From NCBI GenBank assembly GCA_013140455.1, contig JABFSU010000065.1, forward strand, positions 1 to 36,502: a stretch of DNA of 36,502 nt, in the 5' to 3' direction. This stretch comes from Nitrospira sp. GTDB lineage: Bacteria; Nitrospirota; Nitrospiria; Nitrospirales; Nitrospiraceae. The translations under genes were made by a program, and so were the position numbers. The notes beneath the pieces are model-generated. The model was not told the DNA's origin, made no database searches, and saw nothing but the letters and a program-made list of their open reading frames with translations. Positions 1 to 36,502 of this stretch are shown in pieces (within the stretch, counting starts at the first letter, position 1; each line of letters begins with the position of its first letter).

Positions 1-452
1 GGATCACACCGAAGCGGTCAGCCCCTATTGTGCCTTCGGCGACAACGGCACAGCCTGCACCACCGTCCTGAAGCCTTACGGGACCTATACGATGGAGTTT
101 CGGGTACTGAGTAATGGGACCGAAGTCGCGCGCCAATCCATCGTCGTCAACGCCACGACAGCAGTATCCGGCACTTCACCTTCGCCAGCTTCAGCCACGG
201 TCGGTCTGACCGTGGTCGGCTCGCCGACGTCGGGGCAGCCCTGGTCCGTCCAGGCCACGACGAACGCCGCGGGGGCCGTGTCGATGCAAGTCTGGGTCAA
301 CGGCCTCCTGGATCACACCGAAGCGGTCAGCCCCTATTGCGCCTTCGGCGACAACGGCACAGCCTGCACCACCGTCCTGAAGCCCAAGGGAACCTACACA
401 ATGGAGTTTCGGGTGCTGAGTAATGGGATTGAGGTCACGCGCCAGGCCATGG
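1..452 (+). repeat. 309-bp in-frame tandem repeat (one partial and one full copy visible)
   Basis: The sequence starting at base 1 (ggatcacaccgaagcggtca) reappears at base 310, in the same codon phase. The copies remain close to identical over about 140 bp; differences include tac versus ccc-aag near the LKP motif. The array probably continues to the left of the window. Confidence 0.7.
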
Positions 453-469
453 TCGTCACGGCAAAATAG
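2..469 (+). CDS. C-terminal part of a secreted repeat (Ig-like) protein, 5' end outside the window
   Basis: The reading frame is open from the left edge and ends with TAG at 467-469, so only the last ~155 codons are visible. The protein consists of repeated modules. The stretch beginning DHTEAVSPYCAFGDNG at base 2 recurs nearly unchanged from base 311, a period of 309 bp or 103 codons. Each module carries two cysteines (PYCAFGDNGTACTT) that could form a disulfide, and beta-rich text such as YTMEFRVLSNG, which suggests an extracellular Ig-like or jelly-roll fold. There is no membrane anchor or sorting motif at the C-terminus. I do not recognise the family. A surface or secreted adhesin-like or structural role is inference. 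The DNA copies are nearly identical, which points to recent duplication or gene conversion. Confidence 0.75.
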   Translation, partial: DHTEAVSPYCAFGDNGTACTTVLKPYGTYTMEFRVLSNGTEVARQSIVVNATTAVSGTSPSPASATVGLTVVGSPTSGQPWSVQATTNAAGAVSMQVWVNGLLDHTEAVSPYCAFGDNGTACTTVLKPKGTYTMEFRVLSNGIEVTRQAMVVTAK

Positions 470-478
470 GTGTACACC

Positions 479-713
479 ATGATGCACAGCCCTCGCGCTC
501 TGTGCACTGCCGCATTGGAACTCCTGCTGGGGCAGCAGCGTCGCTGATGCCCCCCGGGTGACCGAGACCCTGATCACGCGTGAAACGAACTCATCCATCA
601 GCCTGCCTGACGCCACTATCACCAAAGTCTATCTCGCCAGCATCGAAATCGCGACGACCTGGCAGCCACTGATTTCTCAAGCGATCGGCAGTCAAACCGG
701 ATTGAGGCACTGA
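479..713 (+). pseudogene. Possible decayed small secreted-protein gene
   Basis: The 420 bp between the repeat protein and the AsmA gene has no intact gene. An ATG at 479 opens only a 22-codon frame that stops at 545-547. A different frame carries a plausible protein-like stretch (VTETLITRETNSSISLPDA, then ITKVYLASIEIATTW) ending in TGA at 711-713, preceded by signal-peptide-like text but with no start codon. One frameshift would join the two, so this may be a broken gene. No family is recognised. The rest of the gap, 714-888, shows nothing I can name. Confidence 0.25.
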
Positions 714-888
714 TCTTCAAACCCACAATACCCAACACTGTCCTATCTCTCAATCTCCTTACCCCTCGCGTTCTCCGCCAGCCTTGCCGCCGTCATGATA
801 CCTGCACCCTACAGACGAACAGACCACTCTCCCGCATTGACCCTCTGCCTATTGCTTCCTATACTGCCAAGAGATCGGAGATGCGCTT

Positions 889-3225
889 GTGAAAATCGTC
901 GTCAGCCTGGTTATTGGACTCGTGCTCCTCGTCGGCGTGATCCTCGCGCTGCCGTTTCTCATCGATCTGAACCGATATCAAGATCAATACAAACCGCTGA
1001 TCGAAGAGGCCCTGAATCGCAAGATCCAACTCCAAGACATCCGCCTGACGATCTGGCCCCGCCTCGGCGCCCGTATCGGCGGGGTGACCATCCACGACGA
1101 TCCGGCCTTCAGTGCCGGGCCCTTTGCATCGCTGACGTCGTTGGACGTCGGGGTGAAACTCCTGCCGCTTCTGAGTAAGCAGGTGGAAGTCGAGGAGATC
1201 TCTCTCCGCGATCCGGTCATAACGGTCATCACCAACAAAAACGGCGTGATGAATGTGTCGACTATCGGGGCCAGGCCAGCGTCCTCATCCCCAGCAGAGC
1301 CTGGTCAGGTTCCGGCTTCCGGCGGAGATCCGTTGCAAATTCTGGCCTTGTTCGCCGTAGATCGCGTCTCCATCGAAGGCGGAACGCTGACCTATCGCGA
1401 TCTTTCGACGGCGCCGACCACGGAATACCAGGCACAGGACTTCGAACTGTTGTTGAAGTCCGTCCGTCTCGGGCAAACACCTTCGATCCATCTCAAGACC
1501 ACAGTGCTGCCCTACAATCTTCCGGTCACGCTGGACGGCGGATTCGGGCCGCTGGTCGAAACACTCGACGTGCAGCAGTACGACTTCGCGTTAGGATTCG
1601 GCAAGGTTGCGCTCGTAGTGAAGGGGGCTCTCGTTGGGGGCAGGTTGGATGCGACCTTGTCTGCTCCCGCCATCAATACGGCCGATCTTCCCGTCGCCCT
1701 GCCGCTGCAGAAACCGATGCTGATCAAAGATCTGCTGATAACCGCCAAGGCGCCTTACCCGCTCAAACAGAGCCGGTCGCCGCTGGAGCTGGCGGAAATC
1801 TTGAACCTGAGCCTGGCGCTCATCATGGGAAACTCCTCCATACAGGTCAAAGGGACCCTCCTCAACGGCCAGGCCAATGTGACCGTGTCATCCCCTTCAC
1901 TCAACACCGCTGATCTGCCGATCGCTGTCCCGCTGACCAAGCCGGTGGAGCTGAAGAATCTCACCGTCACGGCCAAGACACGTGTGCCGTTCAATCCGAC
2001 GGCGCCCCCATTGGAGATTACTGATGTCTCCGACCTGCGCGTCGCCGTCGCGCTAGGCCAGTCGCTGATCCATGTGAAAGGCACCGTCCTCAACGGCCAA
2101 GCCAATGTGACCGTGTCATCGCCTTCGGTGAATACCGCCGACTTGCCGGTCGCAGTCCCGCTGGCCAAACCGGTGGAGCTCAGGGATCTTTTCGTCACCG
2201 CCAAGATACGCGTGCCCTTCAATCCCGCTGCGCCGCCGTTGGAAATTGCCGACGTCTCCGACCTGCGCCTTGGAGTGATCCTGGGAAAATCTGTTCTGTC
2301 GGTCAAAGGCACCGTACTGGCCGGCCACGCGAATGTGACCCTCTCATCGCCCTCGGTGCAGACCGGCGATCTGCCGGTCGAAACCGGGCTCGCAAAATCC
2401 GTAGAGCTCAGAAATCTGCTCGTGAATGCCGATCTCAAGGGACCAAACGCGCGTCTTTCCAATGTCTCCTTTCAATTGTTCGACGGCCAGTTCAAGGCAG
2501 ATGGAGAGATGTCGACAGGCTCGCCGACTCCGCCGTTTCGCGGCAAGATCAAGATCGACGGACTCCAACTTGGCCCTGCGCTGGCGGCCATCAGTCCGGA
2601 CAGCACAGTCTCAATGAGCGGGACGGCGGCGATGGACTTGGCAGTCACAGGGCGCGGCTTCACCATGCCGGACTTGACCAAGGCGTTGGAAGGACCGGGA
2701 CATCTACGGATCAAGAACGGGAAGATCGAAGGGATCAACCTGATGGAAGAGGCAACGGCATTGCTGAAAGTTGCAGGCCTCTCACCCGATCGCCTCAAAA
2801 CGACTGCCTTCTCGGCGATCGAAACGGATGTCATGATCAAGCAGGGCCTCGTCAATGTGCAGAAACTTCTGATAGACAGCCACGATTTTCAGGCCACGGG
2901 CGCCGGCACCGTTGGATTCGACCAGGCACTCAACCTTGCCGTGAACCTGCACCTCTCCCCGGCCCTCAGCCAGAAACTGGCGGCGTCCTCACCCATTGCC
3001 AGAATCGCGCTGAAAGAAGGACGGCTCAGACTCCCCTTCCAGATCACCGGCACCATACAAGCTCCCGCCTACGGGTTGGATACAAAGGAACTGACAGGAA
3101 AAGTCCAGGAGCAGGTAAAAGAAAAGGTGAACGAGGCGGTCAAGGGCATCCTGGAGGGCACGACGAATCCCAAAGACCTTCAACAACAAGGCAAAGATCT
3201 GCTGAAAGGGCTGCTCGGCCGGTGA
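889..3225 (+). CDS. AsmA family protein with four 76-residue internal repeats
   Basis: This is a 778-residue envelope protein of the AsmA/TamB-like superfamily, whose members span the periplasm and are linked to lipid transport and outer-membrane assembly. The GTG start at 889 is preceded by GGAG at 877-880 with good spacing. Residues ~4-24 form one N-terminal membrane segment, followed by the typical AsmA N-terminal region (LNRYQDQYKPLIEEALNRKI). Residues ~245-548 are four consecutive 76-residue repeats with the recurring pattern NVTVSSPSxNTADLPxAxPL. The C-terminus (~550-720) resembles the AsmA C-terminal domain (LRIKNGKIEGINL). The tail is rich in Lys and Gln and may be a coiled coil. The family call is firm; the substrate is unknown. 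Confidence 0.85.
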   Translation: MKIVVSLVIGLVLLVGVILALPFLIDLNRYQDQYKPLIEEALNRKIQLQDIRLTIWPRLGARIGGVTIHDDPAFSAGPFASLTSLDVGVKLLPLLSKQVEVEEISLRDPVITVITNKNGVMNVSTIGARPASSSPAEPGQVPASGGDPLQILALFAVDRVSIEGGTLTYRDLSTAPTTEYQAQDFELLLKSVRLGQTPSIHLKTTVLPYNLPVTLDGGFGPLVETLDVQQYDFALGFGKVALVVKGALVGGRLDATLSAPAINTADLPVALPLQKPMLIKDLLITAKAPYPLKQSRSPLELAEILNLSLALIMGNSSIQVKGTLLNGQANVTVSSPSLNTADLPIAVPLTKPVELKNLTVTAKTRVPFNPTAPPLEITDVSDLRVAVALGQSLIHVKGTVLNGQANVTVSSPSVNTADLPVAVPLAKPVELRDLFVTAKIRVPFNPAAPPLEIADVSDLRLGVILGKSVLSVKGTVLAGHANVTLSSPSVQTGDLPVETGLAKSVELRNLLVNADLKGPNARLSNVSFQLFDGQFKADGEMSTGSPTPPFRGKIKIDGLQLGPALAAISPDSTVSMSGTAAMDLAVTGRGFTMPDLTKALEGPGHLRIKNGKIEGINLMEEATALLKVAGLSPDRLKTTAFSAIETDVMIKQGLVNVQKLLIDSHDFQATGAGTVGFDQALNLAVNLHLSPALSQKLAASSPIARIALKEGRLRLPFQITGTIQAPAYGLDTKELTGKVQEQVKEKVNEAVKGILEGTTNPKDLQQQGKDLLKGLLGR
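1621..2532 (+). repeat. Four 228-bp in-frame repeats inside the AsmA gene
   Basis: Equivalent codons fall at 1630, 1858, 2086 and 2314, exactly 228 bp (76 codons) apart. Copies 2 and 3 are the most alike at the DNA level, sharing long near-identical runs around GQANVTVSSPS. Copies 1 and 4 are more diverged. This is consistent with stepwise internal duplication that lengthens a beta-groove protein. Confidence 0.75.
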
Positions 3226-3315
3226 GATCGGCAATCGGCGTGCGCGAACGAGCCATACAGCAGAGACTCCCGCCTCCATGTCCCCGGCTTATTCCCAGTG
3301 ATGTTTGTGAGCGTG

Positions 3316-4050
3316 TTACGGCAGAATGATCGCCGGCTCGGCATAACCGATGGCTTTGAGCGTCGTTTCGATCGCATCCACCATCGGCGGAGGACCACAG
3401 AGAAAGATGACCGTATTGGCGCCGGGCGGCGGGAGATGCGTGCGGAGCGTCGTCTCGCTGATGCGGCCGGTCCCGTGGGGCCAGTCGGCCGGCGGTTCGC
3501 TCAAGACATGGTGGCAATGGAAGTTCGCATGTGCGCGTGCGTAGGCATCCCACTCTTCGCGGAAAATAATGTCCGCCTCGGTCTTGTTGGCATAGAGCAG
3601 GAACAATTCGACGTTCAGGCTCCGGGCAAGAATCCCACGAATGATCGCAATCATCGGCGTGATGCCGGACCCACCGGCCACAAAGCCGACTTTCGTCGCC
3701 ATCCCGTCCACCCAATGCCCCCCGGGATTCGGCCCGCTCATCAACACCGTCTCGCCGACCTGCCGATCATGAAGATAGCGCGAGATCACACCGGTCTCGT
3801 ACCGTTTCACGGTGAGATCGAAGGAGCCCGTGGCGCCGGGCATCGACGACGGCGTATAGGGCCGCTTCACCGGCTTGCCGTCGATCGTCGCGTGGACGTA
3901 GAGATGGTCGCCGGGCAGCATGTCCAGCGTGGCGTTCTCGGGCAGGGCAAAGCAGAAGGTCTTCGTGTCATGGGTGTCGCGATGTATCGCCGTGAGCGTG
4001 TACGGCACCGGCGTTTTTGATTTGATACGCGTGACTGGCTCAGGAATCAT
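3316..4050 (-). CDS. FAD/NAD(P)-binding oxidoreductase (FNR / cytochrome b5 reductase-like)
   Basis: This 244-residue protein has the two-domain ferredoxin-NADP reductase fold. The FAD-binding motif RPYTP is at residues 63-67. The nucleotide-binding loop GGSGITP is at ~127-132, and the C-terminal CGPPPM signature of the pyridine-nucleotide domain is at 218-223. It has no 2Fe-2S ferredoxin domain and no signal peptide, so it is predicted to be a soluble cytoplasmic electron-transfer reductase acting on an unidentified partner. It converges with the AsmA gene; the 90-bp gap holds no clear terminator. The start is the first ATG and has only a weak ribosome site. A second enzyme of the same superfamily lies at 32797-33531. 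Confidence 0.85.
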   Translation of the reverse strand: MIPEPVTRIKSKTPVPYTLTAIHRDTHDTKTFCFALPENATLDMLPGDHLYVHATIDGKPVKRPYTPSSMPGATGSFDLTVKRYETGVISRYLHDRQVGETVLMSGPNPGGHWVDGMATKVGFVAGGSGITPMIAIIRGILARSLNVELFLLYANKTEADIIFREEWDAYARAHANFHCHHVLSEPPADWPHGTGRISETTLRTHLPPPGANTVIFLCGPPPMVDAIETTLKAIGYAEPAIILP

Positions 4051-4145
4051 AAGCCCATCATACGAGCCTTAGCGCATGGTCGCAATGGAGGGAATACACA
4101 GGGTGCGCGGTGAGGTGAGAATTCTGACGCCGATGCCGTCTCGCG

Positions 4146-4709
4146 TCAAAACCGATAACTGAGTTCGATCATATGAAGATCGAATCCACGGCCCTTATCG
4201 CCGTAGAGCGTGGCATCGGACAGATGATGAAACCAATAACCCACGCCGATACCCTGATAGACCTTCGCTCGAAGCGCGATATCGCCGACCACCTGGAAGG
4301 CGCCTCCCATCTCCTGGTGGTCGAAGTGGTGGATGGAGAGGAGTGCGACACCTGCCCCGACCTCTAAGGAGAGCCAGCCGTCTTTCTTCCCCAATACCAC
4401 TCCAGGCACCACCGTGGCGATAAAGGCCGTATCATCCGATGCGCCCAACGCGCCGACACTGCCCATCAGCCTGGTGCCGATACCCCATCCGGAGTCAGAG
4501 TACCATCCCCAGGGGAGCGACCAGTTGGCCATCAGGTCGTACTCCTTGAAGAATTGCGTCTCCTTCTTTCCGATAGGAGAGCTTCCGCTCGCTCCCCCGC
4601 GCAGCCCGATGCTCTCCAAGCGGATCTCATCCGCCTGAATCAACGGAGGAGCCACCAGAAATACGACGAGCCAGATCATCACGATCCGCAGCCACGCCGC
4701 GCTCCTCAC
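4146..4709 (-). CDS. PagL-like acyloxyacyl hydrolase (lipid A 3-O-deacylase family), predicted outer membrane
   Basis: The protein has a signal peptide (IVMIWLVVFLVAPPLIQA) followed by an outer-membrane beta-barrel-like sequence ending in LSYRF, a typical terminal aromatic strand. Near the C-terminus, FHHLSDA matches the His-x-Ser catalytic neighbourhood of PagL enzymes, which remove a 3-O acyl chain from lipid A. The frame stays open upstream to 4952, but that part is Cys/His/Arg-rich, does not look like protein, and contains the promoter and palindrome described below. I therefore place the start near the GTG at 4707-4709; CTG or ATG codons just downstream (ATG 4679) are alternatives. No good ribosome site decides it. 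Family fairly sure, exact start unsure. Confidence 0.65.
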   Translation of the reverse strand: MRSAAWLRIVMIWLVVFLVAPPLIQADEIRLESIGLRGGASGSSPIGKKETQFFKEYDLMANWSLPWGWYSDSGWGIGTRLMGSVGALGASDDTAFIATVVPGVVLGKKDGWLSLEVGAGVALLSIHHFDHQEMGGAFQVVGDIALRAKVYQGIGVGYWFHHLSDATLYGDKGRGFDLHMIELSYRF

Positions 4710-4833
4710 GCGGGAACGGATCTGAACGATGCGATCGACCAGGCAGGCGCCGTCAGACAGAGAAACGCCACTGGTCTTCGAGTAGTGGGGAGCGTAATGA
4801 ATCGCCGTAGTCTCTCGGGTGTGCAGGCGCGTT

Positions 4834-4857
4834 CGATCTATTGCATGCGATAGATCG
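4834..4857. promoter_or_regulatory. 24-bp palindrome, candidate operator
   Basis: The arms cgatctat and atagatcg flank a gcatgc core. Eleven of twelve base pairs are symmetrical about 4845.5. It lies ~20 bp downstream of the predicted promoter for the PagL-like gene, where a bound repressor would block transcription, or where the transcript would fold. The cognate regulator is unknown. Confidence 0.4.
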
Positions 4858-4876
4858 TGAAAACGCACCCATCTAT

Positions 4877-4905
4877 ACCATACAAGGCAGGGGACCACTT
4901 CGCAA
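4877..4905 (-). promoter_or_regulatory. Predicted sigma-70-type promoter for the PagL-like gene
   Basis: Reading the minus strand, TTGCGA (4905-4900) is separated by 17 bp from TATGGT (4882-4877). Transcription would start near 4870 and run through the 24-bp palindrome before reaching the gene, leaving a leader of ~160 nt. The same -35 hexamer occurs in front of the next gene at 5443. Confidence 0.45.
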
Positions 4906-5050
4906 CAAAAGCATGAAACGGGAGAAACCGTGAACGGGGAACGAGCCATCACTCCACCTCGTGTGTCGCGACGGGCAGGTCAGACTGAAGACCGCTCTCG
5001 AAGAACGCAGACGACGCGAAGAGTCACACCCCATAAGAAACACGTGCGCG

Positions 5051-5374
5051 CTAGCGTACACCGGCCGGAGAGCCACTGCTCCCGGCGTCGGGGACTTGTA
5101 AGATGATCGAAAGCGCGCGCCGATCCTCACCGACCTGCGCCACGATCTTGTCGCCGGTCTTGAGTCGTCCGGCCACCACACCCTCAATTTTGGTGTCAGG
5201 AGTCACCACAAGACGCATTTCGTGACCGGAGAATTCTTTCACGATCAGCTCGTTGCCTTCCCAATACATCACATCCGCTTTGATCGCGGTGGGTGCAGTC
5301 GACGCGGAGCCTTCTAAAGCTGCTGCGGGAATGACTGAAACAAGGACAAGATAGAGTGCGAGAAAAAGTGCCAT
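5051..5374 (-). CDS. Small periplasmic protein, DUF5666/OB-like
   Basis: This is a 107-residue protein with a clear signal peptide (residues 1-22, ending PAAALEG). A single small beta domain follows (WEGNELIVKEF, MRLVVTPDTKI, GRLKTGDKIVAQV), in the style of short OB-fold or DUF5666-like periplasmic proteins. I choose ATG 5374 over the longer frame (to 5515) because a strong ribosome site, GAGGGAGG, sits seven bases upstream and the signal peptide starts exactly there. The mature C-terminus is Gly/Ser-rich. The function is unknown; small periplasmic proteins of this look, carrying a TPDTKI-type core, are common in this kind of genome. Confidence 0.7.
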   Translation of the reverse strand: MALFLALYLVLVSVIPAAALEGSASTAPTAIKADVMYWEGNELIVKEFSGHEMRLVVTPDTKIEGVVAGRLKTGDKIVAQVGEDRRALSIILQVPDAGSSGSPAGVR

Positions 5375-5414
5375 CACCAACCTCCCTCTAGATAGATATT
5401 GAACGGATGTCCAT

Positions 5415-5443
5415 ATCATACGTTCCCGCACACACACTCGCAA
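5415..5443 (-). promoter_or_regulatory. Predicted sigma-70-type promoter for the small periplasmic gene
   Basis: On the minus strand TTGCGA (5443-5438), a 17-bp spacer and TATGAT (5420-5415) form a near-consensus promoter. The predicted start near 5408 gives a leader of ~35 nt carrying the GAGGGAGG ribosome site. Confidence 0.5.
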
Positions 5444-5507
5444 CCGGGGAAGCGGACCGCCTGTCGCGTCTGCATCGGAGGTACCGTGACACGGCAAACC
5501 CCACGGC

Positions 5508-5536
5508 TTGTACAAAGACCGATGTTTTGCTAGGGT
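5508..5536 (+). promoter_or_regulatory. Predicted sigma-70-type promoter for the ATP-grasp/alpha-E pair
   Basis: TTGTAC (5508-5513), a 17-bp spacer and TAGGGT (5531-5536), preceded by TGC as an extended -10. It lies 27 bp upstream of the ATP-grasp start and diverges from the promoter at 5415-5443. Confidence 0.45.
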
Positions 5537-5562
5537 GACCGTGCCTGTCGCGAGGAATCGCT

Positions 5563-6987
5563 ATGAAATTCTCCCAGTACGACCCCGGCCAGTTCTACGA
5601 CGAACTCTATGAGGGGACCGGACAGCCGCGGCCCGGGAGCAGGCTCCTGCTGCGCAAGTTTGCGTCACTCCCCGAAGGGGAACTGAGAAAACGCCAGCAA
5701 GCCGCCGAACGCGTCATCCTCAACATGGGCATGACGTTCGGCGTCTACGGAAGCGACGACGGACACGAGCAGATCTTCCCTTTCGACATCGTGCCGCGCA
5801 TCGTCGAACCCTCGGATTGGGCCCATATCGAATCCGGGCTCCGGCAACGCCTCCGCGCGCTCAATCTCTTTATCGACGATGTGTACCATGAGCAAAAGAT
5901 CCTCAAGGACGGCGTCATCCCCGGCGAACTCGTGTATTCCAGCAAAGGATTTCTGAAGGCCTGTTGTGGCCTCAAGCCCCCGCGCGGCATCTGGTGCCAT
6001 ATTGCGGGAATCGACCTCGTCCGCATCGGCGACGGCCGCTATTATGTCCTGGAAGACAACATGCGATGCCCCTCCGGCGTTGCATACGTCCTGGAAGCCA
6101 GGCAGGTGATGAAGCGGACGTTTCCCGAACTCTTCGGCGCCTATCGCGTGCGACCGGTCGATGACTACCCAAGCCATCTCCTGGACACACTCCGCTATCT
6201 GTCGGACCTCCCCGACCCCACCGTCGTGATTCTCACCCCCGGCATGTTCAATTCGGCCTATTACGAACATTCCTTGCTTGCGCAGAAAATGGGCGTGGAA
6301 CTGGTCGAAGCCAACGACCTTGCCGTGATCGATGGCTACGTCCACATGCGCACGACCAAAGGCTCTCAACGCGTGGATGTCATTTACCGGCGCATCAACG
6401 ACGACTATCTGGACCCCCTCGCCTTCCGCCCCGATTCCATGCTCGGCGTCCCCGGCCTGATGGAGGCCTATCAAAAAGGGCACGTGGCGCTCGCCAACGC
6501 GCCCGGCACCGGAGTCTCGGACGACAAGGCGATCTATGCGTACGTGCCGAAGATCATCAATTACTACCTGGCGGAAGAACCGATCCTCCCCAATGTCCCG
6601 ACCTACCTCTGCTCGGAACGGCAGGACCGGGCCTATGTCCTCGAACATTTGGACCAACTGGTGGTAAAAGCGACGAATGAGGCCGGCGGCTATGGGATGC
6701 TCATCGGCCCGCACGCCTCGAAGCAGGAACGCGACGAATACGCCAAACGCATCGAAGCCGACCCGCGCAACTATATCGCTCAACCCACGCTGGCGCTCTC
6801 ACGTGTCCCCACGCTCGTGGACGATCATCTCGAAGGGCGGCATGTCGATCTGCGCCCCTACGTGCTGTACGGTCGCGAGATCTTCGTCCTACCGGGAGGC
6901 ATGACCAGGGTCGCGCTGAGAAAAGGCTCTCTGGTGGTGAATTCATCTCAAGGCGGAGGCAACAAAGACACATGGGTGCTCTCATGA
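5563..6987 (+). CDS. Circularly permuted ATP-grasp type 2 protein of the Anbu locus
   Basis: This 474-residue protein has the usual length for COG2308 circularly permuted ATP-grasp proteins. Visible signatures are LEDNMRCPSGVAYVLEAR (~residues 163-180), KATNEAGGYGMLIG (~369-382), HVDLRPYVLYG (~427-437) and the terminal VNSSQGGGNKDTWVLS. ATP-grasp enzymes activate a carboxylate with ATP to form an amide or peptide bond. In this family context a role in peptide ligation or tagging has been proposed but not shown. The start ATG has GAGGAA upstream. It is followed 22 bp later by the alpha-E gene. These two, with the convergent Anbu and transglutaminase genes, form the conserved Anbu neighbourhood. 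Confidence 0.9.
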   Translation: MKFSQYDPGQFYDELYEGTGQPRPGSRLLLRKFASLPEGELRKRQQAAERVILNMGMTFGVYGSDDGHEQIFPFDIVPRIVEPSDWAHIESGLRQRLRALNLFIDDVYHEQKILKDGVIPGELVYSSKGFLKACCGLKPPRGIWCHIAGIDLVRIGDGRYYVLEDNMRCPSGVAYVLEARQVMKRTFPELFGAYRVRPVDDYPSHLLDTLRYLSDLPDPTVVILTPGMFNSAYYEHSLLAQKMGVELVEANDLAVIDGYVHMRTTKGSQRVDVIYRRINDDYLDPLAFRPDSMLGVPGLMEAYQKGHVALANAPGTGVSDDKAIYAYVPKIINYYLAEEPILPNVPTYLCSERQDRAYVLEHLDQLVVKATNEAGGYGMLIGPHASKQERDEYAKRIEADPRNYIAQPTLALSRVPTLVDDHLEGRHVDLRPYVLYGREIFVLPGGMTRVALRKGSLVVNSSQGGGNKDTWVLS

Positions 6988-7009
6988 CGTCCGCACCGTC
7001 CGGAGACCG

Positions 7010-7990
7010 ATGCTGAGCCGCGTGGCGAGTTCCATCTTCTGGTTGAACCGCTATATCGAGCGGGCGGAGAACTATGCCCGCTTCATCGAGGTGAATCTCA
7101 ATCTCTCGCTCGACCTGCCCAGAGGCACGGCGGAACAATGGGAACCCCTGGTCGCCACCACCGGCGACCACGAGGCCTTCATCGCGCGCTACGGGAAAGC
7201 CACCAAAGAGACCGTGATCCAGTTCCTCGCCACCGATGCCGCCAATCCCAATTCGATTCTCTCCTGCCTGGCCTCCGCGCGAGAGAATGCGCGATCGGTC
7301 AGGGAAATCATTTCCACCGACACGTGGGAGCAGGTCAACCGGTTTCACCTCCAGGTCAGAGACTCCGTCGCGCGCGGGCTCTCCACCCAGAATCTCCACA
7401 CGTTTCTCACGGACGTCAAAGCGAACAGCCATCTTTTTCTCGGCATTACCGATGCGACCATGTCGCACGGGGAAGGCTGGCACTTTGCCAGACTCGGCCG
7501 TCTGCTCGAACGCGCAGACAAGACCTCCCGGATTCTCGACGTGAAATATTTCATGCTGCTCCCGACCGTCGCCGAAGTCGGCACGCCGTTCGATATCATC
7601 CAGTGGTCGGCCTTGTTGAAGTCAGCCAGCGCCCTGGAAATGTATTGCAAACAGCACGGACGTATCGCGCCCAACCCCGTGGCCGAATTCCTGATTCTCA
7701 ATCCGAACTTTCCGCGAGCCATCCGCTATTGCCTCATCAAGGCTGAGGACTCGCTGCATGCGATTGCCGGATCGGAAAGCGACCGGCATAACAATCTCGC
7801 GGGAAAGCGGTTAGGGCGGCTGCGGTCGGACATGGACTATATCGATATGGCCGAGATCTTATCGGGCGGGTTGCATGAATTTTTCGACAGCTTTCAATTC
7901 AAGCTCAATCGGACCGACGACGCGATCTACGAAACGTTCTTTGCGCTGCGCCCGGTCGACAGAGTGATGACGAAGGAGAAAATTCAGTGA
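7010..7990 (+). CDS. Alpha-E domain protein (DUF403 family) of the Anbu locus
   Basis: This is a 326-residue, almost entirely helical protein. The N-terminal signature LSRVASSIFWLNRYIERAENYARFIEV is the hallmark of alpha-E proteins. A second conserved block surrounds HFARLGRLLERADKTSRILD (~residues 160-180), giving a repeated R-x-x-ERA pattern. It has no known catalytic motif and is normally encoded directly after, or fused to, the circularly permuted ATP-grasp protein. It probably acts as a partner or scaffold for that enzyme. The ribosome site GGAGA lies ahead of ATG 7010. The stop is 21 bp from the convergent transglutaminase stop, with a stem-loop between. Confidence 0.9.
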   Translation: MLSRVASSIFWLNRYIERAENYARFIEVNLNLSLDLPRGTAEQWEPLVATTGDHEAFIARYGKATKETVIQFLATDAANPNSILSCLASARENARSVREIISTDTWEQVNRFHLQVRDSVARGLSTQNLHTFLTDVKANSHLFLGITDATMSHGEGWHFARLGRLLERADKTSRILDVKYFMLLPTVAEVGTPFDIIQWSALLKSASALEMYCKQHGRIAPNPVAEFLILNPNFPRAIRYCLIKAEDSLHAIAGSESDRHNNLAGKRLGRLRSDMDYIDMAEILSGGLHEFFDSFQFKLNRTDDAIYETFFALRPVDRVMTKEKIQ

Positions 7991-8014
7991 GCCGCAGTGT
8001 TCGCAAGCGGCTTA
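7988..8014. terminator. Stem-loop between convergent Anbu-locus genes
   Basis: Arms agccgc and gcggct (7990-7995 / 8007-8012) pair across the 21-bp gap between two facing stop codons. A weaker extension overlaps both stops. There is no T-run, so it is at best a weak bidirectional terminator. Confidence 0.3.
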
Positions 8015-11000
8015 GCTCGCTTCGGGCCGGCGGCGCAAATCGAGGGTCAAGGGAAAGTCCCGGTTCCGCTCTTCAGGCCGGACCGTCATGGGTCCCGGCG
8101 TATGACCATAATCCCAGAAACGTGCCATGCGACGGGCTTCGGCTGCGTTCGCGTTGACCGGGAACGAGGGGGAGCTCCGTCCGCCCGGATGCACGACATG
8201 GTAGGTGCATCCGCCGATGGCGCGTCCGGTCCAGCTGTCGACGAGATCAAACACCAGCGGGGACTGGACCGGAATGGTCGGATGCAACCCTGAAGGCGGT
8301 TGCCAGGCCTTATAGCGGACCCCCGCCACAAACTCGCCGCGCGTTCCGGTCGGATGGAGCGGGACCGGACGACCGTTGCACGTCACGACGTGGCGTGTGT
8401 CGGTCATGCCGTTGACTTTGACCTGTACCCGTTCCACTGAGGAATCCACATAGCGTGCGGTGGCGCCCGCGATCGTTTCCTCCCCCAACACATGCCACGG
8501 TTCAATGGCCTGACGCAGTTCGAGCTCAATGCCGTCAGCCACGACACTGCCGTATCGGGGAAAGCGAAACTCAAGAAACGGGGCAAACCACTCGCCACGA
8601 AACGGATATCCACCGGCCTGTAAGTCCCACATCACGTCCTTCACATCTTGCGCGACGAAATGAGGCAGCATAAACCGGTCATGCAATTCAGTTCCCCAGC
8701 GCACCACCTGAACTTGGTAGGGCTGGTTCCAGAACTTCGCGACGAGGGCCCGCAGCAGCAACATCTGCGACAAACTCATCCGGGGATGAGGCGGCATTTC
8801 AAAGGCCCGAAATTCCACCAGGCCCAGGCGTCCCATCGCGGAGTCCGGCGAATAGAGCTTGTCGATAGAGAATTCCGCGCGGTGCGTATTGCCGGTCAGA
8901 TCCACGAATAAATGTCGCAAGAGGCGGTCCACCAGCCACGGCACCGGAGTGTCCTGCCCGGCCACCTGCCTGGCGGCCATATGCTGAAACGCGATCTCGA
9001 GTTCATACAGGTGATCGTGGCGCGCCTCATCGACTCTCGGCGCCTGGCTGGTCGGTCCCACAAACATGCCGGAGAACAGATAGGACAACCCGGGATGATT
9101 CAGCCAATAAGTGGTGAGGCTCCTGAGCAGATCCGGACGGCGCAACATCGGACTGTCTGCCGGCGTGAGGCCGCCTAAGGTCACATGGTTCCCGCCCCCG
9201 GTGCCGGTATGGCGCCCATCGAGCATGAACTTTTCAGTACCCAACCGTGATTGACGCGCCTCCTCATAGAGGATATGCGTCGTGCTGACCAGTTCATTCC
9301 AGGTCTTGGCCGGGTGAATGTTGACCTCAATCACACCCGGATCGGGAGTGACTTTGAACGACTGCATGCGGGGATCATAGGCAGGCGGATAGCCTTCCAC
9401 CCAGAGAGGACTGTGCAGCTCAGCCGCCGTCTGCTCAACCGCGCCGATCAGATCGAGGTAATCTTCCAGATAGGACTGCGGCGGCATGAACACGTGCAGT
9501 CGCCCCTGCCGGACTTCGACGCACAAGGCTGTTCGAAGCACAGCGCGAGCCGATTCACCGACCGCCCAGGCCGTGGGAATCGAGTGTTGCCGTTGATCGG
9601 GTGCGCCCGGGTTGCGCGTGTGAGATCTGGCCGGCCCCAAGGAAGATTTACGCCCCTCCAACGGGTCGCGTTCCAGTTCGATCTCGACATCTTCCGGAGC
9701 TGCCCAAGGGAGCGCCGTCAAAGGCAGTCGATAGCCCATCGGTGAATCTCCCGGTAACAGATATAGCCGTCCCCGCTTCAGCGGCCAGGGACCGGAGATC
9801 CATTGGGACTTGTACGGCCACGAGCGGGGGAGCGCCGGCGACGCCGCGGCTCTCAGCGGCAAGACATAACCGGCCACTTCCCCCAGCCCGCGATCCAGCA
9901 AGCGCGCCAAGGTGCGGCGCTGCTCCGGATCCTTGAGGTCCTGTTGCAGCGGGTCCACATTGACCGGCAGCTTCTGTTCCTCCGTCAGGTAATGCCAGAC
10001 ATCTTCGTAGGCAGGGATGGCAAACGCCGGATTCAGATTCAGCCGTTCGGCCAGCCTGGTCACAAACTTCTGCGCGTGCTCAGCCGAATAGCCGTAGGAG
10101 ACTGCTTCATCGGCGACCAGTCCCGGATCATGCCACACCGGCTCGCCATCCAGCCGCCAATAGCATCCCAACGCCCAACGCGGCAGCGATTCTCCCGGAT
10201 ACCATTTGCCCTGACCGTAGTGCAGCAACCCGCCCGGCGCAAAGCGATCCTTGAGGCGCGTGAGCACGTCGCCGGCAAGGGTGCGCTTGGTGGGACCGAG
10301 CGCATCGGTATTCCACTCCGCGCCCTCCATGTCGTCGATCGAGACAAACGTCGGTTCGCCTCCCATCGTGAGGCGCACATCGCCCGCCAGCAAATCGGCA
10401 TCGACCTGCCGCCCCAGCTGTTCGATGGCGCCCCATTGCTCGTCGGTATAGGGCTTTGTGACGCGCGGATCTTCGTGAATCCGCGTGACCGACATGCTGA
10501 CGTCCAGCTCGGATTCGCATACATCGGTACGGCCGATCACCGGCGCGGCACTGGACGGAGAGGCCGTGCAGGCCAAGGGGATGTGCCCTTCTCCCGCCAG
10601 CAGGCCGGACGTCGGGTCGAGGCCGATCCAGCCGGCCCCGGGAATATAAACCTCCGCCCAGGCGTGGAGGTCGGTGAAATCCTGCTTGGGCCCGGCCGGT
10701 CCTTCGAGCGGCTTCATATCGGCCGTCAACTGAATCAAGTACCCGGACGCAAACCGCGCTGCCAGGCCGAAGTTCCGTAGAATCTGCACCAGCAACCAGC
10801 CACTGTCACGACACGAGCCCTGTCGCGATTGCAGTGTCTGCTCACAGGTTTGAACGCCCGGTTCCAGCCGGACAATATAGTCGATATCTTTTTGCAGCCG
10901 TTGATTGAGGCGAACCAGAAAATCATTAGTGAGGGGTGACTCACCGCGGTCGGCATCCTTAAACCGTTCCACCCAGGCTGCGAGCAACGGCCCGCAGGGT

Positions 11001-11362
11001 TCAACTTCAAGGAACGGCACCAACTCCTTCGTCAGCTGCGGGGAATAGGCAAACGGAAATCGTTCGGCATACGGCTCGACGAAAAAATCGAACGGGTTGA
11101 TCACCGTCATATCGGCTACCACATCCACCACCACCTCGAGCTCGGTGGCCGGCTCCGGAAAGACGAGGCGAGCCACGTAATTGCCGTAGGGGTCCTGCTG
11201 CCAATTAATGAAATGATTCGCCGGTTGAACGCGGAGGGAATAGCTCTGAATGCGAGTCCGGCAATGGGGGGCGGGGCGCAGCCGGACTTCATGGGGGGAA
11301 AGGCTCACCCGCCGATCAAACCGATAATGGGTCTTGTGGTTCAGTGCGACCCGAATGCTCAT
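8012..11362 (-). CDS. Transglutaminase-like protease fused to DUF2126 (putative amidoligase), Anbu locus
   Basis: This is a 1116-residue protein. Residues 1-~90 form the bacterial transglutaminase N-terminal beta domain. The transglutaminase/papain-like core follows, with Cys184 (RQGSCRDS), His233 (DLHAWAEVYIPG) and Asp249 (GLDPTSG) as a complete catalytic triad. The remaining ~800 residues match DUF2126, described as a putative amidoligase region, with blocks such as MGGEPTFVS and GGGNHVTLGG. It would cleave or form amide bonds in the cytoplasm, since there is no signal peptide. The ATG lies 3 bp after the Anbu stop, so the two are almost certainly co-translated. It is intact and of the expected size for the long form in this gene neighbourhood. 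Confidence 0.9.
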   Translation of the reverse strand: MSIRVALNHKTHYRFDRRVSLSPHEVRLRPAPHCRTRIQSYSLRVQPANHFINWQQDPYGNYVARLVFPEPATELEVVVDVVADMTVINPFDFFVEPYAERFPFAYSPQLTKELVPFLEVEPCGPLLAAWVERFKDADRGESPLTNDFLVRLNQRLQKDIDYIVRLEPGVQTCEQTLQSRQGSCRDSGWLLVQILRNFGLAARFASGYLIQLTADMKPLEGPAGPKQDFTDLHAWAEVYIPGAGWIGLDPTSGLLAGEGHIPLACTASPSSAAPVIGRTDVCESELDVSMSVTRIHEDPRVTKPYTDEQWGAIEQLGRQVDADLLAGDVRLTMGGEPTFVSIDDMEGAEWNTDALGPTKRTLAGDVLTRLKDRFAPGGLLHYGQGKWYPGESLPRWALGCYWRLDGEPVWHDPGLVADEAVSYGYSAEHAQKFVTRLAERLNLNPAFAIPAYEDVWHYLTEEQKLPVNVDPLQQDLKDPEQRRTLARLLDRGLGEVAGYVLPLRAAASPALPRSWPYKSQWISGPWPLKRGRLYLLPGDSPMGYRLPLTALPWAAPEDVEIELERDPLEGRKSSLGPARSHTRNPGAPDQRQHSIPTAWAVGESARAVLRTALCVEVRQGRLHVFMPPQSYLEDYLDLIGAVEQTAAELHSPLWVEGYPPAYDPRMQSFKVTPDPGVIEVNIHPAKTWNELVSTTHILYEEARQSRLGTEKFMLDGRHTGTGGGNHVTLGGLTPADSPMLRRPDLLRSLTTYWLNHPGLSYLFSGMFVGPTSQAPRVDEARHDHLYELEIAFQHMAARQVAGQDTPVPWLVDRLLRHLFVDLTGNTHRAEFSIDKLYSPDSAMGRLGLVEFRAFEMPPHPRMSLSQMLLLRALVAKFWNQPYQVQVVRWGTELHDRFMLPHFVAQDVKDVMWDLQAGGYPFRGEWFAPFLEFRFPRYGSVVADGIELELRQAIEPWHVLGEETIAGATARYVDSSVERVQVKVNGMTDTRHVVTCNGRPVPLHPTGTRGEFVAGVRYKAWQPPSGLHPTIPVQSPLVFDLVDSWTGRAIGGCTYHVVHPGGRSSPSFPVNANAAEARRMARFWDYGHTPGPMTVRPEERNRDFPLTLDLRRRPEAS

Positions 11363-11365
11363 AGA

Positions 11366-12094
11366 TCAATCGTTCCAATGCGGATCAGGCAGATCGGTGA
11401 ACAGCCGCTTCAACCCCGCCCCCCACCGCCGACGCACATCGTCGAAATACGAGTCTTGCTCTCCCAGGCGCCGTTGGAGCCCGACTTTCAGGCTGTCCCG
11501 CTCGTAACACAACAAGTCGATCGGCGGACCGACTGAAATATTGCTGCGCATCGTCGAATCGAACGAGATCAGAATGCATTTCGCCGCCTCCATCAGCCCG
11601 GTGGAGTAGGTGATCACCCGGTCGATGATGGGCTTCCCGTACTTGATTTCTCCATTCTGGCAATAGGGCGTGTCCGGGGTCGCTTCGATGAAATTGCCTT
11701 CTGTATAAATATTGAAGAGCCGGTGCCGTTCACCCCGGATCTGCCCGCCCACGATGAAGGATGCGTTGCCGTCGATATTGTGCTGCACGAGATAGGGCCC
11801 GTCCCGTTTCTGCACTTCACGCAAGGTCTCCCCGACGAGGCACGCGATATCATACATGGACGCGCTGTTCCAGATGTTCTGCTGGAGCATCTGAGCGCGC
11901 TGTTCCAGCAAGGCCACCACACCCTGAGTCACGGCAAGATTGCCTGAACTGAGCATCACAATCACCCGATCGCCGGGACGTTCGAATACCGTCATTTTGC
12001 GAAAGTTACCGATCTGATCCACCCCCGCATTGGTTCGTGAATCGGACGCGAGAACCAAGCCGGAATCCATGATCACGCCAACACAGTAGGTCAT
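11366..12094 (-). CDS. Anbu, proteasome-type (Ntn-hydrolase) protease
   Basis: This is a 242-residue homologue of proteasome beta subunits and HslV. I choose ATG 12094 rather than the TTG one codon upstream. Removal of Met then exposes Thr1 (TYCVGVIMDSGLVLASDSR), the N-terminal nucleophile of this fold, and GAGGG lies at a suitable distance. Counting from Thr1, Asp17 (ASDSR) and Lys32 (NFRKM) fall where the catalytic Asp17 and Lys33 of proteasomes lie. The C-terminal extension with YFDDVRRRWGAGL is typical of Anbu. It heads a two-gene transcript with the transglutaminase. Its substrates are unknown; the locus suggests a linked peptide-making and peptide-degrading pathway. Confidence 0.9.
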   Translation of the reverse strand: MTYCVGVIMDSGLVLASDSRTNAGVDQIGNFRKMTVFERPGDRVIVMLSSGNLAVTQGVVALLEQRAQMLQQNIWNSASMYDIACLVGETLREVQKRDGPYLVQHNIDGNASFIVGGQIRGERHRLFNIYTEGNFIEATPDTPYCQNGEIKYGKPIIDRVITYSTGLMEAAKCILISFDSTMRSNISVGPPIDLLCYERDSLKVGLQRRLGEQDSYFDDVRRRWGAGLKRLFTDLPDPHWND

Positions 12095-12179
12095 CAATCA
12101 CCCTCACGACGTTAGGTTGCGGTCTGAGTGGCGCTCGATCGTCTCCCGCATGCGCTGGAAGAATCGGCGCTCAAATTCG

Positions 12180-12209
12180 AGCGTAGACTACGCCCCTTCG
12201 AGGCGTCAA
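12180..12209 (-). promoter_or_regulatory. Predicted promoter for anbu and the transglutaminase gene
   Basis: On the minus strand TTGACG (12209-12204), an 18-bp spacer and TACGCT (12185-12180). It leaves a leader of ~80 nt before ATG 12094. Confidence 0.4.
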
Positions 12210-12253
12210 GACAACTCGGCATTCCGAGGTCGCGCATGGCGCTGACAGGGATC

Positions 12254-12278
12254 GTGCCGGAGGCCGAAGATCCGGCAC
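12254..12278. promoter_or_regulatory. Perfect 7-bp inverted repeat upstream of the anbu promoter
   Basis: gtgccgg (12254-12260) and ccggcac (12272-12278) flank an 11-base loop. There is no T-run on either side. It sits ~45 bp upstream of the predicted -35 and could be an activator site or a transcript end. The rest of the 12098-12398 gap shows no gene I can support. Confidence 0.25.
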
Positions 12279-12398
12279 TTGCATCGCGCAGGGCTTCCTC
12301 TACACCTGCTGTTCATCTGCATGGCCACTTACATCGTCTTCGAATGGAGCGATCCGAAATGGAGACGGTCCCGGTTCTCTGATTCTACTTGTCTCGAT

Positions 12399-13619
12399 CT
12401 AACGCACCGCTGAGGTCCGGACATGTTCCGGGCGGAAGCCCATGCCGATCAGGCGGGCGGGAATGCGGCGGAGAAAGGGAAAGCGGGCGATGAGTTGCAG
12501 CGGCCAGGGTGGCACGAGCGGGCCGTCGCCGGCGAGCACGGTCTTGATGACTCTCTCTTGAAGGAGGAGCTGCATGCGCTGCGTCATCTGCGTCGGCCAG
12601 GCGCGCCGCTCCTGCACCAGCCTGAGATCCGCAGGCGTCACCGCCCCTCGCCGTAACAGGCCCGCCAGCAGATTCGCCGCAGCCACGGCATCCTGTATCG
12701 CCAGATTGATCCCAACCCCGCCGATCGGCGACATCGCATGGGCCGCATCGCCGATGCAGAGCAAACCCGGACAATACCAGTCCCGCAGACGATCCACCTG
12801 CACCGTCAGGAGTTTGATCGGCTCCCAACTCTGGATTTCGTCGACACGATCCGCCAGAAATGGCGCCAGCCTCCCGACTGTCTCGCGAAACGCCGGCAGG
12901 CCCTGCGCTTCGAGCTGGGCGCGCGATCCTTTGGGAATCACAAAGCCGCACTGCCAATAGTCGCCGCGATTGAGCATGATGAAAATACGGCCCCGATCAA
13001 AACGCCCGACCGGACTCTCCGGATCCTTCGCACGACGAGAAAGCCCGAACCACAGCACATCCATCGGCGCCCCGAACTCCTCTACCGGCAAGCCGGCCTT
13101 GGCCCGGACCACCGAGTGCCGTCCGTCCGCACCCACTACGAGATCGGCACGCACCTCCAGAGGCCCGTCGGGCGTCGTTGCCTGAAGCCCCACGGTTGTC
13201 CCTGCCAGCTTGACGAGATCCGTCACCTCCGCGTGCATCAGCACACGAAAGGTGGGATAGCGCGAGCCCTGCTCCGCCAAAAAGTTCAGAAAATCCCATT
13301 GGGGCATGAAGGCAATGAATCCGCAGCGGGTCGGCAGGGTAGAGAAATCCGCAACCGTCAGGGCCAGATCGCCGAACTGGGCGTTGATCCCCGGCGCCTT
13401 CTGATGCGGCAAGGCCAACAGCTGCTCCAGCAGCCCGAGTTCATGGATGATTTCGAGGGTGGAGGGATGGATCGTATCGCCGCGGAAGTCGCGTAAAAAG
13501 TCGGCGTGTTTCTCCAGCACCAGCACGTCGACCCCGGCGCGCGCCAGCAGCAGCCCGAGCATCATGCCCGCCGGACCGCCGCCCGCGATGCAGCATTGCA
13601 CTGAGATCCTCCCTGCCAT
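12399..13619 (-). CDS. FAD-dependent oxidoreductase (group A flavin monooxygenase, UbiH/PHBH-like)
   Basis: This 406-residue protein has all three signatures of single-component aromatic hydroxylases. GGGPAGMMLG (~13-22) is the Rossmann dinucleotide motif. VVGADGRHSVVR (~160-171) is the DG motif for NAD(P)H and FAD. GDAAHAMSPIGGVGINLAIQDA (~287-308) is the GD motif binding the FAD ribityl chain. Such enzymes use NAD(P)H and O2 to hydroxylate aromatic or isoprenoid substrates; the substrate here is not evident. The start ATG follows a strong GGGAGGA site. It stands alone, with ~300 bp on the anbu side and ~180 bp on the uspA side, so it is probably a single-gene transcript. Confidence 0.88.
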   Translation of the reverse strand: MAGRISVQCCIAGGGPAGMMLGLLLARAGVDVLVLEKHADFLRDFRGDTIHPSTLEIIHELGLLEQLLALPHQKAPGINAQFGDLALTVADFSTLPTRCGFIAFMPQWDFLNFLAEQGSRYPTFRVLMHAEVTDLVKLAGTTVGLQATTPDGPLEVRADLVVGADGRHSVVRAKAGLPVEEFGAPMDVLWFGLSRRAKDPESPVGRFDRGRIFIMLNRGDYWQCGFVIPKGSRAQLEAQGLPAFRETVGRLAPFLADRVDEIQSWEPIKLLTVQVDRLRDWYCPGLLCIGDAAHAMSPIGGVGINLAIQDAVAAANLLAGLLRRGAVTPADLRLVQERRAWPTQMTQRMQLLLQERVIKTVLAGDGPLVPPWPLQLIARFPFLRRIPARLIGMGFRPEHVRTSAVR

Positions 13620-13801
13620 CGGTCCTCCCTCAGACCACGCCAGGTGCAGAAAGGAGAGCGCGAAAAGAAACCCGCTCAGGATTCACTCACACGCGGCCGG
13701 CTACTGCCGGCAACGAAACCTGTCAACGCGGGAGCGCACTCCGTGATGGAGAAGCGCCCCCTGTGCCGGTTTCGCCGCTCACACAGAAAAGCCCTGCCGG
13801 T

Positions 13802-14287
13802 TCATTCCACCACCCAGATCGTAAAACCCTTGGCGTCGCGCAGTAACTGATCGGTCACGCCGCCGCCGAACAGACGTTTGACCCTGGACGCTCCATGCCG
13901 TCCCACGACGATGGTTTCGTGATGTCCGCTGCGCGCCTCTTCGAGAATATTTCTGGCAATATCGTCCTCATGGCCATACCGCAACGCCACCTGGCTCGCG
14001 TCGAATCCGGATTGTGTCAGCGCCTCGCGCGCTTTTTTCAACACATGGGACTGGGATTCTCCCTCCTTCTGAAACCAGGCTTCCTGTTCGTGACGCAACT
14101 GTGCGCCCAGTTGTGCTTCGGCGGCAGGATTCTCCGAACCGCCGTGCTCCAGCAACTCCCGGGGCATGGGTTTGAGGACATGAAAGAGCGTGACAGCGGC
14201 ACCCGGTGTCCGGCGCAGGAGAGATCCCACATAATGGACAGCATGTTGGGAGTTCTCGGATTCGTCGACGGCCAGAAGAATTCGCAT
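13802..14287 (-). CDS. Universal stress protein (UspA family)
   Basis: This 161-residue single-domain Usp begins MRILLAVDESENSQHAV, with the nucleotide-contacting Asp in the first strand, and ends IWVVE. ATG 14287 is chosen over the longer frame because AAGGAGG lies five bases upstream. The ATP-binding loop is present as G-R-H-G, nine residues, then G-G. The family consensus is G-2x-G-9x-G-S/T, so the final hydroxyl residue is a glycine here and ATP binding may be altered. It is a cytoplasmic stress protein with neighbours on separate transcripts. Confidence 0.85.
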   Translation of the reverse strand: MRILLAVDESENSQHAVHYVGSLLRRTPGAAVTLFHVLKPMPRELLEHGGSENPAAEAQLGAQLRHEQEAWFQKEGESQSHVLKKAREALTQSGFDASQVALRYGHEDDIARNILEEARSGHHETIVVGRHGASRVKRLFGGGVTDQLLRDAKGFTIWVVE

Positions 14288-14504
14288 GGCGGCCTCCTTG
14301 GCAGGACGGAGCAAACGGCAGCTACCACTATATTAGCTCCCACGAATCAGCCGATTCCAGAGGGGGAGTCAGGACAAGACCTTCATCACCTCCGTGACTG
14401 ATGTTGTGAGCAGCCACCTTCGGGTAGCGTGTTTGTATCCGTCCGAGCGAAGGATTATGCTGACACTGTCAGGCCGGTCCTAGCCTTCATCAGGAGGTAC
14501 CGCC

Positions 14505-15080
14505 ATGAGACGTATCAGTGCCGTCGCACTCCTCATTGTGCTCCTGGGCCTGCCGATTCCCACCGCATCGCGGGCCGGCGAACAGACCGGCATCCCGCCG
14601 GAAACCGTCGCAAACTACCTCCATGCCGTGATCGAAGCGGATCGGACCTTCTACACCATCCACGTGGTCGAACGGATGCAAAAAGGCGGAGGCGTGGCGG
14701 CAGCTGAAAACTGGCGGGCAACGAAGAATACCCTCCCCCTGCCGGCTCAGTTCCTCATGGAATCCAGCGCGCTCTCAGCGATGACCGGCACACCGGTCCG
14801 CTACCGGCTCATCAGTCTCTGGCCGATCAATCCGCTCAATGTGCCGCGGAGTGCGGCAGAGAAGGCCGGCCTGGAGTCGCTGCGCACGCACCCGGAACGG
14901 GTCGTGACCGGAACGGTCACGCAGGGGAATGACACCTACTTTCAAGCCATCTACGCCGACCGTGCCGTGAGTCAGTCCTGCGTGGGATGCCACAACACAC
15001 ACCCCCAGAGCGCCAAGAAGGATTTCAAGTTGAATGAGGCCATGGGAGGTCTCGTAATCGAAATTCCGATGGGACGATAG
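14505..15080 (+). CDS. Periplasmic DUF3365 (Tll0287-like) heme-binding protein
   Basis: This 191-residue protein has a cleavable signal peptide (ALLIVLLGLPIPTASRAG) and one c-type heme site, CVGCH at residues 159-163. The site lies in the context SCVGCHNTHPQSAKKDFKLNEAMGG that marks the Tll0287-like/DUF3365 domain, a PAS-like heme sensor module. It stands alone here, unlinked to kinase domains, so it probably works as a periplasmic heme protein in redox or gas sensing or electron transfer. The ATG is preceded by AGGAGG. It is divergent from uspA, with 217 bp between the starts. Confidence 0.85.
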   Translation: MRRISAVALLIVLLGLPIPTASRAGEQTGIPPETVANYLHAVIEADRTFYTIHVVERMQKGGGVAAAENWRATKNTLPLPAQFLMESSALSAMTGTPVRYRLISLWPINPLNVPRSAAEKAGLESLRTHPERVVTGTVTQGNDTYFQAIYADRAVSQSCVGCHNTHPQSAKKDFKLNEAMGGLVIEIPMGR

Positions 15081-15397
15081 GGCACGCCGCGTGAACAAGC
15101 GGGGAAAATGGCTTCCGATCCAGTCACCGTCACCCGTTTCATATCCGAGGCGGCCGAGGATGAGGATGTGACCAAGGCACCGCCGCCCCGCCCTGATCGG
15201 AAGCCTGCGCCAAGGGATTTACCTAGTGGCGCGTCTGCAATCTGACTGGTACACTAAAATTACGTACTCACACAGAAGGCAGACATTGCCTTGCGCAAGA
15301 GCTGGTAACACGCCCTGTGTCGAGCCTCCCTCTTGGGCTTCTTGTTCGGCTCGTTGCTTACCAAGACAATGCCTACCTCTCACAAGGAGGTGGAGGC

Positions 15398-15652
15398 ATG
15401 GCGTCAAAAATCTACATCAGCGGTTTCCCGCCCTCGTATACCCAGGGACAACTCCGCCAGATCTTCGTCCCGTTCGGGAAGGTGGAGTCGGTGCAAGTCC
15501 TGCGGGATGCGCGAGGCTATTTCGTGGGAGTCGTGCAAATGTCCTCCCCGGAAGACGTGGAGCATATCTTCGGGGCGCAACAGGTCTTCAAAGTGGACGG
15601 CAAGCATCTGGATATCTGGGAACCCCCGGAAACAGAGAGCGCGCAGAACTGA
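15398..15652 (+). CDS. Small RNA-binding protein with one RRM domain
   Basis: This 84-residue protein is a single RNA recognition motif. RNP2 is IYISGF (residues 5-10) and RNP1 is around RGYFVGVV (39-46); the middle aromatic of RNP1 is replaced by Val, so RNA stacking may be weaker. ATG 15398 follows AAGGAGGTGGAGG, which rules out the longer frame from 15317. Bacterial one-RRM proteins of this size resemble the cyanobacterial Rbp family, RNA chaperones often induced by cold. The ~300 bp upstream (15081-15397) holds no gene and probably contains its promoter and leader. Confidence 0.85.
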   Translation: MASKIYISGFPPSYTQGQLRQIFVPFGKVESVQVLRDARGYFVGVVQMSSPEDVEHIFGAQQVFKVDGKHLDIWEPPETESAQN

Positions 15653-15800
15653 CCGGGCGTGACACGCACGGCGCGATGATCACTCATGCTCTCATACGGG
15701 ATCGCCGGAAGAGGACCGCACTGCAGGGGAAGAAGGTCAGAAGCGCACAGTTCTGAATGAACGAACGGCTTCGTGACTGATGGTGCCTCCCTCCACTCAC

Positions 15801-16082
15801 CTACCGGCTTTGGAAAAAGACATACGCCGCGACGGCGGCAAAGATCAGTGCAACGAGCAGCCCGCGTTTCAGCTTCTGCCACATCTCCGCTTGAGCCTGC
15901 TCCATCTTCTGCCGCAAAGATGGTTGAGAGCGGATGTAGGCGTCCACCAGATCCTTCGCCTCTTTCAGACCAAGATTCCGCTCTGCACGCACGACCTTGA
16001 TCGCTTCGATCACGTTCCCGCGCCACAGCATCTCGACCGCCGCATTGGAAAGAGTGGACGTGTGAGTCGGTTCGTCAGTCAT
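15801..16082 (-). CDS. Ribosomal L7/L12 C-terminal-domain-like membrane-anchored protein
   Basis: This 93-residue protein has two parts. Residues ~20-50 (GNVIEAIKVVRAERNLGLKEAKDLVDAYI) closely resemble the C-terminal fold of ribosomal protein L7/L12, whose core reads IKxVRxxTGLGLKEAKxLV. Residues ~72-90 form a hydrophobic C-terminal segment (LLVALIFAAVAAYVFF) that would anchor it in the membrane. The domain is common in small bacterial proteins of unknown function. Here it would face the cytoplasm on a tail anchor, which suggests a docking role rather than translation itself (inference). It lies between an unrelated RRM gene (opposite strand) and osmC. Confidence 0.75.
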   Translation of the reverse strand: MTDEPTHTSTLSNAAVEMLWRGNVIEAIKVVRAERNLGLKEAKDLVDAYIRSQPSLRQKMEQAQAEMWQKLKRGLLVALIFAAVAAYVFFQSR

Positions 16083-16169
16083 CTTGTGATCGGCCCTCCC
16101 ACTATGCAGACTGTACGATATCAGTAGACCTGTCCTCTTGGCTCCTCCCAGGAACCGGCCACCGCCGCA

Positions 16170-16595
16170 TTATCCTTCCAGCCTGGCTTGCATCGTGATC
16201 GTCGTGTTGAGCAGGCGCGAGATCGGACAGCCGGCTTTGGCCGCCTGCGTCGCCTTCTCCCACGCGGCCTGATCCGCCTTGGGCACTGTGCCTTTAACGT
16301 CCAGCAAAATACCCGTCACGGTCCATCCGGCTTCAAGCTTCTCGAACGTCACAGTCGCTGTCGTCTCCAGTTTCTCAGCGACCAGACCGGCAGCGCCCAA
16401 TTGGCCGGACAGCGCCATCGTGAAACATCCCGCATGGGCGGCGGCGATCAGCTCTTCCGGGTTGGTGCCCTTGCCGCTTTCGAATCGCGTCGAAAAGGAA
16501 TATTGCGTCTGCGACAATACTCCGCTGTCCGTCGACACCGTGCCTTTGCCGGACTTCAAGTCGCCTTGCCAGATAGCTGAGCCTTTGCGTTGCAT
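16170..16595 (-). CDS. OsmC family peroxiredoxin (hydroperoxide reductase)
   Basis: This 141-residue protein has the standard length and both redox cysteines of the OsmC/Ohr family: Cys57 in AAHAGCFTMAL and Cys123 in KAGCPISR. The N-terminal QRKGSAIWQGDLKSGKGTVST, with TNPEELIAAAHA, is typical of the OsmC branch. It reduces organic hydroperoxides in the cytoplasm. ATG 16595 is preceded by CAGGAGG. It is likely transcribed alone; the next gene upstream starts more than 500 bp away. Confidence 0.9.
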   Translation of the reverse strand: MQRKGSAIWQGDLKSGKGTVSTDSGVLSQTQYSFSTRFESGKGTNPEELIAAAHAGCFTMALSGQLGAAGLVAEKLETTATVTFEKLEAGWTVTGILLDVKGTVPKADQAAWEKATQAAKAGCPISRLLNTTITMQARLEG

Positions 16596-16684
16596 GGGAC
16601 CTCCTGTAGTGAAAAAATTATGAACCGGCTTCCTTGCCCTTCGACGTGTGTGCTTACTTCACAGATCCACCGCGTTGAGACGGG

Positions 16685-17143
16685 TTAAATCCATCGGCGC
16701 ACCCGGGCGGCATAAGCGGTGAACTCCGTCCCGAACAATGAGATCAGCGCCCGTTCTTCCGGTTCGATCTGATACCGATTCATGTACCACACGAATCCCG
16801 GGAGAAAGAGGGCGGTCAGAACATTGGCCAAATAGATCGCCCAGGCGAGCAACACCAAGAGCAACCCCAGATACATCGGGTTGCGTGTGACGGAATAGAT
16901 TCCGGTCACCACCAAAGAAGACGAAGAAGCGGGCTTCATGGGATTGACCGTCGTGCCGGCCCGGCTGAATGCGACCACCCCCAAGAGAGCAATGATCCCA
17001 CCCGACGCCGCTACCAGACCTGAAACGACCTCACTCCCGGGAAAGGAAACTTCCATACCTGGCACGGCCCGCGCCGCAAGCCACATACCTGCGGCAGTAA
17101 TCAGAACGACCGCCACCGGAGGAATCTTAAGTTCAAGCGTCAT
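16685..17143 (-). CDS. Isoprenylcysteine carboxyl methyltransferase-like membrane protein (PEMT/ICMT family)
   Basis: This 152-residue integral membrane protein has about four hydrophobic segments. The conserved block GIYSVTRNPMYLG (~82-94) and the C-terminal EPEERALISLFGTEFTAYAARVRRWI are the family signature that binds S-adenosylmethionine in ICMT-like proteins. Bacterial members act on unknown small or lipid substrates. It lies between osmC and the toxin-antitoxin pair on the same strand, but the spacing argues against a tight operon. Confidence 0.85.
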   Translation of the reverse strand: MTLELKIPPVAVVLITAAGMWLAARAVPGMEVSFPGSEVVSGLVAASGGIIALLGVVAFSRAGTTVNPMKPASSSSLVVTGIYSVTRNPMYLGLLLVLLAWAIYLANVLTALFLPGFVWYMNRYQIEPEERALISLFGTEFTAYAARVRRWI

Positions 17144-17227
17144 CGTCTACACGTTTACCTCTCCCCGCACGTAGGCGCATCACAGAGGATCTGAAATGCG
17201 GCACATCCCTGATTGCCGGACCCAAGG

Positions 17228-17524
17228 CTAGTTCCGGCTTTTCCACATCTCGGGATGTCTATGCAGATGCAGCACTGCCAGAACATCGACACGTTCGTCG
17301 CCGATCAAGAAATACACACCATAGGGAAAGTGCCGGAGCAGCGCCCGGTGCACCGTTTCTTCCAGACGCGGGAATTGCCGGGGATTCTCGACGATGCGAT
17401 GGAACACATGATCGAGTTCGTCGAGGAACTTCCCTCCCAAACCGGGCCGTTGGTCTTCGTACCACACCGCAGCCGCTTGGATATCGAGTTCAGACTGAGG
17501 CTGGATAAGAAACTGCCGGGCCAT
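17228..17524 (-). CDS. RelE/ParE-family toxin
   Basis: This 98-residue protein has the plasmid-stabilisation (ParE/RelE) fold: ELDIQAAAVWYEDQRPGLGGKFLDELD at the N-terminus, then NPRQFPRL and the strand RHFPYGVYFLIGDERVDVLAVLHLHRHP. This type, paired with the short antitoxin next to it, is usually ParE-like or RelE-like; whether it hits gyrase or mRNA cannot be told from the sequence. It starts 8 bp after the antitoxin stop. It lies close to the defence island but outside its direct repeats. Confidence 0.88.
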   Translation of the reverse strand: MARQFLIQPQSELDIQAAAVWYEDQRPGLGGKFLDELDHVFHRIVENPRQFPRLEETVHRALLRHFPYGVYFLIGDERVDVLAVLHLHRHPEMWKSRN

Positions 17525-17532
17525 CCGTCAGA

Positions 17533-17772
17533 TCAACGTTCGCGCAATTTGCGCTCAATATCTGAACGAACATCGGTCCACGATCGGCCGACGCCGGGGT
17601 TCGCCGTATACGCCGCCAAGCGCTCCCGGATGATGTCGTGATGCCATTCAGGCACCGGGACCTGCTCGGAAGTCGCAGCGATCCGATCCCACAACGATTG
17701 CACGAAGTCGATTTGCTCATCGACCGGAAGATCGTCAAACCCGGGAGGAGGGGTGGGAACCATCTTGGCCAT
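17533..17772 (-). CDS. Addiction module antitoxin (short helical type, PF09720-like)
   Basis: This 79-residue, charged, helical protein has the family core DLPVDEQIDFVQSLWDRI followed by PVPEWHHDIIRERLAAYTANP. This is the usual text of short antitoxins that precede ParE/RelE toxins. ATG 17772 has AAGGAG upstream. It is translated just ahead of the toxin and neutralises it by direct binding. Autoregulation from the promoter at 17795-17823 is likely by analogy. Confidence 0.88.
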   Translation of the reverse strand: MAKMVPTPPPGFDDLPVDEQIDFVQSLWDRIAATSEQVPVPEWHHDIIRERLAAYTANPGVGRSWTDVRSDIERKLRER

Positions 17773-17794
17773 GGTGGAAGCTCCTTCGATCAGG

Positions 17795-17823
17795 AGTATA
17801 GCGCAAAGTCACTCCCAGGCAAA
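17795..17823 (-). promoter_or_regulatory. Predicted promoter of the toxin-antitoxin pair
   Basis: On the minus strand TTTGCC (17823-17818), a 17-bp spacer and TATACT (17800-17795), ahead of the antitoxin ribosome site AAGGAG. Confidence 0.4.
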
Positions 17824-17936
17824 GCCGACACAATTGAAACATAAATCCAAATCGGGTCTCGCTTCACCGGGCAAATTGCTCAAACAGGACTCTCGAACGC
17901 TCCTATTCTATTCCCTCAAGACCACTCACGATCCCG

Positions 17937-18494
17937 TTAGTCCTTGCCATTCTTCGTCACAATATTCGTGGGAATGTCGTCGAGGCTGAATTGGTTCCTC
18001 TCCTCGCGGTATTGCCGCAACCCCTCCTCGCCTTTCTTGGCGGCCCACTCGTTCAGCAACTCGCGGTCGCCGGTGTAGGAGAGATAGGGCACCGCCATGC
18101 CGCAGGAAGTTTGCACGAGATCGAGCGTCACGTCGAAGATCTGCCGCGCGCCAGGCAGCGGAGGGAACAAAGAAGAAAGCTCGCGCCATTCCGGATCGCC
18201 CTGGTGAACGACGGTCGCAGAGCCGTAAAGCCGCAGAATGACCGGTGGCCCCTCGAAGGCGCAGAACATCAGCGTCATGCGGGGGTGATGCTGGACATGA
18301 GCCGACGTTTCATTCCCGCTCCCAGTCACATTGAGCCAGGCGACACGCCGGGGACTGAGCACGCGCAGAGAATCCATCCCCTTGGGAGACACATTCACCC
18401 GGCTCTCCGCCGTCGCGGTGCCGACAAAGAAAATCTTCTGCTTGCCGATAAATTGGATATGCGTGTCAGAAAGTTCGTCGTATCGCTGAGCCAT
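17937..18494 (-). CDS. Pyridoxamine 5'-phosphate oxidase-like FMN-binding protein
   Basis: This 185-residue protein has the split-barrel flavin fold of the PNPOx-like superfamily. The N-terminus reads QKIFFVGTATAESRVNVSPKG, followed by SPRRVAWLNVTGSGNETSAHVQHHPRMTLMFCAF, the usual FMN-contact region. It is probably an FMN- or F420-like-dependent reductase of unknown substrate rather than true vitamin B6 PdxH, which it does not closely resemble. Its first 34 codons and ~220 bp of upstream DNA are repeated at 21344-21659 on the far side of the restriction-modification genes, so it is the left boundary of the island. Confidence 0.85.
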   Translation of the reverse strand: MAQRYDELSDTHIQFIGKQKIFFVGTATAESRVNVSPKGMDSLRVLSPRRVAWLNVTGSGNETSAHVQHHPRMTLMFCAFEGPPVILRLYGSATVVHQGDPEWRELSSLFPPLPGARQIFDVTLDLVQTSCGMAVPYLSYTGDRELLNEWAAKKGEEGLRQYREERNQFSLDDIPTNIVTKNGKD

Positions 18495-18712
18495 GGCGTG
18501 GTCCCTTCGGCGGATGAATCATTCAATCAATGAGTCGCTGGACTGCCCCTCGCCGTGCTTGAGCGCATACCCATGCGTATCCGGTGGAATCACGACAGAC
18601 CCTCACGAGTATTTCGAATTAGCAGACTGAGCGAGATCTGAGTGAGGCAGGATTGTGGCGAGCAGACAAGGCGCTGTCAATCAGGGGCGGGAAGAGATGG
18701 CCGCGATCACAT
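18392..18712. repeat. Left copy of the long direct repeat flanking the RM genes
   Basis: It spans the first 34 codons of the PNPOx-like gene (minus strand) and the DNA upstream of it. It matches 21344-21659 in the same orientation. The offset is 2952 bp in the coding part and 2947 bp further on, a 5-bp indel. The coding 103 bp differ at 9 positions. Confidence 0.85.
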
Positions 18713-18814
18713 TATCTTCTCTTGCTGCCGAATGAATCTTGAACGAGAACCGCAGACAAGTTACTATCAGCCGCACCTATTCCCCTACTCCTCTCCGGAG
18801 AATTCGAGGCCCTC

Positions 18815-20524
18815 GTGGCAGACAACCAATTCAGCCCATCGGTCGCAACACGAGGCATCCAACTTCCGTTGATCGCGCCCCTCCGACGCCCGCTTCCGAT
18901 TACCGCAATTGAGCCGAAAGGCGTCGTCTACACAAAGCGATGGGTCGTTGAGCTACTCCTCAATCTGAGCGGCTATAGCCCGGATAAGAATCTGGTGGAC
19001 AGCCTGGCAATCGAACCAGCGGCCGGCGACGGTGCGTTTCTCGGCCCCATGATCGAGCGCCTAATAGAATCGTGCCGAAAGCTCGGCCGATCGCTGCCTG
19101 ATTGCCGGGACTCCCTAAGAGCCTATGAACTGGATGAGAAAAGTGCGGCTCGTGCGCGCGCTGTCGTCCAAGAGATCCTTATTAAGCATGGAGCAAAGAG
19201 CCCACTCGCAAAAAAACTGGCTGACGCGTGGGTAGTACAGGGGGATTACCTTCTGGATGCCGACCAGAGACAAGCCGACTTCATTATCGGAAATCCTCCG
19301 TATGTACGCCTTGAAGATATTCCGGAAGACACAGCTTCGGTCTACCGCAGCGCGTATCCGACGATGCGCGGAAGAGCAGATCTCTACGTGGCGTTCTTCG
19401 AAGCCGCACTTCGGCAATTGAAAACCGGCGGGGTATGCGCCTTCATCTGCGCTGACCGATGGATGCGCAACCAATATGGAGCTGAACTGCGGCAACTGAT
19501 TAGTTCGGCGTACAGTGTCGAGCTGCTCCTCAGTATGCACCACGCCAATGCCTTCGATGATGACGTGGACGCCTATCCGGCCATCACAGTCATCCGACAC
19601 GCAAAGCAACTGTCAACTGTGGTAGCACGCGCTGATCAGGACGCTGAACACATTCAGCCAAAACAATTGGCAACAGCACTTCAGACCAACAACCGCGACC
19701 TCCTGCCCCAAGGCATCCATCGAGCCGATGTACACACATGGTTCAAAGGGTCAGATCCCTGGCCTTGCCATTCACCGGAACAGCTGGCGCTCCTCCGACG
19801 ACTGGAAGATCAGTTTCCTCCCCTTGAACTGAATGCCAAGGTGGGAATCGGCGTAGCCACAGGGAACGATCGGGTCTACATCACGACAGAAGCAGACCTG
19901 GTGGAGCCCTCCCGCCTCCTGAAGCTTGCACTGGCGAAAGACCTGGCGGACGGAACGGTTCGATGGTCCGGGCACTATCTCGTGAGTCCATGGAATGATG
20001 ATGGGCTGGTCAATCTGAAGACTTACCCGAAGTTGCAGGCCTACTACGAACGACATGCCGAAGCCCTGAAGAAGCGCCACACCGCGGAGAAGAGCGCCGA
20101 CAAATGGTACAAGACGATTGACCGCGTCAACCACACGCTCACACGCGCACATAAACTGTATATTCCGGATATCAAGAACACACTCGAGCCGGTCTTAGAT
20201 CGTGGCGAAACCTACCCGCACCACAATCTGTATTTCATTCAGTCGGATGAGTGGGATCTGGAAGTACTCGGCGGCCTTCTGCTGTCGAAGGTGGGACAGT
20301 TTTTTGTCGAATCCTATGGAGTCCGCATGCGAGGCGGCTACTTGCGCTTCCAAGCGCAATACCTCCGCCGGATTCGCGTCCCTGCGCCTCAGTCCCTATC
20401 TAAGCCCCAATCACAGGAATTAAGAGACGCCTTCCGCCTTCGTGATAGGACCCGTGCAACCCAAGCGGCGTTGGATCTATATGGAATCAGCACTAGCACG
20501 CTGGAGGCCGCGCTTGAACATTGA
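18815..20524 (+). CDS. N6-adenine DNA methyltransferase of a XhoI/PaeR7I-type RM system
   Basis: This 569-residue protein has the amino-methylase signatures in gamma order. Motif I is EPAAGDGAF (67-75), which binds S-adenosylmethionine. Motif IV is NPPY (160-163), which makes it an adenine-N6 methylase. The C-terminal half (TaqI-type specificity region, GIGVATGNDRVYI and later GGLLLSKVGQFFVESYGVRMRGGYLRF) reads the target. The partner nuclease is of the XhoI/PaeR7I family, so the target is predicted to be CTCGAG. The start is a GTG at 18815 with GGAG upstream. Several CTCGAG sites occur in this window (for example 8996, 11135, 20183, 22415) and would need its protection. Confidence 0.88.
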   Translation: MADNQFSPSVATRGIQLPLIAPLRRPLPITAIEPKGVVYTKRWVVELLLNLSGYSPDKNLVDSLAIEPAAGDGAFLGPMIERLIESCRKLGRSLPDCRDSLRAYELDEKSAARARAVVQEILIKHGAKSPLAKKLADAWVVQGDYLLDADQRQADFIIGNPPYVRLEDIPEDTASVYRSAYPTMRGRADLYVAFFEAALRQLKTGGVCAFICADRWMRNQYGAELRQLISSAYSVELLLSMHHANAFDDDVDAYPAITVIRHAKQLSTVVARADQDAEHIQPKQLATALQTNNRDLLPQGIHRADVHTWFKGSDPWPCHSPEQLALLRRLEDQFPPLELNAKVGIGVATGNDRVYITTEADLVEPSRLLKLALAKDLADGTVRWSGHYLVSPWNDDGLVNLKTYPKLQAYYERHAEALKKRHTAEKSADKWYKTIDRVNHTLTRAHKLYIPDIKNTLEPVLDRGETYPHHNLYFIQSDEWDLEVLGGLLLSKVGQFFVESYGVRMRGGYLRFQAQYLRRIRVPAPQSLSKPQSQELRDAFRLRDRTRATQAALDLYGISTSTLEAALEH

Positions 20525-21281
20525 CAGGAGATTGCAAGCCGCCGTCCAGAGCTACTGGAACGCCCGCAGGACAAACAAAGAAAAGCAGGTCAAGTCGGGG
20601 AAAATCGATGCCGGAACCAGAGGGGAGGTCACAGGAGGCACTCAGATGGGTGCCCTGGAGGTCTTGGTTTCTGACATTCTTTGCGAAGCCGGATTGAAGA
20701 AGGTCGATATCCGCACAAGAACCGCGCTTGAGTTACCGGGTTACTTCAGAGCCACGAAAAAGTGGGATCTTATCGTTGTCTCCAACAGCGCGTTGGTCTT
20801 GGCGATGGAGTTCAAATCCCAAGCCGGCAAGTCGATCGGCAACAATGTGAACAATCGTTCGGAAGAAGCGGTGGGCAGCGCCAAAGATATCTGGACGGCA
20901 TTCCGAGAAGGCCGCTTTGGTCAGGCGCCTCCTCCATTCCTCGGCTATCTGTTCCTCTTAGAAGATCGTGACAATGTCAAAATCCCCGTTGCCAACAAGG
21001 AACCATACTTCCAGGTAGACCCCGAGTTCCGCGGCGAAGCACATTTCAAGGATACAACAGCCCTCCGACGGTACAAGGGAGTCTCCTACAGCAAGCGCTA
21101 CGAACTTTTGTGTCGCCGCCTAGTACTGGAGCGGCTGTATAGCTCGGCCTGTTTTATGATGGCCACTAATTCACCAAAGACGAAAGTCACGCAGCCGGCT
21201 GAAGACCTCAATTTCCAGCGCTTCGTCGCCGCCCTCCGAGGTCATGTCGTCACATTCCTGGGCAGCCGTAGTAAAAACTAA
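20481..21281 (+). CDS. XhoI/PaeR7I-type restriction endonuclease (predicted CTCGAG)
   Basis: The nuclease closely follows the XhoI/PaeR7I family. SYWNARR and the GKIDAGTRGEVTGGTQM block come first. The PD-(D/E)xK core is built from WDLIVV (Asp96) and AMEFKSQ (Glu110, Lys112), followed by GNNVNNRSEEAVGSAKDIWTAFREG, a family hallmark. ATG 20481 overlaps the methylase end by 44 bp, which suggests coupled translation. A TTG at 20514 is another possible start and would fit family N-termini equally well. The overlap delays nuclease production behind methylase. No separate control protein gene is visible. Confidence 0.88.
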   Translation: MESALARWRPRLNIDRRLQAAVQSYWNARRTNKEKQVKSGKIDAGTRGEVTGGTQMGALEVLVSDILCEAGLKKVDIRTRTALELPGYFRATKKWDLIVVSNSALVLAMEFKSQAGKSIGNNVNNRSEEAVGSAKDIWTAFREGRFGQAPPPFLGYLFLLEDRDNVKIPVANKEPYFQVDPEFRGEAHFKDTTALRRYKGVSYSKRYELLCRRLVLERLYSSACFMMATNSPKTKVTQPAEDLNFQRFVAALRGHVVTFLGSRSKN

Positions 21282-21343
21282 TCAGCACCGTCACGCGCGC
21301 TGGCACGGCAATCAGAAATGTAGAATGTCCCTGTTTTCTGGCC

Positions 21344-21446
21344 CATTCACCCGACTCTCCGCCGTCGCGGTGCCGACAAAGAAGATCTTCTGCCTACCGA
21401 TGAATTGAATGTGCGTGTCCGAGAGTTCGTCGTATCGCTGAGCCAT
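21344..21446 (-). pseudogene. Truncated 5' fragment of a PNPOx-like gene
   Basis: This encodes the first 34 codons of the gene at 17937-18494, from ATG 21446 down to 21344, where similarity stops abruptly. Of nine base differences, eight are synonymous and one changes Lys to Arg. The fragment therefore diverged while part of a working gene, probably in another lineage, before it was cut. Confidence 0.85.
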
Positions 21447-21659
21447 CGTGTTGCCCTTACCGTTGATTCGTCCCGCGAAAGTCGATGGAGCACCCCTCAC
21501 CGCGCTTCAGTGCATACCCATGCGTATCAGGTGGAATCACGACAAACCCTCACGAGTGTTTCAAAGCAGCCGTTTGAACTAAATCTAAACGAGGCAGGAT
21601 TGTGGCGAGCAGACAAAGCGCTGTCAATCAGGGGCGGGAAGAGATGGTCTTGATCACAT
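21344..21659. repeat. Right copy of the long direct repeat flanking the RM genes
   Basis: Counterpart of 18392-18712. It includes the truncated gene fragment and the upstream segment with gcatacccatgcgtat and the GAGGCAGGATTGTGGCGAGC block. Homology ends near gatcacat at 21659. The remaining 21660-21735 shows nothing recognisable. Confidence 0.85.
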
Positions 21660-21735
21660 CACCCTCCACAGCATCTCGATAGCCACTGGAGAGAAAGTGC
21701 AAGGCTGAGTTGGTTTCGGTGTCATCTAGGATCTC

Positions 21736-22194
21736 CTATTTCACCGCCTTAGCTGAAGCGGGAGCGATAGAATCAGTCGAGCTGCGACCCAGTGCCATCC
21801 TGACCCTCAAAATGCATCGAGCTCCCCCCTTGGCGGTAAGTTCGTGCTGCCATATCCGGAGCACGTGCCATCCACCCTTCCTCAAAGTACGCGTCACCAA
21901 ACGATCACGATCCTTATTGCGAAGCAGCTTCTTTTCCCAGAATGCCCGGTTAGTCGCAGGCTGGGACGCGTGCTTCGGACAGCCATGCCAGAAACAGCCG
22001 TCCACAAATATTGCGAGGCGATGCTCACGAAATACAAAATCTGGGTTACCGAATAGCTTGGGGTGGCGACGCCAACCAGTGATGCTATGCTGCCGGAGGA
22101 GCTTTACCAACGCCAGTTCCGTCTTGAGATTCCCCTGCGCTCGGACACGAGACATTATTTGTGAGCGCTTCGCCTTGGGGTATATATCGGCCAT
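21736..22194 (-). CDS. vsr: Very short patch repair endonuclease
   Basis: This 152-residue Vsr protein nicks T:G mismatches left by deamination of 5-methylcytosine. The catalytic Asp52 (GNPDFVF) and His70/His75 (FVDGCFWHGCPKH) are in place. Of the structural zinc ligands Cys67 and Cys72 are present. The usual later Cys in the W-x-C motif reads WQH, so His117 may be the fourth ligand. It is divergent from the GHKL gene and accompanies the cytosine methylase at 25689-26735, whose mutagenic side effect it would repair. A ribosome site AGGA precedes ATG 22194. The region is more A+T-rich than the chromosome around it. Confidence 0.92.
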   Translation of the reverse strand: MADIYPKAKRSQIMSRVRAQGNLKTELALVKLLRQHSITGWRRHPKLFGNPDFVFREHRLAIFVDGCFWHGCPKHASQPATNRAFWEKKLLRNKDRDRLVTRTLRKGGWHVLRIWQHELTAKGGARCILRVRMALGRSSTDSIAPASAKAVK

Positions 22195-22279
22195 ACTGGA
22201 GTTTCCTGTAATGCCGACATGTTTACAAGAGGTCCACCAGAATCAGTCTGCACATACGAATCCAGAAAGGCCCCGCACA

Positions 22280-22308
22280 TTGTTTTGTTTAAGCAACACC
22301 TTTATTAT
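22280..22308 (+). promoter_or_regulatory. Predicted sigma-70-type promoter of the GHKL-REC-dcm operon
   Basis: TTGTTT (22280-22285), a 17-bp spacer and TATTAT (22303-22308). Transcription would start near 22315, leaving a short leader before the GHKL gene. It lies in the 156-bp divergent gap shared with vsr. Confidence 0.45.
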
Positions 22309-22350
22309 CTTAACCACGCAGGTCCTCCGCCCTAGCGATCCGTGAAAGCC

Positions 22351-24537
22351 ATGCCAAAAGTTTCAAGTGAATCAAAGATAACCGAACCAACAAAGATCCC
22401 CTTCACTCTGCACCCTCGAGTATTCGCCGCGCTTGGCGCAGACTTAGTAACAAGCGACGTCGTTGCGATCATTGAACTGGTAAAAAATTCCTACGATGCG
22501 TTTGCAACACGTGTGGACGTACGATTCGTCACCGATACTGCAGGCCGCCCAATGCTTGAGATCGAAGACGACGGTTGCGGCATGACAAGGGAAATTATCG
22601 AAAACGTTTGGTGTCTTGTTGCAACGCCGTTCCGCGAGCAAACAACGGTTTCAAAGCGGGGGACTGAGTCTCGCCGGGTAACCGGCTCCAAAGGGCTAGG
22701 ACGACTATCTTCCGCACGGCTTGGCAAACATCTGGAAATGCTGACAAAAACCAAGGATGGCGAGTGCTGGCAAGTAGAAGTTTCATGGACAGCCCTCTCA
22801 AAAGTAGCGTCTCTGGAGGACTGCTCAATCACAATTCTCAAGAAGAATGGCGACGAGCTGGCTGCCGAGTCGGGAACACGGCTACGGATTCAAGACCTTA
22901 ACTCTGACTGGGAGGACAGGGAGTCGGGTGCGCCAGAGAATAAAATTGACGAACTTCAGGAAGGCTTATCACGCCTAAGCCCACCATTTGAAAAGCTCAA
23001 CAAGTTTACAATCCTTCTTACTCGCCCCGGCGCGGGATCGGAACCGCTTGAAATCAAGCCGTCTGAACTGCTCGAAAATCCCGTCTACCGTATCGAAGGC
23101 AGTTTTAGCACTGACGGAAAGCTATCTTACCGGTATACACACAAACCTTTCTCATGTGCAGGGAGAACCGTAAAAAAAGAAAAGCGTTGGAGCACCGTAC
23201 TAGAAGACTTGAAATCATCGGTGAAACGAGCGAGGCTTGGCGAAACAAGGCCGTCTTGCGGACCATTTTCATTCGAGATTCGCGCGTGGGACTTAGACCC
23301 TGAGAGTATCAGTGAGGCTGTTCAACAGTTCGACCTTCATAAAAGGTCGGCCGTACGGAACGAAATTCGTGCATTCAAGGGGATATCTCTCTATCGAGAC
23401 AATGTGCTTGTCCTTCCCAAGTCTGAAAATACGCGCGACTGGCTCGGCCTCGATCTCCGCAGGGTCAGTAAGGTTGGCTCTCGTCTCAGCACAAGCCAAA
23501 TTGTTGGCTATGTCAGTATCGGCGCTGACGCAAATCCTGGCATCGCGGACACAAGCGACCGCGAACGTTTAGCGCGAGGCGGAGCGGTCGAAGAATTTGA
23601 ATCATTACTTCAGTACACTGTTACCCTACTGGAAAACGAACGCGATCAAGATCGAGCAAAAAAAGAACCTGAACCCACCGAACTCTTCGCAGCCCTCAGC
23701 GCCGATAAACTCGTCAGCGAAACCCAGGATCTTATCAGCGAGAAAGCTTCCGCCTCAGAAGTGTTGCCATTACTTACTCGCTTCGATGAGGATCTGCAAA
23801 GAACTCGAAAGAGAATTGAAAGCACCTTCAATCACTACAGTCGTCTCGCGACCATTGGGCTACTCGCACAACAACTCGTACATGAAGTCGGGAACAATAC
23901 CTCAATCATCCATGAGTTCATTGAAGTCCTGAAAGCACATTGGGCAAAGACCGGACAGGACCATGAGTCTATCCGACGCGCGCTCAACCTTGCCGAGAAT
24001 GCCCTTGCATCGTTGCAACGACTTGCCGAGCGGTTCCGCCCCCTTGCTAACCGTGGCTTCACACGCGGGAAACGCAAAGCATCATTGAGAGAAACTATAG
24101 CCACTTGCCTAGAGGCCAGGAAGCAAGAGATCGAGCGGCGCAAGGTAAAAATCGATTTGCGGCTTCGGGGTCATGACGAAGTGCAGGCTGATCCCGGTGA
24201 ATTATACGCCGTGTTCATTAACTTGCTCGACAACGCACTCTATTGGATTGAACGATCACAGGAAAAGAATGAACGATTGTTGCGGATTCAGTCTTCACCC
24301 AGCCGCATCAAAGGGCGCATCGAATGTGAGGTTCATGACTCCGGCCCCGGCGTACCCAAAAAAGACCAACAGAAAATCTTTTGGCCTGGATACACGCACC
24401 GACCTAGCGGGTACGGAATGGGATTGACAGTTGCCGGTGAAATTATAGAAGGCCATGGTGGGAAATTACGCATTTTAGAAGAAGGACGCATTGGTGGTGC
24501 GTCTTTCATATTCGACCTACCTCAATCGTCAACTTGA
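22351..24537 (+). CDS. Dual-GHKL protein: MutL/MORC-like ATPase plus histidine-kinase core
   Basis: This 728-residue cytoplasmic protein has no membrane segment. Residues ~20-160 are a first GHKL ATPase of the MutL/MORC/Hsp90 type: Glu42 and Asn46 (ELVKNSYDA), DDGCGM at 73-78 and the lid GSKGLGR at 112-118. A ~300-residue middle region is unassigned. A complete kinase core follows: H-box HEVGNN with His511 in the HExxN pattern, N-box with Asn624/Asn628 (NLLDNA), DSGPGVP and GYGMGLT. It is followed 7 bp later by a receiver-domain gene, its probable phosphorylation partner. GTG 22342 is an alternative start; the ribosome site is poor. MutL-like ATPases are known from some RM operons; the fusion to a kinase core is the odd part. 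Confidence 0.85.
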   Translation: MPKVSSESKITEPTKIPFTLHPRVFAALGADLVTSDVVAIIELVKNSYDAFATRVDVRFVTDTAGRPMLEIEDDGCGMTREIIENVWCLVATPFREQTTVSKRGTESRRVTGSKGLGRLSSARLGKHLEMLTKTKDGECWQVEVSWTALSKVASLEDCSITILKKNGDELAAESGTRLRIQDLNSDWEDRESGAPENKIDELQEGLSRLSPPFEKLNKFTILLTRPGAGSEPLEIKPSELLENPVYRIEGSFSTDGKLSYRYTHKPFSCAGRTVKKEKRWSTVLEDLKSSVKRARLGETRPSCGPFSFEIRAWDLDPESISEAVQQFDLHKRSAVRNEIRAFKGISLYRDNVLVLPKSENTRDWLGLDLRRVSKVGSRLSTSQIVGYVSIGADANPGIADTSDRERLARGGAVEEFESLLQYTVTLLENERDQDRAKKEPEPTELFAALSADKLVSETQDLISEKASASEVLPLLTRFDEDLQRTRKRIESTFNHYSRLATIGLLAQQLVHEVGNNTSIIHEFIEVLKAHWAKTGQDHESIRRALNLAENALASLQRLAERFRPLANRGFTRGKRKASLRETIATCLEARKQEIERRKVKIDLRLRGHDEVQADPGELYAVFINLLDNALYWIERSQEKNERLLRIQSSPSRIKGRIECEVHDSGPGVPKKDQQKIFWPGYTHRPSGYGMGLTVAGEIIEGHGGKLRILEEGRIGGASFIFDLPQSST

Positions 24538-24544
24538 GATTTGC

Positions 24545-25684
24545 ATGACCTGTCGCATTTTAATTGTTGAGGATGATGCGGTAATGGCAGAAAGCCTGGA
24601 GAATACCCTGCGACGTGAACTTGGGGAGATAGAAGTCATTCGTGTCAGTGATTTTGCGAAAGCACCCAATGAGATCGCCACCAAGCTGCCCGATATCGTC
24701 GTGCTTGATATTTTTGATGAACAGATTGAGCAACCGGCCAAAGATGCGGTAAAGCCTGCCTGGGATACTGTTTGGGCTGCGCATTTTTGCCCGGTCGTAT
24801 TTCATTCGGCACAGGAAGACCAGGACTACAAAAGTATCAACCATCCTTTCGTACGCTATGAGATTAAAGGAGCAGGCAGTCAAGGTCGCGTTGCAAACCA
24901 CATCAAATCATTCGCGCCAGAAATTGAAGGGCTACGCACCGTGCGGCAAGAATTATCGCGGAGTGCTGGGGAAACATTGCGTGACGTTGGCCCCCTTATT
25001 TGGCAATCAGGCAATCCAACCACGGAACAAACCGATCTATTCTTACGTGTGGCCAGGCGTCGAATGGCAGCAGCGCTCGATTATACGGCCGAACCCGAGA
25101 AACAAACTCAGGCTTGGGAGCAGTATATCTACCCGCCCATCGGTAGCGATCTGCTAACTGGTGACCTCATACGAGTCACGACTGAAAGTGAGACCGGACC
25201 CACTGCATATCATGTTGTTTTATCCCCTTCTTGCGACCTTGCTCGAGGGCCAGGCCGAAATCCGCTTCTGCAAATTCTGGTGGCGGACTGCGTGCCAATC
25301 CAAGACTTCCTAGTTGCAGCAAATGTGCTTCCAGCAAATGTGGATTCAACGAAACCCCTGACTTCCGGTCAACGCAAAAACCTACTTTCACAACTTAGCA
25401 AAGACCAAATTGCAGGCCTAACTGTTATGCCTGAGCTTCCCAATGTACTTCCGCTCATGGCAGCAAATCTCAAGAAGCTCTCACTTCTTCCTTACTGCGA
25501 CATCGCGCCAAAAAAAGATGAGAATAAACGGTTTTTCCGTGTTGCGAGTGTGGATAGCCCGTTTCGTGAACGGTTGGCATGGGCGTATCTCCAAGTCGCC
25601 GGACGCCCAGGAGTCCCCGACGTTGACCGAAACGCGCTAGCCGATTCTATCGCTCAACCCATTCCGCCCATGACCAAAGTCTAG
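24545..25684 (+). CDS. Receiver-domain protein with unrecognised C-terminal domain
   Basis: This is a 379-residue protein. Residues 1-~125 form a receiver domain with all active-site residues: Asp10/Asp11 (VEDD), phosphoacceptor Asp55 (IVVLDIFDE), Ser88 (FHSA) and Lys108 (EIKGAG). A linker helix region follows, then a ~240-residue domain I cannot assign. It contains a conserved-looking HVVLSPSCDLARGPG motif and later LLPYCDIAPKK. It has no helix-turn-helix, so it is probably not a plain transcription factor; an enzymatic or binding effector is possible. ATG 24545 sits 7 bp after the GHKL stop, and dcm follows after 4 bp, so all three are co-transcribed. Confidence 0.8.
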   Translation: MTCRILIVEDDAVMAESLENTLRRELGEIEVIRVSDFAKAPNEIATKLPDIVVLDIFDEQIEQPAKDAVKPAWDTVWAAHFCPVVFHSAQEDQDYKSINHPFVRYEIKGAGSQGRVANHIKSFAPEIEGLRTVRQELSRSAGETLRDVGPLIWQSGNPTTEQTDLFLRVARRRMAAALDYTAEPEKQTQAWEQYIYPPIGSDLLTGDLIRVTTESETGPTAYHVVLSPSCDLARGPGRNPLLQILVADCVPIQDFLVAANVLPANVDSTKPLTSGQRKNLLSQLSKDQIAGLTVMPELPNVLPLMAANLKKLSLLPYCDIAPKKDENKRFFRVASVDSPFRERLAWAYLQVAGRPGVPDVDRNALADSIAQPIPPMTKV

Positions 25685-25688
25685 CAAG

Positions 25689-26735
25689 ATGTACGCTATC
25701 GACTTCTTTTGCGGAGCTGGCGGACTGACGAGAGGATTTCTTGACGCCGGGATTCGCGTTGTAGCCGGACTGGATATTAACGAAAACTGCCGACGCACAT
25801 ACGAATCAAACAATAATCCTTCGAAATTCCTAGCTTGTGATTTACGCAAAATACGTCGCCAGGATTTGGAGCGGTATGTCGGTGACATTCCACCTGACGA
25901 ACTTGTATTCGCCGGCTGCGCTCCATGCCAACCGTTTAGCAAGCAGAGACGTGAAGTAGACGGCCGGGACAAAACTCTTCTCTCCCACTTTGGACGACTC
26001 GTCAGTGAATTTCTCCCGGGTTTTGTAGTTATTGAAAATGTCCCGGGGATCGTAAAGCTTCCCGGCAATAGCACCTATCGACGCTTCATTCGACAACTCC
26101 GATCCCTTGGCTACGAAGTTAGCGAAGGCGTCATTGACGCCAAGTTTTTCGGGGTTCCGCAAACACGCCGTCGCTGGGTCGTAATTGCCAGTCGGCTTAC
26201 CAGGCCCGAACTGCCCATGCCAACACACGGGGTGAATGGAGCACCTTTCGTCACTGTGCGCGATGCTATCAAACACTTTCCACGACTTGAGGCAGGCGAG
26301 CAAAGCGTGGCGGTACCGAATCATCGTGCGGCAAGCATCGCCCCAAACAACATTCGTCGTCTCAAGGCTACTCCACCCGATGGCGGGAGCCGAAAAGAGT
26401 GGCCCAATGAACTGGTACTTGATTGTCATCGCGGAGAATATCGGGGCCATTCGGATGTCTATGGTCGCATGCGATGGGATGCGCCGGCACCAGCGCTAAC
26501 GTGCAAGTGCTACAGTATTTCTAATGGCCGTTATGGACACCCTGAGCAGCATCGCGCAATATCGCTTCGAGAGGCGGCCAGACTCCAATCCTTCAGGGAT
26601 GATTTTATTTTCTACGGCAAGACACAAGGGGAGATTGGCACTCAGATTGGTAACGCCGTTCCTGTAGAACTTGCTCAGCATCTGGCTAAAACGGTTATGA
26701 ATCTCCGCAGGCAAACAAATAGAAAGCGCAGCTAG
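25689..26735 (+). CDS. dcm: DNA (cytosine-5-)-methyltransferase (Dcm/HpaII-like class)
   Basis: This 348-residue C5 methylase carries its motifs in normal order. Motif I is DFFCGAGGLTRGF (5-17). Motif IV is APCQPFS with nucleophile Cys80. Motif VI is ENVPG (116-120), motif VIII is QTRRR (158-162), and motif X is GNAVP near the C-terminus. The target-recognition region lies between ~190 and 280; its target cannot be read. It ends the GHKL-REC operon and pairs functionally with vsr. No cognate restriction nuclease gene is adjacent, apart from the separate XhoI-type system, which uses adenine methylation. Confidence 0.93.
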   Translation: MYAIDFFCGAGGLTRGFLDAGIRVVAGLDINENCRRTYESNNNPSKFLACDLRKIRRQDLERYVGDIPPDELVFAGCAPCQPFSKQRREVDGRDKTLLSHFGRLVSEFLPGFVVIENVPGIVKLPGNSTYRRFIRQLRSLGYEVSEGVIDAKFFGVPQTRRRWVVIASRLTRPELPMPTHGVNGAPFVTVRDAIKHFPRLEAGEQSVAVPNHRAASIAPNNIRRLKATPPDGGSRKEWPNELVLDCHRGEYRGHSDVYGRMRWDAPAPALTCKCYSISNGRYGHPEQHRAISLREAARLQSFRDDFIFYGKTQGEIGTQIGNAVPVELAQHLAKTVMNLRRQTNRKRS

Positions 26736-26823
26736 ATATACATTCCCCCTCTCCGCTGACATCCCCTCCCAGGTGTGCTACAAACCCGCCATATAAATGG
26801 TTGGGCTTTTCGGTGACACTCTC

Positions 26824-28029
26824 ATGACAACAACTCTCCGCTTCACATCCTTTGCGCGGCTCGCGTTGGCCGGAGCTTTCTGCAGCCTCACGCTGACCGG
26901 CTGTCTGTCGCCAATCACGCTGAATCGCGCGGTGACCTCGTACGATGAAGCGGTGACGGATGCCGTCTCCAAGCAACTGCTCATCAACATTGCCCGCGCC
27001 CATCGCCATCAACCCATCCATTTCACCGGCGTCTCGAACATCGCTGCGACATTCGATTTCCGCGTGAATGCCGGAGCCACTCCGGCGCTGACGGGCGATG
27101 CCAGCAAAACGCTCATGCCGGTCTTCGGCGGCAGCGTGGCGGAAAATCCGACGATCAGCATCGTGCCGATCGAAGGGGAAGAGTTCACGAAGCGGCTGTT
27201 GACCCCGTTTCAGGAAACCAAGTTCACGCTCCTGCTCCGGCAGCGCTTCGACATTGACCTGCTCCTCCGGCTGATGGCGCAGGAACTGCGGATCAAGCAG
27301 GACGGCCGGGAAATCTCCTACCGCAATGCGCCGGCCGATAAACCGGGCTATGAGATGTTCCGCCGCGTGGTGACGCACCTCTCGGCGATTCAAGACCAGA
27401 ATCAGCTCTACGCCGAACCGCTCGTCTCCCATCGCACCTGGACAATTCCCGCCAACTCGGTCACCGCCGAAGGCTTTCAGTCGCTGCAAAAGGACTATCT
27501 CGTCGCCTACAACCAGAAGGACAACACCTACACGCTCAAAAAACAGATCACAGGGCGCATTCTCATCACCAACTATGACCCCGACACCCTCTCAGCCGAG
27601 GAACGGGCGCGATTGATCGACGAGACGGAAGACGGCCATCCGAACGATGTCTCCTTCGACATCCGTCCCGGCCATTTCGGCGGGGAATACCCGCTCAAGG
27701 GCGATTTCTGGTTGAGGAGTTTCAACACGATTCTCAACTTCCTCGGGCGCGGGCTGGAGGAAGAGCCCGAATACCATGTCGAGAAAGATCAACGCACGAT
27801 GCCCGTGCATGAGAATCCCATCCACACCATGGAACTCGTGCTCTCGGACAGCTCGCCGTCGGACGCCGATCTGTCGATCAAGTTCCACGGCAAACATTAC
27901 GCCGTGAACACCACCGGACCGCTGGCCCGCTGGAACCGCGAGGGCTTCCAGTTGCTCTATCTCCTCTTCCAGATGACCGTGAGCGAAGTCCCGCGCGTGG
28001 GCGTCCCCAGCATCACGATTGCGAAGTAA
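26824..28029 (+). CDS. Conserved hypothetical lipoprotein
   Basis: This 401-residue protein begins with a lipoprotein signal (ARLALAGAFCSLTLTGC, lipid-attachment Cys in LTGC), so it is periplasmic and anchored to a membrane. ATG 26824 fits this signal better than the in-frame ATG at 26797. The following text, SYDEAVTDAVSKQLLINIARAHRHQPIHF, belongs to a conserved family of proteobacterial-type hypothetical lipoproteins; no enzyme motif is visible. Base composition returns to the G+C-rich norm here, so it marks chromosome beyond the defence island. It is transcribed away from dcm after an 88-bp gap. Confidence 0.75.
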   Translation: MTTTLRFTSFARLALAGAFCSLTLTGCLSPITLNRAVTSYDEAVTDAVSKQLLINIARAHRHQPIHFTGVSNIAATFDFRVNAGATPALTGDASKTLMPVFGGSVAENPTISIVPIEGEEFTKRLLTPFQETKFTLLLRQRFDIDLLLRLMAQELRIKQDGREISYRNAPADKPGYEMFRRVVTHLSAIQDQNQLYAEPLVSHRTWTIPANSVTAEGFQSLQKDYLVAYNQKDNTYTLKKQITGRILITNYDPDTLSAEERARLIDETEDGHPNDVSFDIRPGHFGGEYPLKGDFWLRSFNTILNFLGRGLEEEPEYHVEKDQRTMPVHENPIHTMELVLSDSSPSDADLSIKFHGKHYAVNTTGPLARWNREGFQLLYLLFQMTVSEVPRVGVPSITIAK

Positions 28030-28204
28030 CCCGGATTGAGTGCTGGGTGCCGGGCGCTGAGATACCCCCTAAAGATGGCTGTCTTTTCCGCTCCGCTGCC
28101 TGCTACACTTCCATTCCTGCCGGCTCCCTCACTTCCGTGAAAGGCGCTCCAGGCTTCTATTTACAGAACGTCAACGGATCTTCGGATTCCACGTTACACA
28201 CTGC

Positions 28205-29299
28205 ATGCGACACCCATCTTTCCTGACCATTGGCCTTTCCTTTGCCCTCAGTCTGCTCGGCGGCTGCAGTGGCAGCGGATCGGAGACTCCTCCTGCTACG
28301 CCCCCTGTCACCGGCCCGTCCTGTTCGGTCACGCAACTCGAAGGGGCGATGGATAGCACGCTGGCGCAGACTTCGTCGGATGTGGACTTTTCTTTCTCGG
28401 TCGAACGGCAGGATGGCCGCCGCTACACCTACAATCGAGGCGGCTCCACGCTGCTGACCTCGTATGAATCGGCCTCGACGTCAAAAATGGTTTCAGCGGT
28501 CATCATTTTGCGGCTGGTAGAGCAGGGATACCTGAGTCTGGCGGACAAACCGCAGCGTTTCATTTCAACCTGGCCTCTCGTGAACACCGATCCGCTCTTC
28601 AATATGACGCTCGAACAGTTGCTGAGCTTCACCTCCGGGCTGACCGATGAGCCGCCTTGTCAGAACTTCGGAGGATCGAGTTTTGAAACCTGCGTGAACA
28701 GCATCGCCACAACCAACGCCGGAAACGGCATTACTCCCGGACAGCAGTTCTACTACGCCAGCACCCATCTACAAGTGGCGGGGCTTATGGCGATCAAGGC
28801 GCGGGGCGTTGCCACCTGGCAGGATGTCTTCACGGAGTTTAAAACCCAGACAGGCCTCTTCCCGACTTCGACCTACGATCTGCCATCCGCCACAAATCCC
28901 CGCCTGGCCGGCGGCATGCACTGGACCGGCGAGGAATACATGGCCTTTCTCAAGGCGCTGAAAAATGGTTCGCTATTGAATAGCACCTCGATGGGCCAGC
29001 TGTTGGCGGACCACACCGCCGCTGTTACGATCGCCTATTCACCGGCCCTGGTCGGCGCAGGCGAAGACTGGCACTACGGGCTCGGCCTCTGGCACGAATG
29101 TCAGAGCGCCACATTCAATTGCACCGCGGGCATCAGAGTCTCCAGCCCCGGCGCCTACGGGGCCTACCCGTTCTGGGATCGCAGCCACGGCTATTTCGGC
29201 ATCGTCTCCCGCCAAGGCGCGCTCGGGACGTTTCCGAATGGTATTGCGATTGAACGATCGGTGAGACCCGACGTGGAACAGTGGCTGGCCTGTCCGTAA
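28205..29299 (+). CDS. Serine hydrolase lipoprotein (class C beta-lactamase-like)
   Basis: This 364-residue lipoprotein (lipobox LGGC, Cys21, then a Ser/Pro/Thr-rich linker) has the penicillin-binding-protein/beta-lactamase fold. The nucleophile motif S-x-x-K is STSK at 91-94. The second motif is Tyr-Ala-Ser around 185 in FYYASTHLQVAG, and a C-terminal RQGALG takes the place of the KTG strand. Such periplasmic hydrolases are mostly esterases or peptidases, not true beta-lactamases. There is no clear ribosome site; the extended -10 TGCTACACT at 28101-28109 may drive it. Confidence 0.82.
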   Translation: MRHPSFLTIGLSFALSLLGGCSGSGSETPPATPPVTGPSCSVTQLEGAMDSTLAQTSSDVDFSFSVERQDGRRYTYNRGGSTLLTSYESASTSKMVSAVIILRLVEQGYLSLADKPQRFISTWPLVNTDPLFNMTLEQLLSFTSGLTDEPPCQNFGGSSFETCVNSIATTNAGNGITPGQQFYYASTHLQVAGLMAIKARGVATWQDVFTEFKTQTGLFPTSTYDLPSATNPRLAGGMHWTGEEYMAFLKALKNGSLLNSTSMGQLLADHTAAVTIAYSPALVGAGEDWHYGLGLWHECQSATFNCTAGIRVSSPGAYGAYPFWDRSHGYFGIVSRQGALGTFPNGIAIERSVRPDVEQWLACP

Positions 29300-29377
29300 C
29301 AAGCGGCTGATCCAGCCCGACGGCGGCACGCACTTCCCATAAGACCCGCTCGGAATTTTCTGCTACTCTCCTTTCCC

Positions 29378-30292
29378 ATGCCCCCGGCCCTGCAAGCATT
29401 CCTGATCCTCTTCGTCGTTGGCGCATCGCTCCGTCTATCCGGTCTGCTCGGGAAACCGTATGCAGAGCGGCTGGGGCTCTTCGTCTTTTCCATTACACTG
29501 CCGGCGACGATTCTCGTGTCGTTGGATCGCGTGACCTTTGCCCTAACGGCCTGGAAGCTACCGCTGGCGGCCTGCCTCGTGTCGCTCCCGTTGGTACTCC
29601 TCTCCTGGCCGCTCGCGCGAGTGCTGCATCTCGCCCGCCCGACGCAGGGCGGATGGTTGCTCGCGATCGGCTGCATCAACTCGGTGTACTTTGCCTATCC
29701 CGTCGCGCTGGCGACGTTCGGCGACGAAGGACTCGCCCAAGCGATTCTCTTCGACCTCGGCCAAACCGCGCTTACCCTCACCGCGCTCTATGCGCTGGCC
29801 GTCTGGCATGGCACCGCCGCACCGTCGGCGCGTTCGGCGCTCACCCGCTTGTTCACGTCGCCGCCCTTCTGGGCCTTGACCATCATGCTGGCTCTGAAGG
29901 CAACCGAGCTTCACCTGCCTTCCTGGCTCCATACCATCTTGACGCCGGTGCATCTCATGACAACGCCGCTGGCGAGTCTCGTACTCGGCCTCTCGATCAG
30001 CTTCGCAGCGCTGCGACGGACCTGGCAACTCACCTGCCTGGGCGTGGCGATGCGGATGCTCGGCGGGCTGTCGTTAGGAGTCGCCGCAGCCTGGCTGCTG
30101 AATCTGACTGGGATCGAACGGGCGGTGGTGATTCTGATCGCGGGAATGCCGTCGGCGGTGACGGCGGTCATCTTTGCAACGGAAACGGGATTGGATGAAG
30201 ATCTCGTCGCCTCGATCGTGGCGCTCTCGATCTGCCTCGGTGTGGCCCTGCTCCCCTTGCTGCCCTCCCTAGCCACAGCACTGTTGGGATAG
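29378..30292 (+). CDS. AEC family transporter (auxin efflux carrier-like)
   Basis: This 304-residue integral membrane protein has about ten hydrophobic helices in two halves with a central loop, as in AEC/PIN-type permeases. Recognisable family text includes GWLLAIGCINSVYFAYPVALATFGDEGLAQAILFD and the late AGMPSAVTAVIFATETGLDEDLVASIV. The family exports organic acids or similar small anions; the substrate is unknown. A TGCTACTCT extended -10 (29361-29369) lies only ~9 bp from ATG 29378 and there is no ribosome site, so translation may be leaderless. Its 3' end overlaps the ruins of a PIN toxin gene on the other strand. Confidence 0.85.
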   Translation: MPPALQAFLILFVVGASLRLSGLLGKPYAERLGLFVFSITLPATILVSLDRVTFALTAWKLPLAACLVSLPLVLLSWPLARVLHLARPTQGGWLLAIGCINSVYFAYPVALATFGDEGLAQAILFDLGQTALTLTALYALAVWHGTAAPSARSALTRLFTSPPFWALTIMLALKATELHLPSWLHTILTPVHLMTTPLASLVLGLSISFAALRRTWQLTCLGVAMRMLGGLSLGVAAAWLLNLTGIERAVVILIAGMPSAVTAVIFATETGLDEDLVASIVALSICLGVALLPLLPSLATALLG

Positions 30293-30299
30293 TCTGACG

Positions 30300-30382
30300 T
30301 GAGTCCTGCGGGAACGAATCAGCCTGTACCTAGGATGATTCTCAAGGAAATAGATGAGCAGGTTGGTATCGAGACCGATGCC
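30300..30382 (-). pseudogene. Remnant of a PIN-domain (VapC-like) toxin
   Basis: On the minus strand, just downstream of the AbrB-type antitoxin, the frame reads GIGLDTNLLIYFLENHPRY, the classic first strand and catalytic Asp of PIN-domain ribonucleases. It has no usual start codon. Similarity ends after ~20 residues, and a stop follows where the AEC gene's 3' end begins. The other three acidic residues of the active site are lost, so it cannot be functional. Confidence 0.65.
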
Positions 30383-30406
30383 TTGCCGGTCGTCTGGAAG
30401 CAGCGT

Positions 30407-30625
30407 CTACCACGAGCAGCGCTCCCGCTTCAGGTAATCGGACGGGTAGGCCCCTTTGGCCAGCCCTTGCAGTGTGCGTGCATACCGCTTCGGCTTGGGC
30501 ATGACCAGCGTGAGATCGCCCTTCACCACCACGAGCAATTCATCGCCGCCTTTGACGCCCATCGCCCGTCGAGCCTCTTTGGGAATGACGATCTGATTCT
30601 TGCTGCTGAGCTTCTGAATGGCCAT
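30407..30625 (-). CDS. AbrB/MazE/SpoVT-type antitoxin (orphan)
   Basis: This 72-residue protein has a swapped-hairpin DNA-binding domain: KLSSKNQIVIPKEARRAMGVKGGDELLVVV, residues 5-34. The short tail (AKGAYPSDYLKRERCSW) would have wrapped around a toxin. ATG 30625 has TAGGAGGG upstream, a strong ribosome site. The toxin that should follow exists only as a PIN-domain remnant, so this antitoxin is an orphan. It may persist as an autoregulator or as protection against related toxins. Confidence 0.85.
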   Translation of the reverse strand: MAIQKLSSKNQIVIPKEARRAMGVKGGDELLVVVKGDLTLVMPKPKRYARTLQGLAKGAYPSDYLKRERCSW

Positions 30626-30819
30626 GGCACCCTCCTAAGGACGCTTTACTTTGTCATATCATTGCAAAGCGCATCAACTTGACTCTGCTCCGCCGCTGTC
30701 CCGCCAGACCGCCGCGCTGTCGGGTTACGCAACCACGCTCTCCGACTCTCGCCTTGACTTGCTCCGGTGAGGCAGGTACAAGCCTCTCAAGACTTCACCT
30801 TAACCAGGAATTTCTCACC

Positions 30820-31704
30820 ATGATCGCTTTGCTCGATAGAATGTCGTTGCGCTCACTCACCATCGTGCTGATGTTTTCCGGTCTCATCGCCGCTTCAACA
30901 GGCTGCGCCAAAGGCGTCCTGCCGAAACCGACTCCCACTCAGCCGCCTGCGCCCATCGATTTCGCGCTCGCGTTGCAGTATGCGCAACGGGCAGCCCTGG
31001 TCTATGAGACCGATGCGGCCATCAAACAGAAATCGCCGGCCGGCACGACGGTCTCCTTCATGGTGGAAACGCCCAAGGGAGTAAAGGCCTATATCGAAAC
31101 GGACGATGCGAAAAAGATTCAGTGGGTTGCCGTACGGGGCACCTCGACCCTGGAGAATGTGAAGCTGGATGTGGACTACAACAAAGTAGTAGACGGGCGA
31201 CTACAGATCCCGCTGCACAAAGGCTTCGCCGACACGGCGCTGCAGGTCTATGCCTTTGCGAAGCCGCTGCTGCGACCGGGTTATGAGGTGCGTGTGACCG
31301 GCCACAGCCTGGGCGGCGCGGCGGCGGCGATCGTGCTGATGCTCTTCAAGGAAGACGGCGTGAAGCTGGGCCAGGCAATGACGTTCGGCCAGCCGAAGGT
31401 GACGAACCGCGCGGGCGTCGAGAAATATCGCGGATTCCCGCTGCTGCGCTTCGTGAACGACAAGGATCCGGTGCCGCTCCTCCCGCCGCTCGATATCTCC
31501 ACGATCCTCGACGAAGGCCCCTACAAGCACGTCGGCCCCGAAGTGGTGCTGAAAGACGGAACCGACTATGCCTACTTCGGCGACGTTCAGGCAGAGCGCT
31601 TCTCCGTGATCTCGTTCTGGAATAACCTCGGCAGGCAAGAGGTCCCGGACCATTCCATCGCGAATTACATCCAGAGCCTGCAAGCGAAAACGGGAGTGCG
31701 GTAG
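30820..31704 (+). CDS. Class 3 lipase-like lipoprotein
   Basis: This 294-residue lipoprotein (signal SLTIVLMFSGLIAASTGC, Cys29, then a Pro-rich linker) has the alpha/beta-hydrolase lipase_3 fold. The nucleophile elbow GHSLGG carries Ser163, the Asp is in FVNDKDPVP (Asp216 likely), and the His is in VPDHSIANY near the C-terminus. WVAVRGTSTLENVKLDVDY and HKGFADTALQVY are typical of the family. It would hydrolyse lipid esters in the periplasm or at the outer membrane. ATG 30820 is chosen for the signal peptide; the frame upstream is not protein-like. Confidence 0.85.
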   Translation: MIALLDRMSLRSLTIVLMFSGLIAASTGCAKGVLPKPTPTQPPAPIDFALALQYAQRAALVYETDAAIKQKSPAGTTVSFMVETPKGVKAYIETDDAKKIQWVAVRGTSTLENVKLDVDYNKVVDGRLQIPLHKGFADTALQVYAFAKPLLRPGYEVRVTGHSLGGAAAAIVLMLFKEDGVKLGQAMTFGQPKVTNRAGVEKYRGFPLLRFVNDKDPVPLLPPLDISTILDEGPYKHVGPEVVLKDGTDYAYFGDVQAERFSVISFWNNLGRQEVPDHSIANYIQSLQAKTGVR

Positions 31705-31735
31705 AGAGGCTCTCGTTCGAGAGATCAGACGATCA

Positions 31736-32749
31736 CTATTTGTATCCCACCACCATGCCGTCGGGTCCGGCCAATCGCTCCACCTTGGTCTTCTTGAAGC
31801 CGGCTTCCTTCATCCACTTGCGGCAGTCGGCGCCGGTGAAGTCGAAACCTCCATGGGTTTCGATCAGCATGTTCAGGCTCATCAGCAAGCCGAACGCATT
31901 CTCCTTGCGCGCATCGTCGATGAGGGCTTCGTGGATGATCACCGCACCGTTCGGCGACAGGGCCTCATACGCCTTGCGCAAGAGCATCCGCTTCTCGTCG
32001 AGATTCCAGTCATGGAGGATATGGCCCATGATGATGACGTCGACGTTCGGGAGCGGTTCTTTGAAGAAATTACCGGGATGAAACTTCAGCCGCTGCGCCA
32101 CGCCCTTGCTCTGCGCGTAGGTTTCAAACACCGGCTGGACGACCGGCAAATCCACACCGAGACCCGAGAGGTGCTTGTGCGCGAGCGCGATTTCGACGGC
32201 GACACCACCCTGGGCGCAGCCGACATCGGCAAAGGTCTTGTAGTTCTTCCAGGGAAACTTCTTCGCAATCCCGCGGCCGGCCCCGATGCTGAGGCCCGTC
32301 ATGGCCTTTAGAAATTCTTCCAGCCGTTGCGGATCGCTGTAGAGCGTGCCGAAAAAGTCCCCGCCGGTCTTCACTTCATTCTGCGGCTGGCCGGTGCGGA
32401 GCCCGTCGGTGAGCGACCCCCAAAAACGATACAACCGCGCATTGCACATTTCGAGGATGCCGCCGACGTAGGAGGGCTTGGCCCGGTCGAGAAACAGCGC
32501 CGTTTCCGGCGTATTCGCGTAGCGTGCGCCGGTACGTTTCAGCATCCCCAGCGCGACCAGGGCATCGAAAAAGTCCCGTGCGCTGCGCGGATGGAGATGC
32601 AGCCGCGCGGTCAATTCCTCCGCCGTACGCGCTCCCTTCGCCAACTCGGTGAAGAGCCCGAGCTCGATAGCACTCAGCAGGGTCTTCGACCCGAAAAATC
32701 CGGTGCCCAGTTCCATGACCTTCGCCGGTGTCAGAGGCTTCTTTGCCAC
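31736..32749 (-). CDS. SAM-dependent O-methyltransferase (acetylserotonin-OMT-like)
   Basis: This 337-residue enzyme has a winged-helix dimerisation domain at residues ~10-95 ([40 protein letters not shown]). A Rossmann methyltransferase domain follows, with [17 protein letters not shown] for SAM and [22 protein letters not shown], the conserved His-Asp-Trp helix of this family. It methylates a hydroxyl on an unknown small molecule, possibly a phenolic or isoprenoid. It is 47 bp downstream of, and on the same strand as, the FNR-type reductase gene, so the two are probably one operon. Confidence 0.88.
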
Positions 32750-32796
32750 GGTGCGATCCTTTCGTCAGGAAGTTATGCCGATCGTTGCGCAGCCGC

Positions 32797-33531
32797 TTAC
32801 TCTTTCGCCCCGGCAGCCGCGTCATAATACTTTTCGCGATAGATGGGGCACAGGCCCTTCTGCTGCAGCGCCTTCGTCACGTCGGCGATCATGCCGCCGC
32901 TTCCGCAGAGATACACGGCGAGATGCGCCACCGACGTCACGCGCTCTTCCACCAGTTGCTGCACCCGTCCGGTTGCTCCGGACCAACCAGGATCCGGACG
33001 AGAGAGCGTGAGGACCGCCGTCAGGTTCGGCATTTTCTGCGCCAGCGAGCGCAAGTCTTCCTGATAGTACAGATCCCGCTGACTCCGCAGTCCCCAGAAC
33101 AGGGTGGCCGGTCTGGGATCCGGCCGTTCCGCGTTCGCCAGGAGCATCGACCAGATCGGGGTAATCCCCGTGCCGGTAGCGACAAAGAGCAGGTCACGCC
33201 CCGGATCATCGCGCAGCGTGAAGTGACCGGCCGGTCCTTTGAATCGCGTCGTATCGCCTTCTTTGAATCCATAGAGCAACGTGGAGCCGGGCCCGCCCGA
33301 CACTCGATTGAACAGGAGGGTGACGACGCCGGGCTTGCTCGGGGACGAGGCGATGGAATAGGCCCGTGTGACAAGACGGCCCGACTCGGGATGCGGCATT
33401 TCGAAGGAAATGAACTGGCCCGGCTTGAACTCGATAGTCGCCGGCTCGACAAGCCGCAAATCAAGTTGCCGCACATCGTGCGTCAAATCTTTAATCGACT
33501 CAATCTGTGCCGTGACCTGGTGCATGGACAT
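32797..33531 (-). CDS. Ferredoxin-NADP reductase-like flavoprotein
   Basis: This 244-residue FNR-superfamily protein has RAYSIASSP (~55-63) for FAD, GTGITPIWSM (~119-128) for NAD(P) and LCGSGGMI near the C-terminus. It has no iron-sulfur domain. It is likely the electron-supply partner of another protein, possibly the neighbouring methyltransferase pathway or a monooxygenase. It resembles the reductase at 3316-4050 in plan but differs in motif text (CGSGGM versus CGPPPM), so they are not recent duplicates. Either of two in-frame ATGs (33531, 33525) may be the start. Confidence 0.87.
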   Translation of the reverse strand: MSMHQVTAQIESIKDLTHDVRQLDLRLVEPATIEFKPGQFISFEMPHPESGRLVTRAYSIASSPSKPGVVTLLFNRVSGGPGSTLLYGFKEGDTTRFKGPAGHFTLRDDPGRDLLFVATGTGITPIWSMLLANAERPDPRPATLFWGLRSQRDLYYQEDLRSLAQKMPNLTAVLTLSRPDPGWSGATGRVQQLVEERVTSVAHLAVYLCGSGGMIADVTKALQQKGLCPIYREKYYDAAAGAKE

Positions 33532-33590
33532 CGCAGCCGGACGCTTCTCAGCCTATCAGCCCGGTTTCGTCATTGATGCGCCGGTGGCCC

Positions 33591-33659
33591 TGGTACGCTT
33601 CGGTACGTGGAGCCTGCGAGTGATGCGGGGATGCTGCCGGCCGACTGTTCCAGCATCCC
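33591..33659. repeat. Degenerate copy of the MITE-like intergenic repeat
   Basis: The core gtacgcttcggtacgtggagcct resembles 35352-35375. A 9-bp perfect inverted repeat, gggatgctg / cagcatccc (33628-33636 / 33651-33659), matches the gatgct end motif of the better copy. The rest of the 33532-33741 gap shows no gene. Confidence 0.45.
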
Positions 33660-33741
33660 GGCAAAGACCGGCGCATTATCGGCTGGCTGAACCGCCAGCG
33701 TCAAGAATGGGGGGACGACGAGCCGGTTGAGTGACCGGCTT

Positions 33742-33763
33742 AAAAAAAATTCCGGGGAACCGG
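33742..33763 (-). terminator. Intrinsic terminator of the glucose-6-phosphate dehydrogenase gene
   Basis: Reading the minus strand just after the stop codon, a short GC stem (ccgg-ttcc-ccgg) is followed by eight T residues. A second small stem (cggct / agccg) overlaps the stop codon. Confidence 0.45.
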
Positions 33764-33764
33764 C

Positions 33765-35228
33765 TCACCAGCCGAGTTGCCATTGATGGCCCTGTCGCTC
33801 CACCAGCGTATCCGCCTCGCGCGGTCCCCAGGAACCGGCCGAATACGGATGCACGACTTGCTTGCCGGTTAGGAGCGGATCGTACAGCTTCCAGGCCTTT
33901 TCCGTGAACTCCGCGCTGACGAACAGGGTCTGATCCCCGATCATCACATCGCGCAAGAGGGTCTCATATGCCTCAGGCAGCTGGCCGAACGCTTTCTGAT
34001 AATCGAATTGCAACGCATGGTCGCTCAGCATGAACGGCCGCCCGGGACTCTTCACGGAAAAGCAGAGGGAGAATCCTTCGCTCGGTTGCAGGGTGATCAA
34101 CAGCTTGTTGGATGCGATGCTGCCCGGATCGATGGACGGAAACACGTGGGCCGGCGCCTCACGGAAGATGACGGCGATCTGGGTGAGCTTCCGGGGAAAA
34201 CGCTTTCCGGTGCGCAGATAAAACGGCACGCCCTTCCAGCGCCAGTTATGAATCTCCGCTTTCAACGCGACATACGTCTCGGTCGTAGAATCTCTCGGCA
34301 CACCCGGCTCCTCACGATACCCGGGAATCGTCTGGTCGCCGACCTGCCAGGACGTGTACTGGCCGAACACGACGTCCTGCGCCGCAATCGGCGCGATGGA
34401 ATGCAGCACCTTCATCTTCTCGCTCTGAATGGCCGCCGCATCGAACGAAACCGGGACTTCCATCGCCACGACGGTCATGAGCTGGGTCAAATGATTCTGC
34501 ACCATATCGCGCAGCGCGCCCGCCTGCTGATAGTAGGCCCCGCGATGTTCGACGCCGAGATCTTCGGCCACGGTAATCTGCACGTTCTCGATCGCATCGC
34601 GTTTCCACAGGGATTCGAAAATCGGATTGGCAAACCGGAAGGCCAGCAGATTCTGGACGGTTTCCTTTCCCAGGTAGTGATCGATCCGGTAAATCTGCGA
34701 TTCGTCCACATACCGGTGCAGCGTGGTATTCAGCTGGCGAGCCGATTGGAAATCGTGCCCGAACGGCTTTTCAAAGACGACACGCACCCACCCGCGTCCC
34801 TTGAGCAATCCCGCCCGATCCAGCCCCTCGATGGCGTTGGGCGCGATGTCCGGCGGCACAGCCAGGTAGAACACGCGGTTTTCCGGCATGACGTGTTCCA
34901 GTTCGATGCGCCGGATGTAGGAAGCGAGGGCGGCATAATCATCATCCGTCCCGCGACCGATCGTGTGGTAGTAGAGGCAGGCGTCGCACCACTCGCGTAA
35001 TTCGTGATCGTTGTGCCACCCGGCCTTGTGCAACCCTTCGTGCGCCCAGAGCCGAAACCCGTCCTCCCCGACTTCGGGCAACGCCGCGCCCACAATCAGT
35101 GTGTTGCGGGTTTCCAGGACGCCCTGATCCCGCAAATGATAGAGCGCAGGCAGCAGTTTGCGGCGGGTCAGATCGCCGGTGGCTCCGATGATGACAAAGA
35201 CGTGCGGCTCAACCTGCTGCGGCGGCAT
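33765..35228 (-). CDS. zwf: Glucose-6-phosphate 1-dehydrogenase
   Basis: This 487-residue enzyme oxidises glucose-6-phosphate to 6-phosphogluconolactone with NADP+, the first step of the oxidative pentose phosphate pathway. Visible features are the nucleotide-binding GATGDL (15-20), EKPFG (153-157) and the active-site signature RIDHYLGKE (181-189) with its catalytic His and substrate Lys. ATG 35228 is preferred to ATG 35246 because AAGGA precedes it at a workable distance. Its length is normal. It stands without gnd or pgl beside it, and an apparent intrinsic terminator follows. Confidence 0.95.
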   Translation of the reverse strand: MPPQQVEPHVFVIIGATGDLTRRKLLPALYHLRDQGVLETRNTLIVGAALPEVGEDGFRLWAHEGLHKAGWHNDHELREWCDACLYYHTIGRGTDDDYAALASYIRRIELEHVMPENRVFYLAVPPDIAPNAIEGLDRAGLLKGRGWVRVVFEKPFGHDFQSARQLNTTLHRYVDESQIYRIDHYLGKETVQNLLAFRFANPIFESLWKRDAIENVQITVAEDLGVEHRGAYYQQAGALRDMVQNHLTQLMTVVAMEVPVSFDAAAIQSEKMKVLHSIAPIAAQDVVFGQYTSWQVGDQTIPGYREEPGVPRDSTTETYVALKAEIHNWRWKGVPFYLRTGKRFPRKLTQIAVIFREAPAHVFPSIDPGSIASNKLLITLQPSEGFSLCFSVKSPGRPFMLSDHALQFDYQKAFGQLPEAYETLLRDVMIGDQTLFVSAEFTEKAWKLYDPLLTGKQVVHPYSAGSWGPREADTLVERQGHQWQLGW

Positions 35229-35299
35229 GCAATCCGTTCCTTCCATTTCCGATCATACTGGCTGCTCTCCCGGCGACCCGCCACGCAACACCACCGCAG

Positions 35300-35448
35300 G
35301 ATGCTCAAAAAGTCCGTCCAGCAAGGCCGCAGCCAGCAAAGAGGCGAGGCGTACGCTTCGGTACGTTGAGCCTCTGAGCGCCACGACCTGCCTGCGCGAA
35401 GCGCTTCGGCGAAGGCAGGGAACGCCGCTGGCGGCCTTTTTCAGCATC
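35300..35448. repeat. 149-bp MITE-like element with ~22-bp imperfect terminal inverted repeats
   Basis: The left end gatgctcaaaaagtccgtcc and the reverse complement of the right end (gatgctgaaaaaggccgcc) match with a few changes. Inside is gtacgcttcggtacgttgagcct. The right part holds a GC stem followed by TTTTT (35424-35441), which would terminate plus-strand transcription. It contains no ORF and sits directly downstream of the aldo/keto reductase stop. Elements of this look are, from memory, frequent in Nitrospira genomes. Confidence 0.6.
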
Positions 35449-35451
35449 TTG

Positions 35452-36492
35452 CTATGATAATCCATGCTGCTCCCGCCCGATGCGGCCGTCATAGCGGTTT
35501 GTGGACTTGAATAACTCGAACCGCCCGTCCATGGCGTAGCGGGCCACGCGAGTCCGCAGGCCCTGCATCTCGGCGACCGTCATCGGAACGAACCGCCGCA
35601 CGATGTCGAGATTCTGCCGCAAGATCTCCCGTGAATCGATGCCGCTGACCAGTGACGCGATCGGCAGACTCAACACATACCGCAAGGCCTCTTCCGGTGT
35701 GACGAGGCCCTGCTTGACCGGCTCGGCATTCCCGCTCAAGCTTTTCATTCCGATCGGGGCGATGCCCCGCTGCGTAAGTACCGGCAACACCTCCTGCTCG
35801 AAACTCCGATAGGTTCCGTCGAAGACATTGAGCGGCATCTGGCAGGTGTCGAAAGGGAAATCGTGGCCGAGCATCTTCAGGTGAATCTTCGGATCTTTGT
35901 GTCCGGTGAAACCGATGAACCGCACCTTACCCTGCCGCTTCGCGTCGAGCAAGGCCTCAGCCGCCCCGCCCGGCGCAAAGTGCCGATCGGGATCGTCGAG
36001 ATAGACGACTTCGTGAATCTGCCAAAGATCGAGATAATCCGTCTTCAGGCGACGCAGCGATTCGTCGAGCTGCTGCAACGCCACCCGCTTATCACGTCCG
36101 TGCGAACAGACCTTGGTCATGAGAAAAACCTGCTGCCGCCGGCCTTGCAGGGCCTTCCCCATCAGCTCTTCGGAGCGCCCGCCGTTGTATTCCCAGGCAT
36201 TGTCCAGAAAGGTCACGCCTGCGTCGATCGCTTCCTGCAGGATGCGAATCGCCTCGGCGTCGTCTTCGATTCGCCCCCAATGGGCGCCGCCGAAACAGAG
36301 CGCGGAAACCTGCACGCCGGTTTTCCCCAGCATGCGCTTCGGAATTTCCCCGGTCGTGGACGAGCGCGCCGGCTCCAGCGCATCGGCCAGTCCGCGAGTG
36401 CCGCCCAGCGCGACAATCGATCCAAGCAGGCCCAGCGCTTTCAACAGCTGCCGGCGATTGAGCGACCCTGCCCAAAGATCCCGGTTAGGCAT
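35452..36492 (-). CDS. Aldo/keto reductase with twin-arginine signal
   Basis: This 346-residue protein has a Tat-type signal peptide: NRRQLLKALG with Arg13/Arg14, then a hydrophobic stretch (residues ~17-36). This implies folded export to the periplasm, which is unusual for the family. The (beta/alpha)8 aldo/keto reductase tetrad is complete: Asp97 and Tyr102 (FLDNAWEYNGG), Lys127 (LMTKV) and His160 (LWQIHEV). It would reduce a carbonyl with NAD(P)H, yet such cofactors are scarce outside the cytoplasm, so either the signal acts as an anchor or the cofactor travels with the folded protein. It starts 10 bp from the right edge of the window. Confidence 0.9.
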   Translation of the reverse strand: MPNRDLWAGSLNRRQLLKALGLLGSIVALGGTRGLADALEPARSSTTGEIPKRMLGKTGVQVSALCFGGAHWGRIEDDAEAIRILQEAIDAGVTFLDNAWEYNGGRSEELMGKALQGRRQQVFLMTKVCSHGRDKRVALQQLDESLRRLKTDYLDLWQIHEVVYLDDPDRHFAPGGAAEALLDAKRQGKVRFIGFTGHKDPKIHLKMLGHDFPFDTCQMPLNVFDGTYRSFEQEVLPVLTQRGIAPIGMKSLSGNAEPVKQGLVTPEEALRYVLSLPIASLVSGIDSREILRQNLDIVRRFVPMTVAEMQGLRTRVARYAMDGRFELFKSTNRYDGRIGREQHGLS

Positions 36493-36502
36493 TCGTGATT
36501 TC

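Follow-up and report, generated by a model that had tools for sequence, protein, structure and literature searches.

Insertion of restriction–modification (RM) units with long target duplication was reportedly described by Nobusato in 2000 and by Furuta in 2010. Another route, homology-facilitated illegitimate recombination, is known from the transformation literature: it has one homologous and one illegitimate end and leaves donor and resident alleles partly duplicated, features which the Nitrospira locus described here would share, as read from its anatomy. According to the sections of a review considered here, RM units insert with long target duplications whose length varies and is on the order of 100 bp (PMC3874152). 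Movement of PaeR7I in the laboratory, mostly linked to IS copies, is described in the relevant part of another paper (PMC3031569), and an H. pylori case in parts of two others (PMC1643837, PMC4978471). None of the papers listed by the literature searches dealt with this Nitrospira locus. As far as the considered parts of these descriptions go, the locus resembles the long-target-duplication cases in that the RM genes lie flush between direct target repeats of about 100 bp or more, no transposase is present, and relatives are single-copy. It differs from them in two respects: the Nitrospira repeats are 15% diverged and are not sisters by the AU test, and similar duplications occur here also around non-RM cargo in a relative (G050).

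The RM genes and the repeats that bracket them

The window, i.e., the whole analyzed stretch of 36,502 nucleotides, corresponds to contig C92 of a draft genome in 143 contigs. It carries an intact PNPOx-like flavoprotein gene on the minus strand (17937–18494, ATG at 18494; Pfam PNPOx_N, E 9.6e-10), with Nitrospira records as the closest named relatives of the protein. Just downstream of this gene, at 17228–17772, a ParE-like toxin and an addiction-module antitoxin were recognized as a pair by Pfam. The start of the PNPOx-like gene (its first 103 nt) and some 215 nt of upstream leader/promoter sequence are present twice in the same orientation: as copy c1 (18392–18712, plus strand), which includes the 5′ end of the intact gene, and as copy c2 (21344–21659, plus strand), which contains a truncated PNPOx start of 34 codons with its ATG at 21446. 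A promoter-like TTGACA-17-CACAAT sequence inside c1, upstream of PNPOx, was read by eye at 18652–18680 on the minus strand; the promoter-like region was conserved among relatives in a six-row alignment. The preliminary description was therefore right that chromosomal DNA repeated in direct orientation brackets the RM pair and that the PNPOx-like 5′ end with its upstream region stands on both sides of it. It gave no divergence of the copies, which are in fact only about 85% identical (268 of 315 aligned columns, seven gap positions), the longest exact run being 30 nt. A search of the own genome with c2 as a query matched c1 at E 4.5e-90, so the likeness of the two is not due to chance.

Between the repeats, at distances of 102 nt from the end of c1 and 62 nt from the start of c2, lie two genes of the plus strand. 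M (18815–20524) encodes an N6-adenine methyltransferase of 569 aa with an NPPY motif and an Eco57I/TaqI_C domain. R (20481–21281, ATG at 20481 in an ORF opening at 20442) encodes an XhoI/PaeR7I-family endonuclease (Pfam XhoI PF04555, E 2e-68). By the XhoI-family R and the adjacent N6-adenine methyltransferase gene, the pair is assigned on sequence to the PaeR7I/XhoI type; type II RM systems of this kind likewise have an XhoI-family R beside an Eco57I/TaqI_C-type N6-adenine methyltransferase. Among the ten matches listed, the best matches of PaeR7I-family plasmid proteins to the Nitrospira R were 37–49% identical, and the CTCGAG specificity is a predicted one. No PDB relative of R was found at E 0.01. 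In a sample of the own genome CTCGAG was approximately threefold under-represented (8 observed vs. 26 expected). Sampled relatives without the RM were equally depleted (9 vs. 27.8), so the rarity of the site is uninformative on the RM, and its avoidance was dropped as a mark of RM activity.

The RM block (18713–21343, plus strand) abuts both repeats, and its outer ends are nearly the same in relatives: window DNA homologous to G068 extends over 18719–21351, to G015 over 18734–21344, to G018 over 18734–21345, and to G017 over 18734–21337. The last three genomes carry the block at a different locus, beside a RecB-like region (gene name assigned by eye). Endonuclease matches at E 0.001 or better were obtained in 19 of the 79 genus genomes, own included, a count that takes in two short fragments (G021, G054); the RM contexts of G041, G053, G003, G076, G075, G052, and G030 were compared with the window by DNA only.

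Several candidate movers of the block were rejected. The repeat scan revealed no inverted pair of 20 nt or more at the block ends, shorter ones being judged by eye only, and the composite transposon reading, which calls for inverted repeats at the ends, was discarded. No match to an integron integrase exceeded the cut-off in the genome, which ruled out the integron cassette reading. A REP/Y1 transposase was rejected as well, the single Y1_Tnp gene of the genome being on another contig. At the right end of the block (21315–21331, plus strand) there is a dispersed motif, GAAATGTAGAATGTCCC, which occurs at 13 genomic places when two mismatches are allowed, vs. none for the reversed control. At locus L162 (G000:C131, 2505–13719) a related motif like GAAATTCAGAATGTCCCCGTTTT recurs after successive genes on one strand, and at L161 (G000:C121, 7240–9408) a unit of about 1084 bp with the same motif is tandemly repeated.

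The insertion site in related genomes

The PNPOx gene was detected in 8 of 79 genus genomes, own included, with a protein identity of 84–91% in the seven relatives. These seven and the named locus L013 were taken into the locus comparison; in G067 the locus is split over two contigs, its right side being on another contig. Homology to the six remaining relatives (G068, G050, G002, G070, G038, G039) stops upstream of the PNPOx promoter and, by DNA comparison, resumes at about 26744–26797, the right border of the region. Between the borders all six have different material (cargo genes were named by eye, except for matches of the window's own RM), which identifies the site upstream of the PNPOx-like gene, at the sequence level, as a cargo hotspot.

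Directly to the right of c2 there is a second module, absent from the preliminary description. It comprises a Vsr endonuclease gene (21736–22194, minus strand) and three plus-strand genes, which encode a protein combining an HSP90-like GHKL domain with a histidine-kinase-like one (22342–24537), a REC-domain protein (24491–25684; weak Pfam match, below cut-off), and a Dcm-type C5 methyltransferase (25689–26735; PF00145, E 4.2e-54). Together, these four genes (21736–26735) may represent a signaling-coupled restriction module. At its N terminus, the GHKL protein weakly matched BbrUII/HgiDII restriction enzymes. Used as a query against the 79 genus genomes, it yielded one match besides its own at E 1e-20 or better, in G027, which was weak (29% identity) and covered the kinase part only. 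At L013 (1382–4788), the corresponding locus of another Nitrospirota genome, Dcm-type, GHKL ATPase-like, and Vsr genes were named by eye, the Vsr stretch having 84% DNA identity to that of the window.

With c2 as a query, one PNPOx start was found in each of the seven relatives. The endonuclease is absent in six of them and present in G068. The comparison with RM-less relatives proposed in the preliminary description thus came out as expected there: 6/6 RM-less PNPOx-bearing genus genomes have a single PNPOx start, and none of the six examined carries both copies. In G068 the RM is located at the same locus and is 88% identical to that of the window. This genome has extra leader/promoter fragments, one of them to the left of its RM (L092, 7601–7742), and a short leader/promoter remnant to the right of it (10497–10542); at its right joint the RM meets a different part of the leader. 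A leader segment flanks a small insert on either side in G050 (query positions 1–233 and 185–314), where no second PNPOx start occurs.

Duplications of a comparable kind were observed elsewhere. In G050 (L093, 3876–5825), a 139-bp duplication of the PNPOx 3′ end (131/139 identical) encloses TPR-like and lipoprotein-like genes (names by eye), which are not RM-like. In G017 (L138, 8770–10480), the RM block lies beside a second, diverged version of the RecB promoter region (77% identical to G015, the native copy being 95% identical). These two cases indicate, as judged from the alignments, that cargo here, whether or not it includes RM genes, comes with partial and in many cases diverged duplicates of host gene ends; because the G050 cargo is of the non-RM kind, repeat bracketing is not peculiar to RM genes. 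Direct repeats were also searched for around the RM genes of ten other loci. G017 gave an interpretable 39-nt pair; G003 carries related RM genes between two direct 135-nt repeats of 73% identity (L145, 5552–5686 and 9760–9894); in G005 both members of an 80-nt pair were on one side of the RM genes.

Ancestry of the two copies and age of the RM

A longer form of the leader is kept in G068 and L013, and both c1 and c2 derive from such a longer sequence. The internal deletion in the c1 leader is the same as in G038/G039; that of c2 is a different one, the same as in G050. In trees of the repeat, c2 was placed with G050/G002/G070 (support 90/97 or 99/98). The AU test rejected c1 and c2 as one clade with all 11 rows (p 0.0234), with the seven fully covered rows (p 0.0135), and with the noncoding columns alone (p 0.0303), these being modest p-values from short sequences of 7–11 rows. 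In their noncoding part, c1 and c2 are evidently of different ancestry. The native flank continues from c2 and not from c1, with matches up to 21677 in G070 and 21682 in G002. In the 102 coding nucleotides alone the copies join with weak support (43/74), and they share Gly17, which is absent in 12 other sequences. The coding part of c2 is unlike those of G050/G002/G070 (80–83 of 102 positions identical), and the repeat region can therefore be regarded as a mosaic.

Of nine coding differences between c1 and c2, eight were synonymous and one changed a codon nonsynonymously; under random change the expected synonymous share is 0.22–0.26. Most of the divergence thus seems to have arisen while both copies belonged to working genes. 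The identity at third positions was 26/34 (76%).

At fourfold sites, the window and G068 agreed at 69% in M and 71% in R, vs. 77% in PNPOx, 78% in the lipoprotein-like gene, and 81% in the gene at 15386–15652 (42 sites). Since the RM is at least as diverged as its neighbors, the sequences speak against any recent exchange of it between the window species and G068. The RM may already have been at the locus in the ancestor of the two, and its divergence from G068 is the best argument in favor of an old insertion.

Origin of the bracketed arrangement

We give about an even chance to the explanation that the RM genes came on DNA from another Nitrospira, one side being closed by homologous recombination and the other by an illegitimate joint, so that homeologous repeats remained. 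A PaeR7I-type RM block would have entered the hotspot upstream of the PNPOx-like gene on DNA of another Nitrospira lineage. On the PNPOx side, homologous recombination would have joined the donor PNPOx 5′ end, promoter, and RM; on the other side, an illegitimate joint would have closed within the resident gene, at codon 34. The product would be an intact gene with c1, followed by the RM and then by c2, the resident start in truncated form, still attached to its native upstream flank. The anatomy, the flush ends, the single copy in relatives, and the different noncoding ancestry of c1 and c2 are observed, and the donor, the crossover points, the resident copy, and the illegitimate joint are what we infer; c1 is taken as incoming and c2 as resident because c2 alone runs on into the native flank. 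The 15% difference and the apparently different ancestries of the copies make arrival with a relative's DNA more likely than simple duplication of the landing site. The different leader deletions, the AU rejection, and the synonymous excess agree with import, as do the RM block with similar ends at the RecB-like locus (G015/G017/G018) and the diverged promoter copy in G017. Against it, neither a donor nor a near-identical strain was found, the coding parts of c1 and c2 group weakly and share Gly17 in a mosaic region, and the RM of G068 at the same locus has a divergence that fits long residence.

The preliminary description had proposed insertion with long target duplication. The flush bracketing and the single copy in RM-less relatives stand; the sister relationship of copies that such an event produces was not found for the whole repeat (AU p 0.013–0.023) or for its noncoding part, and a simple recent target duplication is ruled out by the 15% divergence together with the AU tests. 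The main rival is an old duplication of the type reported by the Kobayashi group, to which we assign a smaller but substantial probability: a single RM insertion in an ancestor shared with G068 would have duplicated about 320 bp of target, after which the copies drifted and exchanged with other lineages. The presence of the RM at this locus in G068, flanked left and right by leader/promoter fragments, an RM divergence of at least that of the neighboring genes, and the shared Gly17 would all fit, and the third-position identity of c1 and c2 approximates that between the window and G068 in PNPOx and the lipoprotein-like gene (76–77%). This explanation has to face the AU tests, leader deletions that differ and are common to different relatives, mostly synonymous changes in a fragment expected to drift freely, and the G068 right joint at another part of the leader. 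General recombination at the hotspot (unequal exchange, repeated cargo swaps), unrelated to the arrival of the RM, would account for the G050 duplications around non-RM cargo, the several leader fragments in G068, and the different cargo of all six contiguous-locus relatives; we consider it unlikely as both repeats start and stop exactly at the ends of the RM block. An assembly or binning artefact could be suspected in a draft of so many contigs and is very improbable: copies 15% apart make collapse or false duplication unlikely, both flanks are syntenic with G038, and the RM occupies this locus also in G068, a separate assembly.

Excision of the RM by recombination between c1 and c2, also suggested in the preliminary description, is possible in principle. 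Recombination between repeats at 85% identity with short exact runs is inefficient, and the efficiency expected here is low, given such identity and a longest run of 30 nt.

Under the import explanation, we tentatively suggest that cargo and defense units of Nitrospira may spread from species to species by carrying a piece of host promoter and gene end, with one side joined homologously and the other illegitimately. Homeologous promoter scars would then mark successive imports, and some "target duplications" of RM units might be such imports. The locus presents an environmental RM unit moving with no transposase in sight, and the relatives are numerous enough to tell apart landing-site duplication and import with a homologous arm, two models with an identical footprint. 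How far the two copies have diverged and what ancestry each has can discriminate between these models, and the test is applicable to the published long-target-duplication cases.

Follow-up and report, generated by a model that had tools for sequence, protein, structure and literature searches.

The window analysed here, a stretch of 36,502 nucleotides from Nitrospira sp., carries a cassette of four genes (21736-26735) coding for a Vsr endonuclease, a protein with two GHKL ATPase modules, a response regulator and a C5 DNA methyltransferase (Table 1). We give an even chance to the reading that this is a mobile restriction-modification (R-M) or defence module controlled by a soluble two-component system, in which a DNA-monitoring ATPase gates a phosphorelay. 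The double-GHKL architecture and the idea that its first ATPase is the sensor have already been published, and the kind is widespread. What is new is the output domain of the partner regulator, which also exists as a stand-alone protein beside TIGR04255 genes; the pairing of regulators that carry it with C5 methylases, the short regulators going instead with an HNH gene and mostly an N6 methylase; and the presence of an EcoRII-N DNA-binding domain in some relatives.

Table 1. Features of the four-gene cassette (positions in the window)
Feature	Position	Strand	Evidence
Vsr endonuclease gene, 152 aa, divergent from the kinase gene	21736..22194	-	TIGR00632, 111.9 bits (cut-off 97.85)
Double-GHKL protein, paraMORC-like ATPase + histidine kinase, 728 aa	22351..24537	+	Pfam, homologue alignment, AlphaFold model, structure matches
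GHKL module 1 (aa ~15-150; E42, N46, D73, K114/G115/G117/R118)	22393..22800	+	PF13589; 87 homologues
Transducer (S5-like) and middle region (aa ~151-435; R349, D363, R404)	22801..23655	+	MORC/Hsp90 alignment, ~475 columns
DHp helical hairpin (aa ~468-570), predicted phospho-acceptor H511 at 23881-23883	23752..24060	+	AlphaFold helices; His conservation
CA domain / GHKL module 2 (aa ~571-728; N624, N628, D663, G687-G691)	24061..24534	+	PF02518, 9e-24
Partner response regulator, 379 aa, starting 7 bp after the kinase gene	24545..25684	+	Gene linkage, AF2 model
Receiver domain (D10, predicted phospho-acceptor D55 at 24707-24709, S88)	24545..24919	+	Z ~16 to receiver domains
Output domain (aa ~190-379; G206, C230, P296, R354-x-G356-x-P358)	25112..25681	+	Alignment; stand-alone homologues
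C5 cytosine DNA methyltransferase, 348 aa, 4 bp downstream of the regulator	25689..26735	+	PF00145, 4e-54

A soluble kinase with an ATPase in the sensor position

The kinase gene is a single open frame with an ATG start, an alternative GTG start being possible at 22342. Residues are numbered here from the ATG; the homologue alignment was numbered from the GTG, which adds three (E45 = E42, H514 = H511, R407 = R404). A preliminary description made from the sequence had proposed two GHKL modules of different lineages, an N-terminal one of the MutL/MORC/Hsp90 type and a C-terminal histidine kinase core, and this architecture stands. The N-terminal motifs lie where it had placed them (E42, N46, DDGCGM at 73-78, GSKGLGR at 112-118), as does H511, and both Pfam matches are far above cut-off, HATPase_c_3 (PF13589) at 5e-18 over residues 38-154 and HATPase_c (PF02518) at 9e-24 over residues 614-725. 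The profile search it had suggested as a possible refutation thus finds the N-terminal region to be GHKL. The nearest NCBIfam model to this first GHKL is NF050001, that of the BbrUII/HgiDII restriction enzymes (72 bits, residues 23-194). Sequence searches with the N half lead to MutL, PMS2 and Hsp90/Hsp82, and those with the C half to FixL, ThkA and ZraS.

The prediction of the full-length structure, also proposed in that description, shows the same division. The AlphaFold2 model, built with 35 homologues as input (mean pLDDT 81.5, pTM 0.73), begins with a Bergerat domain and a transducer of mixed alpha/beta structure; H511 sits on a long helix (468-534), which is followed by another helix (539-566) and the CA domain. 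With Foldseek, its N half matches the ATPase cassettes of MORC3 (E 2e-12) and MORC2 as well as Hsp90, and its C half FixL chimeras, ZraS and HK853; with VIA, the DHp-CA portion matches active histidine kinase structures with Z 20-24, and the CA domain alone those of ThkA and MprB with Z ~20-22. The protein has the GHKL motifs followed by an S5 transducer with a conserved basic residue (Arg404) that characterise MORC and paraMORC proteins, together with the H, N, G1, F and G2 boxes and the DHp-CA fold of a histidine kinase, while its DHp gives no match to the Pfam HisKA models. As had been foreseen, it has no transmembrane segment: the highest 19-residue hydropathy, 1.68 from residue 26, falls on GHKL-1 helices of the model. 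These results support the placing of the N-terminal ATPase where a soluble kinase has its sensor, as already put forward with the ATPase as a possible NTP sensor (PMC8011034).

Homologues were found in 9 of the 396 genomes sampled in the phylum and at no fewer than 80 loci of a species-representative genome collection. The source records include Bacteroidetes, Planctomycetes, Proteobacteria, Acidobacteria, Verrucomicrobia, Actinobacteria (Rothia, Microbacterium), Bacillus and others. The sample of 89 loci used below combines the 9 from the phylum with 80 listed from the collection, and 87 of them encode full-length homologues, that is, proteins of at least 640 aa aligned over both modules. K114, G115, G117 and R118 of GHKL-1, R404 and D363 of the transducer and H511 of the H-box are present in all 87; E42, N46, D73 and the next two motif glycines (G78 and G80 in GTG numbering) in 86; the Asn residues of the second N-box in 85; and the G1 Asp in 84. 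The divergence of the N half and that of the C half are correlated across homologues (r=0.93), and dN/dS against the closest relatives (L002 and L015, 84-86% identical) is 0.04-0.12 in every module. Both modules are thus maintained together, under strong purifying selection. The preliminary description had allowed for an assembly fusion of two frames. This, or a chance juxtaposition of two ORFs, has next to no probability: the frame is single, and the full-length homologues come from unrelated genomes and diverge in step in their two halves.

The gene is also found on mobile elements. Plasmid homologues, ~26% identical and mostly from Campylobacter (41 of 53 plasmid records), are mostly on predicted conjugative plasmids; records H3 and H6-H20 are full-length Campylobacter homologues, mostly annotated as sensor histidine kinase. 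Phage records gave two matches only, both short and unannotated (23-27% identity). The order Vsr-kinase-regulator-C5 methylase recurs on two IMG/VR contigs (L144, L145). The GC content of the four genes (0.51-0.55, against 0.58 for the window) is consistent with lateral transfer. The dip over 21736-26735, to about 0.50-0.53 where the more distant flanks on either side have about 0.58-0.60, outlines an acquired block.

The partner regulator and two types of cassette

The preliminary description overlooked the partner regulator and the cassette that defines the system. A homologous regulator lies downstream of the kinase in 80 of the 89 loci, spaced by -49 to +33 bp. In the window its Pfam match to PF00072 is below cut-off (1.7e-4), and its AF2 model (pLDDT 90.5) and sequence show the receiver fold with the acidic pair, Asp, Ser/Thr and Lys. 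Among the 80 regulators the Asp (D55) is kept in 79 and the Ser/Thr in 77, the Lys being less well aligned.

Its C-terminal output domain, ~170 aa long, has invariant G206, C230, P296, R354 and G356 in an alignment of 34 long regulators, none of which matches an HTH family. The domain gave no match in Pfam, NCBIfam or a PDB sequence search, and structure searches with the regulator (Foldseek, VIA) returned lists filled by receiver matches. A likeness to MazF/PemK, seen by eye, was rejected (hhalign against eight PemK sequences, probability 1.4%). A profile of the domain finds it in 18 of 396 genomes; by gene reading, 9 of these cases are regulators of the double-GHKL system, 8 are stand-alone proteins of ~180-220 aa, and 1 is doubtful. 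Regulator and stand-alone forms align with a profile-profile probability of 99.3% (E 2e-20), their G-D, C-D and R-x-G-x-P motifs corresponding, with L141 the most divergent. Seven of the eight stand-alone genes lie within ~1.5 kb of a TIGR04255 gene. This family, of which the literature searched held no mention, occurs in 82 of the 396 genomes, and only a minority of its copies have the output domain beside them. Such cassettes (L133-L135, L138-L141) consist of a TIGR04255 gene, often a gene for a small protein, and the stand-alone output domain; in L134, L135 and L141 they abut, by eye, helicase/PLD or DNA-methylase genes. They may be defence cassettes. The same domain is found in the middle of the 616-aa regulator of a deep relative (L021:538-2898, L137:1042-2892), whose kinase has 786 aa and a weak HEF_HK match; the gene beside it resembles, by eye, phosphoadenosine-phosphosulfate reductase-type proteins. 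The output domain may only bind.

Two types of cassette can be told apart by their regulators. The long ones go with a C5 methylase in 40 of 43 loci. The short ones (~205-233 aa), which fall in one large clade and consist of a receiver and a tail that is helical by eye, are followed by an HNH gene (Pfam HNH 2e-10 in L061) and usually by an N6 methylase: for complete short regulators the counts are 28/28 and 26/28, against 0/43 for this HNH gene beside long ones. One locus, L017, has a different HNH gene (HNH_2), upstream. Since the split follows essentially one clade, it amounts to about one event.

A DNA methyltransferase lies at most 4 kb from the kinase in 76 of the 89 loci. Most of the 13 loci without one are short or lie at contig ends; for two of these genomes, longer stretches (L176, L177) do carry a C5 methylase. 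C5 methyltransferases are otherwise scarce: a search of 59 related genomes gave about 40 match rows, and in the present genome no copy was found besides that of the cassette. The block from Vsr through the methyltransferase is conserved, at 76-80% identity, with L175 and L176, the latter a short contig. It contains the methylase and Vsr and no dedicated restriction endonuclease. Directly upstream, on the plus strand, lies a complete R-M pair of the XhoI/PaeR7I type, an N6 methylase (18815-20524; PDLC03313, 1e-191) and an XhoI-family endonuclease (20442-21281; 2e-68). As part of the system this pair (18815-21281) was rejected, as it was not found beside the conserved blocks of L175 and L176.

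Vsr is present in 24 of 47 C5 loci and in none of the 29 loci with an N6 methylase only (Fisher p 5e-7, a value that overstates the contrast, because the contrasts between cassettes follow clades and represent few independent events). This distribution fits repair of 5mC deamination and rules out Vsr as an obligatory nuclease. In several relatives the Vsr gene is upstream of the kinase gene and co-directional with it.

In L063 and L071 an EcoRII-N (B3-like) DNA-binding domain is fused N-terminally to GHKL-1 (2e-12 and 3e-13), with a weak case in L052 and none in the protein of the window; these fusions suggest that some members handle specific DNA. In L034 a second GHKL protein (10256-11725; 489 aa, MORC/paraMORC-like by eye) comes right after the regulator gene.

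Relation to known systems

GHKL proteins of R-M operons were defined as paraMORCs in 2008 (Iyer 2008; PMC2292703). Proteins made of HATPase_c_3, HEF_HK and HATPase_c, with Response_reg_2 partners, a C5 methylase and Vsr, were then described in an analysis that proposed the first ATPase as sensor and a branching of the family from paraMORCs (Bellieny-Rabelo 2021; PMC8011034). Our literature search for experimental work on the double-GHKL system gave only these two sequence analyses. The pair in the window resembles the HEF_HK/Response_reg_2 pair (PF19191, PF19192) in being soluble, in having HATPase_c_3 at the N-terminus, a DHp and HATPase_c at the C-terminus, and in its adjacent regulator with C5 methylase and Vsr nearby. 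It differs in the length of the regulator, 379 aa against 600 aa for the founding query of 2021. HEF_HK gives no match at E<=1 in this protein or its genome, and the regulator matches PF00072 weakly instead of Response_reg_2. Among 80 scanned kinases HEF_HK was found in L021 only, weakly and below cut-off, and in L003, a relative with 28% identity, the partner gives a PF19192 match that stays below threshold. As it fails both profiles, the pair is best called a separate branch of the HEF_HK/Response_reg_2 kind.

The paraMORC families 1-5 share the N-terminal GHKL and S5 domains and the link to DNA methylase, Vsr and HNH genes, but their C-ends are RE-fold, TIR or other domains of no assigned kind, where the present protein has a complete histidine kinase; no SF2 helicase is part of the conserved four-gene block. 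BbrUII/HgiDII (NF050001) and VcSduA have a related N-terminal GHKL. Of the relatives studied by experiment, the nearest found is VcSduA, a GHKL-nuclease of the paraMORC3 type, whose protection against phage requires both the GHKL Glu and the nuclease Lys (PMC12137116). Its nuclease is in cis at the C-terminus; here the kinase takes that place, with separate genes for regulator and nuclease. Kinases of the FixL/ZraS/AtoS type have the same DHp-CA core, but a PAS or periplasmic sensor instead of the GHKL ATPase.

A candidate phosphorelay and its alternatives

From the architecture, the conserved active sites, the linkage and the distribution of domains we infer a scheme of DNA input, catalysis, phosphotransfer and effector action. 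GHKL-1 and its transducer would act as a clamp of the MutL/MORC kind, gated by ATP; it would engage DNA, or a partner bound to DNA, and undergo an ATP-dependent change of shape. By way of the long DHp helix this change would reach the histidine kinase part, which would phosphorylate H511 and hand the phosphate to D55 of the adjacent regulator. Phosphorylation would free the C-terminal output domain (C230/D231, R354-x-G-x-P), in this branch a putative effector or recruiter; where the regulators are short, in the sister branch, an adjacent HNH endonuclease would stand in its place. The C5 methyltransferase would mark self DNA, and Vsr would repair the T:G mismatches arising from 5mC. A DNA-linked input, for which the preliminary description had named DNA ends, mismatches or unmodified DNA as examples, is supported indirectly, by the methyltransferases within 4 kb of most kinases, by the EcoRII-N fusions and by the predicted MORC-like fold. 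For the defence module as a whole speak the active sites kept under purifying selection, the frequency of regulator and methyltransferase at the loci, C5 enzymes being otherwise rare in the genomes, the conserved block without the XhoI genes, the EcoRII-N fusions, the split between long regulators and short ones with HNH, the MORC-like N half and FixL/ZraS-like C half, the VcSduA precedent and the gene order on the IMG/VR contigs. That the MORC-like ATPase reads the state of DNA and, by His-Asp phosphotransfer, arms an undescribed effector (the C-D/R-x-G-x-P domain shared with the TIGR04255 cassettes) is a bolder proposal, which we hold only tentatively.

The pair might stand outside the restriction machinery and be a regulatory two-component system that tunes the expression of R-M genes, for instance so that the methylase stays ahead of the nuclease. 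It does adjoin R-M genes, and published speculation on signalling that controls R-M systems comes close to this (PMC8011034). Against it, no DNA-binding output was recognised: the 34 long regulators match no HTH family, and the short ones, of about 215 aa, are a receiver with a tail; the output domain also stands alone, free of any receiver, in TIGR04255 cassettes, and in the branch of the window these genes often share an operon with the methyltransferase. We regard this tuning role as rather unlikely, though it is the least unlikely of the alternatives. A somewhat smaller probability goes to a C-terminal module that is no longer an active kinase and acts instead as a dimeriser or a second switch driven by ATP, recruitment of the regulator needing no phosphorylation. 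The failure of the HisKA models on the DHp and the sub-threshold receiver match would agree with this, but the His is universal, the N-box, G1 and G2 residues and the receiver Asp are kept, and the fold matches that of active kinases.

GHKL-1 could also replace MutL and work with Vsr in very short patch repair of 5mC deamination, as its similarity to MutL/PMS2, the adjacent Vsr gene and the overlap of the Vsr and kinase ORFs in L025 would allow. Such repair needs neither a kinase nor a regulator, however, and Vsr tracks C5 methylases, never N6 methylases alone, yet kinase and regulator persist where it is missing. A mismatch role through Vsr is thereby weakened, and we hold this substitution to be improbable, a little more so than the loss of kinase activity.

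If the phosphorelay were confirmed, it would represent immunity by phosphorelay, in which a kinase cascade decides on restriction and a relative of MORC senses DNA. What MORC ATPases sense could then be studied in a simple bacterial model, and the domain of otherwise unexplained sporadic cassettes would gain a testable function. Should the pair do no more than regulate R-M genes, the survey still shows a family that extends beyond the reach of the two Pfam models published so far.
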